From positions 62,001 through 126,000 of the forward strand of contig NZ_AKJA01000132.1 in NCBI RefSeq assembly GCF_000282575.1: a stretch of 64,000 nt of DNA. Direction: 5' to 3'. The notes beneath the pieces were generated by a model that saw nothing but the letters and a program-made list of their open reading frames with translations, was not told the DNA's origin and did not search any database. The number at the start of each line of letters is the position of its first letter. Within the stretch, counting starts at the first letter, position 1. Shown here piece by piece: positions 1 through 64,000 of this stretch. Source of the DNA: Herbaspirillum sp. YR522 (GTDB lineage: Bacteria > Pseudomonadota > Gammaproteobacteria > Burkholderiales > Burkholderiaceae_D). The translations under genes and the position numbers were made by a program.

Positions 1-876
1 CCAGGCGTGGTCGGTGATGGTCCCGGCGACCTCGGGCGGGTACGCGTGCAGTGCATGGTGCCGTAGCCTGGCGATGGCCAGTTGCAGCTCCGGGCGACTC
101 AATTGGCAGGCTGCGATCGGCAGCTGTACCTGGTCCGCAGCGGTGTCGTGGTGACCTGCCGCATCCAGCATGTACTGGTGGAAGTTGGAAGCGGCACGCG
201 ATCCGATCTCGACCACCAGGGTGGTCGTCACGCCGGTGTGCCAGGTGAGCAGATAGCGTGCATGTCCGGCCCGGGTGGCGGCGATATCGATGGCGATGGC
301 CGGGCGGCCGGCGCCACCCCAGGCGGTGGCAGGGCCGAACATGTCGACGATCTGCTGCGGCTGGGCCGGCCTGGCGAAGACGATATCGATCATGCCCGGG
401 GCCGTGCGCTGGCGTAGCCGGTCAAGATCGACGCGGATCTCGGGGTCGACATGCACTGTCATCGATGGCGGTGCCGGCATGGTCGCAAGCGCGACGTCGA
501 TGCGCGACTGGCGCAGCGCGCGGGCGCGTTGCGGCAGCGCGTGGAGTCGCCGCAGCAGCGCGACCAGGGGCGCACGGTGGCGCGAAACGAAATGGTAGTG
601 CGCGCGCCCATGCGCTGTGCTCACCTCGACTTCGCAGTGGTTGCTTCCCCGTTCGCGATGAAGCGGCCGTGTCACATTGGCCAGGCTGAATCCTTCGGGC
701 GAGATCAATTGCGCGGTCGGCACGGCAATGTCGATGTCGCTATCGTTCCATGCGCGCATCAGGTGCACCGTATAGCGTTCGAAAGGCGGACGTTCGGTGG
801 TCGGGATCACCAGGCTCTGGTGCGCGCGCAGTTCGATCAGGTCACGATCGAGGGCAATCCTGGTACGGTCCGGCAT
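1..876 (-). CDS. Unknown protein, partial (3' end beyond the window)
   Basis: An open frame of 292 codons runs from an ATG at 876 to the window edge with no stop, so the C-terminus is missing. I do not recognise the family. The visible part is soluble-looking, rich in Arg, His and Ala, with no signal peptide or membrane segment; it begins MPDRTRIALDRDL. Codons are GC-rich at third positions like the neighbours, which supports real coding. A G6 run seven bases before the ATG is the only Shine-Dalgarno candidate, and it can pair with a C6 run just upstream. The gene lies downstream of the chemoreceptor on the same strand, with a 136 bp gap. Confidence 0.6.
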   Translation of the reverse strand, partial: MPDRTRIALDRDLIELRAHQSLVIPTTERPPFERYTVHLMRAWNDSDIDIAVPTAQLISPEGFSLANVTRPLHRERGSNHCEVEVSTAHGRAHYHFVSRHRAPLVALLRRLHALPQRARALRQSRIDVALATMPAPPSMTVHVDPEIRVDLDRLRQRTAPGMIDIVFARPAQPQQIVDMFGPATAWGGAGRPAIAIDIAATRAGHARYLLTWHTGVTTTLVVEIGSRAASNFHQYMLDAAGHHDTAADQVQLPIAACQLSRPELQLAIARLRHHALHAYPPEVAGTITDHAW

Positions 877-883
877 GACAAGT

Positions 884-906
884 CCCCCCACATGTTGGCA
901 GGGGGG
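884..906 (-). promoter_or_regulatory. C6/G6 hairpin sequestering the ribosome binding site
   Basis: On the minus strand CCCCCC (906-901) is followed by an 11-base loop and GGGGGG (889-884), which is the only Shine-Dalgarno candidate for the ATG at 876. Pairing of the six G:C pairs would hide the ribosome binding site. The pairing is seen in the sequence; a regulatory role is inferred. Confidence 0.4.
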
Positions 907-1012
907 CGAGTGTCATGCAATCGACGGCAGCGAGCGGTTTCTCACCGTGCACGCAAGTCGAAAGTAAAAATAATGTCAGGCTTGCATCCACCGGGTTACC
1001 GTCTGGCCAAGC

Positions 1013-2772
1013 TCAGAACTGTTCCCAATCGTCTTCGCCCGCCGGTAGCGCCGAGCGTGTTGCCGGGCGCCGGCCGGCCCCCGGCGTGGCGGCTTGGACC
1101 TGGTGCGACGGCGCCGGCCTGGAGGACGGCACCGGCCTGGCCGGCGCGGTCGCCGATGCCGGCGCGGGCCGCGCCGGGGACTTCGCCGTGGCGGCCGACG
1201 GGTTGCCATCGAGGCGGAAGATGCTGACGATTTCCTGCAGCGTTGCCGCCTGGTCCTGCAGCGATTGCGCTGCCGCCGCCGCTTCTTCGACCAGCGCCGC
1301 ATTCTGTTGCGTGACCTGGTCCATCTGCACCACGGCCTGGTTGATCTGCTCGATGCCCTCGGTCTGTTCACGGCTGGCCGAGCTGATCTCGGCCACGATG
1401 TCGGTTACCCGCTGGACGCTGTCGACCACCTGGTCCATGGTGTTACCGGCCTGCACGACCAGCTTGCTGCCGACGTCGACCTGGGCCACGGAGTCATCGA
1501 TGAGTTGCTTGATTTCCTTGGCGGCCGCCGCCGAGCGCTGCGCCAGCGTGCGCACCTCCGAGGCCACCACCGCAAAGCCTCGTCCCTGCTCGCCGGCACG
1601 CGCCGCCTCGACCGCTGCATTGAGCGCCAGGATATTGGTCTGGAAGGCGATACCGTCGATCACGGCGATGATGTCGACGATCTTGCGCGAGGATGCGTTG
1701 ATCGATCCCATCGTGTCGACCACCTGCTTGACCACCGCGCCGCCTTCGCTGGCCACGTTCGAGGCCGAGCTGGCCAACTGGTTGGCCTGGCGTGCATTGT
1801 CGGCGTTCTGGCGCACGGTGGAGGTCAGTTCCTCCATCGACGAGGCGGTCTCCTCGAGTGAACTGGCCTGTTGTTCGGTGCGCGAGGACAGGTCGAGGTT
1901 GCCGCTGGCGATCTGGCCCGAGGCGGTGGCGATGGTGTCGGTGCCGTGGCGCACCTGCGCCACGATACGTGCCAGCGCATCGCGCATCTGCTTCATCGCG
2001 AACAGCATGCTGCTGTTGTCGTGCGCCTGCAGTTCGACCTGCACGGTCAGGTCGCCGACGGCGATCTTCTGCGCGATATCGGCCGCATAGGTCGGTTCGC
2101 CGCCCAGCTGGCGCAACAACTTGCGGGTGATCACCAGCGACGCCGCCACGCCCAGCAGCAGCGCCAGCCCCCCATGACCAGCATCTGCAGGCGGGCGTTC
2201 TCGAACACCTGGCGCGCGCGCACGCCGGCCTCGATATTGGATTCGTCTTCCATCGTCGCCAGTGCCGCCAGGGTCTGGCGTCGCTGGATCTGCTGCGGAC
2301 CGATTTCATCGGTGATCAGCATGCGCAGCGCGGCATCCTCGCCGGCGCGGCTGAGCTCGACGGCGCGCGCGAACAGGGCGCTGGTCGCTGCCGACTCCGA
2401 GCTTGCCTTGGCCAGCAGGTCCTTCTCGGCGCTGGTGGTCTGGCTGTCGACGCCAAACATCTCGCCCAGCCTGGCCTGGGCGCTCCGGTAGCGTTCGTCC
2501 TGCTTGATCAGGCCGTCGAGTTCGCGGTCGATGGCGGCGCGGTCGTTCATCAGCGCAACATTGCGAATGGCGATGGACTGTTCGAAGATGGCCGCACGCA
2601 TGGTCATGACCGCGCGGATCTCTACGTTGTTGATGTTGACGATGTTCTCGACCTGCTGGTTGATCTGCACCATGCGCGCAATACCGATGGCGGTGATGGC
2701 GGCCAGCAACAGCAACACCAGGCCGAAGCCCATCGCCAGTTTGGACCCGACTTTCGAATTAGAGAATGACAT
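1013..2772 (-). pseudogene. Methyl-accepting chemotaxis protein, split by a one-base frameshift
   Basis: This is a transmembrane chemoreceptor that would signal to CheA/CheW. The 5' part (2772 to 2131) encodes MSFSNSKVGSKLAMGFG, a first membrane helix, and a periplasmic four-helix-bundle-type sensor of about 155 residues. The 3' part (from 2149 to 1013, other frame) encodes the HAMP region, the long coiled-coil signalling domain with the [17 protein letters not shown]-type methylation region (here SSMEE), an Ala/Pro-rich tail and a C-terminal DWEQF, matching the CheR/CheB-tethering pentapeptide. The frames meet in a G6 run at 2173-2168, inside the second membrane helix. One extra G, or a -1 slip, gives a continuous protein of about 586 residues. 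The start has a good GAGGGA ribosome site. It may be a true pseudogene, a phase-variable or frameshifted gene, or a sequencing error. Confidence 0.85.
2167..2173 (-). other. G GGG GGC slippery heptamer at the frameshift point
   Basis: In the upstream reading frame the bases fall as (at)G GGG GGC, which has the X XXY YYZ form of a -1 slippery heptamer. A -1 slip here moves reading exactly into the downstream chemoreceptor frame ([15 protein letters not shown]). The zero frame stops at 2131. Confidence 0.4.
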
Positions 2773-2923
2773 GTGATTTCCCTCTGCGGACGAGTTATCA
2801 CCATCCGCAGGCGCGGACGGTCTATTGTGCAGTGGATGTGCCGAGTCCCTACCTCGGCGGCAACGATTGCCTGGCGAAGGCGTACTGCGGGCGTGGTCGC
2901 TCTACGGCGCCGTGCCTCTGGTG

Positions 2924-2944
2924 CCCGGGCATTGTCTGCCCGGG
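2924..2944. other. Perfect inverted repeat between symporter and chemoreceptor genes
   Basis: CCCGGGCA and TGCCCGGG are separated by five bases in the 254 bp gap between two minus-strand genes. No T-run follows on either strand, so a simple intrinsic terminator is unlikely. It could be an mRNA-end hairpin or a protein site. Confidence 0.35.
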
Positions 2945-3026
2945 TGATTCACAGTGATCGATCCTACCCAAATTAACGTGCGATGGAAATCTTCCTTTGC
3001 GCATCGGTTGCTGTTGCCGCTTGGCA

Positions 3027-5069
3027 TTACGGTGCGCGAATGTGATCGACCAGCGCCATGGTGGCTTCGTCGGGCGGTGCCGTCAGCAGGCTGGCCAGCA
3101 CCAGGGCGACAAAACCGGCCGGCACGCCGAACACGCCGGCCGAGATCGGCGCGATGTGAAACCATTGATCGGCCGCGCTGCCGCCGAAGGTGGGCATGGT
3201 GTGCAGCATGTAGTACACGCATACGGTAAAGCCGCACACGATGGCCGCCACCGCGCCGCTCTGGTTGGCGCGCTTCCAGAATACCCCCGCCACCAGCGCC
3301 GGGAACAGCGTGGAAGCGGCCAGCGAGAACGCCGCGCCGACCATCGACAGGATGTCGCCGGGCTTGAGCGAGGCCGCATACGCGGCCAACAGCGCCACTA
3401 CCAGCAACAGCAGCTTGGAGATGGTGACCCGCTTCTGGGTCGAGGCCTGGGGATCGACCACCTTGTAGTAGATGTCGTGCGACAGCGCGTTGGAGATGGT
3501 CAGCAGCAGGCCGTCGGCGGTCGACAAGGCTGCGGCCAGGCCGCCGGCGGCGACCAGGCCCGAGATGAAATAGGGCAGGCCGGCGATCTCGGGCATGGCC
3601 AGCACGATGATGTCGCCGTCCAGTGAAATCTCGCCCAGCTGCACCAGCCCATCGCGATTGAGGTCGGTGACCGCCACCAGCGGATTGACCTTGTCGATGT
3701 TGGCCCAGTAGTAGACCCAGTCGGGCAGGTGGTTGTAGCTGCTGCCGACCAGCGAGGTATAGATGTCGTATTTCACCAGTACCGTCAGTGCCGGCACGGT
3801 GAGATAGATCAGCATGATGAAGAACAACGTCCAGAACACCGACTTGCGGGCCGCGGCGACGGTGGGCGTGGTGTAGTAGCGCATCAGGATGTGCGGCAGC
3901 GCGGCGGTGCCGAGCATCAGGCAGAACACCAGCGCCAGGAAGTTGTTGCGCTTGATGTCGGAACTGGCCGCGTCGCGCCCCGGGAAGGGTTCGGTCTGCG
4001 ACACCGGCGGCAGCGCCCGCAGCAGGTTGGCGGCACGGGCGTCGCCCCAGCGGCGCTGCGCGTCTTCGACGCTTTTGGGATAGGACGACAGGGCGCGACT
4101 GGCGGCCTTGATCTCGGCCAGGGTCGCCTGCGGATTGCGCTTGACCTCGTCGATATGATGGCGCGCCTCGAGCCGGCCTTCTTCCCACGACTGTGGCAGG
4201 TTTTTCAGGCGCCGGTCGTAGTCGTCGGCGCGCGCCTGGAAGATATTGCGGATTTCCTGTTCCTTCGGGTCATCCCTGAGCTTCTGCTCGACGGCGTTGA
4301 GCTTGGGCAGCACCGCCCCATAGGCCACCGGCGGCACCGGCACCGTGGTGTGCTTGGCCGACAGCCAGATCACCGGCAGCAGGTAGGCCAGCAGGATGAT
4401 GATGTATTGCGCCACCTGGGTCCAGGTGATGGCGCGCATGCCACCCAGGAAGGAACAGACCAGGATGCTGGCCAGCCCGAGGAAGATGCCGATCGAGAAA
4501 TCGATGCCGGTGAAGCGCGAGGTGATCAGCCCCACGCCATATATCTGCGCGACGACATAGGTGAACGAGATCAGGATGGTGGCGGCCACGGCCAGGATGC
4601 GGATCAGGTTGCGGCCCAGTCGCCCCGGATACCGCGCCGACAGGAAATCGGCAATGGTGTATTGGCCGAACTTGCGCAGGTAGGGCGCGATCAGCAGCGC
4701 CACCAGGCAATAGCCGCCGGTCCAGCCCAGGATGTACGCCAGGCCGTCGAAGCCTTGCAGGTAAAGACCGCCGGCCAGGCTGATGAAGGTGGCCGCCGAG
4801 ATCCAGTCGGCGGCGGTCGCCATGCCGTTGAACAGCGGTGGCACGCGGCGGCCGGCGACGTAGTATTCGGGCACGTCGGAGGTACGACATACCACGCCGA
4901 TGGCCGCGTACAGGCCGATGGTGACGAACAGGAACAGGTAGCCGATCCAGGTGCGCGGCATGCCCTCGTGTTCCAGGATCGCCAGCACGCACAGGAAGGC
5001 GATGAAACCCAGGGTGTAGAAACCGTAGTAGCGCGCCAGGCGCCAGAAGAAAGCGCGATTACTCTCCAT
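3027..5069 (-). CDS. Sodium:solute symporter, VC_2705-type large subunit
   Basis: A 680-residue inner-membrane protein of the SSS family, which couples sodium entry to uptake of an organic solute (acetate or another small carboxylate is typical; the substrate here is unknown). Many hydrophobic helices are visible from residue 15 on; DVPEYYVAGRRVPPLFNGMA near 65-84 is the family's N-terminal signature region. Residues about 250-375 form a highly charged, non-membrane insert rich in Arg, Glu and Ala, between helices, which makes the protein longer than the usual 500-550 residues. Its start overlaps the end of the small DUF4212 gene by 11 bp, as in the known small/large subunit pairs. The regulator and kinase upstream point to inducible transport. 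Confidence 0.9.
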   Translation of the reverse strand: MESNRAFFWRLARYYGFYTLGFIAFLCVLAILEHEGMPRTWIGYLFLFVTIGLYAAIGVVCRTSDVPEYYVAGRRVPPLFNGMATAADWISAATFISLAGGLYLQGFDGLAYILGWTGGYCLVALLIAPYLRKFGQYTIADFLSARYPGRLGRNLIRILAVAATILISFTYVVAQIYGVGLITSRFTGIDFSIGIFLGLASILVCSFLGGMRAITWTQVAQYIIILLAYLLPVIWLSAKHTTVPVPPVAYGAVLPKLNAVEQKLRDDPKEQEIRNIFQARADDYDRRLKNLPQSWEEGRLEARHHIDEVKRNPQATLAEIKAASRALSSYPKSVEDAQRRWGDARAANLLRALPPVSQTEPFPGRDAASSDIKRNNFLALVFCLMLGTAALPHILMRYYTTPTVAAARKSVFWTLFFIMLIYLTVPALTVLVKYDIYTSLVGSSYNHLPDWVYYWANIDKVNPLVAVTDLNRDGLVQLGEISLDGDIIVLAMPEIAGLPYFISGLVAAGGLAAALSTADGLLLTISNALSHDIYYKVVDPQASTQKRVTISKLLLLVVALLAAYAASLKPGDILSMVGAAFSLAASTLFPALVAGVFWKRANQSGAVAAIVCGFTVCVYYMLHTMPTFGGSAADQWFHIAPISAGVFGVPAGFVALVLASLLTAPPDEATMALVDHIRAP

Positions 5070-5349
5070 GACCCTGCTCGCGGTGTGCCAGTTGGTCGAT
5101 GCGTCGCATGCGGCGCATGTAGAGGGCGACGATGGCCAGGTAGATCAGCATCATCCCCTGGGCCGCCATGTAGAACGAGACCGGCCAGCCGAACAGGTGC
5201 AACTGGTCCAGTTCGCGTGCGAACCAGATGCACAGGAAGGTGACCATGAACCAGGCCAGCAGCAGTAGCGCCGTCATGCGGCGCATGGCGGGCCAGGGAT
5301 GAATGGGCTCGGCGGTGCCGTGCGGGGGCGGGTGGGGAAGCTGGTCCAT
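5059..5349 (-). CDS. DUF4212 symporter small subunit
   Basis: A 96-residue membrane protein with a short Pro/His-rich N-terminus and two hydrophobic helices (about 26-43 and 57-78), ending in a basic, charged tail. Proteins of this kind occur next to VC_2705-type symporters and are annotated as their small subunit. The FARELDQLHLFGWPVSFYMAAQ stretch, with helix 2 and the following MRRMRRID, fits the family. The ATG at 5349 lies two bases after the kinase stop, and the gene overlaps the symporter by 11 bp, so the four genes are likely co-translated. Confidence 0.85.
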   Translation of the reverse strand: MDQLPHPPPHGTAEPIHPWPAMRRMTALLLLAWFMVTFLCIWFARELDQLHLFGWPVSFYMAAQGMMLIYLAIVALYMRRMRRIDQLAHREQGHGE

Positions 5350-5351
5350 GG

Positions 5352-6926
5352 TCAGCCGATGTCGTCGATCGAATGGGGGCGGGGCGTGAGCTGGAAGCCG
5401 ACCCGGAACAGGCTGCCGGGATTGCGCGGGTCGGTGCTGCGCGGGTTGTTCGATATCTCCACCGTGGCCTGATGCTGTTGCGCGATCTCGCGCACGATCG
5501 CCAGCCCCAGGCCACTGCCGCTGGTGGGCGTGCCCAGCACCCGGTAGAAGCGCTCGAATACATGCTGGCGCTCGGCGGCGGCAATGCCGGGGCCATTGTC
5601 TTCGACCTCCAGGATCGCCAGGCCGCCGCCCTCGTCGACCCGGGCGCGCACGGTGACCCTGCCGTTGCCATCGTGCGGGGTGTAATGCAGGGCGTTGTCG
5701 AGCAGGTTGGAGATCAGTTCGCGCAGCATCAGCGCATTGGCCACGATGATGATGGGGTGGTCCGGTTGTTCGAAGCCCAGGTCGATGCGCCGGGTGAATG
5801 AGGTCGGCACCCAATCCTGCACCACGGTGCGCGCCAGTTCGCTCAACTCCAGCGACACCATGCCGCCGGCCTGCGATTGCTGGTTCTCGGCGCGGGCCAG
5901 TGACAGCAGCTGGTTGACCAGGCGGGTGGCGCTCTCGGAGCTCTTGGCCAGTTGTTCCAGCGAGCGCCGGATGTCGAGCTGGTCGTCCTGGCGCAGTGCC
6001 AGTTCGGACTGCATGCGCATGCCGGCCAGCGGCGTCTTCATCTGGTGGGCGGCATCGGCGATGAAGCGTTTCTGGATGGCGATGGTTTGCGACAGGCGTG
6101 CCAGCATGTCGTTGAGCGAACGCACCAGGGGCGAGATTTCTTCGGGCACCTGGCCCGAATCGATGGGACTGAGATCGTCCGGGCGGCGGTCACGGATGCG
6201 CTCCTGCAGTTCGGACAACGGCGACAGGCCGCGCGAGAGGGCAAACCAGACCAGTGCCAGTGCCACCGGCAGGATCACGAACTGCGGCAGGATCACGCCC
6301 TTGATGATTTCATTGGCCAATTGGGCGCGTTTTTCCAGCGTCTCGCCCACCTGGACCGTGGCCAGGCGCGGCCGGGGCGAAGCGTTGCGCTGGGCGGTAC
6401 TGCGCCGCACGTCGACCTGCATGTAGGCGATGCGCACATCGCTGCCGTGCAGGATGTCGCTGCGAAACTGGACCGTGCCGACGGCGTTGCGGTCGTCGTC
6501 GGCCGGCGGCTGCGACATCTCGACATCGCCTTCGATATATTCGCCGTTGGGGCCGCTGATCTTGTAATAGATGTTGTCGATATCATCGGCCCGCAGCAGG
6601 TCGCGCGCCGGCACCGGCAGGCGCGCCACGATGCGCCCGTCGACTTCCGACACCTGCTGGGCCAGCACCGTGACACTGTCTTCGAGCGCACGATCGAAGG
6701 GTTGATTGGCAATCGATTGCGCAATCAGGTAGGTGATGGCGATACTCATGGGCCATAGCAGCAGCAGCGGCGCCAGCATCCAGTCGAGGATCTCGCCGAA
6801 CAGAGAACGCTGGATGCGCTCCACCGGCTGGGTGGCGATGGCGGTGCGGCGTTTCTTGCGCGGCGCGGGCTGCGGCGCAGCGCCTTCGGGGGCAGGGTGG
6901 TCGACGCTCTCACGCGGCATGGGCAT
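5352..6926 (-). CDS. Sensor histidine kinase (TctE-like)
   Basis: A 524-residue inner-membrane kinase. A basic, Pro-rich cytoplasmic N-terminus precedes membrane helix 1 (about 50-70). A periplasmic 2CSK_N-type sensor follows to about 205, then helix 2 (about 211-230), a short HAMP-like linker, and the H-box with His294 in FIADAAHQMKTPLAGM. The ATP-binding domain shows the N-box ELISNLLDNALHYTP, the G1 box VEDNGPGI and the G2 box GSGLGLAIV. It should phosphorylate the response regulator encoded 23 bp upstream. Kinases of this class control tricarboxylate or related carboxylate uptake, which fits the symporter genes that follow directly. Confidence 0.93.
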   Translation of the reverse strand: MPMPRESVDHPAPEGAAPQPAPRKKRRTAIATQPVERIQRSLFGEILDWMLAPLLLLWPMSIAITYLIAQSIANQPFDRALEDSVTVLAQQVSEVDGRIVARLPVPARDLLRADDIDNIYYKISGPNGEYIEGDVEMSQPPADDDRNAVGTVQFRSDILHGSDVRIAYMQVDVRRSTAQRNASPRPRLATVQVGETLEKRAQLANEIIKGVILPQFVILPVALALVWFALSRGLSPLSELQERIRDRRPDDLSPIDSGQVPEEISPLVRSLNDMLARLSQTIAIQKRFIADAAHQMKTPLAGMRMQSELALRQDDQLDIRRSLEQLAKSSESATRLVNQLLSLARAENQQSQAGGMVSLELSELARTVVQDWVPTSFTRRIDLGFEQPDHPIIIVANALMLRELISNLLDNALHYTPHDGNGRVTVRARVDEGGGLAILEVEDNGPGIAAAERQHVFERFYRVLGTPTSGSGLGLAIVREIAQQHQATVEISNNPRSTDPRNPGSLFRVGFQLTPRPHSIDDIG

Positions 6927-6949
6927 GCCCCGCGTGCGGTGTCATCGTT

Positions 6950-7669
6950 TCACGCGTCGCTGGCGGCCGGCGTGATCGGGGCGATCGCAGTGGCGCTGTT
7001 TTCGGGCAGCTTCTCGAGGCAATAGCCCAGTCCGCGTACGGTGGCAATGCGCACGCCACCGACTTCGATCTTCTTGCGCAGGCGATGGACATAGACTTCG
7101 ATGGCATTGTTGCTCACTTCCTCTCCCCATTCGCACAGGTGATCGACCAGTTGCTCCTTGGAGACCAGGCGCCCGGTGCGTTGCAATAATACCTCCAGCA
7201 GGCCCAGCTCCCGCGCCGACAACTCCAGCATCTGTTGACCGATGTAGGCGATCCGCCCGACCTGGTCATACGACAGCGGACCATGGCGGATCACGGTCGG
7301 ACCGCCGCCGGCGCCGCGCCGGGTCAGGGCGCGCACCCGCGCTTCGAGCTCGGACAGCGCGAACGGCTTGGCCATGTAGTCATCGGCGCCGAGATCGAGT
7401 CCCTGCACCCGCTGTTCGACCGAGTCGGCCGCCGTCAGGATCAGCACCGGCAGGCGCGAATTGCGCGAACGCAGGCGGCGCAGCACTTCCAGGCCCGACA
7501 TGCGCGGCAGGCCGAGGTCCAGGATGAGCAGATCGAAATCCTGGGTCGACAGCGCCGAATCGGCTTCGATGCCGTTCTTGACACAATCGGCGGCGTAGCC
7601 GGAATGCCGCAGCGAGCGGGTCAGTCCATCCGCCAGCACGCTATCGTCTTCTGCAAGCAAGATGCGCAT
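6950..7669 (-). CDS. OmpR/TctD-type response regulator
   Basis: A 239-residue two-component transcription factor. The receiver domain has the acidic pocket AEDD (7-9), phospho-acceptor Asp51 in LLILDLGLPRMSG, and Lys101 in DDYMAKPF. A winged-helix DNA-binding domain follows (about 125-220) with NAIEVYVHRLRKKI and VRGLGYCLE. It is the first gene of the four-gene kinase/DUF4212/symporter unit, so it probably activates its own operon. No clear Shine-Dalgarno precedes the ATG. The Ala/Pro-rich tail of about 15 residues is extra. Confidence 0.93.
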   Translation of the reverse strand: MRILLAEDDSVLADGLTRSLRHSGYAADCVKNGIEADSALSTQDFDLLILDLGLPRMSGLEVLRRLRSRNSRLPVLILTAADSVEQRVQGLDLGADDYMAKPFALSELEARVRALTRRGAGGGPTVIRHGPLSYDQVGRIAYIGQQMLELSARELGLLEVLLQRTGRLVSKEQLVDHLCEWGEEVSNNAIEVYVHRLRKKIEVGGVRIATVRGLGYCLEKLPENSATAIAPITPAASDA

Positions 7670-8043
7670 GGGTGTGATCAGCGGGTCGCCCCGGCCGATT
7701 TGTCTCGTGAGTTAGAATTATTGTGGTATTTTTACGCATATTCCACTAATTCATTAGTCATTGCAAATGAGGGCGGCGATGGATGGAAGCACAAGCGCGT
7801 CATTTGCGCGATACTGCAGCGACGCAGGCGACAGGGGTGTCGATTGCGACAACCTTACCGAAAAAAGTGTAACAGTGTCGACCATTGTGCGAATGCGGTA
7901 TTGAAGTGTGCGATATTGCGCGCATATTCTCTTCAAGCATGGCGCCGATGTCGAAATGTCATTTAGTGTTGTAGTTGACGCGTTTTCGGTTGTGGGCTTT
8001 TTTTTGTTGTTATAATTTCTCGCATTCTCCGCTGGAAAATCTG
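7670..8043. promoter_or_regulatory. Divergent intergenic region with a 6-2-6 dyad
   Basis: A 374 bp, relatively AT-rich gap between the divergent response regulator and small secreted protein genes. It contains the dyad ACTAAT-TC-ATTAGT at 7745-7758, about 80 bp before the regulator start, a plausible operator. I see no credible gene in the gap. Confidence 0.35.
8011..8016 (+). promoter_or_regulatory. Candidate -10 box for the small secreted protein gene
   Basis: A perfect TATAAT lies 28 bases before the ATG at 8044, just after a T-rich run. The -35 is weak: TTGTGG at 7990 is 15 bases away, and TTGACG at 7975 is too far. Confidence 0.4.
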
Positions 8044-8457
8044 ATGAAACGTTTGTGGGTTCTGTTGCTGATCTGTCTGTTACCGGTGCAAGTATTTGCA
8101 GCGGTGCTGACGTACGCCAGCTCGGTTGCCTCCACCGATTTCTCGGCGCCAGCCGAGCTCAGCGTTGCCGTCAAGTATCTCGATTCCAAGCAGGTTGCGA
8201 CCACTGCCGATCAGGCAGCGGTCGATTACGAGCAGCAAGTCGCCCTCGGCGACAAGGGCTCGGTCGGCGATGACGGCACCGGTTACGCCGACAGCGGCGA
8301 AGATTTCTCCACGCATGCAGGTATCGGCGACGAGCCGGTCCTGACCCAGACGTTGGCATCCTTGCCGCAAACTTCCCAGTTAGCGCCGGCGCTTCGCAGT
8401 GACGACGCCAGCCAGCCTCCTTTCCTGCCTCTCGCAGGTCGTCCGCCCCGGGCCTGA
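8044..8457 (+). CDS. Small secreted protein of unknown function
   Basis: A 137-residue protein beginning MKRLWVLLLICLLPVQVFA, a textbook Sec signal peptide with cleavage expected after the Ala. The mature part is about 118 residues, acidic, rich in Ala, Asp, Ser and Gln, with no cysteine pair, membrane segment or domain I recognise, and ends in a Pro-rich APPLA-like basic tail (LAGRPPRA). The ATG was chosen because the signal peptide starts exactly there and a TATAAT lies just upstream. It is transcribed toward the Tim44-domain gene, 207 bp away. It could be a periplasmic or exported orphan; function unknown. Confidence 0.6.
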   Translation: MKRLWVLLLICLLPVQVFAAVLTYASSVASTDFSAPAELSVAVKYLDSKQVATTADQAAVDYEQQVALGDKGSVGDDGTGYADSGEDFSTHAGIGDEPVLTQTLASLPQTSQLAPALRSDDASQPPFLPLAGRPPRA

Positions 8458-8623
8458 TCGACTGTCGCTTGCGCGACTGCCTCGCTGCGCCCGCTGAATC
8501 GCTCCAATATTTCGAAGCTTCGTGTCGCGCGTCGGCAGTCCTGATCGCAAGTGACGTGTGTCGCCGTCTTCAACGACATGGCGATGCCTATTCTCGAATC
8601 ATCTATTCAGCAATATCACGGCC

Positions 8624-8642
8624 GATGTGACCGCATCACATC
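8624..8642. promoter_or_regulatory. Inverted repeat GATGTGA-N5-TCACATC before the Tim44-domain gene
   Basis: A perfect 7-5-7 dyad lies 22 bp before the start at 8665, resembling a CRP-type site but with a five-base rather than six-base spacer. It may be an operator or an mRNA hairpin just before the ribosome binding site. Confidence 0.35.
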
Positions 8643-8664
8643 AGATTCCATCCAGGAGATAGTA

Positions 8665-9618
8665 ATGAAAAAAGCATTTGTCGCACTGATAGTGGCGGTC
8701 ATGACACTGTCGGTAGGCATGACCGCAGTCGAAGCCAAGCGCCTGGGCGGCGGCGGGTCGATCGGCAAGCAATCGTCGTCGGCCAGCCGTCAGGCCCAGA
8801 GCCCCGCTCCCATGCAGCAGAACCAGGCCGCCGCGGCCAAGCCGGGTGCAGCAGCGGCTGCCCCTGCAGCGGCTGCCGCCAAACCGAGCATGTGGAAGGG
8901 CCTGCTGGGCGGGGCGCTTCTGGGCCTCGGCCTGGGCGCACTGCTGTCGAGCCTCGGCATGGGCGGCGCCCTGGCCAGCATGATCAGCACCATCCTCACC
9001 GTCGCGCTGATCGCGATGGCGGCCATGTTCATCTATCGCATGTTCCGTCGCAAGTCGGAAGCCTCGCAGCCGCGTGCGGCATGGGCCGGTGCCAACGGCA
9101 ATGCGCCGTCTGACGTCAACGCCACGCCCCGGATCGGCTCGATGCTGGAAGCATCGCAACCTGCAACCGGCCCGCAAGGTGCAGGTTTCGGTGGCGGCTT
9201 CGGCAATGTCGAGGCGGCACCTGCCTATGGCATCCCGGCTGATTTCGACACCAACGGCTTCGTGCGTAACGCCAAGACCTACTTCATCCGTCTGCAAGCG
9301 GCGTGGGACAAGGCCGACATCAACGATATCCGCGAATTCACCACTCCCGAGATGTTCGCCGAACTGCGCCTGCAACTGCAGGAACGCGGTGCCTCGGCCA
9401 ACCATACCGATGTGGTCTCGCTCGATGCCCAGGTGCTGGGCGTGGAGACCGTCGGTAACGATTATGTGGCAAGTGTGAAGTTCTTCGGCTTCATCAAGGA
9501 AGACGCCACCAGCTCGCCGGCGCAGTTCGCCGAGATCTGGAACATGTCCAAGCCGGCAGTCGGCCAGGGCGGCTGGGTGCTGGCAGGTATCCAGCAACTG
9601 GATCCGGTGCAGGCGTAA
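8665..9618 (+). CDS. Tim44-like domain membrane protein
   Basis: A 317-residue envelope protein. The N-terminus MKKAFVALIVAVMTLSVG is a signal peptide or anchor; a low-complexity Ala/Gln/Pro stretch follows (about 30-75), then two hydrophobic Gly-rich helices (about 80-135) and a basic MFRRKSE stop-transfer. The C-terminal 140 residues (from about ADFDTNGFVRNAK) form the Tim44-like alpha/beta domain, ending in a tryptophan-rich WVLAGIQQL. In mitochondria Tim44 tethers Hsp70 to the import pore; the role of bacterial members is unsettled. The start at 8665 is fixed by a strong AGGAGA site. A strong terminator follows at 9702, so it ends its transcript. Confidence 0.8.
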   Translation: MKKAFVALIVAVMTLSVGMTAVEAKRLGGGGSIGKQSSSASRQAQSPAPMQQNQAAAAKPGAAAAAPAAAAAKPSMWKGLLGGALLGLGLGALLSSLGMGGALASMISTILTVALIAMAAMFIYRMFRRKSEASQPRAAWAGANGNAPSDVNATPRIGSMLEASQPATGPQGAGFGGGFGNVEAAPAYGIPADFDTNGFVRNAKTYFIRLQAAWDKADINDIREFTTPEMFAELRLQLQERGASANHTDVVSLDAQVLGVETVGNDYVASVKFFGFIKEDATSSPAQFAEIWNMSKPAVGQGGWVLAGIQQLDPVQA

Positions 9619-9701
9619 GGCACGAGCTTTCAGGTTTTGTAGTCCGTCAATGTTTGGCGCGGAAGGCGACGGTTAGTGGATGAGCGTCGCCAGTCCGTTT
9701 T

Positions 9702-9729
9702 ACCGCCGGCTTATGCCGGCGGTTTTTTT
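9702..9729 (+). terminator. Intrinsic terminator after the Tim44-domain gene
   Basis: A nine-pair stem ACCGCCGGC / GCCGGCGGT with a TTAT loop is followed directly by a run of T. Confidence 0.9.
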
Positions 9730-9762
9730 ATGCCTATTCCACGCCTTGCACCGATCCACCAC

Positions 9763-9794
9763 GTACTCCTCCTGTACTCCTCCTGTACTCCTCC
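9763..9794 (+). repeat. Tandem repeat, 11 bp unit, about 3 copies
   Basis: GTACTCCTCCT is repeated at 9763, 9774 and 9785 (the last lacks one base). It lies in the 348 bp gap between the Tim44-domain gene and osmC, which otherwise holds the terminator at 9702 and no evident gene. Confidence 0.85.
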
Positions 9795-9966
9795 AGGCCG
9801 GGCGCCGAATGCGCATCGACATTGCGCCGGGCTCGTTCCCTTCTTCCTACGCATCGCTGCGTGCTTGTCCTATCGCCGCCGCTGTCCAGCTCACGCATGA
9901 TCGATGTCTGCAATGCGTCGTAGCACGTCGCCATTTCGTCAGACCAACCATAGTGAAGGAGCCATC

Positions 9967-10389
9967 ATGAAGCGCAAGGCATCGGCCGTTTGGAACGGTA
10001 ACCTGAAAGAAGGCAAGGGCACGCTGACCACCGACAGCAAGACGCTGTCCGCGACCCAGTATTCGTTCGCGACCCGGTTCGAGAGCGGTGTTGGCACCAA
10101 CCCCGAGGAGTTGATCGCAGCCGCTCACGCCGGATGTTTTTCGATGGATCTGTCGGCACGCCTTGACAAGGCCGGGCTGGGACCCAAGCGCATCGATACC
10201 GAGGCGACCGTCACCTTGGAGCCCAGCGATCCAGGGTTCAGCATCACGAAGGTCGAGTTGACGGTAAAGGTCGAGCTGGACGACAAGGACGAGCAGAAAT
10301 TCAATGAAGCCGTGGCAGCGGCCAAAAACGGCTGCCCGGTGTCCAAGGTGCTCAAGGCCGACATCTCGGTCAATGCCGTGCTGGCCTGA
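9967..10389 (+). CDS. osmC: OsmC-family peroxiredoxin
   Basis: A 140-residue cytoplasmic thiol peroxidase that reduces organic hydroperoxides. The two redox cysteines are Cys57 in AAAHAGCFSM and Cys123 in KNGCPVSK, with the acidic PEELIAAAHA helix between the sheets, as in OsmC/Ohr proteins. Length equals the family norm (about 140). The ATG at 9967 follows a good GAAGGAG site. No MarR-type OhrR regulator is next to it, and OsmC rather than Ohr is favoured by the FATRFESGVGTNPEEL region. Confidence 0.92.
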   Translation: MKRKASAVWNGNLKEGKGTLTTDSKTLSATQYSFATRFESGVGTNPEELIAAAHAGCFSMDLSARLDKAGLGPKRIDTEATVTLEPSDPGFSITKVELTVKVELDDKDEQKFNEAVAAAKNGCPVSKVLKADISVNAVLA

Positions 10390-10400
10390 GGCAAAGCCGG

Positions 10401-10526
10401 CTAGCGGGAGCGGTCGTGAGGCCGCTCCGGACGGTCGCGATGGCGACCCGCAGACAGCGGGAAAATCAGCGCCACGACCACCAGGCACACCAGCAACACC
10501 AGCGTGAGCTTGTCCAGATTATCCAT
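10401..10526 (-). CDS. Small membrane protein (41 residues), unknown
   Basis: A short frame MDNLDKLTLVLLVCLVVVAL with one hydrophobic helix (about 8-26) and a basic Arg/Asp-rich tail. Its ATG lies two bases after the stop of the binding-protein gene upstream on the same strand, which suggests translational coupling. I know of no family for it. It may be a genuine small inner-membrane subunit or a chance frame. Confidence 0.4.
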   Translation of the reverse strand: MDNLDKLTLVLLVCLVVVALIFPLSAGRHRDRPERPHDRSR

Positions 10527-10528
10527 TC

Positions 10529-11518
10529 CTATTTTCCCGGTTGCCAGATGGCGACGTCGGCCGTATCGACCTTCCTGGGCAGCAGCCCGGCATTGAAGAA
10601 GGCGTCGGCGATCCTTTGCTGTTCTCCCAGCGCTTCCTTGCGCACTGCACGCACTTCGTAGCTGCGCCGCCCGTTGGCCAGTTCGATGGTGTCGGCGTCC
10701 AGTCCCCACAACGGCGACAGGAAGGTCGCGGCTTCCCTGGCATTGTGCTTGACCCATTGGCCGGTGGCCTGCAACTGGTCGAATACCACCCGCAGCAGCC
10801 CAGGATGGGCATCGGCGAAGCTGGTCGAGGCCAGGTAATAACGCTGGTAATCGGCCACGCCGCGCCCATCCGACAGGATGCGCACTTGCGATTGCCGTTG
10901 CACGCCGGCCAGGAACGGATCCCAGGTTACCCAGGCATCGACGCTGCCACGTTCGAAGGCGGCACGGGCGTCGGCCGGCGACAGGTAGGCCGGATCGATG
11001 TCCGAGAATGTCAGCCCGGCCTGTTCCAGCGTGGCAATCAGCAGGTAATGTACGCCAGCGGCCTTGGTGACCGCGATCTTGCGCCGTTTCAGGTCGCGCA
11101 CCGTGCGCACCGGCGAATCGGCGCGTACCACGATGGCCTGTGCCGAAGGAGACGGCGACTCCTGCGCCAGATAGGTCAGCCGGGCGCCAGCGGCCTGGGC
11201 GAATACCGGCACCGTATCGGCCACGTCGGCGCTGATGTCGACCCCACCCACGTTGAGCGCCTCCAGCAACGGTAGTCCGCTCGAGAATTCATGCCAGCTG
11301 ACCTTGGTTGCGCCCGGGCCGAGCAGTTTTTCCAATGTGCCGCGGGCCTTGATGATGGTCAGCAGGGTGGACGACTTCTGGTAACCGATGCGTACCGCGC
11401 GCGCACCCGATTGGGCTTGGGCGAGTACGGGCAGGGCGGCGGCCAGTGCGGCCGCCTGCAGCAGGCGACGGCGTTTGGCGAGGGGCGAGAGGGAGGGTTT
11501 CATCAGATAAGCGGTCAT
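10529..11518 (-). CDS. Aliphatic-sulfonate-type ABC substrate-binding protein
   Basis: A 329-residue periplasmic binding protein of the SsuA/NrtA-like class. The N-terminus has a basic RRRLLQAAALAAALPVLAQA export signal with a twin-arginine-like RRRLLQ. The mature protein starts ARAVRIGYQKSSTLLTI, the usual first strand of the SsuA fold, and has VTKAAGVHYLL and VDAWVTWDPFLAG, which are typical. The ATG overlaps the permease stop as ATGA, which fixes the start. The ligand could be a sulfonate, taurine or another small oxyanion; it cannot be told from sequence by eye. Confidence 0.85.
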   Translation of the reverse strand: MTAYLMKPSLSPLAKRRRLLQAAALAAALPVLAQAQSGARAVRIGYQKSSTLLTIIKARGTLEKLLGPGATKVSWHEFSSGLPLLEALNVGGVDISADVADTVPVFAQAAGARLTYLAQESPSPSAQAIVVRADSPVRTVRDLKRRKIAVTKAAGVHYLLIATLEQAGLTFSDIDPAYLSPADARAAFERGSVDAWVTWDPFLAGVQRQSQVRILSDGRGVADYQRYYLASTSFADAHPGLLRVVFDQLQATGQWVKHNAREAATFLSPLWGLDADTIELANGRRSYEVRAVRKEALGEQQRIADAFFNAGLLPRKVDTADVAIWQPGK

Positions 11519-12384
11519 TGTCGTGGTTGCTGTCGGTGTGCATCGCGCCAGCGCAGGCAGGCTTTTTCCAGGGCGCGCAGCAGGCTGTCGGAAAGCTTGC
11601 CCAGTATCGCCAGCACCAGGATGGCGGCCAGGACCAGGTCGGGGCGGCTGCTCTCGCGGCCATCCGAGAGCAGGTAGCCGACACCGCGCGTGGCGGCAAT
11701 CAGCTCGGCTGCCACCAGGAACATCCAGGCCAGCGACAAGCCGCCACGCAGCCCGGCGAACAGGTACGGCAGGCAGCCAGGCAGCAGCACATGCCGGATC
11801 AACCTGGTGCTCGACAGGCCGCAGCTGGTTCCCAGCTCGACCAGTTTGTGGTCGATGTCGTGCAGGCCCGCCACCAGGTTCAGGTAAACCGGAAAGAAGG
11901 CGCCGATGGCAATCAGGACCACCTTGGGCGTCTCGTCGATACCCAACCAGAGCAGCAGCAACGGGATCCAGGCCAGGCTGGGAATGGCGCGCAGCGCTTG
12001 CAGGGTCGGTTCCAGCACCGCTTCGGCGCGACGGCTCAGGCCCACCAGGAAACCCAGCAGCACCGCCAGTGCGCTGCCGGCGGCGAATCCGGCCAGCACC
12101 CGCGCCAGGCTGGCCGCGACGTGGGGCGCCAGCTCGCCGCGGCGGGCCAGGTTCCACAGTGTCTGTGCCAGTTCGCTGGGCGGCGGAAACAGCCGCGCCG
12201 GGATGATCTCCAGCCTGGCGCCCAGCTCCGCCAGTGCAAAGAAGCTTAGTGGCAGCCACCAGCCGGTCAGGCGATTCGGACGGTAGCCGCCGTTGCGCGG
12301 CCAGCCACGCGCCACTCGTGCGCGCGTGTATCGCGGCAGCGGTGGAGCAGGCGTGACGGCTTGTCCGCTCACGGTGTCAGGCAC
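11515..12384 (-). CDS. ABC transporter permease, SsuC/TauC type
   Basis: A 289-residue inner-membrane permease with about six hydrophobic helices. The cytoplasmic EAA loop, which docks the ATPase, is seen in ELGTSCGLSSTRLIRHVLLP. A GTG at 12384 is the likely start; it overlaps the upstream binding-protein gene by 8 bp, and its stop overlaps the next start (ATGA). No ATPase gene is present before or after, so the partner must be encoded elsewhere. Confidence 0.88.
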   Translation of the reverse strand: MPDTVSGQAVTPAPPLPRYTRARVARGWPRNGGYRPNRLTGWWLPLSFFALAELGARLEIIPARLFPPPSELAQTLWNLARRGELAPHVAASLARVLAGFAAGSALAVLLGFLVGLSRRAEAVLEPTLQALRAIPSLAWIPLLLLWLGIDETPKVVLIAIGAFFPVYLNLVAGLHDIDHKLVELGTSCGLSSTRLIRHVLLPGCLPYLFAGLRGGLSLAWMFLVAAELIAATRGVGYLLSDGRESSRPDLVLAAILVLAILGKLSDSLLRALEKACLRWRDAHRQQPRQ

Positions 12385-13363
12385 GGATCACGCCCTGGCC
12401 GAAGGCCGGATCGATCAGTGCGCCTATGGTGCGGGGCAGGTCGGTGCCACTCTTGACCAGGTCTTCCTCAAGCAGGATCGGTGCGGCCGCACGCAGTGCG
12501 TCGACATGCTCCTGGCCGATCTGCGGATGCGAAAAATCGTTGCGCTTGAGTTGCAGGCGTGCCACTTGCGGCGACAGCCTGGATTCTTCAGAAAGCAGTG
12601 CCACGGTCTCTTCGGGATGGGCGACGATCCATGTGCGCGCCCGTTCGTATGCCGCGATCACGCGCTTGACCTGGTCCGGATGGCGCACGGCGAACGTGTC
12701 GCTCACGTTGAGGAAGCCGTAGGTGTTGAAGTTGACATTGCGGTAGATCAGGCGCGAGCCTGCTTCCAGCTCGCTGGCCGCCAGGTGCGGGTCGAGCCCG
12801 GCCCAGGCGTCGACCCGGCGTTGCTCGAGCGCGGCGCGGCCGTCGGGGTGCTGCAGGTGAACGATCTCGACGTCGTTCCTGGTCAAGCCGTTCTCGTGCA
12901 ATGCGCGTAGCAGGAACAGGTATGGATCGGTCCCCTTGGTCGCCGCCACCTTCTTGCCCTTGAGCTCGCGCACCGACCTGATGGGCGAATCCCTGGCCAC
13001 GGCCAACGCGGTCCATTCGGGGCGCGAATAGACATAGACGGCCTTGATCGGGTTGCCGTTGGCGCGCGCCAGCAGCGCCGCCAACCCAGCGGTGCTGCCG
13101 AAGTCGATGCTGTCGCTGTTGAGGTATTCCAGGGCCCGATTGCTGCCTTGGCTCAGCACCCACCTGAGCTCGGTGCCTTGCGCCTTGAGTTCTTCCTCGA
13201 GCCAGCCGAACTTGCGCAGCACCAGGCTTGGCGGCGAGTAATAGGCATAGTCGAGGCGAATGGTGCGCGGCGGCGTGGCCGCCAGGCCGATGCGCGGGGT
13301 CGTGCCCAGCGCGGCCAAACCGAGGGCGCTGCCGCCCAGGCGAAGAAAGTGTCTGCGTTCCAT
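12377..13363 (-). CDS. Second sulfonate/nitrate-type ABC substrate-binding protein
   Basis: A 328-residue periplasmic binding protein, first gene of the three-gene ABC set. MERRHFLRLGGSALGLAAL is a twin-arginine-type signal (RRHFLR), suggesting export in folded form. The mature chain has IRLDYAYYSPPSLVLRKFGW, SNRALEYLNSDSIDFGSTA and KGKKVAATKGTDPYLFLLRAL, typical of the SsuA class. It is related to but clearly different from the binding protein at 10529, so the permease may serve two ligands. Confidence 0.87.
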   Translation of the reverse strand: MERRHFLRLGGSALGLAALGTTPRIGLAATPPRTIRLDYAYYSPPSLVLRKFGWLEEELKAQGTELRWVLSQGSNRALEYLNSDSIDFGSTAGLAALLARANGNPIKAVYVYSRPEWTALAVARDSPIRSVRELKGKKVAATKGTDPYLFLLRALHENGLTRNDVEIVHLQHPDGRAALEQRRVDAWAGLDPHLAASELEAGSRLIYRNVNFNTYGFLNVSDTFAVRHPDQVKRVIAAYERARTWIVAHPEETVALLSEESRLSPQVARLQLKRNDFSHPQIGQEHVDALRAAAPILLEEDLVKSGTDLPRTIGALIDPAFGQGVIRA

Positions 13364-13511
13364 GGCTATCCGTTCTTGTCGTGAGAGGGCGAGGCTGCGT
13401 GGCAGACAAGCACTCTAAGCACGAATGACGGACGGCAGAACGACTATTTCCAAGTTTGTTTATGCGTTCGATGCATGTCCGCGGTGCAGGCCCGCCGCAC
13501 CCGCAGGCCGA

Positions 13512-14120
13512 TCAGGGCAGGCAGAGTTGGAACAGCGCACCGCCATCGGGATGGTTCGACAGGCGCGCCTCGCCTTGCTGGCTTTCCTTGTTGTGGGCGG
13601 TGGCGATGGCATTGCACAGGTCCATGCCGAGGCCGGTCGACGGTTTTTTTTCTTGCGCGCCCACACCCGGACCATCGTCGTGCACGGTGAAGATCAAGCC
13701 GCCCGCCGGATTCTTCTGGCAACCCAGTTCAATGCGGGTGCGGGCGAAACGGCTGGCGTTCTGCAAGGCCGCTTCCAGCGCCAGGGCCACCAGGTGTTCA
13801 TCGAAGAAACCGACCATTGGCATGTTGGCCGGGTCGATCACGATCTGCGCCCCATGGCCATTGCGATTGGCCTGGTGCTCGCGCAGCAGGGATTGGAGGA
13901 AATCCAGCGGCGACAGTGCCTCGACCTGCGCCCGCAGGCCCTGCGAATCCGCCTTGTACAGGGTCAGGAAGGCAATCAGCTTTTCCTGCAGCGCCAGGCA
14001 CGTCACATGCGCCTGCTGCGCCCGCGGCACATCATCGGTGAGGCGGCGCAGCTCGCCCTCGAGGTTGCCCAGCGAGTTCTTGATGTCGTGAATGATGATC
14101 GCGGCAAGTTTGGGATCCAT
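13512..14120 (-). CDS. Minimal histidine kinase without sensor domain
   Basis: A 202-residue soluble protein. MDPKLAAIIIHDIKNSLGN carries an HD-x-KN H-box with His11 as likely phospho-acceptor. After a helical dimerisation segment the HATPase domain shows ALEAALQNASRFA (N-box), FTVHDDGPGVG (G1) and GLGMDLCNAIA (G2). There is no sensor, membrane helix or HAMP, so input must come from a partner. The ATG is two bases after the stop of the receiver-TPR gene, making that protein the obvious partner. Confidence 0.8.
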   Translation of the reverse strand: MDPKLAAIIIHDIKNSLGNLEGELRRLTDDVPRAQQAHVTCLALQEKLIAFLTLYKADSQGLRAQVEALSPLDFLQSLLREHQANRNGHGAQIVIDPANMPMVGFFDEHLVALALEAALQNASRFARTRIELGCQKNPAGGLIFTVHDDGPGVGAQEKKPSTGLGMDLCNAIATAHNKESQQGEARLSNHPDGGALFQLCLP

Positions 14121-14122
14121 GC

Positions 14123-15751
14123 TCAGCTCTTCGGGGCTACTTTGCTCAAGGTGTCGCGCAAGAACTTGTGCATCTTGGCTACGCGTTCGTTGCCTGGAAT
14201 CAGGCGGTCCAGGGTGGCCAGGTAGCGGCGCACGCGCTTGACGTATTCGTCGTTCCAGCCGCGCTGGCTCATCCACAGCAGATGCAGCTGCGCCGCCGCC
14301 AGCAGCACGCCGGTGTTCTCGGGCATGCTGCTGAGCGCCTCCTGCAGCTTGGCCAGCGACTCGTCGGGCTTGGCGCTGCGCATGAGCGCATTGGCCTCGG
14401 CGATGACGCTCATGCAATGCTTGACGGCGCCGTCGATGAGTTCATCGGCCAGCGCTTGCTTGCCGGTGTCGGCCAGCACCTTGCGCGCCAGCGTCTGCAG
14501 GTTCTTGTTCTCGTGGTCGGACTTGACGGCGTCGGCGATCAGGCGCGCGCCTTCCTCGTCATTGCCCATCGAGAAGGCAGCCTTGGCCAGGGCCAGCGTG
14601 GCAAAGTCGGAAACCTCGCCGCCGGCGGCTTGCTTGGCGGTCTCGAAGGCTTGCTGGGCCGAGATGGTGTCGCCCAGTTGCACGTAGGCCTGGGCCTGGA
14701 CCGCGGCCTGGGCCGAGGTGAACAACTTCGACTCGTCATAGCGACGCGGCGCGCTCTCGAGCAGGCGCAGGGCGGCGTCGGCGTCGCCGCTGTCGACGTG
14801 TACCTGGGCCAGCGAGAGCAGGTCGCCGGGCTGCGCCGTGAGCGATCCCTTGGTGTGCTTGAGCACGTTGTCATAGGCTTCGCGCGCCTGATCCAGGTGG
14901 CCGCTGCGGTAGGCGACTTCGCCCACCAGCCGGCTGCGTCGCGCCGACGGAATGATCTCGGACGACTTGGTCAGCGCCGCCAACGCGCCTTCCTGGTTGC
15001 CCTGCGCCTCGTCGATCTGCGCCAGCAGGTCGTAGGCGGCGATGAACTGCTTGTTGGCGGCCAGCACGTCCTCCACGATCACGCGGGCATCATCCATCTG
15101 GCCGGCCACGATATTGCAGCGGGCCAGGCCGATCTTGGCCCAGACCAGGTCGTCACGCATGGCCAGCGCCTGCGCGTAGACCTCGCGCGCCTCATCGATG
15201 CGGCGCAGCTCGATCAGCAGGGCGCCCTTGGTCTTCATGATCTCGACGATCCACTTGGGTGCCGTCTTGAGCACGTTGTCGCATTCGATCACGGCGCCGG
15301 CCAGGTCCTTGCGCTTCATCTTCTCGGTCACCGGGCGCATGGCATGCTGCTTCTCGAGCAGCCGGTCGACCCGTTCGGCGATGCGGCTGGCCGTGAGTGG
15401 CTTGAGCATGTAGGCATCGGGCTGGAACTCGGCCGCGCTGGCGACCAGGTTGTAGCCGCTCTCGGCGGTCACCATGATGAACATGGAGGTCGGCGAGAGC
15501 ATGTTCTGGGTGCGGAAGAACTCCAGCAGTTGCTGGCCGTTGCTTTCCTTGTTGAGGTTGTAGTCGCAGATGATCAGGTCGTACATCCCCGCCTGGACGA
15601 AACGGATCGCTTCGTCTGGGGTGGCGGCCTGGTCCACCTTGGTCACACCGAGCTGGCCAAGGTGCATGCGCATGTTCTGGCGCATCGTCGGCATGTCGTC
15701 GATGATCAGGCAGCGCAGCGCGCTGATGTGGCTAAAGGGGACTAAACTCAT
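14123..15751 (-). CDS. Response regulator with TPR repeats
   Basis: A 542-residue cytoplasmic protein. The receiver domain (about 12-135) has LIIDDMPTMRQ, phospho-acceptor Asp63 in LIICDYNLNKESNGQQLL, and a conserved Lys in AYMLKPLTASRIA. The remaining 400 residues are helical tetratricopeptide repeats (for example residues about 165-300 with AREVYAQALAMRDDLVWAKI). There is no DNA-binding or enzymatic output domain, so the output is probably protein-protein contact. The small kinase gene follows after two bases. Confidence 0.88.
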   Translation of the reverse strand: MSLVPFSHISALRCLIIDDMPTMRQNMRMHLGQLGVTKVDQAATPDEAIRFVQAGMYDLIICDYNLNKESNGQQLLEFFRTQNMLSPTSMFIMVTAESGYNLVASAAEFQPDAYMLKPLTASRIAERVDRLLEKQHAMRPVTEKMKRKDLAGAVIECDNVLKTAPKWIVEIMKTKGALLIELRRIDEAREVYAQALAMRDDLVWAKIGLARCNIVAGQMDDARVIVEDVLAANKQFIAAYDLLAQIDEAQGNQEGALAALTKSSEIIPSARRSRLVGEVAYRSGHLDQAREAYDNVLKHTKGSLTAQPGDLLSLAQVHVDSGDADAALRLLESAPRRYDESKLFTSAQAAVQAQAYVQLGDTISAQQAFETAKQAAGGEVSDFATLALAKAAFSMGNDEEGARLIADAVKSDHENKNLQTLARKVLADTGKQALADELIDGAVKHCMSVIAEANALMRSAKPDESLAKLQEALSSMPENTGVLLAAAQLHLLWMSQRGWNDEYVKRVRRYLATLDRLIPGNERVAKMHKFLRDTLSKVAPKS

Positions 15752-16010
15752 GACAACCGTCTTTAAATCTCGTTATATATTGCTGCATCGGAATGTATCC
15801 CAGAACCGACCATCCCGGTAGCAAATATAGGGGGTTAATCTTCAGTCAATTCGAGGCACGGCCGAAGTGTGCCGGTTTTTCGCGCCTCGTGCAGCCCGGT
15901 CGGCGTAAATAGCGCCATTTCCGAATGCAAATGATGCCGTCTTTATAAGCCTTCCCATCCGGCCGCGCCAGTGCCGCGCCACTGTGCCGACAAATTACGT
16001 GACAAAGTGC

Positions 16011-16037
16011 TTGCGCCGGACACTGTTTTTTTATACA
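16011..16037 (+). promoter_or_regulatory. Candidate recA promoter
   Basis: TTGCGC (16011-16016) and TATACA (16032-16037) form a -35/-10 pair with a 15-base spacer; the -10 lies inside the LexA operator, so bound LexA would block RNA polymerase. Confidence 0.5.
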
Positions 16038-16040
16038 GTG
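16021..16040. promoter_or_regulatory. LexA (SOS) box of recA
   Basis: CACTGT-N8-ACAGTG, that is the CTGT-N8-ACAG consensus with extra matching flanks, about 110 bp before the recA start. It indicates SOS control of recA by LexA. Confidence 0.9.
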
Positions 16041-16149
16041 TCGTTCATTGGCGTGACGCCTCGATTTCCGGGTTCCGATATCGAACTGCCAGCATTGTAT
16101 GCTTGCCGTCCACGTACCTTCATCACGACCTTTTTGCCGAGAGAGATTT

Positions 16150-17265
<1,116 letters not shown>

Positions 17266-17284
17266 TCTTCCTGCCAGACCAGGC

Positions 17285-17319
17285 GGGACATGCCCTGGGG
17301 GATGCATCGGGCATGTCCC
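17285..17319 (+). other. Strong hairpin at the recA mRNA 3' end
   Basis: GGGACATGCCC and GGGCATGTCCC form an 11-pair perfect stem with a 13-base loop, 20 bp after the recA stop. No T-run follows, so it is more likely an mRNA-stabilising or processing hairpin. Confidence 0.55.
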
Positions 17320-17368
17320 ACAAGTAGTATTGCTTATTAATAGCTTGGTTGTTGCTCAGCCCTAGGAA

Positions 17369-17393
17369 CGGGCGGGTTTGCCGCCTGTTTTTC
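17369..17393 (+). terminator. Weak terminator-like hairpin between recA and recX
   Basis: GGCGG-GTTTG-CCGCC followed by TGTTTTT. It could partly uncouple recX from the abundant recA transcript. Confidence 0.45.
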
Positions 17394-17521
17394 CCTCGAT
17401 TGCCTGTCGGGCTCGCCTGTATGGTTACTTCGGGCAGGGTTCCGCGGTGCGATCTGCAAGATCCATCCGACACATTTTCATCAGTATTCATCTGCATTAT
17501 TGCCCGGGCTATCGAACGTCA

Positions 17522-17983
17522 ATGCCTAGACCGCCGATCAGCCTGAAAGCACGGGCACTCAAGTACCTCTCTTCACGTGAGCATAGTCGCCTGGAACTTG
17601 CGCGTAAGCTTGCCCCTTACGCGCAAGATGGCGATGACATCGAAGCACTGCTCGACTGGCTTGAACAATCCCGATTCCTCTCGCAGGAGCGATTTTCCGA
17701 GTCGCTGGTGCATCGTCGCGCCGGCCGCTACGGCAACAATCGTATCTTTTCCGAACTGCATAGCCACGGTATCGAAGGCGAAGCACTTGCCGAGCTGCGA
17801 CAAGACCTCAAGCAAGGTGAGGCCGCTCGCGCGGCCGAGGTGCTACGCCGTAAATACGCCGAGCCCGCGCCCGACGCCGAGACCCGGGCCCGGCAGCAGC
17901 GCTTCCTGATGCAGCGCGGGTTCTCGCATGACAGCATCAAGGCCGCACTCAAACTGGCCTGGCAGGATCAAGACGACCAGTAG
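17522..17983 (+). CDS. recX: Regulatory protein RecX
   Basis: A 153-residue helical protein that caps RecA filaments and limits RecA activity. It shows the three-helix RecX repeats: [20 protein letters not shown], then [20 protein letters not shown] with [12 protein letters not shown], and [18 protein letters not shown] at the end. The length is normal for the family. Starting at the ATG at 17522 leaves only a weak ribosome site, in keeping with the low RecX level expected next to recA. Confidence 0.93.
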
Positions 17984-18501
17984 CATTGCGCGGTCTGCCG
18001 GTCTTGGCGCCAGGGCGACGCCGGATATCGGGACTTCCGGTTCCAGCGCGCAAGCGAGCGGGCTTAGGTGATCAGCGGCACCGCGCCATATTGCTTTGTG
18101 ATAGCGCTACCTACGCCCAGCCATGCCGGCCTGTGCTAAAATCCGAAGGTTTTTTGCTGCGGCGCGGGAGTCTGAGGAGATATCGCCCATTGCCGGTTGG
18201 TTAAAACGGCAAGTCGATGCAGGGCTGACGACGGCGGCGAAGACAGATAATGCGGATTGCTGGACGCCTGGCGTCATTGCGATCCCGGATATCAGACCAA
18301 CTCATGCAGACGGCATGAACATGCCCAATTCTACGAATTCATTCGCAACCTGTGCAGCTCACGCCTGCGCCAGTTCTCATCCCGCCACGGATGCCACGCC
18401 CGCCTGCGGGTTGCGGTCTGCTTTCTCGTCAGCTGGCATCGCGCCGACGACATTTTCAATCCGGCAAGTCTTATTCATTTAGTGTCTAAAGGGAAGCTCC
18501 C
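17984..18501 (+). promoter_or_regulatory. Long leader/intergenic region before sucC
   Basis: A 518 bp gap with no gene I can support. An extended -10 (TGCTAAAAT, 18134-18142) lies about 360 bp before sucC, without a clear -35. If that is the start site, the sucC leader is unusually long; I see no known riboswitch fold by eye. Confidence 0.35.
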
Positions 18502-19668
18502 ATGAAAATCCATGAGTATCAGGGTAAAGAAATCCTGCGCCAGTTCGGCGTAACCGTTCCGCGCGGCATTCCTGTCACGTCCCTCGACGAAGTCGAAGCG
18601 GCTGCCAAGTCGCTGGGCGGCCCGGTATGGGTCGTGAAGGCCCAGATCCACGCCGGTGGCCGTGGCAAGGGTGGTGGCGTGAAGGTGGCCAAGTCGCTGG
18701 AACAGGTCCAGGAATACGCCAAGCAAATCATGGGCATGCAACTGGTCACGCACCAGACCGGTCCTGAAGGCCAGAAGGTTCGCCGCCTGCTGATCGAAGA
18801 AGGCGCCGACATCAAGAAAGAACTGTACGTGTCGCTGGTCACCGACCGCGTCAGCCAGCGCGTGGTGCTGATGGCATCGAGCGAAGGCGGCATGGACATC
18901 GAGGAAGTGGCCGAAAGCCATCCGGAACTGATCCATAACGTCATCATCGATCCGGCCACCGGCCTGACCGACGCCGACGCCGACGCAGTGGCAACCAAGA
19001 TCGGCGTGCCTGCCGCATCGATCGCCGACGCCCGCAAGCAACTGCAGGGCCTGTACAAGGCTTACTGGGAAACCGATGCATCGCTGGCCGAAATCAACCC
19101 GCTGATCCTGACCGGCGACGGCAAGGTCATCGCCCTGGACGCCAAGTTCAACTTCGACTCCAACGCCCTGTTCCGTCATCCGGAAATCGTCGCCTACCGC
19201 GACCTGGACGAAGAAGACCCAGCCGAAGTCGAGGCCTCCAAGTTCGACCTGGCCTACATCTCGCTGGACGGCAACATCGGCTGCCTGGTCAACGGTGCCG
19301 GCCTGGCCATGGCCACCATGGACACCATCAAGCTGTTCGGCGGCGAGCCGGCCAACTTCCTGGACGTGGGCGGTGGCGCCACTGCCGAGAAGGTCACCGA
19401 AGCCTTCAAGATCATGCTCAAGAATCCCGGACTGAAGGCCATCCTGGTCAACATCTTCGGCGGCATCATGCGCTGTGACGTGATCGCCGAAGGCGTGATC
19501 ACCGCTTCCAAGGCCGTGTCGCTGAACGTGCCGCTGGTGGTTCGCATGAAGGGCACCAACGAAGACCTGGGCAAGAAGATGCTGGCCGAATCCGGTCTGC
19601 CGATCATCTCGGCCGATTCGATGGAAGATGCGGCGAAGTCGGTCGTGGCTGCCGCCGCGGGCAAGTAA
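18502..19668 (+). CDS. sucC: Succinyl-CoA synthetase beta subunit
   Basis: A 388-residue subunit, the same length as E. coli SucC, of the TCA-cycle enzyme that interconverts succinyl-CoA and succinate with ADP/ATP or GDP/GTP phosphorylation. The ATP-grasp N-terminus is evident ([33 protein letters not shown]) and the C-terminal CoA-ligase fold has [16 protein letters not shown]. It starts behind GGGAAGC and is followed by sucD after 99 bp. Confidence 0.98.
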
Positions 19669-19704
19669 GAACTCATACATGCAAGTCTGCGCCGCTGCGG
19701 CCGC

Positions 19705-19731
19705 GCCCGATGCGACAAGACGCATCCGGGC
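19705..19731 (+). other. Hairpin in the sucC-sucD gap
   Basis: GCCCGATGCG and CGCATCCGGGC pair with a single bulged base around a six-base loop, without a T-run. It may stabilise or process the sucCD transcript. Confidence 0.45.
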
Positions 19732-19767
19732 CGCATGCGGTGCAGGCATCACAGACAAGGAAGAGAA

Positions 19768-20649
19768 ATGTCGATCCTCATCAACAAAGACACCAAGGTC
19801 ATCACGCAAGGCATCACTGGCAAGACCGGCCAGTTCCACACCCGCTTGTGCCGCGAATACGCCAATGGCAAGAATGCCTTTGTCGCAGGCGTGAACCCGA
19901 AGAAGGCCGGTGAAGATTTCGAAGGCATCCCCATCTATGCCAACGTCACCGAAGCCAAGAAGGCGACCGGCGCGACCGTGTCGGTGATCTACGTGCCGCC
20001 GGCCGGCGCCGCCGCCGCCATCTGGGAAGCCGTCGAGGCTGAGCTGGACCTGGCCATCTGCATCACCGAAGGCATTCCGGTGCGCGACATGCTGGCCCTG
20101 AAGGACCGCATGGCCAAGGCCGGTTCCAAGACCCTGCTGCTGGGCCCGAACTGCCCTGGTCTGATCACACCGGACGAAATCAAGATCGGCATCATGCCAG
20201 GTCACATCCACAAGAAGGGCCGTATCGGCGTGGTGTCGCGTTCGGGTACCCTGACCTACGAAGCGGTGGGTCAGCTGACCGCACTGGGCCTGGGCCAGTC
20301 GTCGGCGGTCGGTATCGGCGGTGACCCGATCAATGGTCTCAAGCACATCGATATCATGAAGGCATTCAACGACGATCCTGACACCGACGCCGTGATCATG
20401 ATCGGTGAAATCGGTGGTCCTGACGAAGCCAATGCCTCGTACTGGGTCCGCGACAACATGAAGAAGCCCGTGGTTGGTTTCATCGCTGGCGTGACCGCGC
20501 CTCCGGGCAAGCGCATGGGCCACGCCGGCGCGCTGATCTCGGGCGGTGCCGACACTGCCGAAGCCAAGCTGGCGATCATGGAAGAGTGCGGTATCAAGGC
20601 CACCCGCAACCCGTCCGAAATGGCGCGTCTGCTCAAGGCAATGCTGTAA
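19768..20649 (+). CDS. sucD: Succinyl-CoA synthetase alpha subunit
   Basis: A 293-residue partner of SucC. The CoA-binding Rossmann domain begins VITQGITGKTGQFHT; the phospho-histidine is His252 in RMGHAGALISGG. LLGPNCPGLITPDE and GVVSRSGTLTYE are classical. The ATG at 19768 follows AAGAGAA, and a perfect palindromic terminator closes the operon at 20699. Confidence 0.98.
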   Translation: MSILINKDTKVITQGITGKTGQFHTRLCREYANGKNAFVAGVNPKKAGEDFEGIPIYANVTEAKKATGATVSVIYVPPAGAAAAIWEAVEAELDLAICITEGIPVRDMLALKDRMAKAGSKTLLLGPNCPGLITPDEIKIGIMPGHIHKKGRIGVVSRSGTLTYEAVGQLTALGLGQSSAVGIGGDPINGLKHIDIMKAFNDDPDTDAVIMIGEIGGPDEANASYWVRDNMKKPVVGFIAGVTAPPGKRMGHAGALISGGADTAEAKLAIMEECGIKATRNPSEMARLLKAML

Positions 20650-20698
20650 TATCTGCCGACCCGGCGCCTGGCGCGCCGGCCCGGGTTTGCAAGACCTG

Positions 20699-20728
20699 CA
20701 TGGGGAGCCGCGGCTCCCCATGTTTTTT
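20699..20728 (+). terminator. Intrinsic terminator of sucCD
   Basis: A 24-base perfect palindrome (CATGGGGAGCCG and its complement) followed by TTTTTT. It ends 20 bp before the next gene. Confidence 0.93.
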
Positions 20729-20748
20729 CATGGATAACAAGGACGAGC

Positions 20749-21474
20749 ATGGAATTTTTGGCAAACCTGAACTGGCTGGCCGTGGCCCAGATCATCCTCA
20801 TCGACATCCTGCTCGGCGGCGACAATGCCATCGTGATCGCGCTGGCCTGTCGCAACCTGCCCGCCAATCTGCGCATGAAGGGAATCGTCTGGGGCACCGT
20901 CGGCGCCATCGCCATTCGCATTGCCCTGATCGCCTTTGCCGTGACCCTGCTCGAATTGCCTTTCCTGAAGTTGATCGGCGGCCTGCTGTTGCTGTGGATC
21001 GGCATCAAGCTCTTGAACGAAGACGAAGACCACGGCGAGATCGCCGGCAGCGACCGCCTGTGGAGCGCCGTCAAGACCGTGGTGCTGGCCGACCTGGTGA
21101 TGAGCGTGGACAACGTCATTGCCATTGCCAGCGCCGCCGAGCAGGCCGGCGAGCACCAGATGCTGCTGGTGGTGTTCGGCATCGTGGTGAGTATTCCCAT
21201 CATCGTCTGGGGCAGTACCCTGGTATTGAAGCTGATGGAGAAATTCCCGGTTATCATCACGCTCGGCGCCGCACTGCTGGGCTACATCGCCGGCGGCATG
21301 ATCTTCAGCGACGCCGGCCTGCGCGAACACCTGCAGCAGTTCGTCGCCGACGGCGAGTTCATCGTCCCGGGCGCGCAGTTGCACGTAAGCTTGCCGGGAT
21401 TGGTCGGGGCCATCGGCGTGGTGCTCACCGGGCTGACCCTGAAGCGGCGGCGGCAACGCGCGGCACGGCCTTGA
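20749..21474 (+). CDS. TerC-family (YjbE-type) membrane transporter
   Basis: A 241-residue inner-membrane protein with about seven helices. DILLGGDNAIVIAL near residue 20 and ADLVMSVDNVIAIASA near 115 are the paired acidic GDN/DN motifs of TerC proteins, thought to bind a divalent metal. YjbE-type members are linked to manganese export in other bacteria; here that is inference. The ATG follows AAGGACG. Its transcript must start within the short gap after the sucCD terminator, or come from read-through. Confidence 0.88.
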   Translation: MEFLANLNWLAVAQIILIDILLGGDNAIVIALACRNLPANLRMKGIVWGTVGAIAIRIALIAFAVTLLELPFLKLIGGLLLLWIGIKLLNEDEDHGEIAGSDRLWSAVKTVVLADLVMSVDNVIAIASAAEQAGEHQMLLVVFGIVVSIPIIVWGSTLVLKLMEKFPVIITLGAALLGYIAGGMIFSDAGLREHLQQFVADGEFIVPGAQLHVSLPGLVGAIGVVLTGLTLKRRRQRAARP

Positions 21475-21548
21475 CCCAGCTCAGTGCGTGCATTGTCCGC
21501 TGCTGATAGCGTGACAGCTTGGAAGTAATTCGCTGGACGCAGCGGCGG

Positions 21549-21582
21549 CACTGCCGATACTGGCAGTGTCTTTTTCTTTTTT
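21549..21582 (+). terminator. Terminator-like hairpin between terC-type gene and pilin gene
   Basis: CACTGCC-GATACT-GGCAGTG (seven perfect pairs) followed by TCTTTTTCTTTTTT. It ends about 10 bases before the pilin ATG, so it may terminate the upstream gene or attenuate the pilin gene. Confidence 0.75.
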
Positions 21583-21592
21583 CGGGGATTCA

Positions 21593-22096
21593 ATGAAACC
21601 GGTCGTGCACAACAAGCAGCAAACCATTGGCCAACAAGGCTTTACCCTGCTCGAACTGATGGTGGTGCTGGCCATCATCGGTATTCTCGCCACCATCGGC
21701 GCCAGCCAGTTCCAGGGATATATCGCCCGCGCCCGCGTCACCGAAGGACTCAATCTGGCGCAGCCCTACAAGTTGGCCGTGGCCGAGCAGATCACTGCCA
21801 GGGGCGGGATATTTACCGTGGCCCAGCTAGGCCTGCCCGCTTTCGTGGCGACCGCGGATGTGACGGACATTGTCGCCACGGGGATGGCTGCGCGAAATCA
21901 GGGTGGGGTGATCACGATCACCTTCGCCGAACGGGTGGGCGGAGGCGGGACCTTGACGCTCACCCCGATCGTCACGGGCAGCGCGATCCAGTGGTTATGT
22001 GCTGCCCGTGGCGTGACAGCGCCGGCAGACGCCAATACCGGCTTCGTCGCAGGGACCCTGCCACCAGCCGTGGCGCCGGCCAATTGCCGAGGTTGA
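21593..22096 (+). CDS. Type IV pilin (PilA-like)
   Basis: A 167-residue prepilin. A long, mostly polar leader ends in GQQG, followed by FTLLELMVVLAIIGILATIG, the class III signal cleaved and N-methylated by PilD; Glu5 of the mature protein is present. The mature pilin is about 142 residues with a C-terminal disulfide pair (WLCAARG and ANCRG). The ATG at 21593 follows GGGGA. No other pilus genes are near, so assembly machinery is encoded elsewhere; it may be the major pilin or a minor one. Confidence 0.92.
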   Translation: MKPVVHNKQQTIGQQGFTLLELMVVLAIIGILATIGASQFQGYIARARVTEGLNLAQPYKLAVAEQITARGGIFTVAQLGLPAFVATADVTDIVATGMAARNQGGVITITFAERVGGGGTLTLTPIVTGSAIQWLCAARGVTAPADANTGFVAGTLPPAVAPANCRG

Positions 22097-22130
22097 CCGG
22101 GGCTGCCCTGTAGCAAGGGCACCAGACCTG

Positions 22131-22164
22131 ATGCCGCTCGGCCAGCTCTGAGCGGCATTTTTTT
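22131..22164 (+). terminator. Intrinsic terminator of the pilin gene
   Basis: ATGCCGCTC and GAGCGGCAT form a nine-pair stem with a ten-base loop, followed by a T7 run. Confidence 0.9.
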
Positions 22165-22177
22165 CGTTGATCGGAAA

Positions 22178-22290
22178 CCCGTTTGTCCTGGTAGATCCGC
22201 CGGGATCGTATCGACGCGATCCGGCACTCCGATGGCAACCTCATGTGCGCCTTCGATACGCTGCGGAGCAGCTACTCAGTCCGAACGGGG
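22178..22290. repeat. REP-like repeat, copy 1
   Basis: An imperfect palindromic element of about 113 bp running from CCCGTTTGTCCTG to CAGTCCGAACGGG, with the internal block GATCGTATCGACG and its near complement CTTCGATACGCTG. It resembles the dispersed REP/BIME-type elements of GC-rich proteobacteria. Copy 2 begins 56 bp further on. Confidence 0.75.
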
Positions 22291-22345
22291 GTAGAAAAAG
22301 GAAATCAGGGGCACGACCGCTCGGTATTTTTTGATCCACCCAAAA

Positions 22346-22437
22346 CCCGTTCGTCCTGAGTAGATCCGCAGGATCGTATCGAAGGCCTGCCGATGGCAGC
22401 CTCAGGCCCGCCTCGATAAGCAGCTCGGTCCGAACGA
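22346..22437. repeat. REP-like repeat, copy 2
   Basis: An element of about 92 bp (CCCGTTCGTCCTGAGTAG to CTCGGTCCGAACG) that shares most of its bases with copy 1 in the same orientation (GATCGTATCGA, CGATGGCA, CTCGATA). Both copies are followed by GAAATCAGGG. It lies between the convergent pilin and moaC genes. Confidence 0.75.
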
Positions 22438-22453
22438 AAGACACAAGCAGAAA

Positions 22454-22963
22454 TCAGGGCCGCGCCATCGTGATATCGCTCTTGCCGCCACGTTTCTCGG
22501 TAACGCAGATATCGCTCATCACCATCGTCTTGTCGACCGCCTTGCACATGTCGTAGACGGTCAGCAGGCCGATCTGTACCGCCGTCAGCGCTTCCATCTC
22601 GACCCCGGTCTGGCCGGTGGTCTCTACCCTGGCCGTGCACAGCACCGCGGCGTCGCTGCCGCGCGTGTCGAATTCGACCGATACATGCGTCAGCGCCAGC
22701 GGATGGCACAGCGGAATCAGGTCGCTGGTGCGCTTGGCGGCCATGATGGCGGCGATGCGGGCGATGCCCAGCACGTCGCCCTTGCTGGCGGTGCCGTTGT
22801 CGATGATGGCCAGCGTCGCCGGCTGCATGCGGATCACGCCGCTGGCCACGGCCACGCGGCGCGTTTCGGGCTTGGCGCCCACGTCGACCATGTGCGCCTG
22901 GCCGCTGCTGTCGAAATGGGTCAGGCCGTCGTTGTCGGCCGAGGGTTTGCTGCTTGTGCTCAT
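22454..22963 (-). CDS. moaC: Cyclic pyranopterin monophosphate synthase MoaC
   Basis: A 169-residue molybdenum-cofactor enzyme that converts the MoaA product to cyclic pyranopterin monophosphate. [23 protein letters not shown], split by eye against E. coli MoaC, matches the N-terminus; [29 protein letters not shown] and CKAVDK are the active-site blocks. The ATG at 22963 was chosen because the -10 box TATGAT at 23006-23001 would exclude a longer frame. No other moa gene is adjacent. Confidence 0.95.
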
Positions 22964-23000
22964 GAGGTCGGGAGATGAGGAACGTTGGATCAGAGCGGGT

Positions 23001-23009
23001 ATCATAGCA
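23001..23009 (-). promoter_or_regulatory. Extended -10 box of moaC
   Basis: TGCTATGAT on the minus strand, about 38 bp before the moaC ATG, in the short divergent gap shared with the M48 protease gene. Confidence 0.45.
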
Positions 23010-23068
23010 GCCTGTCTCCGGGGCACCGTGCCTCGACCCGACTGGTATTCCTTGTCCAGATATCGCCC

Positions 23069-24631
23069 ATGGCCCGATCCGACCACCCAGCCGTTCGTCA
23101 TCGTTCCCAGCAGCGCCGTGCCCGCAACGGCCTGGCGCGCACCGTCACGGCCGTCATGCTGCTGCTGGCCAGCGTGCCGTTGACGATGGCCCCCGTCGCC
23201 GGCGTGGCGCAGAACCTGCCGACGCTGGGCGACACCGAACGCGAAGCGCTGTCGCCGCTGACCGAGCGCAAGCTGGGCGAGCAGATCATGCGCGATATCC
23301 GTGGTGACCGTGACTTCGTCGACGATGGCCCGGTCTCGGAATACCTCAACAACTTCGGCTTGAACCTGGTCTCGCTGCACCCCGAGGTGCGGGGCGAGGC
23401 CGGCTTCGACTTCAACTTCTTCATGGTGCGTGACCCGACCCTCAACGCCTTCGCGCTGCCGGGCGGGTTCATCGGTGTCAACAGCGGCCTGGTGGTGGCG
23501 GCGCAATCCGAGTCCGAACTGGCCGGGGTGCTGTCGCACGAAATCGGCCACGTGGCGCAGCGCCACATCGCACGCATGCTGGGCCAGCAGAAGCAGAACT
23601 CGATGATCCAGCTGGCGGCCATCGTGCTGGGCGCGCTGGCAGGGGTTTCGAAGGCTGGCGGCGACGCCGCCATGGCCACCATGATGGGGGGCACCGGGCT
23701 GGCCGTGCAGCGCCAACTCAACTTCAGCCGCGACGCCGAGCGCGAGGCCGACCGTGTGGGCCTGCAGATCATGCGCGATGGCGGTTTCGATCCGACCGGC
23801 ATGGTCACCTTCTTCGGCCGCCTGCAGGCCGCCTCGCGCAATTTCACCGATGTCGTCCCGCCCTACCTGCTGACGCACCCGCTGACGACCGAACGGATCG
23901 CCGACATCGAGGCCCGCATCCGTGACCAGCGCTATCGCCAGCGGCTCGACAGCCCCGATTTCCAACTGGTGCGCGCGCGCACCCAGGTGCTGCAGAACGA
24001 CTCCAGCCAGGGCCTGCGCGACCAGGCCGAGCGTTTCGCCGGCCAGGCCCGGCAAAACAGCAAGCAGCAGGTGGTGGCGGCCCGCTACGGGCTGGCCTAC
24101 GTGTATTACCGCCAGAACAAGCTGGAGCAGGCCGAGGATATGCTCCAGCAAGCCATGGACGCGGCCCAGCCGATGAAGCCGGGCATGATGTTCCTGAGCC
24201 TGGAAATCGATATCAAGGTCGCGCGCAAGCAGGGGGAGCAGGCCCTGCAACTGGCCGATGCGATGCGCAAGCAGTTTCCGATCTCGCGCGTGGCGGCGCG
24301 CCAGTACGCCGACGCCCTGCTGGCCTTGAGGCGCTACGACGAAGCCACGGCCTACCTGCGCGACCAGGCCCAGCTTTATCGCTCCGACCCCCAGATCCAG
24401 CAGCGGCTGGCCAAGGTCTACGCGGCGCAGGGCAAGCAGGCACTGCAGCACATGGCGCTGGCCGAATCGTATGCGCTCAACGGCGGCTTGTTGTCGGCGC
24501 TGGAGCAACTCAATATCGCGCGCCGGGCGCCCGACGCCACCTTCTACGACCAGGCGATGATCGACGCGCGCGAACGCGAATGGAAGGAGCGTTGGAAGGA
24601 TGAGTCCAGGGAGCTGAAGGAGCGCAGCTAG
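23069..24631 (+). CDS. bepA: M48 metalloprotease with TPR (BepA/YfgC-like)
   Basis: A 520-residue periplasmic zinc protease/chaperone that helps assemble or clear outer-membrane proteins such as LptD. After a basic n-region, a hydrophobic export segment spans about 27-47. The zinc motif is HEIGH (His157-His161), with the third ligand Glu224 in SRDAEREAD. From about residue 310 the chain is TPR helices ([20 protein letters not shown]). A long positively charged start before the signal is normal for this family. lptD itself is 36 kb away. Confidence 0.93.
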
Positions 24632-25227
24632 CGGGGCAGGGCGACAAAGCCGAAATGCTGCGCCAGCTGGCGCGAATCGGTGGCCTCGACGGCCAGCGAT
24701 GCGCCTGCCAGCTCCAGCCTCACTTCCTGTCCGTGATCGCCTTCGATCCATTGCAGCAGCGCGTCGTCGTCGCGCCGCCCGGCCACCTTCAGCGCCGGCA
24801 GCAACCGCACCATGTCGCGATCGTCGAGAGCACCGGTCCGCGGTCCCTGGCGCAGGTAGAGCCGGCCATTCTCGTCCATGGCGGCGCTGTCCCACTGCGG
24901 CACCGGCTCACCCGTATGCAGGACCAGCACCGGTTCGCCCGACGTTGGCGTGGCCTGGGTATGGATGATGAAGGGCGTCAGTTCCAGGTCCACGAAAACC
25001 CGCTGCGGCCCATTCTGGAAATACCAGCGGCCCTGTTCGTCGTGGCCGTAGTTGCGGTTGATGAATTCCAGCAACGCGGGATGGACAATGCGCTCGCCGG
25101 GCAACGCCAGTTGCTGGGCGCGTTCGTCGCGCATGCGCCAGGCGCCGCGGGCGTCGAGGCGCAGCCAGCCGAAGCAGTGGGGCACATTGGGCCACTTGGC
25201 CATGGCCTGGCGCACGACCTCATCCAT
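24628..25227 (-). CDS. Conserved protein of unknown function next to YheT hydrolase
   Basis: A 199-residue soluble protein. It begins [20 protein letters not shown] and includes the conserved-looking blocks [18 protein letters not shown] and [14 protein letters not shown] recognise the pattern as a protein seen beside YheT-type hydrolases in Burkholderiales, but I cannot name the family with certainty or assign a function. Its start overlaps the hydrolase stop by 8 bp, so the two are translationally coupled. The stop overlaps the convergent protease stop by 4 bp. Confidence 0.75.
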
Positions 25228-26233
25228 GGTGGGCCTCCCGGCCGATACCGATCGATGCCGGCGCCGCCGCGACCGGTGCGCCGGCCTTGCCTTCCAGGAA
25301 GTCCAGCAGTCGTTGCGGCAGCCAGTCGAGCCGGCCCGGGGCGGCGCCGTTGGCGAAGCCGACATGCCCGCCATGCTCGGGGTAGTCGAGCAATACCTGG
25401 GGCGCCGCCGTTTGCGGCAGATGCTGCGCCGGCAGGAAAGGATCGTTACGGGCGTTGAGCACCAGGGTGGGCACGGTGATGTCGTGCAGCACGTGACGCG
25501 CACTGGCGCGATGCCAATAGTCATCGGTGTCGCGATAGCCGTGCAGCGGGGCGGTGACCACGTTGTCGAAGGCGTACAGGTCGCGTGCGGCCATGAGCGC
25601 CTGGCGATCGAACAGGCCCGGGAACTGCGCCAGCTTCAACAGGCTCTTGCTGCGCATGGTGCGCAGGAACACCCAGGTGTAGAGGCGGTTGAAACCGCTG
25701 GCCAATGCCGCGCCGCCGCCGGCCAGGTCGAGCGGCGCCGACACCGCGCAGGCGGCATCGACGATCTCGGCCTGGTGCTGCGATTCGCCCAGCCAGCGCA
25801 ACAGGGCGTTGCCGCCCAGCGAGACCCCGGTGGCGTAGAAGTGGGTTGCACCCAGGTCCTGCTGGCGTTGCTTGAGGCGGCGCAGGATCCAGTCGAGCTC
25901 GGCCGAGTCGCCCGAGTGATAGAAGCGCGGCGCCAGGTTGATCTCGCCCGAGCAACCACGAAAGTGCGGTATCGCGCCATGCCAGCCGCGACGCTTGATC
26001 TCGGCCATCAGGGCGCGCGCGTAGTGACTGTCTGAAGAGCCTTCCAGGCCATGGAACAACACCACCAGCGGGCGGCCGGGCAGGCCGTCGACAAAGTCGA
26101 CGTCGACGAAATCGTCGTCGGGCGCGCTCCAGCGCTCGCGACGAAACGCCACTTCCGGCTTGCGGATGAAGGTCGCCGGGTAGATCGTCTGCAGATGACC
26201 GCCGGGCAGCCAGCGGGGCGCAATATAGGGCAT
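25220..26233 (-). CDS. Alpha/beta hydrolase, YheT family
   Basis: A 337-residue esterase-like protein. The family N-terminus WLPGGHLQTIYP is present, then LVVLFHGLEGSSDSHYA (oxyanion region), the nucleophile Ser138 in TGVSLGGNALLRW, an Asp in NARNDPF and the catalytic His in EHGGHVGF. Substrates of YheT proteins are poorly known; carboxyl esters are likely. The ATG at 26233 lacks a clear Shine-Dalgarno, but the homologous region begins there. Confidence 0.92.
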   Translation of the reverse strand: MPYIAPRWLPGGHLQTIYPATFIRKPEVAFRRERWSAPDDDFVDVDFVDGLPGRPLVVLFHGLEGSSDSHYARALMAEIKRRGWHGAIPHFRGCSGEINLAPRFYHSGDSAELDWILRRLKQRQQDLGATHFYATGVSLGGNALLRWLGESQHQAEIVDAACAVSAPLDLAGGGAALASGFNRLYTWVFLRTMRSKSLLKLAQFPGLFDRQALMAARDLYAFDNVVTAPLHGYRDTDDYWHRASARHVLHDITVPTLVLNARNDPFLPAQHLPQTAAPQVLLDYPEHGGHVGFANGAAPGRLDWLPQRLLDFLEGKAGAPVAAAPASIGIGREAHHG

Positions 26234-26258
26234 GGGTAAGGAGTCGGTGTCGGTCCGC

Positions 26259-26696
26259 CTAGTGCAGCATGGTGCCGCTGGCGGCGGACTCGACCGGGGC
26301 CGCACCGGGTGCCACCGAGGCATGGTGCATCACGATGCGCCAGCCTTGCGTGGTCTTCAGGTAGACGTTGGTCGCCACCACGTGGACGTCGGGCGTGGCG
26401 TGTTGCGCGCCGTGGTCGATTTCCTCGATCACGCTATGGACCGAGGTCATCATGTTCTGGGTCGCGTGCAGCTGCCGCGCCCGGATCCGCAGGCCGCCAT
26501 TGCTGAGGATGTCTTCCCATACCGAGCGGATCTCGGCATGGCCCACCAGGCGCTGGGCGCCCGGGTGGATGCAGACGATCTCCTCGTCCTCGGCCCACAA
26601 TTCCATCAGGCCATCGAGGTCGGCGCGAGCCAGCGCATCGTAGAACGCGGCTTCGATATCGTCGGGTGAACCATGGATCAGTTTGGCGTGCGGCAT
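26259..26696 (-). CDS. SnoaL/NTF2-like protein
   Basis: A 145-residue protein with the cone-shaped NTF2-like fold: DIEAAFYDALARADLDGLMEL, a WAEDEEIVCIHPGAQRLVGHAEI strand-loop and a C-terminal sheet ending WRIVMHHASVAP. Such proteins bind or isomerise small hydrophobic ligands, or have no known activity; nothing here fixes the ligand. GGAG precedes the ATG at 26696. It sits between the CHCC zinc finger and the hydrolase genes on the same strand. Confidence 0.8.
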   Translation of the reverse strand: MPHAKLIHGSPDDIEAAFYDALARADLDGLMELWAEDEEIVCIHPGAQRLVGHAEIRSVWEDILSNGGLRIRARQLHATQNMMTSVHSVIEEIDHGAQHATPDVHVVATNVYLKTTQGWRIVMHHASVAPGAAPVESAASGTMLH

Positions 26697-26736
26697 TGCA
26701 ATCTCCGGAAGACAAGGGCCTGGAGCCCCTTCGATC

Positions 26737-26937
26737 TCAGTGGTGGGAGACCACGCTGCCAGGCTTGAGCTGGTACTGGGTACCGCAGTAAGGACACTTG
26801 GCCGCACCGTGGGCGTCCAGTTCGAGGAACACGCGCGGATGCGACGACCAGCTGGTCATGTTGGGATTGGGGCAGTGCGCCGGCAGATCCTTGCCTTCGA
26901 GTTGTACCACTGCCTGGGGTGCTTGAGCCTGGCTCAT
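26737..26937 (-). CDS. CHCC-type zinc-finger protein
   Basis: A 66-residue protein with the zf-CHCC pattern Cys22, His33, Cys48, Cys51 (CPYCGTQY), like the NDUFS6-related bacterial proteins. It probably binds one zinc. In proteobacteria the family is uncharacterised and often encoded near amino-acid or envelope genes. It is the first gene of the short minus-strand run ahead of the NTF2-like and hydrolase genes, with azlC divergent. Confidence 0.88.
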   Translation of the reverse strand: MSQAQAPQAVVQLEGKDLPAHCPNPNMTSWSSHPRVFLELDAHGAAKCPYCGTQYQLKPGSVVSHH

Positions 26938-27095
26938 TTTATTCTCCGTGGGGAACGCTGTTTTGGGAACGAAACCTAAGCCGCCATTTTAGCGGATTCA
27001 AGCGAGCAAAAACTTTCATCTGTAGAATGTCGGGGCGTAGCCGAGAATGCAGCAGCCCCTGCGCCATCATCGATTTATAAAAATGAGTTCCAACA

Positions 27096-27854
27096 ATGCA
27101 TGAGGAGACACGCGGCGCTGCATTGGCAGACGCACGCCGCATCGAAAAGGAAGCCTTCCAGGAGGGCTGGCGCGCCAGCGCCTCCACCGTTGCGGCGGTG
27201 TTCGCCTGGGGCGTGGTCTCGGGCATGGCCATGGTCAAGTCCGGCATGAGCATCTTCCAGTCGCTGGGCATGAGCCTGATGGTGTTTGCCGGCTCGGCCC
27301 AGTTCGCCGTGCTGCCGCTGCTGGTGGCCGGCGCACCGCTACTGGTGGTGTTCTTCACCGCCATGATCGTCAATCTGCGCTTTGTCATCTTTTCTGCCGC
27401 CATCGCACCGCATTTCGAGCATCTACCCTGGTACCGCCGGATCTGGTACGGCTATTTCAATGGCGATATCGCCATGGGTTTCTTCCCGCGCCGCTTCGGT
27501 CCGGACACGCTGGGCCAGCCGGCAGGCAAGATCGGTTATTTTTCTGCCATCAGCTACCCCGGGTGGTTGGGCTGGCAATTGGGCGCCGTCATCGGCATCC
27601 TGCTGGCCAGCCAGATTCCCGAGAGCTGGAATATCGGTTTTGCCGGTACCCTGGCGCTGATCGCCATCATGATCCCGATGACCAACAACCTGGCGGCGCT
27701 GGCCGGGGTGGTGGTGTCGGGCGCGGTCGCCGTGCTGGCCATCGGCCTGCCGTACCGCCTGGGATTGCTGCTGGCCATGGTGCTGGGCATGGCGGCCGCC
27801 CTGGTGGCCGACAAGTTGCTGTTCCGCAATGCCTCCGACGAGGCCGGGACATGA
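27096..27854 (+). CDS. azlC: Branched-chain amino acid exporter large subunit AzlC
   Basis: A 252-residue inner-membrane protein with 5-7 helices. AWGVVSGMAMVKSGMS and LMVFAGSAQFAVLPLL are the AzlC signature; MIVNLRFVIFSAAIAPHF follows. With AzlD it exports branched-chain amino acids or related compounds. The first 30 residues (GAALADARRIEKEAFQEG) are a polar helix. Its stop overlaps the azlD start (ATGA). Confidence 0.93.
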   Translation: MHEETRGAALADARRIEKEAFQEGWRASASTVAAVFAWGVVSGMAMVKSGMSIFQSLGMSLMVFAGSAQFAVLPLLVAGAPLLVVFFTAMIVNLRFVIFSAAIAPHFEHLPWYRRIWYGYFNGDIAMGFFPRRFGPDTLGQPAGKIGYFSAISYPGWLGWQLGAVIGILLASQIPESWNIGFAGTLALIAIMIPMTNNLAALAGVVVSGAVAVLAIGLPYRLGLLLAMVLGMAAALVADKLLFRNASDEAGT

Positions 27855-28177
27855 GCGACTGGTATGTATGGGGTGCGATCGTGCTGATGACGGTGTCGAC
27901 CCTGATCACCCGCAGCGGCTTCTTCTTGTTCGGGCACGCGGTCAAGCTGCCGCCGCGCCTCAAGCATGCGCTCAGCTACGCGCCGGCAGCGGCCATGGCC
28001 GCCATCGTCATCCCGGACCTGGTCGTGGTGGCCGGGACCGGGGCCGATATCAGCCTGGCCAATCCCAAGCTGCTGGCCGGCATCGGCGGCGCGCTTTTCT
28101 TTGCTGCGACGCGACATCTCCTGGGAACTATTGTGGCCGGGATGACACTCTTTACAGTGCTGAGGTTGGTGCTCTGA
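27851..28177 (+). CDS. azlD: Branched-chain amino acid exporter small subunit AzlD
   Basis: A 108-residue protein with three to four helices ([55 protein letters not shown]), as is usual for AzlD. It is the small partner of AzlC, coupled by a four-base start/stop overlap. Confidence 0.92.
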
Positions 28178-28349
28178 AAAGACGGCATTTCCTTTCGGAA
28201 ACAGCCGTGTCGAACCGGGCACCATCGCCCTGCGCCCCATGCCAGTCGTAGCGCAGCCGCCGCCCATCCAGGCCCAGAAAAGCGTCAGGAATGCGGCCGG
28301 CTGGAGTAAAATACGGCTTTTTTCGCCCCTCTCAACGAATTCCCACCTT

Positions 28350-29540
28350 ATGAAATTCAACCGACTGAGCGACCTGATTTCGACCAACCAACTGCAAGGC
28401 AAGCGTGTCTTCATCCGCGCCGATCTGAACGTGCCCCAGGATGATGCCGGCAACATCACCGAAGATACGCGTATTCGCGCCTCGGTACCGGCGATCCGCG
28501 ATGCCGCCGCCGCCGGTGCCGCAGTGATGGTCACGTCCCACCTGGGACGTCCGGTGGAAGGCGAATTCAAGCCGGAGGATTCCTTGGCACCGGTCGCCAA
28601 GCGCCTGTCCGAATTGCTCGGCTTCGAGGTCAAGCTGGTGGCCAACTGGGTCGACGGCGTCGACGTGGCGCCCGGCCAGGTGGTGTTGCTCGAGAACTGC
28701 CGTCTCAACCCGGGCGAAAAGAAGAACAGCGACGAGCTGGCGCAGAAGATCGCCAAGCTGTGCGATGTGTATGTCAACGATGCCTTCGGCACCGCCCACC
28801 GCGCCGAAGCCACCACCCACGGCGTGGCCAAGTTTGCGCCGGTGGCTTGCGCCGGTCCGCTGCTGGCTGCCGAACTGGATGCCCTGGGCAAGGCATTGAA
28901 CCAACCCAAGCGTCCGCTGGTGGCCATCGTGGCCGGCTCCAAGGTCTCGACCAAGCTGACCATCCTCAAGACCCTGGCCGACAAGGTCGACCAATTGATC
29001 GTCGGCGGCGGCATTGCCAACACCTTCCTGCTGGCGGCCGGCCACAAGATCGGCAAGTCGCTGGCCGAGCCAGACCTGGTGGGCGACGCCCGCGCCATCA
29101 TCGACCTGATGGCCAAGCGCGGTGCGTCGGTGCCGATCCCGGTCGACGTGGTGGTGGGCAAGGAGTTCTCGCCCACGGCGGCGGCGACCGTCAAGGCGGC
29201 CGACGACGTGGCCGACGACGACATGATCTTCGACATCGGCCCCAAGACCGCGGCCCAGCTGGCCGAGCAACTGGGCGGTGCCGGTACCATCGTCTGGAAC
29301 GGTCCGGTAGGCGTGTTCGAATTCGACCAGTTCGGCAAGGGCACCGAGGTGCTGGCTCAGGCGATCGCCAGGTCCGACGGGTTCTCGATTGCCGGTGGCG
29401 GCGACACGCTGGCCGCCATCGCCAAGTACGACATTGCCGACAAGGTCGGCTATATCTCGACCGGTGGCGGTGCTTTCCTGGAATTCCTGGAAGGCAAGCC
29501 GTTGCCGGCGGTCGAGATCCTGCTGCAACGCGCACAATAA
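28350..29540 (+). CDS. pgk: Phosphoglycerate kinase
   Basis: A 396-residue glycolytic kinase transferring phosphate from 1,3-bisphosphoglycerate to ADP. The signature [15 protein letters not shown], the substrate loop [11 protein letters not shown], the [18 protein letters not shown] block and the C-terminal nucleotide loop GGGDTLAAI are present. A TAAAAT -10-like box lies about 45 bp upstream (28306). The ATG at 28350 gives the standard N-terminus MKFNRLSDL. pyk and fba follow on the same strand, as in other Burkholderiales. Confidence 0.98.
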
Positions 29541-29660
29541 GCGCGCAGGCCTGGAATCAGCATTACCTGCGGGGGGCAGTCCCCGGATGGGAAACCATGG
29601 TCCGGCCGATACCCGGGAGACGGGTTGGTCGGGCTTCCATAACTTGTCGCAAAGGTTTTC

Positions 29661-31094
29661 ATGTCAAGAGCAACAAAAATCGTCGCAACCATCGGTCCTG
29701 CTTCCAGCGACCGTGACACCCTGACCCGCATGATCACCGCCGGCGTCGACGTCGTGCGCCTCAATTTTTCGCATGGCAAGCCCCAGGACCACATCGACCG
29801 CGCCACGCTGGTGCGCGAAGTGGCCGACGAATGCGGCAAGAAGGTCGCCATCATGGCCGACCTGCAAGGTCCCAAGATCCGCGTGGGCAAGTTCGAACAG
29901 GGCAAGATCTTCCTGGCCAATGGCGACAAGTTCATCCTCGATTCCGATTGCCAGCTGGGCAACCAGGAACGCGTAGGCCTGGACTACAAGGCGCTGCCGC
30001 GGGACCTCAAGGGCAACGACGTGCTGCTGCTCAATGACGGCCTGATCGTGCTCAAGGTCGAGCGCGTGATCGGCAACGAGATCCACACCGTGGTCAAGAT
30101 CGGTGGCGAGCTGTCCAACAACAAGGGCATCAACCGCCAGGGCGGCGGCTTGTCGGCGCCGGCCCTGACCGCCAAGGACATGGACGACATCAAGACCGCG
30201 ATGAGCTTCCAGGCCGACTACGTGGCGGTGTCCTTCCCCAAGAACGCGACCGATATGGAGATGGCGCGCCAGCTGTGCAACGTGGCCGGCGAGCCGTCGG
30301 CGCATAAGCCCATGATGATCGCCAAGATCGAACGCGCCGAAGCGATCCCGCTGTTGCAGGAGATCCTCGACGCCTCCGACGGCATCATGGTCGCGCGTGG
30401 CGACCTGGCCGTGGAAGTGGGCAATGCCGCGGTGCCCGGGTTGCAGAAGCGGATGATCAAGATGGCACGCGCGTCCAACAAGCTGACCATCACCGCGACC
30501 CAGATGATGGAGTCGATGATCGTCAATGCAGTGCCCACGCGCGCGGAGGTGTCGGACGTGGCCAACGCCGTGCTCGACGGCACCGATGCCGTGATGACGT
30601 CGGCCGAGACCGCCTCCGGCAAGTATCCGGTCGAGACCGTCGAGGCGATGGCCGCGATCTGCCTGGAAGCCGAACGCTCCGAGGATTACCAGCTCGACGC
30701 CGATTTCCTCAACCTGCGCTTTACCCGGGTCGACCAGTCGATTGCCTACGGTGCGCTGTTTACCGCCCATCACCTGCGGGTCAAGGCGATCGCCGCCCTC
30801 ACCGAATCCGGTTCGACGGCGCTGTGGATGAGCCGTCACAACATCGATATCCCGATTTTCGCGATTACCCCGAATGTCGCCACCCGCCGCAAGGCCGCCT
30901 TGTTTCGCAACGTGCGCACCTTCGAGCTGGCCCAGTGCGTCGACACCGAAACCATGCTCAAGGCCGCGCAGGACCTGCTGCTCGAGCAAGGCGTGGTACA
31001 GAAGGGCGATCATGTCGTCGTTACCTGGGGCGAGCCCATCGGCCAGGTCGGCGGCACCAATGCCTTGAAGATCCTCAAGGTAGGCGAGTACTGA
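29661..31094 (+). CDS. pyk: Pyruvate kinase
   Basis: A 477-residue enzyme converting PEP and ADP to pyruvate and ATP. N-terminal TKIVATIGPASSDRDTL, the DLQGPKIRVG barrel strand, the catalytic Lys in MMIAKIERAEAI, and ARGDLAVEVG are present. The C-terminal allosteric domain starts near 345. The 25 bp gap to fba suggests co-transcription. Confidence 0.98.
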   Translation: MSRATKIVATIGPASSDRDTLTRMITAGVDVVRLNFSHGKPQDHIDRATLVREVADECGKKVAIMADLQGPKIRVGKFEQGKIFLANGDKFILDSDCQLGNQERVGLDYKALPRDLKGNDVLLLNDGLIVLKVERVIGNEIHTVVKIGGELSNNKGINRQGGGLSAPALTAKDMDDIKTAMSFQADYVAVSFPKNATDMEMARQLCNVAGEPSAHKPMMIAKIERAEAIPLLQEILDASDGIMVARGDLAVEVGNAAVPGLQKRMIKMARASNKLTITATQMMESMIVNAVPTRAEVSDVANAVLDGTDAVMTSAETASGKYPVETVEAMAAICLEAERSEDYQLDADFLNLRFTRVDQSIAYGALFTAHHLRVKAIAALTESGSTALWMSRHNIDIPIFAITPNVATRRKAALFRNVRTFELAQCVDTETMLKAAQDLLLEQGVVQKGDHVVVTWGEPIGQVGGTNALKILKVGEY

Positions 31095-31119
31095 TTTTTA
31101 ACGTTCTGGAGTTCAACTC

Positions 31120-32184
31120 ATGCCTCTCGTATCCATGCGTCAATTGCTGGACCACGCTGCTGAAAACGGCTACGGTCTGCCAGCATTCAACGTCAACAAC
31201 CTGGAACAAGTCACCGCCATCATGCAGGCGGCCGACGAAGTTGGCGCGCCAGTCATCATGCAAGCCTCGGCAGGCGCGCGCAAATACGCCGGCGAAGCTT
31301 TCCTGCGCCACCTGATCTCGGCGGCGGTCGAGGCCTATCCGCACATTCCGGTGGTGATGCACCAGGATCACGGCCAGTCGCCGGCGGTCTGCATGGCCGC
31401 GATCCGCTCGGGATTCTCGTCGGTGATGATGGACGGTTCGCTCGAAGCCGACGGCAAGTCGGTCGCCAGCTATGAGTACAACGTCGAAGTCTCGCGCAAG
31501 GTGGTCGAGTTCTCGCACGCCATCGGCGTGACCGTCGAAGCCGAACTGGGCGTACTGGGTTCGCTCGAGACCATGAAGGGCGACAAGGAAGACGGCCATG
31601 GCGCCGACGGCACCATGACCCGTGAGCAGCTGCTGACCGATGTCGACCAGGCCGCCGACTTCGTCAAGCAGACCCAGTGCGACGCGCTGGCCATCGCCAT
31701 CGGCACCTCGCACGGCGCCTACAAGTTCTCGCGCAAGCCGACCGGCGACATCCTGGCCATCGACCGCATCAAGGAAATCCACGCGCGTATCCCCAATACC
31801 CACCTGGTGATGCACGGTTCGTCGTCGGTGCCGCAGGAGCTGCTGGCCGAGATCCGCGAATTCGGTGGCAACATGAAGGAAACCTACGGCGTGCCGGTCG
31901 AAGAGATCCAGGAAGGCATCAAGCACGGCGTGCGCAAGATCAACATCGACACCGACATCCGCCTGGCGATGACCGGCGCCATCCGCCGCTTCTTCATCGA
32001 GAATCCCGAGAAGTTCGACCCGCGCGACTACCTCAAGCCGGCACGCGAAGCCGCCAAGCTGGTGTGCAAGGCGCGTTTCCTGTCGTTCGGCTGCGAAGGC
32101 CAGGCTGCCAAGATCAAGGCGCTGTCGCTGGACAAGATCGCAGAGAAGTACAAGAAGGGTGAGCTGTCGCAGATCGTGCAGTAA
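31120..32184 (+). CDS. fba: Class II fructose-bisphosphate aldolase
   Basis: A 354-residue zinc-dependent aldolase that splits fructose 1,6-bisphosphate. [22 protein letters not shown] is the start typical of the Calvin-cycle/proteobacterial subtype; zinc ligands lie in [10 protein letters not shown], and in GTSHGAYK and [26 protein letters not shown] is the C-terminal signature. A terminator follows at 32210, separating it from purC. Confidence 0.98.
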
Positions 32185-32209
32185 CCATCTGCAGTTCACG
32201 CATCAACCG

Positions 32210-32243
32210 ACCGGAGTCGCCGATCATGGCGATTCCGGTTTTT
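32210..32243 (+). terminator. Intrinsic terminator after fba
   Basis: ACCGGAGTCGCC and GGCGATTCCGGT pair along 12 positions (one wobble) around GATCAT, followed by a T-run. Confidence 0.85.
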
Positions 32244-32263
32244 GACTTTACGGAAATACCACC

Positions 32264-33160
32264 ATGAGCAGCCTCTACAAATCCTCGATCACCTCACTGC
32301 CACTGCTTGGCACCGGCAAGGTCCGCGAAAACTACGCCGTCGGCGACGACAAGTTGCTGATCGTGACCACGGACCGCCTGTCGGCCTTCGACGTCGTCAT
32401 GAACGAGCCGATTCCGGGCAAGGGCCGGGTCTTGAACCAGATGAGCGATTTCTGGTTCGACAAGCTGGGTCACATCGTGCCGAACCACCTGACCGGCATC
32501 GATCCGGAATCGGTAGTGGCACCGGGCGAAGTGGAACAGGTACGAGGACGTGCCGTGGTGGCCAAGCGCTTGAAGCCGATCCTGGTCGAGGCCGTGGTGC
32601 GCGGTTACATCATCGGCTCGGGCTGGAAGGACTACCAGGCCACGGGCGCGATCTGCGGCATCAAGCTGCCTGCCGGCCTGCAGCAGGCGTCCAAGCTGGA
32701 AGCCCCGATCTTTACGCCGGCGGCCAAGGCCGAGCTGGGTGAGCACGACGAGAACATCTCGTTCGACGAGACCGTCGAGCGCATCGGCGCAGAACTGGCC
32801 AACAAGATCCGCGATGTGGCCATCGCGTTGTATGTGGCGGCCGCCGACTACGCCGCCACGCGCGGCATCATCATCGCCGACACCAAGTTCGAGTTCGGCC
32901 TGGACGACAATGGCGTGCTGCATCTGATGGATGAAGTGCTGACCGCCGACTCGTCGCGCTTCTGGCCCGCCGACAGCTACAGGGTCGGGATCTCGCCGCC
33001 GTCGTTCGACAAGCAGTTCGTGCGCGACTACCTGGAAACGGTCGACGGCTGGCAGAAGACGCCACCGGCGCCTGCGCTGCCGGCCGATGTGATCGAAAAG
33101 ACCGGCGCCAAGTACCGCGAGGCGCTGGAGCGCCTGACCGGCCAACAACTCAAGGATTGA
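32264..33160 (+). CDS. purC: SAICAR synthase
   Basis: A 298-residue purine-pathway ligase joining CAIR and aspartate. It has the longer form usual in betaproteobacteria. [30 protein letters not shown] (seen in two blocks), [14 protein letters not shown] and [11 protein letters not shown] are classical. It starts only 20 bp after the terminator hairpin, so a promoter must overlap it or read-through must occur. purE follows after 4 bp. Confidence 0.97.
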
Positions 33161-33164
33161 CATC

Positions 33165-33662
33165 ATGAATGCACCTGTCAAGCCGGTCGTGGGCGTGGTC
33201 ATGGGTTCGTCGTCCGACTGGGATGTGATGCAGCACGCGGTCAACATCCTCAAGGAATTCGGCGTTGCCCATGAAGCCCAGGTCGTATCGGCGCACCGCA
33301 TGCCGGACCAGATGTTCGCCTATGCCGAGACCGCCCGCCAACGTGGCTTGCGCGCCATCATTGCCGGCGCTGGCGGCGCCGCCCACCTGCCGGGCATGAT
33401 CGCGGCCAAGACCATCGTGCCGGTGCTGGGCGTGCCGGTGCCGTCGAAATACCTGCGCGGCGAGGATTCGCTGCTGTCGATCGTGCAGATGCCCAAGGGC
33501 ATTCCGGTGGCCACCTATGCCATCGGCGAAGCCGGCGCGGCCAATGCCGCCTTGTCGGCCATCGCCATGATGGCCGTCACCGACGATGCCCTGGCGGCCA
33601 AGCTGGAAGCGTTCCGCAAGACCCAGACGCAAGTCGCCCTCGATATGAAATTGCCCGTATGA
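33165..33662 (+). CDS. purE: N5-CAIR mutase
   Basis: A 165-residue enzyme converting N5-CAIR to [17 protein letters not shown] with Ser14-16, the catalytic His45 in SAHRMP and [11 protein letters not shown] are the class I PurE motifs. It sits between purC and purK, with the purK start overlapping its stop (ATGA). Confidence 0.98.
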
Positions 33663-34861
33663 CCTCGCAGTCCGCTCAACCGTCCCACCGTCCGGCCGTT
33701 CCCTCCACCACCCCCGCCACCTGGCTGGGCGTGATGGGCGGCGGCCAGCTGGGCCGCATGTTCGCCCATGCCGCGCAAGCCATGGGTTTCAAGGTGGCCG
33801 TGCTGGAACAGGACGGCAACTGCCCGGCCGGGCAGGTCGCCGATCGCCTGTTGCAGGCGCCGTACGACGATGCCCCGGCCCTGGCCGAGATGGGCAGCCT
33901 GTGCGCGGCCGTCACGACCGAGTTCGAAAACGTGTCGGCCAGCAGCTTGTCGCAACTGGCCGGCCGGACCTTCGTGGCACCGGCCGCCAGCGGCGTCTCG
34001 ATCGCCCAGGACCGCACCGCCGAGAAGGCCTTCTTCACCGAATGCGGCAGTCGCTCCGGGGTGTTGCCGGCGCCGCACCGGGTGATCCAGGGCGAAGCCG
34101 ATATCGCCGGCGTCGCCGACGACCTGCTGCCGGGCATTCTCAAGACCGCGCGCATGGGCTACGACGGCAAGGGCCAGGTGCGGGTGCGCACGCGCGACGA
34201 GCTGCGCTCGGCCTATGCCGGCATGAACGGCGTGACCTGCGTGCTGGAGAAGATGCTGCCGCTGGCCTATGAGGTCTCGGTGCTGGTGGCGCGTGGCGAT
34301 GATGGCCAGGCAGTGGTGTACCCGATCGCCGAGAACGTGCATCGCGACGGCATCCTGTTTACCACCACCGTACCCGGTCCCAACATTGCCGCCGATGTCG
34401 CCCGGCGCGCGCAGCAGGCGGCCTTGCAGATCATCGACGGGCTGCACTATGTGGGTGTGCTGTGCATCGAGTTCTTCGTGCTGCAGGATGGCGCCCTGGT
34501 GGTCAACGAGATGGCACCGCGGCCGCATAACAGTGGCCATTACACCATCGATGCCTGCGTCACCAGCCAGTTCGAGCAGCAGGTGCGGGCCATGGCGCGC
34601 CTGCCGTTGGGCGATACCCGCCAGCATTCGGCGGCGGTGATGCTCAATATCCTGGGCGATATCTGGTTCGACGGCGACACCGTGCGTGAGCCGGCATGGG
34701 ACCAGGTGCTGGCGCTGGCGGGTGCGCACCTGCACCTGTATGGCAAGGCCGAGGCGCGACGCGACCGCAAGATGGGGCACGTCACCTTTACCGGTGCCAC
34801 GCTGGAGGCGGCGCAGCAGCAACTGCTGGCCGCCTGTGCCATCCTGGGCATCCGGGCCTGA
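33659..34861 (+). CDS. purK: N5-CAIR synthase
   Basis: A 400-residue ATP-grasp enzyme making N5-CAIR from AIR, ATP and bicarbonate. [20 protein letters not shown] opens the PurK fold; [12 protein letters not shown] and [16 protein letters not shown] are the ATP and substrate blocks. It carries about 20 extra polar residues at the N-terminus. Translation is coupled to purE by a four-base overlap. Confidence 0.97.
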
Positions 34862-34877
34862 AACCGGCAGGACCGTC

Positions 34878-35921
34878 ATGAACCAAGACCGACAGAACCC
34901 GCCGGCCATCGACCAGGCCGCCATCGCACTGGCCGCGCGCCAGCTCGAACAGGGCGCGCTGGTGGCTTTTCCCACCGAGACGGTGTATGGCCTGGGCGGC
35001 GACGCCGAGAATCCAGCGGCGATCGCGGCCATCTACGCGGCCAAGGGGCGGCCGGCCAATCACCCGGTGATCGTGCATGTCGCGCCCGAGGCCGATATCG
35101 CTTACTGGGCCGCGACGGTGCCGGTCGAGGCCAGGCAACTGATTGCCGCCTTCTGGCCCGGTCCGCTGACCCTGATCCTCAAGCGTGCCGCGCATATCCC
35201 GGATGCCGTCGCCGGCGGCCAGGATTCGGTCGGGTTGCGTTGTCCGGCGCATCCGGTCGCACAGGCCTTGTTGCGCGAGTTCCGGGGCGGCAAAGGCGGC
35301 GTGGCGGGGCCCTCGGCCAACAAGTTCGGTCACGTCAGCCCGACCACTGCGGCCCATGTGCGGGAAGAGTTCGGCCAAGGCGCCGGCAGTCCATTGGCCT
35401 ATGTGCTCGATGGCGGACAGAGCGAGGTCGGGATCGAATCGACCATCGTCGACCTCAGCCGTATCGACACCCATGGCCCGGTGCTGTTGCGCCCAGGCCA
35501 GATCAGCGCGGCGCAGATCGCCGCCGTGCTGGGCGTGACGCCGCGCTTGCCGGATGCCGGCGCGCCGCGCGCCTCCGGCACCCTGGATGCGCACTACGCG
35601 CCGCACACGCCAGTGGTCCAGGTGGCCGCTGCCGATCTCGACGATGTGCTGCGGCGCCTGGCCGGGAAGGGACGGCGAGTGGCTTTGATCCATCGCCGGC
35701 CAGGCCACGGTGATGTCCTGGCGCAGCGCCCGATGCCGGCCGAGGCAAACGCGTATGCCCATGACCTGTATGCCGCGCTGCGCGACATGGACCACACGGG
35801 CGCCGACCTGATCGTGGTGGAGGCGCCACCCACCGACACACAGTGGCAAGGCATCAATGATCGATTGCGCCGCGCGGCCTTCGATTCGCAAGGGATACTG
35901 GCGCGGTTGCTGGAGCATTGA
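34878..35921 (+). CDS. Threonylcarbamoyl-AMP synthase, Sua5 type
   Basis: A 347-residue enzyme making threonylcarbamoyl-adenylate for the t6A37 tRNA modification. The YrdC domain has GALVAFPTETVYGLGGDA, KGRPANHPVIVHV and GVAGPSANKFGHVSPTTA. From about residue 210 a Sua5 C-terminal domain follows, linked by ASGTLDAHYAPHTP. It is the long Sua5 rather than the short TsaC form. It ends the glycolysis-purine gene run; 17 bp separate it from purK. Confidence 0.93.
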   Translation: MNQDRQNPPAIDQAAIALAARQLEQGALVAFPTETVYGLGGDAENPAAIAAIYAAKGRPANHPVIVHVAPEADIAYWAATVPVEARQLIAAFWPGPLTLILKRAAHIPDAVAGGQDSVGLRCPAHPVAQALLREFRGGKGGVAGPSANKFGHVSPTTAAHVREEFGQGAGSPLAYVLDGGQSEVGIESTIVDLSRIDTHGPVLLRPGQISAAQIAAVLGVTPRLPDAGAPRASGTLDAHYAPHTPVVQVAAADLDDVLRRLAGKGRRVALIHRRPGHGDVLAQRPMPAEANAYAHDLYAALRDMDHTGADLIVVEAPPTDTQWQGINDRLRRAAFDSQGILARLLEH

Positions 35922-35927
35922 TGCTGT

Positions 35928-35953
35928 CGTTGCTGACTGCATGGTCAGTAACG
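35928..35953. other. Inverted repeat after sua5
   Basis: CGTTGCTGAC and GTCAGTAACG form a ten-pair arm (one wobble) around six bases, seven bases after the stop. No T-run follows. It lies in the 259 bp gap before ompW, which also has the palindrome GGGCATATGCCC at 36151. Confidence 0.45.
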
Positions 35954-36180
35954 GTTGCCAAAAGAAGACAAAATGCCGCATCACGCGACGCCGTCTATAC
36001 AAATCGTTACAAAGCTGGCATATTAACGCCGAAGAATAGCACGCGCGTTCTTTTTGAACGCAGTGCCAGGATCAAGAAAAATACAATAACGAAAGCGGAG
36101 AGCCATCCGCAGTATTGCCCGCCGATGCAGCGACCGGGAATAACAAAGTTGGGCATATGCCCTCAACCATGGAGACAACA

Positions 36181-36948
36181 ATGCAGAACCAATTTTCCTT
36201 CTTGCCGAAGATCGCCGCACTGACCGTGATGGCCGCTTGTGCTGCCCCTGTCATGGCGCAGCAGGCTGGTGACAACGTCATCGGCGTGGGCTGGTTTCAC
36301 CTGACTCCACAGGATTCGAGCGAAGGCCTGACCGGCACCGGTGGTGCAGTCAATGGCGTGTCGCGTCCGAACTCCCATTCCACGGTCAGCAATGCCGACA
36401 CGCTGGGCCTGGCCTTCACCCACTTCTTTACCGACAACGTGGCGCTGACGCTGGATGCCGGTATCCCCCCCAAGTTCCGCCTGAGCGGGCAGGGCGACCT
36501 GGCAGGATTGGGTCAGCTGGGTAGCGCCAAGCAGTGGAGCCCGGCGCTGGTGGCCAAGTATTACTTCGGCACGCCGCAGAGCACCTTCCGTCCGTTCCTG
36601 GGCGCTGGCGTGACCTACGTGTGGTATTCGGACGTGAGCCTGACGCCGCAATTCCAGAGTGCCGCAGCCGGTGCCAGCATCAACCCGGCCCTGGCCGGCG
36701 GTACCGCGACGGCTTCCTTGAGCAGCTCCTGGGCACCGGTGGTCTCGGCAGGCGCCAACTACAACTTCAACAAGAACTGGTCACTCGGCTTCTCGGTGTC
36801 GTACATCAAGCTCAAGACCGATGCCGACATCACGGCCACCCCGACCGCGACCGGTCGTGCAGTGCTGGGTTCGGCGCCGCTGCGCTATCGCACCTCCATC
36901 ACGCTGGATCCGATCGTCACCTTCCTGTCGCTGAACTACAAGTTCTGA
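36181..36948 (+). CDS. ompW: OmpW-family outer membrane protein
   Basis: A 255-residue protein forming a small eight-stranded barrel. The signal peptide ends CAAPVMA before QQAGDN. NVIGVGWFHLTPQDSS, TLGLAFTHFFTDNVALTL and WSPALVAKYYFG are the OmpW signature blocks and the chain ends in a C-terminal Phe (LNYKF) as barrels do. The ATG at 36181 follows GGAGACAACA. OmpW proteins pass small hydrophobic molecules; the ligand here is unknown. Confidence 0.94.
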   Translation: MQNQFSFLPKIAALTVMAACAAPVMAQQAGDNVIGVGWFHLTPQDSSEGLTGTGGAVNGVSRPNSHSTVSNADTLGLAFTHFFTDNVALTLDAGIPPKFRLSGQGDLAGLGQLGSAKQWSPALVAKYYFGTPQSTFRPFLGAGVTYVWYSDVSLTPQFQSAAAGASINPALAGGTATASLSSSWAPVVSAGANYNFNKNWSLGFSVSYIKLKTDADITATPTATGRAVLGSAPLRYRTSITLDPIVTFLSLNYKF

Positions 36949-36970
36949 TTCTGCAAGATCGTCGTCGAGA

Positions 36971-36996
36971 AAAAAGCGCCCCAAGGGGCGCTTTTT
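36971..36996. terminator. Bidirectional terminator between ompW and flavin reductase gene
   Basis: AGCGCCCC-AA-GGGGCGCT with A5 before and T5 after, so it can stop both convergent genes. Confidence 0.92.
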
Positions 36997-37021
36997 GCAT
37001 CCGGCCGGTCGCCACGCCCTG

Positions 37022-37531
37022 TCATCCGGCGTCGGTCTTGATGAAGCGCCCGTTGTGAAACACCAGTGCCGGCTGCGGGCGTACCTCGCAATGTTCGACT
37101 TCACCGACGAAGATGATGTGGTCACCCTCGGGGTACTGGCTGCGGTTATGGCATTCGAACCAGGCCGAGACGCCGTCGAGCACCGGCTGCCCGGTGCGCG
37201 ACAGGGTATAGTCAACGCCGGCGAAACGGTCTTCGACCTTGCTGGCGAATTGCTGTGCCAGGTGAGCCTGCTCGGCGCCCAGGATATTGATCACGTAGTG
37301 TGAATTGCCGCTGAACACCGGCAGGCTGTTGGCGCGCGTACCCAGGCTCCACAGCACCAGCGGCGGATCCAGCGACACCGAGTTGAAGGAGCTGGCGGTG
37401 AGGCCAAGCAAGCTGCCATCGGCCAGCCGGGTGGTGATCACGGTGACGCCAGTGGCGAATTGCGATAGCGCCTGGCGAAAATGACCGGCATCGAATTGGC
37501 GCGTGTCGGCGCGTGGATAACGTGTGTGCAT
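37022..37531 (-). CDS. Flavin reductase-like protein
   Basis: A 169-residue FMN/FAD-binding split-barrel protein: FRQALSQFATGVTVITTR, then GLTASSFNSVSLDPPLVLWSL and SHYVINILGAEQ are the signature blocks. Such proteins reduce free flavin with NAD(P)H, usually for a monooxygenase; no monooxygenase gene is adjacent. The ATG at 37531 gives MHTRYPRADTRQFD. Confidence 0.9.
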   Translation of the reverse strand: MHTRYPRADTRQFDAGHFRQALSQFATGVTVITTRLADGSLLGLTASSFNSVSLDPPLVLWSLGTRANSLPVFSGNSHYVINILGAEQAHLAQQFASKVEDRFAGVDYTLSRTGQPVLDGVSAWFECHNRSQYPEGDHIIFVGEVEHCEVRPQPALVFHNGRFIKTDAG

Positions 37532-37686
37532 CAGTGAGCGAAATGGGCAGGGGCAGAGATACCTGGCGTCATGATACCGGATCGCGACGACCCTGGCCCG
37601 TCGGCGGCGCGGGCGCCGGCATTGCAATTGTCCGGTCGGCCCCGATTTACGTTACAGTTTCAACACAGGAATAACGGGAGTCGATC

Positions 37687-38220
37687 ATGGCAAGCCAAAT
37701 CGCGGTATTGGGTGGAGGCTGCTTCTGGTGTCTGGAAGCGGTGTACCAGCAGGTCAAGGGAGTCACGGCAGTGGAATCGGGTTATACCGGCGGCAGCGTG
37801 CAGAACCCCAGCTACGAGCAGGTCTGCGGCGGCCAGACCGGGCATGCCGAAGTGGTGCGGCTGAGCTTCGATGCCGAAGTGATCAGCTTTCGCGAGTTGC
37901 TGGAGATCTTCTTCACGATCCACGACCCGACCACGCTCAACCGCCAGGGCAACGATGTCGGCACCCAATACCGGTCGGTGATCTATTACCAGGACCAGCA
38001 GCAGCATGAAGTCGCCAAAAAGGTCATGGCCGAGATGGCGCTGGTATGGGATGCCCCCATCGTGACCGAACTGAGCCCGCCCGACACCTATTACAGGGCC
38101 GAGGACTACCATCAGGATTACTTCCGCCAGCATCCCTTCCAGGGATACTGCGCCTTCGTGGTGGCCCCCAAGCTGGCCAAGTTCAGGCAGGTGTTCGCCG
38201 CCAAGAGCCGCGACGACTGA
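37687..38220 (+). CDS. msrA: Peptide methionine-S-sulfoxide reductase MsrA
   Basis: A 177-residue repair enzyme for the S form of oxidised methionine. The active site GCFWCLEAVYQQ has Cys12 and Cys15; SGYTGG, GQTGHAEVV and RSVIYYQD are the other family blocks. The ATG at 37687 follows GGGAG. It stands alone between divergent and convergent neighbours and has its own terminator. Confidence 0.97.
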   Translation: MASQIAVLGGGCFWCLEAVYQQVKGVTAVESGYTGGSVQNPSYEQVCGGQTGHAEVVRLSFDAEVISFRELLEIFFTIHDPTTLNRQGNDVGTQYRSVIYYQDQQQHEVAKKVMAEMALVWDAPIVTELSPPDTYYRAEDYHQDYFRQHPFQGYCAFVVAPKLAKFRQVFAAKSRDD

Positions 38221-38240
38221 GCCGCCACCGGCGCGCCATG

Positions 38241-38278
38241 AAAAAAGGACAGCCGGCTGTGCGCCGCTGTCCTTTTTT
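38241..38278. terminator. Bidirectional terminator between msrA and cfa
   Basis: AAAAAAGGACAGC and GCTGTCCTTTTTT form a 13-pair stem around 12 bases, suitable for both convergent genes. Confidence 0.92.
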
Positions 38279-38296
38279 CATCCGCTGGCCGCCGCT

Positions 38297-39502
38297 TCAA
38301 TGGTGGTAGATATAGTTGCGCGACCATGGCAGGCCCTGCGCGCCACGACCGGCCTTGGTGCAGACGATCTGGTACAGCGAGATCCAGTCGCTGTCGAAGG
38401 CATAAGCGCTGCCGGCCAGATAAACGCGCCAGATACGGTAGCGCCGTTCATCGGTCACGCGCCGGATGGCCTCGGTGTTGGATTCGAAGTTCTCGGCCCA
38501 GACACTGCAGGTGCGAGCGTAGTGGCGGCGCAGGTTCTCGACATCGAAGGCTTCCAGCCCGCCTTGCTGCAAGGTGTGCAGCACGGTGCTGATGTGCGGC
38601 AACTCGCCGGCCGGGAAGACATATTTGTCGATGAATTCACCGGCGCCGTAGGGCGACTCGCCATTGTTGATGTCGGTGCTGGTGATGCCATGGTTCATGG
38701 CCATGCCGTCGTCGGCCAGCAGCTTGTTGATCTGGCTGAAATACATCGGCAGGTTCTTGATGCCGACATGCTCGAACATGCCCACGCTGGTGATGCGGTC
38801 GAAGCTGCCGGTGACATCGCGATAATCCTGCAGCCTGATCTCGATACGGTCGGACAGCCCCGCTTGCTCGACGCGCTCGCGGGCCAGGTCGTACTGGTTC
38901 TGGGACAGCGTCACGCCCACGCAGCGGGCGCCGTATTTCTGGGCCGCGCGCAACACCAGCGCCCCCCAGCCGCAACCGATGTCGAGCAGCGTCTGCCCGG
39001 GCTGGAGCCGGATCTTGTCGAGGATGTGGTCGATCTTCTTGACCTGCGCCGTGGCCAGGTCCTCGTCGCCGTTCTCGAAGTAGGCGCACGAATACACCAT
39101 GTTGGGGTCCAGGAACAGCTTGTAGAAGTCGTTGGAGACGTCGTAGTGATACTGGATCGCCTCGGCGTCCTTCTTCTTGGAGTGTGCCACGCTGCGCACC
39201 AGGCGGCCGAACTTGCCTTCGGCCTTGAGCGTGTTGGAGGCCAGCGCGCTGGCCACGCTGATGATGTTCTTGACCGCACCCTCGACCTCGATCTTGCCTT
39301 CGACGTAGGCTTCGCCCAGGTTGGACAGCGACGGGTTGAGCAGCGAGGTGATGGCCGAGGCCTGCGGCACCTTGAGGGTCACTTCGGGTGCGCCATTGCC
39401 GAAGTCATATTGCTGGCCGTTCCATAGGACCAATCGCAGGGGCAGCGCGGATGCGGTGCGTATGCTGTCTACCCAGGCGTCAAGCTTCTTTTCCCAAAAC
39501 AC
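38297..39502 (-). CDS. cfa: Cyclopropane-fatty-acid synthase family methyltransferase
   Basis: A 401-residue SAM-dependent enzyme that adds a methylene bridge to unsaturated membrane lipids. The SAM motif is TLLDIGCGWGALVLRAA; IQYHYDVSNDFYKLFLD, YSCAYF and SVGMFEHVG are hallmark blocks. I chose a GTG start at 39502 because GGAGG stands seven bases before it; the upstream in-frame start at 39553 has no ribosome site. Stress or stationary-phase control is typical for the family. Confidence 0.92.
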   Translation of the reverse strand: MFWEKKLDAWVDSIRTASALPLRLVLWNGQQYDFGNGAPEVTLKVPQASAITSLLNPSLSNLGEAYVEGKIEVEGAVKNIISVASALASNTLKAEGKFGRLVRSVAHSKKKDAEAIQYHYDVSNDFYKLFLDPNMVYSCAYFENGDEDLATAQVKKIDHILDKIRLQPGQTLLDIGCGWGALVLRAAQKYGARCVGVTLSQNQYDLARERVEQAGLSDRIEIRLQDYRDVTGSFDRITSVGMFEHVGIKNLPMYFSQINKLLADDGMAMNHGITSTDINNGESPYGAGEFIDKYVFPAGELPHISTVLHTLQQGGLEAFDVENLRRHYARTCSVWAENFESNTEAIRRVTDERRYRIWRVYLAGSAYAFDSDWISLYQIVCTKAGRGAQGLPWSRNYIYHH

Positions 39503-39597
39503 GATTTTCCTCCGCGTAGTGACGTGAATGCTTGCAGTGTCCGGCACCGCCATGTCGATGGCGCCGGACCTTCACAACCCCGCGAATCGTGTTCGCT

Positions 39598-40233
39598 TCA
39601 GGGTTGCAGGCGTTGCCGCTGCCAGGCGCCGCTATCGCCGCGAACGTAAAGTACGCGGTCGTGCATGCGCGAGGGACGGCCTTGCCAAAATTCGATGCGC
39701 TCCGGGATCACACGGTAGCCGCCCCAGTGCGCGGGGCGCTGCGGATGTTGGCCGGATTGCTGCGTCGTCGTTTCGAATTGCCGTTCCAGGGTGGCGCGGT
39801 CTGCCACCGGTTGGCTCTGGCTGGAAGCAATCGCTCCCAGCTGGCTGGCCAGTGGACGACTCGAGAAATACGTATCGCTCTCTTCGCGGGTGACGCGTTC
39901 GATCTTGCCCTCGATACGCACCTGGCGTTCGAGTTCGACCCAATGGAACAGCAACGCGACAAATGGGTTGGCGGCGACTTCCCTTCCCTTGCGGCTGTCG
40001 TAGTTGGTAAACCAGGTAAAGCCGTTCTGATCGAATTGCTTGATCAGGACGATGCGCGAAGACGGTCTTCCATCGGGCCCGACAGTGGCAACGCTCATCG
40101 CGTTGGGTTCGGGTATCTGTGCTTTGATCGCTTCATCGAACCAGGTTGCAAATTGCGCAATCGGATCGGCGGCGACTTCGAGTTCGGACAAACTGGCGCG
40201 GCTGTAGTCTTTACGGAGGTCTGCTATCGACAT
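39598..40233 (-). CDS. pdxH: Pyridoxamine 5'-phosphate oxidase
   Basis: A 211-residue FMN enzyme for the last step of pyridoxal phosphate synthesis. [15 protein letters not shown] is the usual start; [39 protein letters not shown] and the C-terminal RLQP signature complete it. The upstream frame continues but has no homology, so the ATG at 40233 is used. pdxA of the same cofactor pathway lies near the window end. Confidence 0.97.
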
Positions 40234-40414
40234 GCTACTTGGTCCTTTTGGAACAGCGCTAGAGTAGCGCGTTTTGAAAAGTTCTGCAGGCAAGCAGAAC
40301 AGTGAATGCGAGCCATTGTGCGCCAAGCGGCGCCTTGATTCAATGATCCGGGACAAGTGCGATGCAGGCCGATGAGTTGTCGAGGTGCGCGCCAGGCCGT
40401 GCGCGTCGCCCATG

Positions 40415-40440
40415 AAAAAGCCGGCGCCAAGGCGCCGGCT
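40415..40440 (-). terminator. Intrinsic terminator of the YceI gene at 40467
   Basis: On the minus strand AGCCGGCGCC-TT-GGCGCCGGCT is followed by TTTT. Confidence 0.88.
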
Positions 40441-40466
40441 CCAGGACCCGCAACTGCGCGAGTCGA

Positions 40467-41042
40467 TCAGTTGGTCTTGACCGCTTCGACCTGGATGGCC
40501 AGCTTGGTCTGGGTCGAGAAACCATACTTGACGCCATAGTCGATGCCGAAGTCGGCGCGATCGAAGGTGGCCGACGCGTCGCCGCCGCACACTTCACGCT
40601 TCAACATCGGGTGCTGGATGCACTTGAACTTGTTCAGTGTCAGGGTCACGGGCTTGGTCACGCCGTGCAGGGTCAGGGTGCCTTCGACAGACGCCGGCTG
40701 GTCGCCGTCGAACTTGATCGCAGTACCCTTGTAGACAGCGGTCGGGAACTTGGCCACGTCGAACATTTCGGCGCTCTTGGCATGATCGTTCATCTTGGTG
40801 TTGCCGAAGTCGATCGATGCGGCGTCGATGGTGATATCGACGGTGCCGGTCTTGGCCGCGCGATCCAGGGTCACGGTGCCGCTGGTCTTGGTGAACTTGC
40901 CGCGCCAGACCGACACGCCCATGTGGTCAGCCTCGAAGCTGGGGTAGGTGTGGCTGGGATCGATCGAGTAGGTGTCTGCGGCAAAGGCCGAGCCGACGGT
41001 GCCGGCGGCGATCAGGGCGAGGAGGGCGTGGTTCAGTTTCAT
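40467..41042 (-). CDS. YceI-family periplasmic protein, copy A
   Basis: A 191-residue secreted lipocalin-like protein. The signal peptide is [21 protein letters not shown]. The mature part has [21 protein letters not shown] and the [12 protein letters not shown]-terminal block of YceI, which binds isoprenoid-like lipids. Two cysteines in [17 protein letters not shown] may form a disulfide. It is the last of a b561-YceI-YceI run. Confidence 0.93.
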
Positions 41043-41114
41043 TTATCGTTCCTTAGGTAAGTCCGCTTCGGGGGATGCGGGGTGTTTATCCGATGACTGC
41101 GTGGTGGGCGGGTG

Positions 41115-41687
41115 TCAGGGCGTGGCGACGATGTGGAACTTGATGCTGACTTCGTCGGCCACCATGCCGGTGTCCTTCCATTCGCCCTCACCGATGTTAT
41201 AGGTCAGGCGCTTGATCGGCAGGGTGCCGTCGAATACCTGGCCGGCGCCTTCCTTCTTGACCGCCAGCGGGAAGGACACGTCGGTGCTCTTGCCCTTGAT
41301 GGTCAGCTTGCCGGCCACATCGAAGCGGGTGCCGGCGGCGGCGCCCGCACTGGGCTTGATGGAGCTGGTCACGAACGTGGCCTTGGGAAACTGGGCGCCG
41401 TTGAACCATTCCTTCTTCTGCACTTCCTTGTTGTACTCGGCGTCGCCCAGGTCGAAGCTGGTGACGTCGATGTCGACGCTGGCGCGCCCTTCGGCCGGCT
41501 TGGCCGGATCGAAGTCGAGGGTGGCGGTGAATTTCTTGAACTTGGCTTCCACCGGTACGTTCAACTGCTTGAAGGTGGCGCTGACGGCGCTCTTGGTCGC
41601 ATCGACCTTGAGCGGAGCGGCGTGGGCCGCGCCCGCCAGCGTCAGGGCGACTGCGACCAGGGTGGAGTTGAGCAGGTGCTTTGTCAT
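41115..41687 (-). CDS. YceI-family periplasmic protein, copy B
   Basis: A 190-residue secreted YceI protein with signal MTKHLLNSTLVAVALTLAGAAHA. It is only distantly like copy A: no cysteines, and its blocks are DATKSAVSATFKQLNVPVEA, DFDPAKPAEGRASVDIDV and KRLTYNIGEGEWKDTGMVAD. It sits between the cytochrome b561 gene (59 bp upstream) and copy A, so the three are likely one operon. Confidence 0.93.
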   Translation of the reverse strand: MTKHLLNSTLVAVALTLAGAAHAAPLKVDATKSAVSATFKQLNVPVEAKFKKFTATLDFDPAKPAEGRASVDIDVTSFDLGDAEYNKEVQKKEWFNGAQFPKATFVTSSIKPSAGAAAGTRFDVAGKLTIKGKSTDVSFPLAVKKEGAGQVFDGTLPIKRLTYNIGEGEWKDTGMVADEVSIKFHIVATP

Positions 41688-41746
41688 GGATGATCTCGTC
41701 GGACTAGGGGCTGGTTGGACCAGCGTTAAGTGATTGACGTTGAACG

Positions 41747-42271
41747 TCATGGAAGGATGCGACGGAACAGATTGTCGCGATCGATGAATTGGTGCTTGAG
41801 GGCGGCCAGTACATGCAGGCAGAACGCGGCCAGCAGCGTCATGTTGAGCACATAGTGCAGGTCCTTGAGCCAGGGCTTGAGTTCTGGATTGGGGGCCATG
41901 AAGACCGGCAGCGGCACGATGCCCAGGTACACCACCGGCACGCCGGCCGACAGGCTGTAGACGTAGCCGGAAACGGGAATGGCGAACATCAGCACGTACA
42001 GCGCCACATGCATCCAGTGCGCCATTGCCTGTTGCCACGTCGGCATGTGCGCCGGATAGGCCGGCGCCTGGTGCGTCAGGCGCCACAGCAACCGCAGGCA
42101 GGCCAGGGCCAGCACGGTCACGCCGATCCATTTGTGCCACGAGAAGTATTTGAGCTTGGTCGGGGTCAGGCCCGGGATATTGACCATGGTCAAGCCCAGT
42201 CCGAAGGCCGAGATGATCAGCAGGGCGATGAGCCAATGGAGCAGCACGGCGGGTTTGGTATAGCGATCCAT
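41747..42271 (-). CDS. Cytochrome b561 family protein
   Basis: A 174-residue inner-membrane diheme protein with four helices. Heme-ligand histidines are expected in AVLLHWLIALL, FSWHKWIGV, AHWMHVALYVLM and AFCLHVLAAL. It matches YceJ, which in E. coli is encoded with yceI. It would pass electrons between quinol and a periplasmic partner; the partner here is probably linked to the YceI proteins, which is inferred from gene order. Confidence 0.93.
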   Translation of the reverse strand: MDRYTKPAVLLHWLIALLIISAFGLGLTMVNIPGLTPTKLKYFSWHKWIGVTVLALACLRLLWRLTHQAPAYPAHMPTWQQAMAHWMHVALYVLMFAIPVSGYVYSLSAGVPVVYLGIVPLPVFMAPNPELKPWLKDLHYVLNMTLLAAFCLHVLAALKHQFIDRDNLFRRILP

Positions 42272-42536
42272 AGCGAGCGAATTTTATTGTTGCGGTTGGA
42301 GCCATGCGTGGCAGATTGGTTTCTGGCGAAGCCAGGCTCGCGATCCGGTGAGGTTATAGTCAATGCAGAGCTATCGGGGTGCGTTGCATCATGCCACTTT
42401 TTTTCAGATTGTGAGTATAAATACGTTTGGAGCACTGCATTACCTATCCAAATCGAATTTCACTAGTCCGTTTTTGTTGACAATCCAGCCGTGGCCGCAC
42501 GCCGAGGCCGCCTCCGTTCTGGATGTCGCGCGCCCA
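42272..42536. other. AT-richer intergenic stretch between b561 and purB genes
   Basis: This gap has lower GC than its surroundings. On minus it should carry the b561 promoter (TAAAAT near 42284-42279). I see a short CTGGC-GAA-GCCAG hairpin at 42323 and a TATAAAT at 42414 on plus, but no gene. Confidence 0.35.
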
Positions 42537-42567
42537 ATAAAAATGGCGCACCGGATGGTGCGCCATT
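42537..42567 (-). terminator. Intrinsic terminator of purB
   Basis: On the minus strand AATGGCGCACC-ATCC-GGTGCGCCATT is followed by TTTATT. Confidence 0.88.
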
Positions 42568-42633
42568 GAACGGCAGGCGGGACGATTTGCGAGCCGGCGG
42601 CAGCCAAGGGCCGCCGCTGCGCCATCGACCTGG

Positions 42634-44217
<1,584 letters not shown>

Positions 44218-44234
44218 TCATTACTCTAAATATT

Positions 44235-44849
44235 ATGCTCAAGCTCATTGGCTCTTACAGTAGTCCGTACGTACGTAAAGTACGCGTCGTGATGGCCGAG
44301 AAAAAAATCGATCACGAATTCCTGCTTGAGGATGTCTGGAGTGCCGCTACCACGATCCAGAAGAGCAATCCTCTGGGCAAGGTGCCGTGCCTGCTGATGG
44401 ACGACGGCGGTGCCATGTTCGATTCGCGCGTCATTGCCGAATATCTCGATACCTTGACCCCGGTATGCAAGCTGCTGCCTCCGCACGGCCGGGATCGCGC
44501 CGAGATCAAGTGCTGGGAAGCACTGGCCGATGGCCTGATGGACGCGGCCGTGCTGGTGCGTATCGAGAAGACCTTGCGTCCCACCAAGCAGCAGAGCCCC
44601 GAATGGATCAAGCGCCAGTGGAGCAAGGTCGAGGCCTCGCTGCGGGCGATGGCCGAAGGCCTGGGTGAAAAGCCGTTCTGCGTGGGCAATCACTACACCT
44701 TGGCCGATGTCGCCGTCGGCTGTGCGCTCGGTTGGCTGGCGTTCCGTTTCCCGGACCTGGCCTGGCGCGAAGACTATCCCGCCCTGGCCAAGCTGTTCGA
44801 CAAGCTTTCCGAGCGGCAATCCTTCAAGGACACCACTCCTCGCGGTTGA
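44235..44849 (+). CDS. Glutathione S-transferase family protein
   Basis: A 204-residue cytosolic protein. The thioredoxin-like N-terminal domain has LIGSYSSPYVRKVRV (Ser/Tyr active-site region), NPLGKVPCLLMDDG and the glutathione-gamma-glutamyl site FDSRVIAEYLD. The helical C-terminal domain shows NHYTLADVAVGCAL, the N-capping box. It resembles YibF-type GSTs. The substrate is unknown; conjugation or stress protection is inferred. Confidence 0.93.
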   Translation: MLKLIGSYSSPYVRKVRVVMAEKKIDHEFLLEDVWSAATTIQKSNPLGKVPCLLMDDGGAMFDSRVIAEYLDTLTPVCKLLPPHGRDRAEIKCWEALADGLMDAAVLVRIEKTLRPTKQQSPEWIKRQWSKVEASLRAMAEGLGEKPFCVGNHYTLADVAVGCALGWLAFRFPDLAWREDYPALAKLFDKLSERQSFKDTTPRG

Positions 44850-44869
44850 GCCAGGCACGCCGCCAATGC

Positions 44870-44900
44870 AAAACGCGCTTCATGGGAAGCGCGTTTTTTT
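44870..44900. terminator. Bidirectional terminator between GST gene and bfr
   Basis: AACGCGCTTC-ATGG-GAAGCGCGTT is followed by T on plus; on minus the stem is followed by TTTG. It separates the convergent genes. Confidence 0.88.
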
Positions 44901-44939
44901 ACGCCTGCCGGATCGGGCGACGATCGCGGCCAGCCTGCA

Positions 44940-45419
44940 TCAACCCTCGCTGGGCGACATCTGGCTCTGCAGATAATTCTGGATGCCGACCTTGGAGATC
45001 AGGTCGAGCTGGGTTTCGAGCCAATCGATATGTTCTTCGGTGTCGTCCAGGATCATCAGGAACAGGTCGCGCGAGACATAGTCGCCGTGCTGTTCCGAAG
45101 TGGCGATGCCTTCCTTGACGGTCTTGTGGGCAGCGCGTTCCAGCTTCAGGTCGCATTCCAGCATTTCGGCCGTGTTCTCGCCGATCATCAGCTTGTGCAG
45201 CGCTTGCAGGTTGGGCAGGCCGTCGAGCATCAGGATGCGGTCGATCAGCTTGTCGGCATGTTTCATCTCGCCGATCGATTCGGCATATTCCTTGGCGGCA
45301 ATCTTGTCGAAGCCCCAATGCTTGTACATGCGCGCGTGCAGGAAATATTGATTGATCGCGGAAAGCTCGTTGGTCAATTGCGCATTGAGCAACTTGATGA
45401 CTGCTGGATCGCCTTTCAT
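44940..45419 (-). CDS. bfr: Bacterioferritin
   Basis: A 159-residue subunit of the 24-mer iron-storage cage. [20 protein letters not shown] starts the helix bundle; ferroxidase residues are in [27 protein letters not shown] and [11 protein letters not shown]. The heme-binding Met is the one in EMKHAD. AGAGG precedes the ATG at 45419. A Fur-like site lies about 130 bp upstream, and bfd, tonB and exbBD are next on the same strand. Confidence 0.98.
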
Positions 45420-45546
45420 GGGAACCTCTGGAAAATGTTGTTGAGTGCGGTACGCCGTGCAGGACCGGTTGTCGATGTGTCCATTGTTTGCAGCAGGCGG
45501 GAACGGCCGAATCTTAACGCAGGCGTTTCGAATCTTCACCATTAAT

Positions 45547-45567
45547 TAGCGCGAATCATTCTTGCCC
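45547..45567. promoter_or_regulatory. Candidate Fur box upstream of bfr
   Basis: CGCGAAT-C-ATTCTTG fits the 7-1-7 Fur pattern (TGCGAAT-N-ATTCTCA-like in betaproteobacteria) with about three mismatches. Confidence 0.4.
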
Positions 45568-45625
45568 GTGTTTGAGTCGTGGCTGGCGCGGCGCCGGCCG
45601 GTGCTCGGGCAGGGCCCAAGAAACG

Positions 45626-45664
45626 GATAAAGCCTCCGACGCCGAAGGCGCGGGAGGCTTTATC
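45626..45664 (-). terminator. Hairpin after exbD
   Basis: GATAAAGCCTCC and GGAGGCTTTATC form a 12-pair stem around a 15-base loop with an inner GCC/GGC. On the minus strand no clean T-run follows, so termination may be partial. Confidence 0.6.
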
Positions 45665-45703
45665 GTGCAACCGGCGAAGGCTTGCCGGTCACCAGCGAGA
45701 GGC

Positions 45704-46120
45704 TTATTTCTTCTCGGGATCGGTCACGAAGCCGATCTTGCCGAGTCCGCCGGACTGGGCTGCGGCCATTACCTGCGCCACCTTTTCATACTGGGTGGTG
45801 CGTTCGGCGCGCAGATGCAGTTCCGGTTGCGGCTGCTTTTGCGCCGCGGCGGCAATACGCACGCTCAACTGGTTGCTATCGATCTTTTCTTCGTTCCAGA
45901 ACACGTCGCCACCGGCATCGATGGAAAGATTGATGCTTTCCGGCTTGACGTCGTCAGGCTGGCTGCTGGCCTTGGGCAGGTCGATCTTCACCGCATGGTT
46001 CATCACCGGAATGGTGATGATGAAGATGATCAGCAGTACCAGCATCACGTCGACCAGCGGCGTGGTGTTGATTTCCGGGTTGAAGTCGTCGTCCGAGTCG
46101 GACAGTGAACCCATTGCCAT
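45704..46120 (-). CDS. exbD: Biopolymer transport protein ExbD
   Basis: A 138-residue inner-membrane protein with one N-terminal helix, PLVDVMLVLLIIFIITIPVM, carrying the proton-coupling Asp24, and a periplasmic domain. It completes the TonB-ExbB-ExbD complex that energises outer-membrane receptors. Its ATG shares one base with the exbB stop. It is the last gene of the tonB operon. Confidence 0.96.
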   Translation of the reverse strand: MAMGSLSDSDDDFNPEINTTPLVDVMLVLLIIFIITIPVMNHAVKIDLPKASSQPDDVKPESINLSIDAGGDVFWNEEKIDSNQLSVRIAAAAQKQPQPELHLRAERTTQYEKVAQVMAAAQSGGLGKIGFVTDPEKK

Positions 46121-46851
46121 TACGCTCTCCCGACAGCTGCCAGCTTGGCCTTGGTGCCGTTTTTCTCGGATTCTTCCGATGCTGCACGGGAGCCGGTGAC
46201 AAACAGCGCATGCAGGTCGAAGCCGAACTTGTTCAACTTGGCGATGGTGGTCTTGTTGCCGCGTACCAGCGCGTTGTAACCGAAGGTGGCGGGAATCGCC
46301 ACGGCCAGGCCCAGTGCGGTCATGATCAGGGCTTCGCCCACGGGACCGGCGACCTTGTCGATGCTGGCCTGGCCGCTGGTGCCGATCGATACCAGCGCGT
46401 GGTAGATGCCCCAGACGGTGCCGAACAGGCCGACGAACGGCGCCGTCGAACCCACCGATGCCAGCACGGCCATGCCCGTCTGCAGCTTGCCCGACGCTTC
46501 ATCGATGGCCTGGCGCAGCGACAACGTGACCCAATCGCTGACCGACAACTGGTCATGCAGGTGACCCTTGTGTGCGGTGTGATGACTCATGGCGGTCACG
46601 CCGGCCTTGGCCACTTCGGAAAACGGGTTTTCGGAACCCAGCGTGGCCACGCCTTCCGGCAGGCTGGTGGTGTCCCAGAATTGATGACCGGCGGCTTCCG
46701 ATGCCTTGCGGAAGCGCAGCAGCTGAAATGCCTTGGTGATGATCACGTACCACGACGCGATCGACATGGCCAACAACAGGACGGCGACGCCCTTGGTGAC
46801 GAAATCTCCTTGTGCCCAAAGGCTTTCCAATCCGTACGGACTAACTTCCAT
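46120..46851 (-). CDS. exbB: Biopolymer transport protein ExbB
   Basis: A 243-residue MotA/TolQ/ExbB-family proton channel with three helices (about 19-38, 130-155 and 170-195). TGMAVLASVGSTAPFVGLFGTVWGI and PVGEALIMTALGLAVAIPA are the family signature. It lies 33 bp after tonB and starts behind AAGGAAG. The short cytoplasmic tail is Lys/Ala-rich. Confidence 0.96.
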   Translation of the reverse strand: MEVSPYGLESLWAQGDFVTKGVAVLLLAMSIASWYVIITKAFQLLRFRKASEAAGHQFWDTTSLPEGVATLGSENPFSEVAKAGVTAMSHHTAHKGHLHDQLSVSDWVTLSLRQAIDEASGKLQTGMAVLASVGSTAPFVGLFGTVWGIYHALVSIGTSGQASIDKVAGPVGEALIMTALGLAVAIPATFGYNALVRGNKTTIAKLNKFGFDLHALFVTGSRAASEESEKNGTKAKLAAVGRA

Positions 46852-46884
46852 GATGACTTCCTTAGCTACTGTGATGGTTAAAAA

Positions 46885-47583
46885 TCAGTTCAACTTGAAG
46901 GCAATGCTGCCGGTGGTGGCGACGACGATGGCACGGCCATCCTCGATATAGGGTTTGTAGACCGCGCGCATCACGGCGCGGCGCGCCTCTTCGTCCAGTC
47001 GCGGAAAACCCGACGACTTGGTGATCTCGACCTTCTCGGCGCGGCCGCTGGTGTTGACCGTTACCTTGAAGTTCACCACGCCTTCTTCACCCATGCGGCG
47101 CGATACGGCTGGATAGTTGGAACGCGGCGGCTCGATGTATTCGATGCCGGAGGTGATCTGCTTGGGCAGCACCGGCCCTGGTGGGGCGGCCGGGGCCGGC
47201 GTCGGCGCGGCGGCTACCTGCGGTGCCGGCTCGGCCGGCGCCGGCGGCTGTGGCGGTGCGGTGATGGCAGTCGGCGCCGGTGCTTCCGTGACCGGGATCG
47301 GCTTGGGGGGCTGCACTACCTTCTTGACCGTCTTGACCACCTTCGGCGGGGTCGGCTCGGCCTTGGGGGGCGCCGGTTCGGGCGCCTTCTCGGGCACGAT
47401 GAAGGTAGCGATCACTTCTTTCGGGATGGTGCTGGCGACCTGGTGGATCAGGCCGCTCTGGAGCGCATAGAAGAAGGCGGCGTGCAACAGGATGATCAGG
47501 CCAAGGGGGCCGATCTTCTTGACCTGGCGCATCAGCGCACTGGGGGAACCGTTACTCATAAAAGGAGATGGAATGGCGTTCAT
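46885..47583 (-). CDS. tonB: TonB energy-transducing protein
   Basis: A 232-residue protein with an N-terminal anchor (GPLGLIILLHAAFFYALQSG, about 25-44), a Pro/Ala/Lys-rich spacer (about 66-140, PEPAPPKAEPTPPKVVKTVKK) that spans the periplasm, and the C-terminal TonB domain from about 150 (NYPAVSRRMGEEGVVNFKVTV, RAVMRAVYKP). It transmits ExbBD energy to siderophore and heme receptors. It begins 9 bp after bfd. Confidence 0.95.
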   Translation of the reverse strand: MNAIPSPFMSNGSPSALMRQVKKIGPLGLIILLHAAFFYALQSGLIHQVASTIPKEVIATFIVPEKAPEPAPPKAEPTPPKVVKTVKKVVQPPKPIPVTEAPAPTAITAPPQPPAPAEPAPQVAAAPTPAPAAPPGPVLPKQITSGIEYIEPPRSNYPAVSRRMGEEGVVNFKVTVNTSGRAEKVEITKSSGFPRLDEEARRAVMRAVYKPYIEDGRAIVVATTGSIAFKLN

Positions 47584-47592
47584 GAATTCTAA

Positions 47593-47820
47593 CTACGCTG
47601 CTGCCATCGATGCATGGAAGATCACCGGGCGCGCGTTTTGATGTGCTTGATTGGTCTTGCTGAGACATTCACGGAGGACATTCTTGGCGCAAGAATGGCA
47701 TTTGCCGCAGCAAGTGCCAACGCCGAGTTGCTCGCGCAACTCGGCCATGGACGTCATGCCTGCATCAACCGCCTGATGGATCTTGCCTTCGGAGATGTTA
47801 TTACAAACACATACGATCAT
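47593..47820 (-). CDS. bfd: Bacterioferritin-associated ferredoxin
   Basis: A 75-residue [2Fe-2S] protein that reduces iron in bacterioferritin to release it. Ligands are Cys4 and Cys6 in MIVCVCNN and the later pair in GTCCGKCHSC. The C-terminal 20 residues (TNQAHQNARPVIFHASMAAA) are extra. It lies between the unknown 107-residue gene and tonB. Confidence 0.96.
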   Translation of the reverse strand: MIVCVCNNISEGKIHQAVDAGMTSMAELREQLGVGTCCGKCHSCAKNVLRECLSKTNQAHQNARPVIFHASMAAA

Positions 47821-47833
47821 TGTACGCCTTGCC

Positions 47834-47849
47834 GCCTGTTTTATCAGGC
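47834..47849. other. Small hairpin before bfd
   Basis: GCCTG-TTTTAT-CAGGC lies between the stop of the upstream unknown gene (47851) and bfd. It may modulate mRNA processing. Confidence 0.35.
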
Positions 47850-47850
47850 C

Positions 47851-48174
47851 CTATGCCGATCTCGCCCCAGATACGATGCGCGAGAAGAAGTTGAATTTCT
47901 CAGGCTGAGGCATCGTCCGTTCGACTACTGTGGCCCACTGTTCCGACAATTGCTGGCATGTTGCCCGCAATACCGGCGCCAGGTTGGGCAGGTCCGCCAG
48001 CGCCTTGAGGTGCCTTTCGATGACTGACGCCAGTTTGACGCAGCTCTGCGAGCCCTGCTGGTTGTTGGCGGTGTAGTGCGACATCAGATGCAGTACGGCA
48101 GAAACCAGAAGTTCAGGTTGGGCCGGCGCGCTGTTGGGTTCCACGAAGGCAGGTTGCATATTGTCGGTAACCAT
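47851..48174 (-). CDS. Unknown protein in the hemP-bfd-tonB operon
   Basis: A 107-residue soluble, mainly helical protein with no signal peptide: SAVLHLMSHYTANNQQGSQ, SVIERHLKALADLPNLAPVL and TCQQLSEQWATVVER suggest a helix bundle. I do not recognise a family. The ATG at 48174 is fixed by AGGAGA seven bases upstream. Position between hemP and bfd, and the Fur-like site before hemP, suggest a role in iron or heme handling, which is inference. Confidence 0.78.
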   Translation of the reverse strand: MVTDNMQPAFVEPNSAPAQPELLVSAVLHLMSHYTANNQQGSQSCVKLASVIERHLKALADLPNLAPVLRATCQQLSEQWATVVERTMPQPEKFNFFSRIVSGARSA

Positions 48175-48271
48175 CAAAGTCTCCTCACTTGGCTAGCTTT
48201 GCTGGCTCACGTCAACACCACATCAACGCTGGCTGGCCGGTTATCTACCGTACATATCGATCACTACCGCC

Positions 48272-48460
48272 TCAGGCGGTCAGGATCAGCTTGTTCAGCT
48301 GGGTCAAACGCAATTTGTAGATGCGCCCGCCATGGTCGATCTCGAGCTCGCGCATTTGTCGGAACAGGTCCGTGCTCTTGATACGGGTAATCGGAGTACC
48401 GTTGGCGGTCGTTCCGGGCTTGTTGCGACGGTCCACACCGTGATCATTCAGTTGGCTCAT
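48272..48460 (-). CDS. hemP: Hemin uptake protein HemP
   Basis: A 62-residue protein whose second half (TRIKSTDLFRQMRELEIDHGG and then YKLRLTQLNKLILT) is the HemP/HmuP domain. In other betaproteobacteria HemP/HmuP activates heme-receptor gene expression, possibly by binding nucleic acid. A strong AGGAGG site sets the ATG at 48460. It is the first gene of the tonB run and has a Fur-like box 14 bp upstream. Confidence 0.93.
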   Translation of the reverse strand: MSQLNDHGVDRRNKPGTTANGTPITRIKSTDLFRQMRELEIDHGGRIYKLRLTQLNKLILTA

Positions 48461-48473
48461 GACACCTCCTATT

Positions 48474-48494
48474 AAATGCGAACAATTCTTATTT
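48474..48494. promoter_or_regulatory. Candidate Fur box of the hemP-tonB operon
   Basis: AAATGCGAACAATTCTTATTT closely matches betaproteobacterial Fur sites and lies just before the hemP ribosome binding site, where bound Fur would block transcription under iron-rich conditions. Confidence 0.65.
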
Positions 48495-48604
48495 AGATTA
48501 TTTGTCATTTGCGCCGAGAATGCAAGGTTTTTATCAATGAGATTGATTATTTTTATCGTCTCGAGTTTCCGCGCGCCACGCGAGGGTGGGATTTGGTTGT
48601 CAAA

Positions 48605-48641
48605 ATGAAAACGCCCCGCAGCCGGATGGCATGCGGGGCGT
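48605..48641 (-). terminator. Intrinsic terminator of mnmA
   Basis: On minus ACGCCCCGCA and TGCGGGGCGT form a ten-pair stem with an 11-base loop, followed by TTTCATTTT. Confidence 0.85.
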
Positions 48642-48662
48642 CGTTTGTTGATCGGCGCAAAC

Positions 48663-49769
48663 TCAGTCGGTGCGGGCACCGCTTTCGATGATGCCGCCAC
48701 CCAGGCAGATCTCGCCGTCGTACAGTACTGCCGACTGGCCGGGAGTGACTGCCCATTGCGGAGTGTCGAATTCCAACGAGAATTGGCCCTCGCCGCCGGT
48801 GAACGCGCAGGCCACGTCGCTTTGCCGGTAGCGGGTCTTGGCCGACAGCGCCCCGGCAGCGGGGGGCTGGCCGGCAATCCAGCTGAGCTGGCCGGCCTGC
48901 AGCGAAGGCGACAGCAGCCACGGGTGGTCGTGGCCCTGGACGATATAGAGCGTATTGGCATCCACATCCTTGCGGGCGACATACCAGGCATCGCTGGTGC
49001 CCTGCGCGTTCTGGTGCGCCTTGATACCGCCGATGCCGATGCCCTTGCGCTGCCCCAGCGTATAGAACGACAGGCCGACGTGCTGGCCGACGGTATCGCC
49101 CTCGGCGGTCTTGATCGGCCCCGGCTGGTAGGACAGGTAGCGGTTCAGGAATTCGCGGAAAGGGCGTTCGCCGATGAAGCAGATCCCGGTCGAATCCTTC
49201 TTCCTGGCATTGGGCAGCTTCAGCTCTTCGGCGATGCGACGTACCTCGGTCTTGTGCAGCTCGCCCAGCGGGAACACGGTGCGCGACAGTTGCGCCTGGT
49301 TCAGGCGGTGCAGGAAGTAGCTCTGGTCCTTGCTGGCGTCGAGCGCCTTGAGCAGTTCGAAATGGCCGGCGGCGTTCTGGCGTACCCGCGCATAATGGCC
49401 GGTGGCGATGAAGTCGGCACCCAGCTTCATGGCATGATCGAGAAAGGCCTTGAACTTGATCTCGGCATTGCACAGCACATCGGGGTTGGGGGTGCGCCCG
49501 GCCTGGTACTCGCGCAGGAACTCGGCGAATACCCGGTCCTTGTACTCGGACGCGAAATTGACGGCCTCGATATCCACGCCGACCACATCGGCCACGCTGA
49601 CGGCATCGATCCAGTCCTCGCGGGTCGAGCAATACTCCGAATCGTCGTCATCTTCCCAGTTCTTCATGAACAGCCCGATGACTTCATACCCCTGCTGCTT
49701 CAGCAGCCAGGCCGAGACCGATGAATCGACCCCGCCCGACATGCCGATGACCACTCTTTTCTTGCTCAT
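48663..49769 (-). CDS. mnmA: tRNA 2-thiouridylase MnmA
   Basis: A 368-residue enzyme that thiolates U34 of tRNA-Lys, Glu and Gln. The PP-loop is [15 protein letters not shown]; catalytic cysteines lie in [12 protein letters not shown] and [24 protein letters not shown] begins the central domain. The length equals the norm. It is followed on the same strand by its terminator and then hemP; the NUDIX gene lies 36 bp upstream. Confidence 0.97.
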
Positions 49770-49805
49770 ATCACATTGCCTGTAGGTAATTGCCGCACGG
49801 TGCGC

Positions 49806-50297
49806 TCAAGCCTCATCCAGGGCGCCGATGGCGCTTGGATCGGTGTGCACCAGGTCCAGTGGCGCGCGCTGGCCGCGCAAATAATCGTCCACGCAGCGCA
49901 GCACCAGCGGGCTGCGATGGCGTTCGGCGCACGCTGCCAGTTCGTCGCGCGTGAGCCAGGTGGTGCCGACGATGCCATCGTCAAGGGGGCGGTCGAGCGC
50001 CGCGCCGGCCTCGCCGGCGAACGCAAAGCGCAGGTAGGTGACGCTCATGCCGCCGCGCGAGGATGACACATTGCGCGACAGGTAGCTTCCCACCAGCGCC
50101 GTGGGCGTAAACACACGCGCCGATTCTTCCAGCGCTTCGCGCGCTACCGCCTGCAGCAGCGACTCGCCAGGCTCCAGGTGCCCGGCCGGCTGGTTGATGC
50201 GAATGATGCCGCCACTTCGTTCTTCCACCATCAGGAAGCGACCCTGCTGTTCGATGATGGCCGCCACCGTGACGGAAGGTTTCCAGACTTCAGACAT
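49806..50297 (-). CDS. NUDIX hydrolase
   Basis: A 163-residue pyrophosphohydrolase resembling NudJ (thiamine pyrophosphate/nucleotide phosphatase). The NUDIX box reads GHLEPGESLLQAVAREALEE followed by SA, so the last Gly of GX5EX7REUXEEXGU is replaced by Ala. The N-terminus SVTVAAIIEQQGRFLMVEE is typical. It lies 36 bp before mnmA, an arrangement also seen with nudJ-mnmA in E. coli. Confidence 0.93.
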   Translation of the reverse strand: MSEVWKPSVTVAAIIEQQGRFLMVEERSGGIIRINQPAGHLEPGESLLQAVAREALEESARVFTPTALVGSYLSRNVSSSRGGMSVTYLRFAFAGEAGAALDRPLDDGIVGTTWLTRDELAACAERHRSPLVLRCVDDYLRGQRAPLDLVHTDPSAIGALDEA

Positions 50298-50462
50298 TGA
50301 TTACCTCGTTAATTCGTTATTTTAACGCGTTGCGTGAGACTCTTCAGCGCAAAGCCCCGCCCGGTGGGCGCTTCACGCTGGCCTCATACCTGGCTGGAAT
50401 TATCGTTTTTTAATTTTTGTCGTGTAAGATTCGGGTAAGAAATCAACTAACAGGAGCTTTGC

Positions 50463-51578
50463 ATGAGGATAGGTATTCCCGCCGAAAGTCGGGATGGCGA
50501 AACGCGTGTTGCGGCGACTCCGGAAACAGTCAAGAAACTGGTGGCCGCCAAGCACGAGGTGATGATCGAGTCCGGGGCCGGCGTCAAATCCAGCATCCCG
50601 GACGACGCCTATATCGCCGTCGGCGCCAGTATCGGCAGCGCCGAGGCGGTCTATACCGCCGAGATCCTGCTGAAGGTGCGTGCTCCCAGCGAACAGGAGC
50701 GCGCGCGCATCAAGGCCGGCACGGTCGTCATCGGCATGCTCAACCCGTTCGACGCCGACAACAATGCCGCCATGGCCAGCGCCGGCCTGACTGCCTTCGC
50801 CCTCGAAGCCGCGCCGCGTACCACCCGTGCGCAGTCGCTCGACGTGCTGTCGTCGCAGGCCAACATCGCCGGCTACAAGGCCGTGCTGATGGCCGCCAAT
50901 ACCTACCAGCGTTTCATGCCGATGCTCATGACCGCGGCCGGCACCGTCAAGGCGGCGCGCATGCTGATCATGGGGGCCGGTGTGGCGGGCCTGCAGGCCA
51001 TTGCCACGGCCAAGCGGCTGGGGGCGGTGATCGAGGCGTCCGACGTGCGTCCGGCGGTCAAGGAACAGATCGAGTCGCTCGGCGCCAAGTTCCTCGATGT
51101 GCCCTTCATCACCGACGAGGAAAAGGAAATCGCCCAAGGCGTGGGCGGCTATGCCCGTCCGATGCCGGCCGACTGGATGCGGCGCCAGGCCGAACTGGTG
51201 CACGAGCGCGCCAGGCAGGCCGACATCATCATCACCACCGCGCTGATCCCGGGCCGCAAGGCACCGGTGCTCATCAGCGAAGAGACCGTCAAGGCCATGA
51301 AGCCGGGTTCGGTGATTCTCGACATGGCGGTCGACCAGGGCGGTAACTGCCCGTTGTCGGAGTCAGGCAAGACCGTCGTCAAGCATGGCGTCCACATCAT
51401 CGGCGAAGGCAACCTGGCAGCGCTGGTGGCAGCCGATGCCTCGGCGCTGTATGCCCGCAATGTACTGGACTTCCTCAAGCTGATCATCGACGCCGAAGGG
51501 CGCCTGGTGATCAACAAGGAAGACGACATCGTCGCCGCCACCCTGGTGTGCCAGGGTGGCGAGGTATTGCGCAAGTAA
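50463..51578 (+). CDS. pntAA: NAD(P) transhydrogenase alpha-1 subunit
   Basis: A 371-residue soluble NAD(H)-binding subunit of the proton-pumping transhydrogenase. MRIGIPAESRDGETRVAATP and AARMLIMGAGVAGLQAIATA (Rossmann GXGXXG) are diagnostic, as is ASDVRPAVKEQIESLGAKF. The membrane part is encoded separately (52047), so the complex is of the split-alpha type. CAGGAGC precedes the ATG. panD follows inside the operon. Confidence 0.96.
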   Translation: MRIGIPAESRDGETRVAATPETVKKLVAAKHEVMIESGAGVKSSIPDDAYIAVGASIGSAEAVYTAEILLKVRAPSEQERARIKAGTVVIGMLNPFDADNNAAMASAGLTAFALEAAPRTTRAQSLDVLSSQANIAGYKAVLMAANTYQRFMPMLMTAAGTVKAARMLIMGAGVAGLQAIATAKRLGAVIEASDVRPAVKEQIESLGAKFLDVPFITDEEKEIAQGVGGYARPMPADWMRRQAELVHERARQADIIITTALIPGRKAPVLISEETVKAMKPGSVILDMAVDQGGNCPLSESGKTVVKHGVHIIGEGNLAALVAADASALYARNVLDFLKLIIDAEGRLVINKEDDIVAATLVCQGGEVLRK

Positions 51579-51641
51579 GGCCGTTGCCCGCCACGTGCAA
51601 GCGGCCGGCGGGCATGCCATGTTCAACAAGGAAATAAGCCC

Positions 51642-52004
51642 ATGCAACGCATCATGCTGCGCGCCAAGATCCATCGCGCAACCGTCACCGAATGCGATCT
51701 CAACTACGAAGGCTCCTGCGGCATCGACGAGGACCTGCTGGAGGCGGCCGACATTCGCGAGTTCGAGAAGATCGAGCTGTACAACGTCAACAACGGCGAG
51801 CGTTTTTCCACGTATGCCATCCGTGGCAAGCGAGGCAGCGGCGAGATTTCACTCAACGGTGCGGCGGCCCGCCGCGCCCACCTGGGTGATCTGCTGATCA
51901 TCTGCACCTATGCACCGATGAGCGAGGAAGAAGTCCGGCAGTACGTGCCCCGGATCGTGTTCGTCGACGCCGGCAACCGCATCACCAGTCTCAAGGCGAT
52001 CTGA
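51642..52004 (+). CDS. panD: Aspartate 1-decarboxylase
   Basis: A 120-residue proenzyme giving beta-alanine for pantothenate and CoA. Self-cleavage occurs between Gly24 and Ser25 in NYEGSCGID, generating the pyruvoyl group. [20 protein letters not shown] and [19 protein letters not shown] are classical. It lies between pntAA (63 bp before) and pntAB (42 bp after) on the same strand, an unusual place. Confidence 0.97.
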
Positions 52005-52046
52005 CCCCGCGATGCCGCCATCGCGCAATAACCAGAGGAATCAATA

Positions 52047-52361
52047 ATGGAAGTCAGCCATACCATCATCAACCTGATCATTTTCGTGCTGGCGATCTAC
52101 GTCGGCTACCACGTGGTCTGGACCGTGACCCCGGCCCTGCATACACCGCTCATGGCCGTCACCAACGCCATCTCGGCCATCATCATCATCGGCGCCATGC
52201 TGGCCGCCGGCCTCACTGAAGGTCCGGTCGGGCGCATCGCCGGCACGCTGGGCGTGGTCCTGGCCGCGGTGAACGTGTTCGGTGGCTTCATGGTCACGCA
52301 GCGCATGCTCGAGATGTTCAAGAAAAAAGAACCCAAGGCCAAGGCAGGAGCATCGGCATGA
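52047..52361 (+). CDS. pntAB: NAD(P) transhydrogenase alpha-2 subunit
   Basis: A 104-residue membrane subunit with three helices (IINLIIFVLAIYVGYHVVW, ISAIIIIGAMLAAG, IAGTLGVVLAAVNVFGGFMV) and a Lys-rich tail. It supplies part of the proton channel. AGAGGAA precedes the ATG, and its stop overlaps the pntB start by four bases. Confidence 0.95.
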   Translation: MEVSHTIINLIIFVLAIYVGYHVVWTVTPALHTPLMAVTNAISAIIIIGAMLAAGLTEGPVGRIAGTLGVVLAAVNVFGGFMVTQRMLEMFKKKEPKAKAGASA

Positions 52362-53797
52362 GCATGAACCTCGTCACCCTGCTGTACCTGGTCGCCTCGA
52401 TCTGCTTCATCCAGTCGTTGAAGGGCCTGTCGCACCCGGCCACCGCCCGTCGCGGTAACAACTTCGGCATGGCCGGCATGTTGATTGCGGTAGTGACCAC
52501 GCTGGCGTTGATCGTCAAGTTGAAGGGCGATGGCGCCGATTCGGCCAGTAGCATCGGCTATATGCTGGTGGCTGCCGGCGTGATCGTCGGTGGCGGCATT
52601 GGGGCCTACCTGGCGCGCAGCGTCGAAATGACCAAGATGCCCGAACTGGTGGCGGCGATGCACTCGCTCATCGGCCTGGCCGCGGTGTGTATTGCCGTCG
52701 CGGCCGTGGCCGAACCGTGGGCGCTGGGCATTTCCGCGCATGGCGCGGCCATTCCCGTGGGCAACCGCGTCGAACTGTTCATCGGCACCTTCGTGGGCGC
52801 CATCACCTTTTCGGGTTCGGTGATCGCCTTCGGCAAGTTGTCCGGCAAGTACAAGTTCCGCCTGTTCCAAGGCGCGCCGGTCAGCTTCTCGGGCCAGCAC
52901 TTCCTGAACCTGCTGCTGGCGGTGGCCATGCTCGGTTTCGGCATCATCTTCGTGCTCACGCAGGACTGGCTGCCGTTCATCATCATGGCGGCCATCGCCT
53001 TCGTGCTGGGCGTGTTGATCATCATCCCCATCGGCGGCGCCGACATGCCGGTAGTGGTGTCGATGCTCAACAGCTACTCGGGATGGGCCGCAGCCGGCAT
53101 CGGCTTCTCGCTCAACAACTCCATGCTGATCATCGCCGGCTCGCTGGTGGGATCGTCGGGGGCGATCCTGTCGTACATCATGTGCAAGGCGATGAACCGT
53201 TCGTTCTTCAACGTGATCCTGGGCGGCTTCGGCGGTGAAGCGGCGGCCGCCAGCGGTGGCGCGCAGCAGCAGCGGCCGGTCAAGTCGGGTTCGTCCGACG
53301 ATGCGGCGTTCCTGATGGGCAACGCCGAGACCGTGATCATCGTGCCCGGCTACGGCCTGGCGGTGGCGCGTGCCCAGCATGCATTGAAGGAACTGACGGA
53401 GAAGCTGACCCACAAGGGCGTGACCGTCAAGTATGCGATCCATCCCGTAGCCGGTCGCATGCCCGGTCACATGAACGTGCTGCTGGCCGAAGCCGAGGTG
53501 CCGTACGACCAGGTGTTCGAGATGGAAGACATCAACGGCGAGTTCGCCCAGGCCGACGTGGTACTGGTGCTGGGCGCCAACGACGTGGTCAACCCGGCCG
53601 CCAAGGACCCCAAGTCGCCGATCGCCGGCATGCCGATCCTGGAAGCCTACAAGGCCAAGACCGTGATCGTGAACAAGCGCTCGATGGCGGCCGGCTATGC
53701 CGGCCTGGACAACGAGCTGTTCTACATGGACAAGACCATGATGGTCTTCGGCGACGCCAAGAAGGTCATCGAGGACATGGTCAAGTCCGTCGACTGA
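52358..53797 (+). CDS. pntB: NAD(P) transhydrogenase beta subunit
   Basis: A 479-residue subunit with an eight- to nine-helix membrane domain and a C-terminal NADP(H)-binding domain (from about 300): VIIVPGYGLAVARAQHAL, HPVAGRMPGHMNVLLAEA and VLGANDVVNPAAKDP are diagnostic. With PntAA and PntAB it makes NADPH at the cost of the proton gradient. Confidence 0.97.
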   Translation: MSMNLVTLLYLVASICFIQSLKGLSHPATARRGNNFGMAGMLIAVVTTLALIVKLKGDGADSASSIGYMLVAAGVIVGGGIGAYLARSVEMTKMPELVAAMHSLIGLAAVCIAVAAVAEPWALGISAHGAAIPVGNRVELFIGTFVGAITFSGSVIAFGKLSGKYKFRLFQGAPVSFSGQHFLNLLLAVAMLGFGIIFVLTQDWLPFIIMAAIAFVLGVLIIIPIGGADMPVVVSMLNSYSGWAAAGIGFSLNNSMLIIAGSLVGSSGAILSYIMCKAMNRSFFNVILGGFGGEAAAASGGAQQQRPVKSGSSDDAAFLMGNAETVIIVPGYGLAVARAQHALKELTEKLTHKGVTVKYAIHPVAGRMPGHMNVLLAEAEVPYDQVFEMEDINGEFAQADVVLVLGANDVVNPAAKDPKSPIAGMPILEAYKAKTVIVNKRSMAAGYAGLDNELFYMDKTMMVFGDAKKVIEDMVKSVD

Positions 53798-53817
53798 CAA
53801 GTGCCGCACCAACCATG

Positions 53818-53855
53818 AAAAACCCCGCTGCGATAGCCGTCGCAGCGGGGTTTCT
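53818..53855. terminator. Bidirectional terminator between pntB and upp
   Basis: AAACCCCGCTGCGA and TCGCAGCGGGGTTT form a 14-pair stem with a six-base loop, followed by CTT. It serves both convergent genes. Confidence 0.9.
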
Positions 53856-53872
53856 TGTTGGGTGGTCCGGTC

Positions 53873-54520
53873 TTACTTGGTGCCGAAGATCCGGTCCCCG
53901 GCATCTCCCAGGCCCGGGACGATGTAGGCGTCCTGGTCCAGGTGCGAATCGAGCGAGGCGACGTAGAGCTTGACGTCGGGATGGGCGTCGCAAAACACCT
54001 GTACCCCTTCGGGCGCGGCTACCAGCGCCACGAACACGATGTGTTCGCTGGGCACGCCGCGCTTTTTCAGGGCATCGACCGCGTATACCGCCGAATTGCC
54101 GGTGGCCACCATCGGGTCGCACAGGATCATGGTGCGGTCCTGCAGGTCCGGCAGGCGCACCAGGTATTCGACCGGTTGATGGTCCTGGTCGCGATAGACG
54201 CCGATATGCCCGACGCGGGCCGACGGAATCAGTTCCAGCAGGCCGTCGCTCATGCCGACCCCGGCACGCAGCACCGGTACGATCGCCAGCTTCTTGCCGG
54301 CGATCACCGGTGCGTCGTAGGTCACCAGGGGCGTCTCGATCTTCTCGGTGGTCAGCGGCAGGTCACGTGTGATCTCGTAGCCCATCAACAAGGTGATTTC
54401 GCGCAGTAGGTCGCGGAAGGTACGGGTGGAGGTGCGCTTGTCGCGCATGTGCGTGAGCTTGTGCTGGATCAGCGGGTGATCGAGGATGAACAGGTTCTTG
54501 AAGCGCGGATCTTGTTTCAT
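53873..54520 (-). CDS. upp: Uracil phosphoribosyltransferase
   Basis: A 215-residue salvage enzyme making UMP from uracil and PRPP. The PRPP loop is [33 protein letters not shown] opens the protein and [20 protein letters not shown] closes it with the uracil site. It is a single gene with its own terminator. Confidence 0.97.
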
Positions 54521-54583
54521 GTTGGCTGGCGTTGTGGCAGGTTGGATGACGGCATTGTCTCATGCCCGGGGCCCGGGGCATGC

Positions 54584-55737
54584 CTAGCGCCGGCCGAACA
54601 TCATCTGCTGCGCCAACAGATCCCGGGCCGGCGAGACCAGGTCGATCATTCCCAGCGAAAACCCCAGGGCAGCCTGGATCAACGAACCTTGCGGCGCACT
54701 GGCGAAGACCCGTGCCATGGTATCGGTCAGCCCTACGGTAAGCCGGCGGTCGCTGCGGCGTCGCTGGGCGAACGTGCGCAGCGCCTGCGGCGCGTGGTCG
54801 TGCGCCAGCAGCCCGGCCAGCACGCGCGCGTCGCGCAGGCCCAGGTTGAGCCCCTGGCCGGCCACCGGGTGCAGGGTCTGCGCCGCGTTGCCGATGGCCA
54901 CCACCCGGGCCCCGGGTTCGACGCCGGCGTTCAGGCCCAGTGGATAGGCATGGCGGGAACCGATGGCCGTGAACCGGCCCAGGCGCTGTCCGAAGGCCTG
55001 TCCCAGCGCCGCCAGGAAGGCGGCGTCGTCCAGCGCCTGCAGGGCGTCGGCACTGCCGGGACTGACGCACCATACCAGCGCGTAACCGTCGTCCTGGGGC
55101 AGCAGTGCCAGCGGACCCTCGTCGGTGAAGCGCTCGAAGGCGCGATGCGCGATGGCGCCGTCGACCTGCACATGGCCGATCAATGCGACTTGCCGATAGT
55201 CGCGCTGCATGTTCTTTTGCAATTGCTGGCCGAACACCCCGCCCTCGGCCTGTATCGCCAATGCCGCGGTCAGGCTGCGGCCATCGCGCAGCTGCACCGC
55301 CACATGGTCGTGGTGCTGTTCCAGTGCCACCACCTCGGCCGGACGCAACAGCTGCACGCCGCTGGCGACGACGACGCTGTCGAGCGCCTGGTTGAGCGTG
55401 CCGTAGCGGGCCACATAGCCCAGCGCCGGAAGTTGATAGTCGCGCCGGTCCAGCAGGGTGCGACCGAAATGTCCGCGGCGCGAGACGTGGATCTGCTCGA
55501 TGGCAGTGGCGCTGCGCCCGACCGCTTGCCAGGCACCCAGTTCCTCGATGATCTGGCGGCTGCCGTAGGACAGCGCAATGGTGCGCGGGTCGGCCGCGGC
55601 CTGCGCCGCCGGTTTCTGGTCGACCAGCGCGATGCGCGAGACTTCTGCGCCGCGTGCGGCCAGCAAGGCCGCGGTGGCCAGGCCGACCGGGCCGCCGCCG
55701 CAGATGACGAGGTCGACATCGGGAGACGTATGGCTGG

Positions 55738-55741
<4 letters not shown>
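54584..55741 (-). CDS. UbiH/UbiF-family FAD monooxygenase
   Basis: A 385-residue flavoprotein hydroxylase, probably of ubiquinone synthesis. The FAD fold begins LVICGGGPVGLATAALLA; the second FAD motif is VVAIGNAAQTLHPVAGQGLN. Which ring position it hydroxylates cannot be told by eye. It follows pepP with an ATGA overlap, the same order as pepP-ubiH in E. coli, which favours UbiH. Confidence 0.9.
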
Positions 55742-57083
<1,342 letters not shown>

Positions 57084-57087
<4 letters not shown>

Positions 57088-57800
57088 GGGCGTTGGGCTC
57101 CGGGCGGCTGGTTCAGTTCTTCCAGTTGTTCGACGGTACCGACGTTATGCCAGGGGCCGCGATAGACATCGCCGCCGACCTGGCCGCGTGCGGCATATTC
57201 GCGTAGCAGCGGCCCCAGTTTGGCATGTTCGCCGGCGCTGATGGCGTCGAACATCTGTGGACGATAGACGCCGATATTGGCGAAGGTCAGGCGCGGCTGG
57301 CCCTCGTTGGCAATCGAGAAATTGTTCAGTGCGAAATCGCCCCCGGGGTGGAATGGAGGATTCTTGACCAGGTACAGCCAGGCCACGTCGCGCCGTTCCG
57401 GCGCCAGCGGATTGCCCCACGGGTCGTTGTCCTCCAGCACCGTCTTGACCTGTTCGTAGTCGAAATGAGGGCACCAGATGTCGCCCGAGACCGCCACGAA
57501 CGGTTGCTCGCCCAGCAGGTGCCGGGCCTGGGCGATACCGCCTGCCGTCTCCAGCGCGCTGGCCTCGGGCGAGTAGTGCAGTTGCGCACCGAACTGGCTG
57601 CCGTCACCCAGGGTATCCTCGATCATCTGCCCCAGGTGGGCGTGGTTGATGACGATCTCGGTGATGCCGGCCCGCACCAGCGACAGGATCTGCCACACGA
57701 TCAGTGGCCGGCCGCGCACCTTCAGCAGCGGCTTGGGACAGGTGTCGGTGAGCGGGCGCATGCGCGTGCCGCGACCGGCGGCGAAGATCATGGCCTTCAT
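57084..57800 (-). CDS. murU: N-acetylmuramate-1-phosphate uridylyltransferase-like
   Basis: A 238-residue nucleotidyltransferase. MKAMIFAAGRGTRMRPLTDT with PKPLLKV is the sugar-nucleotidyltransferase signature, and FVAVSGDIWC holds the metal-binding Asp. In pseudomonads MurU makes UDP-MurNAc in the cell-wall recycling route that bypasses de novo synthesis. The gene directly follows the kinase gene amgK, as there, which supports the call. Confidence 0.92.
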
Positions 57801-57801
57801 G

Positions 57802-58833
57802 TCAGAACGTATAGCCGAACTTGGGCGCCAGGTCCTTGTGCAGGGACTCGATCAGGCGCACCAGCGGCGAGAAGGCAACATAGCGGCGTGCCGTCTTGAG
57901 CACGTACTGCATCACCAGCGGAATGTCGTCGAGGTAGGCGTCCTTGCCATCCCGGTGATGCAGGCGGGCAAAGATGCCCAGTACCTTCAGGTGGCGCTGC
58001 AGCCCCATCCATTCGAAATCGCGATAGAAGCCGTCGATGTCGGGCGCCACCGGCAGGCCTGCACGGCGGGCCTTTTCCCAATAGCGGATGGCCCAGTCCA
58101 GCACCAGTTCCTCGTCCCACTGGATGTAGGCGTCACGCAGCAGCGACACCAGGTCGTAGGTGATGGGGCCGTACACGGCATCCTGGAAATCGAGCATGCC
58201 CGGATTGCCGCTGGGCAGCACCATCAGGTTGCGTGAATGGTAGTCGCGATGCACATAGACCTGCGGTTGCGCCAGGGTGTTGGCCAGGATGGCGTCGAAC
58301 GCCTTGGTCAATACCGCGTTTTGTTCGTCCGACAGCGTCACGCCCAGGTGCTTGCCGATGTACCACTCGCGAAACAGCTCCAGTTCGCGCGACAGCAATG
58401 TCCGATCGTATTCGGGCAGGACGTCCGGTTTGCTTTGCGCTTGTAAAAGCACCAGGGCGTCGATCGCATCCATGTATAGTCTGTGCGCGCTGTCGACGTT
58501 GAGCTGGTGCAGGTAGGTGGTGGACCCGAGGTCGGACAGCAGCAAAAAGCCCTGTTCGACGTCTTGCGCCAGGATCCCGGGCACTGTCACCCCGGTGGCG
58601 CCGAACACCCCGGCGACGTGGATGAAGGGACGCACGTCCTCCTGGGGCGGCGGCGCATCCATGGCGATGACGCTGTCCCCGGCGATTGTGTCCACCCGGA
58701 AATACCGGCGGAAACTGGCGTCGGCGGAGGCCGGGCGCAGGGTGGAGAGGTCGACCGGGACGGAGTCGAGCGTAGCGAGCCAGGTTTGCAACAGCAACTG
58801 GCGATGATCTGGGGTAGAACTTGGTGAAGACAT
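57802..58833 (-). CDS. amgK: Anomeric MurNAc/GlcNAc kinase-like
   Basis: A 343-residue kinase of the aminoglycoside-phosphotransferase fold. The catalytic Brenner motif is VYVHRDYHSRNLMV, followed by the metal-binding MLDFQDAVYGP. The N-terminal ASADASFRRYFRV is the nucleotide loop seen in AmgK. AmgK phosphorylates MurNAc for MurU, encoded 1 bp downstream. The start at 58833 faces the lptD region; the ability to bypass fosfomycin-sensitive steps is known for the pathway elsewhere. Confidence 0.92.
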   Translation of the reverse strand: MSSPSSTPDHRQLLLQTWLATLDSVPVDLSTLRPASADASFRRYFRVDTIAGDSVIAMDAPPPQEDVRPFIHVAGVFGATGVTVPGILAQDVEQGFLLLSDLGSTTYLHQLNVDSAHRLYMDAIDALVLLQAQSKPDVLPEYDRTLLSRELELFREWYIGKHLGVTLSDEQNAVLTKAFDAILANTLAQPQVYVHRDYHSRNLMVLPSGNPGMLDFQDAVYGPITYDLVSLLRDAYIQWDEELVLDWAIRYWEKARRAGLPVAPDIDGFYRDFEWMGLQRHLKVLGIFARLHHRDGKDAYLDDIPLVMQYVLKTARRYVAFSPLVRLIESLHKDLAPKFGYTF

Positions 58834-58873
58834 GAACAATCTGAGGAATTCGTTTGATGGGGAGGAGTTCTCA

Positions 58874-58879
58874 TATAAT
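58874..58879 (+). promoter_or_regulatory. Candidate -10 box of lptD
   Basis: TATAAT, 52 bp before the lptD ATG at 58931; the -35 is weak. It argues against a longer lptD frame starting at 58832. Confidence 0.45.
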
Positions 58880-58930
58880 AAGGGATTAACTTCAAAAAAT
58901 CCGCCTGCACGGTGTCTTGCCACTCTTTTC

Positions 58931-61210
58931 ATGATCCGGTTCCCCAAGTCTCTCTCTGAACGTACCGTCCACTGGCGGACCGCACGGCGTTTCTCATCGC
59001 TGCTGATGGCGGCATCGGCCGCCAGCCTGTTGCCCTTGACGGTGCATGCCCAGATGACGCTGCCCGCACCGGCGGCCACGCCGGTCGACGACAAGGACGC
59101 TCCCGTCAATGTCAGCGCCGAACAGATGACCGGCCGGCCGGATCGCCAGGTCAATCTCGATCGCGACGTCGAGATCGTCAAGGGCGGTACCACCATCAAG
59201 GCCGACCGCGCTGAATACCGCATCATCCAGGACGAGGTCGAGGCCACCGGGCACGTCTGGATGAAGCGCTTGCAGGACCGCTATACGGGCGATCATGCGC
59301 AGATGAACATGGGCTCGGGCGCCGGCTTCGTGACCAACCCGACCTACCTGATCGGCAAGAACGGCGGGCGCGGCCGGGCCGAGCGCATCGACTTCCTGTC
59401 GGACGACCAGGCCGAAGTGACCCAGGGCACCTACAGCACCTGCGAGGCCACCGATCCCGACTGGTACCTGCGGGCCAATACCATGGACCTCGATAGCGGT
59501 CGCGAGGTCGGCACCATGCATGGTGGCCTGCTGTACTTCAAGGGGGTGCCGATCCTGGGTTCGCCCTGGATGTCCTTCCCGCTGTCGGGCGAGCGCAAGT
59601 CGGGCGTGCTGCCGCCGACCATCGGCATGACCAGCAACGGCGGCGCCGAGATCTCGGTGCCGTATTACTTCAACCTGGCACCGAACTACGACCTGACGCT
59701 GTTTCCCAAGTACATCGCCCGTCGCGGCCTGCAGATGGGGGCCGAGACGCGCTACCTGGGCGAGAATTATTCAGGCATCACCCATGTCGAGGGGATCCAG
59801 GATCGGGTCACCGGCACCGGTCGCTATTCGTTGTCGTCACAGCACCAGCAGACCCTGGCGCCTGGCTGGTTGCTGAACTGGAACCTGAACAAGGCCTCGG
59901 ACAACGACTATCCGTCCGACTTTGCCCATTCGATCACCGGCAGCACCCAGCGCTTGCTCACGCGAGAAGTCAACCTGAGCTACAGCAGCACGTATTGGAG
60001 CGTGACCGGACGGGTTTCCAAGTACCAGTTGCTGCAAGACGTCAATAGCCCCATCACCAAGCCATACGAACGGGTACCGCAGTTGGTCTTCAGCGGCAAT
60101 CGCTATGACATCGGCGGCTTCGATTTCAGCACGGTGGCCGATTTCACCCGCTTCGCCAGCGGTGAGCTGGTGGGCGGCGACCGTGCATTCATCACGCAAT
60201 CGGTGTCTTATCCCATTGTGCGCCCGGGGTATTTCATCACGCCCAAGGTCATGCTCGACGCCACCAGCTATCGCCTCAACAACCTGGCCGCGGGCGAACG
60301 CACCGACTATACGCGCACGGTACCCACCGCTTCGCTGGACAGCGGCATGATCTTCGAGCGCGAATCGTCGCTGCTGGGCCGCAGCATGACCCAGACCCTG
60401 GAGCCGCGCCTGTTCTATGTGCGCACGCCCTATCGCGACCAGTCGATGTTGCCCAACTTCGACTCCGGCCTGGCCGACTTCAACCTGGCCCAGATCTTTA
60501 CCGAGAACCGCTTCGTCGGGCATGACCGTATCAGCGATGCCAACCAGGTGACCGCTGCCGTGAGCACCCGCTTCATCGAGCAGAACGGCCTGGAGCGACT
60601 GCGCGCCACGGTGGGCCAGCGCTTCTACATCAGCGATCCACGGGTGGTCATCAGTGGTACCACCGCCACCAGCCTGGGCAGCAAATCCGACCTGCTGCTG
60701 TCACTGGGTGGCCAGATCACGCGCGAGTTCTCCACCGACAACACGGTGCAGTACAGCGAGACACTGCGCCAGATGGTCCGTTCCACCTTCGGCGTGCGCT
60801 GGCAACCGGCGCCCAAGCGCGTACTGAACCTGCAATACCGGCTCGATCGCACCTACATCAATCCGCTCACGGGCTTGCTCGATCCGCTCAAGCAGGTCGA
60901 CGTCTCCGGGCAGTGGCCGGTGTCGCAACGCTGGTATGCTGTGGGCCGCGTCAACTACTCGCTGCCTGACCGTACCGTCGCCGAAGGCTTGCTGGGCATG
61001 GAATACAAGGCCGATTGCTGGGTCTTCCGGGTCGTGGCGCAACGTATCCCTACGTCGTCGACCAAGGCATCCACGGGCTTCTTCTTCCAACTCGAACTCA
61101 ACGGCCTGTCGCGCATCGGCTCCAATCCGATGGAAGCGATCAAGGCCAGCGTGCCCGGGTACCAGAACGTAAACCTGCCGGACCGCAACAATCCGAATGA
61201 CAATTTCTAA
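58931..61210 (+). CDS. lptD: LPS-assembly protein LptD
   Basis: A 759-residue outer-membrane barrel that inserts lipopolysaccharide into the outer leaflet with LptE. A signal peptide (RRFSSLLMAASAASLLPLTVHA) precedes the periplasmic OstA/jellyroll domain (about 55-190; VNLDRDVEIVKGGTTIKADR). A conserved Cys is in TYSTCEATDPDWYL and another in YKADCWVFRVVAQR near the C-terminus, positions used for the inter-domain disulfide. The chain has the TonB-independent barrel from about 220. BepA (23069) is a known LptD assembly factor. Confidence 0.96.
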   Translation: MIRFPKSLSERTVHWRTARRFSSLLMAASAASLLPLTVHAQMTLPAPAATPVDDKDAPVNVSAEQMTGRPDRQVNLDRDVEIVKGGTTIKADRAEYRIIQDEVEATGHVWMKRLQDRYTGDHAQMNMGSGAGFVTNPTYLIGKNGGRGRAERIDFLSDDQAEVTQGTYSTCEATDPDWYLRANTMDLDSGREVGTMHGGLLYFKGVPILGSPWMSFPLSGERKSGVLPPTIGMTSNGGAEISVPYYFNLAPNYDLTLFPKYIARRGLQMGAETRYLGENYSGITHVEGIQDRVTGTGRYSLSSQHQQTLAPGWLLNWNLNKASDNDYPSDFAHSITGSTQRLLTREVNLSYSSTYWSVTGRVSKYQLLQDVNSPITKPYERVPQLVFSGNRYDIGGFDFSTVADFTRFASGELVGGDRAFITQSVSYPIVRPGYFITPKVMLDATSYRLNNLAAGERTDYTRTVPTASLDSGMIFERESSLLGRSMTQTLEPRLFYVRTPYRDQSMLPNFDSGLADFNLAQIFTENRFVGHDRISDANQVTAAVSTRFIEQNGLERLRATVGQRFYISDPRVVISGTTATSLGSKSDLLLSLGGQITREFSTDNTVQYSETLRQMVRSTFGVRWQPAPKRVLNLQYRLDRTYINPLTGLLDPLKQVDVSGQWPVSQRWYAVGRVNYSLPDRTVAEGLLGMEYKADCWVFRVVAQRIPTSSTKASTGFFFQLELNGLSRIGSNPMEAIKASVPGYQNVNLPDRNNPNDNF

Positions 61211-61237
61211 TCTATCGTGAACCAACGTCTTCTTGCC

Positions 61238-62779
61238 ATGCGCAATATGCAAACACCACTCCTTGCCAAAACCAAAACAGCGACCGCGCTGCTGTGCATG
61301 CTGGGCGTGATCGGCAGCGCACATGCGCAATTTGCCGCCACGATCATCCCGACCGCCCCGTCCGAGACCACGGTGCCCGAACCCGTGCCCACACCGTCGT
61401 CGACTCCGGCGCCTACCCGCTCCCAGGGAGCCAGTCCGACCCGCCCGGCGCCCGCGCAGGCACCCGTGCGTGCGCCCGGCCCGCGCGTGGCGCCGGCAGC
61501 GCCAGCAGCACCGGCGCCTGCACCGACCACCAGTGCACGTCTCGAACCCCAGGCAGTCGACTCCATCATCGTGGTAGTCAACAACGAAGTGATCACGCGC
61601 CAGGAAGTGGCCGACCGCCTGCGCACCATCGAACAGCGCATGGCCGCCCAGAACGTGCCGGTGCCGCCCCGCAACCAGTTGGTGCGGCAATTGGTCGAGC
61701 GCATGATCGTCGAGCGCGCCCAGACCCAGATGGCCAAGGAAAGCGGCATCGCCGTGGACGACGCCATGCTCGACCGCGCCATGCAGCGTATCGCCGAGCA
61801 GAACAAGATTTCCATGGCCGCACTGCGGGTGCAGCTGGAAAAGGAAGGCATCGTCTATTCCGCCTTCCGCGAAGAGATTCGCCGTGAAATCCTCAGCCAG
61901 CGCCTGCGCGAGCGCGAGGTCGACAACAAGGTCACGGTGACCGAATCGGAAGTCGACAACTACCTCGCCGCCGAATCCAATGCCGGTGCCGCGCACCAGG
62001 AACTGAACCTGGCCCAGATCCTGATCCGGGTGCCCGAGAACGCATCGCCCGAACAACTGGCCCAGCGTCGCGAGCGTGCCGAGGACGTGCTGCGCCAGCT
62101 GCGCACCGGCGCCGATTTCGCCAAGACGGCAGCGGCCTACTCCGACGGCGCCGATGCGCTGACCGGCGGCGACCTGGGTTGGCGTGCGGCCGACCGGCTA
62201 CCACAGCTGTTCATCGATGCCACGGCCAGCCTGCAGGATGGCCAGGTCAGCCCCATCGTCAAGAGCGGCAACGGTTTTCACATCCTCAAGCTGGTGGGCC
62301 GGCGTTCCGCCGACAACACCCAGGCCAGCGCGCCGGCGGTGCAGCAGACGCATGCGCGTCATATCCTGATCAAGGTCACACAGGTGGTGACGGCGGCCGA
62401 GGCCCGCCGCAAGCTGACCGAACTCAAGGAGCGCCTGGACAACGGTGGCAACTTCGAAGAACTGGCCAAGCTGTATTCCAATGACTTGTCGGCGGCCAAG
62501 GGCGGCGACCTGGGTTGGGTGTACCCTGGCGACACGGTACCCGAATTCGAGCGCGCAATGGATCAGCTCAAGCCCGGTGAAGTCAGCCAGCCGGTCGAGT
62601 CGCCGTTCGGCTTCCACCTGATCCAGGTGGTCGAGCGCAAGACCGACGATGCATCGCGCGAGCGCACCCGCGCGGCGGCCCGCCAGGCCATTCGTGAACG
62701 CAAGATCGAAGAGGCCAACGAAGATTGGCTGCGCCAGATTCGCGATCGCGCCTACGTCGAGTATCGTAACGACGAGTGA
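61238..62779 (+). CDS. surA: Periplasmic chaperone/peptidyl-prolyl isomerase SurA
   Basis: A 513-residue chaperone for outer-membrane proteins, including LptD. A signal peptide ends SAHA. A Pro/Ala/Thr-rich stretch of about 65 residues follows, longer than in E. coli. The SurA N-domain starts VDSIIVVVNNEVITRQEV, and two parvulin (PPIC) domains follow (LNLAQILIRVPEN and HARHILIKVTQ). The ATG at 61238 gives a normal signal peptide; a GTG at 61217, six bases after the lptD stop, is possible too. Confidence 0.95.
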   Translation: MRNMQTPLLAKTKTATALLCMLGVIGSAHAQFAATIIPTAPSETTVPEPVPTPSSTPAPTRSQGASPTRPAPAQAPVRAPGPRVAPAAPAAPAPAPTTSARLEPQAVDSIIVVVNNEVITRQEVADRLRTIEQRMAAQNVPVPPRNQLVRQLVERMIVERAQTQMAKESGIAVDDAMLDRAMQRIAEQNKISMAALRVQLEKEGIVYSAFREEIRREILSQRLREREVDNKVTVTESEVDNYLAAESNAGAAHQELNLAQILIRVPENASPEQLAQRRERAEDVLRQLRTGADFAKTAAAYSDGADALTGGDLGWRAADRLPQLFIDATASLQDGQVSPIVKSGNGFHILKLVGRRSADNTQASAPAVQQTHARHILIKVTQVVTAAEARRKLTELKERLDNGGNFEELAKLYSNDLSAAKGGDLGWVYPGDTVPEFERAMDQLKPGEVSQPVESPFGFHLIQVVERKTDDASRERTRAAARQAIRERKIEEANEDWLRQIRDRAYVEYRNDE

Positions 62780-62819
62780 TGCCGTCGCCGGCGGCGAAGC
62801 CGGCGCCCATCCAGCGAGA

Positions 62820-62850
62820 AGCCGGCCGTCGTGCCGGCTCTTGCTTTTTT
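62820..62850 (+). terminator. Intrinsic terminator between surA and pdxA
   Basis: AGCCGGC-CGTCGT-GCCGGCT is followed by CTTGC and T6, 22 bp before the pdxA start, so it could attenuate pdxA. Confidence 0.8.
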
Positions 62851-62872
62851 ATCACCTCACATCGTGCATGCC

Positions 62873-63922
62873 ATGAACCGACCCATCATCGCGCTGACCT
62901 GCGGCGAACCGGCAGGTATCGGTCCCGAGATATCGTTGCGCGCGGCCTGGGCGCTGCGCCATGAGGCGCGTTGCGTGCTGCTGGGCGACGCCGCACTGCT
63001 GGCGCAGACCGCCGCCGACATCGATCCGGCCATGCGCGTGGCTGCCTTGTCGATACAGGCCTGGCGCAACAGCGGACTGCCGGCCTTCCCGGTGGACTGC
63101 CTGAGCGTCATCGACTGCCCGGTGGCCGAACCGGTGCGGCCCGGGCGGCTCGATTCCCGCAACGGGCGCGCCGTGCTGCAGACGCTGGACCTGGCGGTCG
63201 AAGGCACGCGGCGGGAGCAGGGCGGCTTCGTGGCCATGGTGACCGCGCCGCTGCAAAAGAGCACCATCAACGACGCCGGCATTGCCTTCACCGGCCATAC
63301 CGAATACCTGGCCGAGGTCACCGCCACGCCGCAGGTGGTGATGATGCTCGCCGGCGGCGACGCACCGCATCTGCGGGTCGCGCTGGCGACCACCCACCTG
63401 GCGTTGAAGGACGTACCTGCGGCCATCACCGAGGCCGGCCTGGCGCGCACGATCGACATCATCGACGCCGACCTGCGCAGCAAGTTCGGCATCGAGCGCC
63501 CACGCATCCTGGTCACCGGCCTGAACCCGCATGCTGGCGAAAACGGCTACCTCGGGCGCGAGGAAATCGACGTCATCGGCCCCGCGCTGGTGGCGGCCCA
63601 GCAGCGTGGCATCGACGCCCGCGGCCCCTATCCGGCCGACACCCTGTTCCAGCCCAAGTACCTCGAGGATGCCGATTGCGTGCTGGCGATGTACCACGAC
63701 CAGGGCTTGCCGGTGCTCAAGTTCGCCAGCTTCGGGCATGGCATCAATATCACCCTGGGCCTGCCGTTGATCCGCACCTCGGTCGACCATGGCACCGCGC
63801 TCGACCTGGCCGCACGCGGCCTGGGGCACGCCGACCACGGCAGCATGCTGGTGGCCATCCGGGCAGCGGTCGACATGGCGCGGCGCCAGAACCCATCCCA
63901 TTCAGTAGCGAGCAAGACATGA
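62873..63922 (+). CDS. pdxA: 4-hydroxythreonine-4-phosphate dehydrogenase
   Basis: A 349-residue pyridoxine-pathway dehydrogenase. [17 protein letters not shown], the metal-binding His in [22 protein letters not shown] and [16 protein letters not shown] are diagnostic. A start at the ATG at 62873 gives the typical MNRPIIALT. Its stop overlaps the rsmA start (ATGA), as in the common surA-pdxA-rsmA order. Confidence 0.96.
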
Positions 63923-64000
63923 AACACATTCCCCGCAAGCGCTTTGGCCAGAACTTCCTGACCGACGACCTGGTGTTGCACGACATCATCAGCGCCATCG
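63919..64000 (+). CDS. rsmA: 16S rRNA dimethyladenosine transferase, partial
   Basis: Only the first 27 codons lie in the window. [20 protein letters not shown] matches the N-terminus of RsmA (KsgA), where RKRFGQNFL is characteristic. It methylates A1518 and A1519 of 16S rRNA. Translation is coupled to pdxA by a four-base overlap. Confidence 0.93.

Follow-up and report, generated by a model that had tools for sequence, protein, structure and literature searches.

A family of small helical proteins encoded behind hemP with predicted Fur and HemP control

Organization of the hemP locus

Within the window, the whole stretch of 64,000 nucleotides from Herbaspirillum sp. YR522 that was analysed, the minus strand carries a row of genes in the order hemP, U, bfd, tonB, exbB and exbD (Table 1), where U is our shorthand for the 107-residue protein encoded directly after hemP. 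All of these genes, as well as bfr, were found on one strand at the places assigned to them in the first-pass annotation, and U is confirmed as a protein preceded by a strong ribosome-binding site and assigned to no Pfam or NCBIfam family. The distance from exbD to bfr amounts to 284 nt and contains a strong hairpin, which is not called by a simple terminator scan whose counts do not exceed those in shuffled sequences. In view of this gap, the hairpin and its own Fur-like box, bfr probably forms a separate transcription unit outside the transcript extending from hemP through U to exbD, and the single operon that had been proposed thus holds for the row from hemP to exbD, with bfr probably to be taken out of it. 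An Rfam search of the region (E up to 1) returned one row, a chance match.

Table 1. Features of the hemP–bfr region, in window positions.
Feature	Position	Strand	Evidence
AT-rich match to E. coli Fur consensus, hemP region	48539-48557	.	15/19
Second Fur-like match, overlapping the hemP box	48478-48496	.	overlap with 48472-48490
Fur-like box upstream of hemP (TTAAATGCGAACAATTCTT)	48472..48490	.	rank 1 of window, 29.3 bits
hemP (HmuP/ChuP family regulator)	48272..48460	-	Pfam PF10636, E 1.9e-14
HmuP/HemP-responsive-element-like direct repeat	48201..48237	-	GCCAGC at 48237, 48233 and 48206; end 26 nt before U start codon
GAGGAG ribosome-binding site of U	48181..48186	-	sequence; AGGAG-like block conserved in leader alignment
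U, 107 aa, ATG at 48174	47851..48174	-	predicted three-helix bundle; no Pfam/NCBIfam family
bfd, bacterioferritin-associated ferredoxin	47593..47820	-	Pfam PF04324 (Fer2_BFD), E 4.3e-13
tonB	46885..47583	-	Pfam PF03544 (TonB_C), E 1.1e-19
exbB	46120..46851	-	Pfam PF01618 (MotA_ExbB), E 1e-31
exbD	45704..46120	-	Pfam PF02472 (ExbD), E 2.4e-32
Strong hairpin 3' of exbD, probable transcript end	45627..45663	-	fold z -5.4, surrounding 111 nt
Fur-like box upstream of bfr (ATTAGCGCGAATCATTCTT)	45545..45563	.	third-ranked in window, 17.7 bits
bfr, bacterioferritin	44940..45419	-	Pfam Ferritin, E 2e-38; NCBIfam bfr, E 4.4e-72, above cut-off

Distribution and properties of the U family

U is present in 82 of 145 genomes of the home family and was not detected in the other 63. 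Profile searches identified kin in 58 of 399 genomes of the order, with several of the weakest matches located in long frames and therefore possibly false, and in 20 of 369 genomes of the class. A profile built from just the 16 class-level members finds the U of the window as its sole match (E 1.5e-14), and the family is strongly conserved and old. Neither U nor one distant member used as a query was matched in plasmid records.

The gene is retained in homologous operons, absence from which the first-pass annotation had named as evidence against its proposal: hemP is located directly upstream of 62 of the 94 copies in the 145 family genomes, invariably in the same orientation and with a gap of 49-156 nt, and directly upstream of 106 of 110 fetched relatives, which carry bfd (83/110) and tonB (77/110) downstream. 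Both genes also co-occur in the home family (both in 72 genomes, U only in 10, hemP only in 21 and neither in 42; p 8e-12). Elsewhere the surroundings vary: U sits between a heme receptor gene and hmuSTU, has feoAB or bfd/bfr in its vicinity, or follows a Fur box as a solitary gene. At loci L136, L139, L140, L147, L193, L195, L203, L206, L211 and L223, it is flanked by or adjacent to receptor and hmuSTU genes. Among 39 loci that had supplied no seeds, a core iron or heme gene lies within 5 kb of U in 23, compared to 1 of 40 control 10-kb windows, a count that includes L199, where the match resides within a 450-residue frame, and L194, which is the same place as L146, and that becomes 21/37 once both are removed. 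L199 does not enter the Fur and leader counts, and L218 yielded no U frame. The 16 of the 39 loci that lack a core iron gene within this distance include L197 and L209, which by eye hold a hemP missed by the seeds. A first locus set (22/38 with iron context), from which some of the seeds came, is not counted as evidence.

The U of the window is a member of a nameless family of small (about 80-120 residues) helical proteins with no evident signal sequence. Its helices are predicted at residues 20-40, 44-60 and 67-87, and an AlphaFold model with a mean pLDDT of 71.7 displays a plain three-helix bundle. Foldseek searches with this model gave no match at E ≤ 0.001 and returned generic three-helix bundles as fold matches; the best VIA-align Z of 10.5, obtained with known three-helix folds (MIT and others), is in a range that this tool rates as common among helical bundles, and a sequence search of solved structures found nothing below E 0.089. 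No family was assigned in Pfam and NCBIfam, where weak Pfam rows (lowest E 0.027) stay below the cut-offs, and there is no match to the HemP/HmuP domain PF10636 at E up to 1. The same holds for relatives in member set A1 (Pfam) and member set A3 (NCBIfam), and eight class-level members together with two small neighbours matched no Pfam family. Across 59 relatives, Trp 80 is invariant (59/59) and His 55 is present in 52; a fixed Cys/His metal site was considered and rejected, as Cys 45 (45/59) and the C-terminal His (20/59) are not universal. In four pairs, the dN/dS of U ranges from 0.027 to 0.092 and is lower than that of bfd in every case.

Regulatory elements upstream of U

Fur-like sites were scored with a matrix built from 17 hemP-upstream sites of genera other than that of the window, since the E. 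coli Fur consensus is by itself a misleading guide to sites in these bacteria. With this matrix the boxes upstream of hemP and bfr, both of which had been claimed at first pass, are recovered, the former as best site across the full 64 kb on both strands and the latter as third in rank with a score above the maxima of 20 local shuffles (7.9 to 17.1 bits). The best 19-mer of the window with respect to the E. coli consensus is located in the hemP region as well, and the bfr box matches this consensus at just 11/19 positions, a score equal to the 95% level in shuffled sequences. Matches of at least 13/19 were found in 19/41 hemP leaders, 2/28 bfr leaders and 3/163 control stretches. At more distant loci, the top Fur-like site of about 10 kb falls between -500 and +60 of U in 43 of 76 cases, where about 4.3 would be expected; these cases include U genes that have no iron genes nearby, for example L186, L191, L224, L225 and L227. 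Fur control of U itself is therewith supported in silico. In an RNA-seq study of H. seropedicae treated with dipyridyl, just 7 genes pass as up-regulated, and the accessible part of its text does not mention the U operon (PMC6037834).

Close to its start codon, the leader of U contains a paired AGCCAGC repeat of the AGCCAGCC type. In alpha- and betaproteobacteria, the HmuP-responsive element (HPRE) is reported to take the form of a direct repeat (PMC9241770), and in the available description of C. violaceum chuR it resides at -26 nt from the start (PMC9131926), thus being of the same type and at the same position as the repeat of U. With hemP upstream, a Fur-like box and the repeat pair in its leader, U resembles members of a HemP/HmuP/ChuP regulon. 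The HPRE targets named in the accessible descriptions are TonB-dependent receptor genes (chuR, vbuA, shmR), whereas U is a small non-receptor gene, its 107 residues containing no Pfam receptor domain. What is new here is an element of the HmuP(HemP)-responsive type in the leader of a non-receptor gene.

Of 80 Oxalobacteraceae leaders of U, 71 contain at least two GCCAGC motifs in the 100 nt preceding the gene. Unlike U, the genes bfd (0/55), tonB (0/51), exbB (0/46) and exbD (0/45) of the same row lack such a pair, which is found in 1/78 leaders of hemP and 1/51 of bfr. In the home family, the repeat precedes U in 25/30 hemP-positive and in 0/10 hemP-negative genomes, the latter being few and related. 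In other families it does not track hemP (4/22 with and 3/38 without, p 0.41). In the wider loci, 9/33 receptor leaders contain the repeat, compared to 0/23 hemP and 0/30 hmuSTU leaders. Because the repeat is present in the large majority of U leaders and missing in all ten family genomes with U but without detectable hemP, we predict that U is repressed by Fur and activated by HemP, making it a candidate non-receptor target of HemP.

Possible roles of U

Based on these features, we propose that iron-loaded Fur would repress the hemP promoter and that falling iron would lead to transcription of hemP-U-bfd-tonB-exbB-exbD. HemP would act on the paired repeat in the leader to increase the expression of U, in parallel to its relatives, which likewise raise the expression of TonB-dependent receptors, and U would therefore be dosed like a receptor despite not being one. 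In the cytoplasm, U would bind a ligand or partner and act as adaptor for iron or heme that has just entered the cell, working beside HmuS where it is present and beside Bfd/Bfr where HmuS is absent, with the core around His 55 and Trp 80 as putative binding or packing centre. We consider it highly probable that U belongs to the iron-starvation response, while the role as cytoplasmic adaptor, to us the likeliest mechanism of action, is one we infer only tentatively; the explanation as a whole, of a family serving this response in beta- and gammaproteobacteria under Fur and HemP control and with an adaptor function, appears to us somewhat favoured. The designation of U as candidate new iron/heme factor is well supported by context, since U is kept beside hemP and carries Fur-like sites, with its heme part being less certain: HemS is absent from the window genome and from 4 of 6 other genomes checked that contain hemP and U, which makes 'iron' a safer attribute than 'heme'.

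The small size and helical nature of U, its tie to hemP and Fur boxes and its occurrence both with many uptake systems and alone would also suit a regulator, which instead of carrying a ligand would team up with Fur or HemP, either to lift repression or to adjust the action of HemP. Such a role has a precedent in the Gram-positive Fpa (YlaN), described as a small helical Fe(II)-binding protein with links to Fur and to iron limitation (PMC11559061), and a YlaN-Fur model appears at rank 49 of the Foldseek matches of U. This structural match is, however, not significant (E 1.8, TM 0.37), the sequence comparisons revealed no kinship to Fpa, with no YlaN family in the Pfam results at E up to 1, U matches no regulator family in Pfam and it is itself located behind Fur boxes. 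We thus regard a regulatory role as unlikely. Its more specific form is distinctly doubtful. Here U would be the Gram-negative counterpart of Fpa, a small protein that binds iron or heme, is produced solely upon release of Fur combined with heme sensing by HemP, and feeds back on Fur or HemP to set the duration of uptake; if true, U, being under both sensors at once, would supply the missing link from heme sensing to the general response to iron. The frequent location of bfd and tonB downstream of U could point to an accessory dedicated to the bfd-tonB-exbBD machinery, such as a cytoplasmic partner of ExbB/TonB or Bfd/Bfr, and TonB-ExbB-ExbD is reported to matter for the fitness of H. seropedicae under iron competition (PMC10516422). 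Duganella/Massilia-type loci, however, encode a DUF2325 protein after U instead of bfd-tonB, and other families contain U alone or with hmuSTU or feoAB, which renders this role very unlikely.

As the repeats precede both U and TonB-dependent receptors, U might also have been an RNA-binding reader of the AGCCAGC repeats in its own and in receptor leaders. For this question receptor leaders were sampled in genomes G000 (18/26), G026 (15/23), G022 (7/15) and G132 (17/38), together with listed ones from seven other U-negative genomes, G008 and G041 having been excluded from the planned U-negative set due to weak U matches. The pair is found in 5/60 receptor leaders of genomes without detected U, with clear pairs in G004, G029 and G128, compared to 1 for the reverse complement and a mean of 0.29 (maximum 2) for other permutations. 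In U-positive genomes the value of 6/40 is uninformative alone, since two of the leaders (L268 and L271) look in-gene and the reverse complement gave 5. With receptor repeats persisting in U-negative genomes, and with the repeat corresponding to the published HmuP-responsive element (PMC9131926, as far as described there), the reader was dropped as scarcely plausible. That U would be an ordinary conserved reading frame with little role of its own, with which its lack of a known domain would agree, is highly improbable in view of its low dN/dS, its own leader element and the Fur boxes at stand-alone copies.

FagA of P. aeruginosa is another small protein linked to Fur. By its operon description, hemP-hemA-smlt0796-smlt0797 of Stenotrophomonas maltophilia is likewise a hemP operon under Fur control that encodes small proteins of unknown function, but unlike the row of the window it contains a heme receptor and, in the description available, neither bfd nor tonB (PMC9241770). 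In six Collimonas genomes, bfr is described in the neighbourhood of bfd and tonB-exbB-exbD, as in the window, in an account whose accessible part mentions neither hemP nor U (PMC4690342). For H. seropedicae, an RB-TnSeq mutant library is reported to exist (PMC10516422).

If the proposed adaptor under Fur and HemP control is correct, U would define an iron-regulon family across beta- and gammaproteobacteria so far lacking a Pfam or NCBIfam entry, and the control by HemP would extend beyond receptors. U would offer a handle on the role of HemP in genomes that keep this protein without HemS and, judged by its sequence context, it appears to be an overlooked part of iron acquisition in many bacteria.

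Gene row and Fur-like sites

The genes hemP, U (encoding the 107-residue protein), bfd, tonB, exbB, exbD and bfr all reside on the minus strand in this order, as the first-pass annotation had described, and Pfam confirms every one of them except U, for which neither Pfam nor NCBIfam returned a family match. The ribosome site attributed to U is equally present ahead of its start codon. The inclusion of bfr in the operon was only partly sustained: although located on the same strand, the gene lies 284 nt beyond exbD, and since fold analysis places a strong hairpin 3' of exbD and bfr is preceded by its own Fur-like site, it probably constitutes a separate unit.

Of all 19-mers in the 64 kb, one located before hemP agrees best with the general E. 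coli Fur consensus, at 15 of 19 positions. As this consensus poorly fits the bacterial group, we have trained a matrix on sequences found ahead of hemP in other genera (17 sites). The boxes proposed before hemP and bfr are recovered as ranks one and three of the window, scoring 29.3 and 17.7 bits, with maxima of 7.9 to 17.1 bits in 20 local shuffles. In loci from other genomes, the top Fur-like site falls at –500 to +60 of U in 43 of 76 cases, where about 4.3 are expected at rank one, and a site at U is found among the top three in 52 of 76. Several U genes without a core iron gene within 5 kb also carry their own Fur box.

Location of features in the window and in loci from other genomes (L-numbers)
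Feature	Location	Strand	Basis
hemP	48460-48272	minus	Pfam
U	48174-47851	minus	ATG, GAGGAG ribosome site, 107 codons
Fur-like site before hemP	48539-48557		E. coli consensus
Fur-like site before hemP	48472-48490		Fur matrix
Fur-like site before bfr	45545-45563		Fur matrix
DUF2325 protein	L056:5343-6650		Pfam or Pfam-confirmed seeds
DUF2325 protein	L180:390-1733		Pfam or Pfam-confirmed seeds
DUF2325 protein	L189:3400-4584		Pfam or Pfam-confirmed seeds
DUF2325 protein	L220:5320-6687		Pfam or Pfam-confirmed seeds
CxxC...HLxIG protein	L176:4715-4951		by eye
CxxC...HLxIG protein	L185:5316-5540		by eye
CxxC...HLxIG protein	L197:4770-5042		by eye
EGYxDIxI-like protein	L188:7721-7978		
EGYxDIxI-like protein	L177:5051-5836		
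Second U-family member	L135:5342-5671		
Second U-family member	L143:5207-5476		
Second U-family member	L178:5832-6176		

Conservation of U and its genomic neighbourhood

U is single-copy in the home genome. A scan of named genomes yielded 275 candidate stretches, 192 of which encode a relative; the best 80 of these 192 were kept and share 61-95% identity, with titles nearly all referring to Oxalobacteraceae genera. In a sample of this family, U is found in 82 of 145 genomes, some with two copies. Its dN/dS in four Herbaspirillum pairs (0.064, 0.076, 0.092 and 0.027) is lower than that of bfd in every pair. Successive profiles of the family detect U in 24 of 399 genomes of the order (A1), 20 of 369 of the class (A3) and 58 of 399 of the order (A4, with its weakest rows doubtful). 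Conversely, profiles built exclusively from 16 class-level members or from other Burkholderiales families retrieve U of the window, and no other frame of the window or decoy set, at E 1.5e-14 and 3.2e-22, respectively. Among 59 aligned members, W80 (59), H55 (52) and C45 (45) stand out as conserved. A C-terminal histidine, often as -LH, is present in 20 of 38 divergent A4 members and in none of 21 close relatives as aligned. Some genomes contain two adjacent family members (L135, L143), and some of the second copies are of a divergent GTLxLM type.

AlphaFold, supplied with 59 sequences, predicts helices at residues 20-40, 44-60 and 67-87 (mean pLDDT 71.7). Foldseek searches with this model found nothing at E <= 0.001, the best matches being MIT domains, and VIA-align Z-scores reach 10.5, a level that the tool deems common for bundles.

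Absence of U from homologous operons had been named as counter-evidence; instead U is present, with hemP directly upstream in 106 of 110 fetched relatives and bfd downstream in 83, in stretches whose short length often cuts off exbD and bfr. In the family sample, hemP was identified by Pfam in 93 of 145 genomes, with both genes in 72, U only in 10, hemP only in 21 and neither in 42 (Fisher p 8e-12, a guide only given the relatedness of the genomes). For 62 of 94 U copies, hemP is located upstream on the same strand at a gap of 49-156 nt.

In other families, neighbours were called with protein seeds, which Pfam had confirmed for DUF2325, CbiX, HmuY, HemS and PepSY and which were named by eye for receptor, FeoB, HmuT and HmuU. 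U resides next to a receptor and hmuSTU (L136, L139, L140, L147, L193, L195, L203, L206, L211, L223), feoB (L144, L149, L178, L184), bfd or bfr (L154, L189, L198, L212, L232) or hemP and a receptor (L176, L196, L202). A core iron/heme gene lies within 5 kb in 23 of 39 loci that gave no seeds, or 21 of 37 once a duplicated locus and a questionable match are removed, compared to 1 of 40 control stretches of 10 kb from 12 U-bearing genomes. The seeds detect none in the remaining 16 of 39, two of which (L197, L209) hold hemP by eye.

Other neighbours recur. DUF2325 proteins adjoin U or are found near it, directly downstream in the Duganella-type loci inspected. A second small protein with a CxxC...HLxIG pattern directly follows U in three loci; Pfam searches with two of these proteins assigned no family. 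An EGYxDIxI-like stretch marks further small proteins encoded in the vicinity of U where a receptor or PepSY gene also lies, the one in L188 lacking a Pfam match. In L182 and L185, U is followed by genes for a porin-like, an FMN-binding-type and an ApbE-type protein, named by eye except for the L182 porin, which possibly form a ferric-reduction cluster.

The leader element and its relation to HemP

Alignment of the hemP-U gap reveals a conserved GCCAGC block ahead of the ribosome site. In 71 of 80 Oxalobacteraceae loci, at least two copies lie within the 100 nt ahead of U, compared to hemP 1/78, bfd 0/55, tonB 0/51, exbB 0/46, exbD 0/45 and bfr 1/51, and the spaced repeat pattern of the window is unique within the home genome. 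In the wider loci, the doubled motif occurs in 13 of 76 U leaders versus 1.2% of random 100-mers from the same loci, no other six-mer being as strongly over-represented in doubled form; it is found in 9 of 33 receptor, 0 of 23 hemP and 0 of 30 hmuSTU leaders. The element resembles the published HmuP-responsive element (HPRE) of C. violaceum chuR, with which it shares the doubled AGCCAGCC; the chuR element is placed at –26 nt (PMC9131926), and that of the window ends 26 nt before the start of U.

We considered the pair as an element belonging to U itself and rejected this assignment: receptors of genomes with no detected U are preceded by it as well, clearly so in G004, G029 and G128, and it thus belongs to HemP or another factor. 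The HPRE-like pairs concerned stand before TonB-dependent receptors at L294 (G004), L304 (G029) and L330 and L333 (G128). In the home family, the pair before U is found in 25 of 30 hemP-positive genomes versus 0 of 10 that have U but no detectable hemP (p 3.5e-6). It does not track with nearby hemP in other families (4/22 versus 3/38, p 0.41), and in receptor leaders of U-positive genomes its frequency (6/40) is not above the reverse-complement control (5).

Post-transcriptional activation has been proposed for the HemP homologue ChuP (PMC9131926), and HemP is elsewhere described as DNA-binding activator or, in S. maltophilia, as repressor (PMC9241770, PMC9131926). Since these accounts differ, we only infer the direction of HemP control. 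No HemS domain protein was found in the home genome although hemP is retained, and the two scoring receptor leaders look in-gene (18 of 26 receptor leaders examined), so U may be the main target of HemP in this organism. As in the home genome, hemP and U persist without HemS in four of six further genomes that were inspected, so the retention of U does not require HmuS to break down heme.

A proposed role of U in iron starvation

The proposal of U as candidate iron/heme factor is well supported by its linkage to hemP, Fur boxes and iron genes; its heme part is less safe in light of the missing HemS. A safer frame is general iron handling or, following the example of C. violaceum, HemP-linked receptors whose ligands are not heme. 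Literature searches in an open-access library listed no publication on U. The few up-regulated genes named in the text of an RNA-seq study of H. seropedicae under dipyridyl do not include the hemP-U operon (PMC6037834). Other studies report a fitness loss of TonB-ExbB-ExbD transposon mutants with Trichoderma exudates (PMC10516422) and note the neighbourhood of bfr, bfd and tonB-exbB-exbD in Collimonas (PMC4690342).

Building on the observed sequence, conservation, linkage, boxes and leader element, we propose a mechanism in which Fur would repress and HemP would activate expression of U, and the presumably cytoplasmic protein might handle or sense incoming iron or heme. Its regulatory membership in the iron-starvation regulon appears highly probable, whereas a function as adaptor is a tentative suggestion, less likely than not. 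Judged from its leader, U appears to stand under a HemP element without encoding a receptor; its family is real, has been overlooked and very probably belongs to the iron-starvation response.
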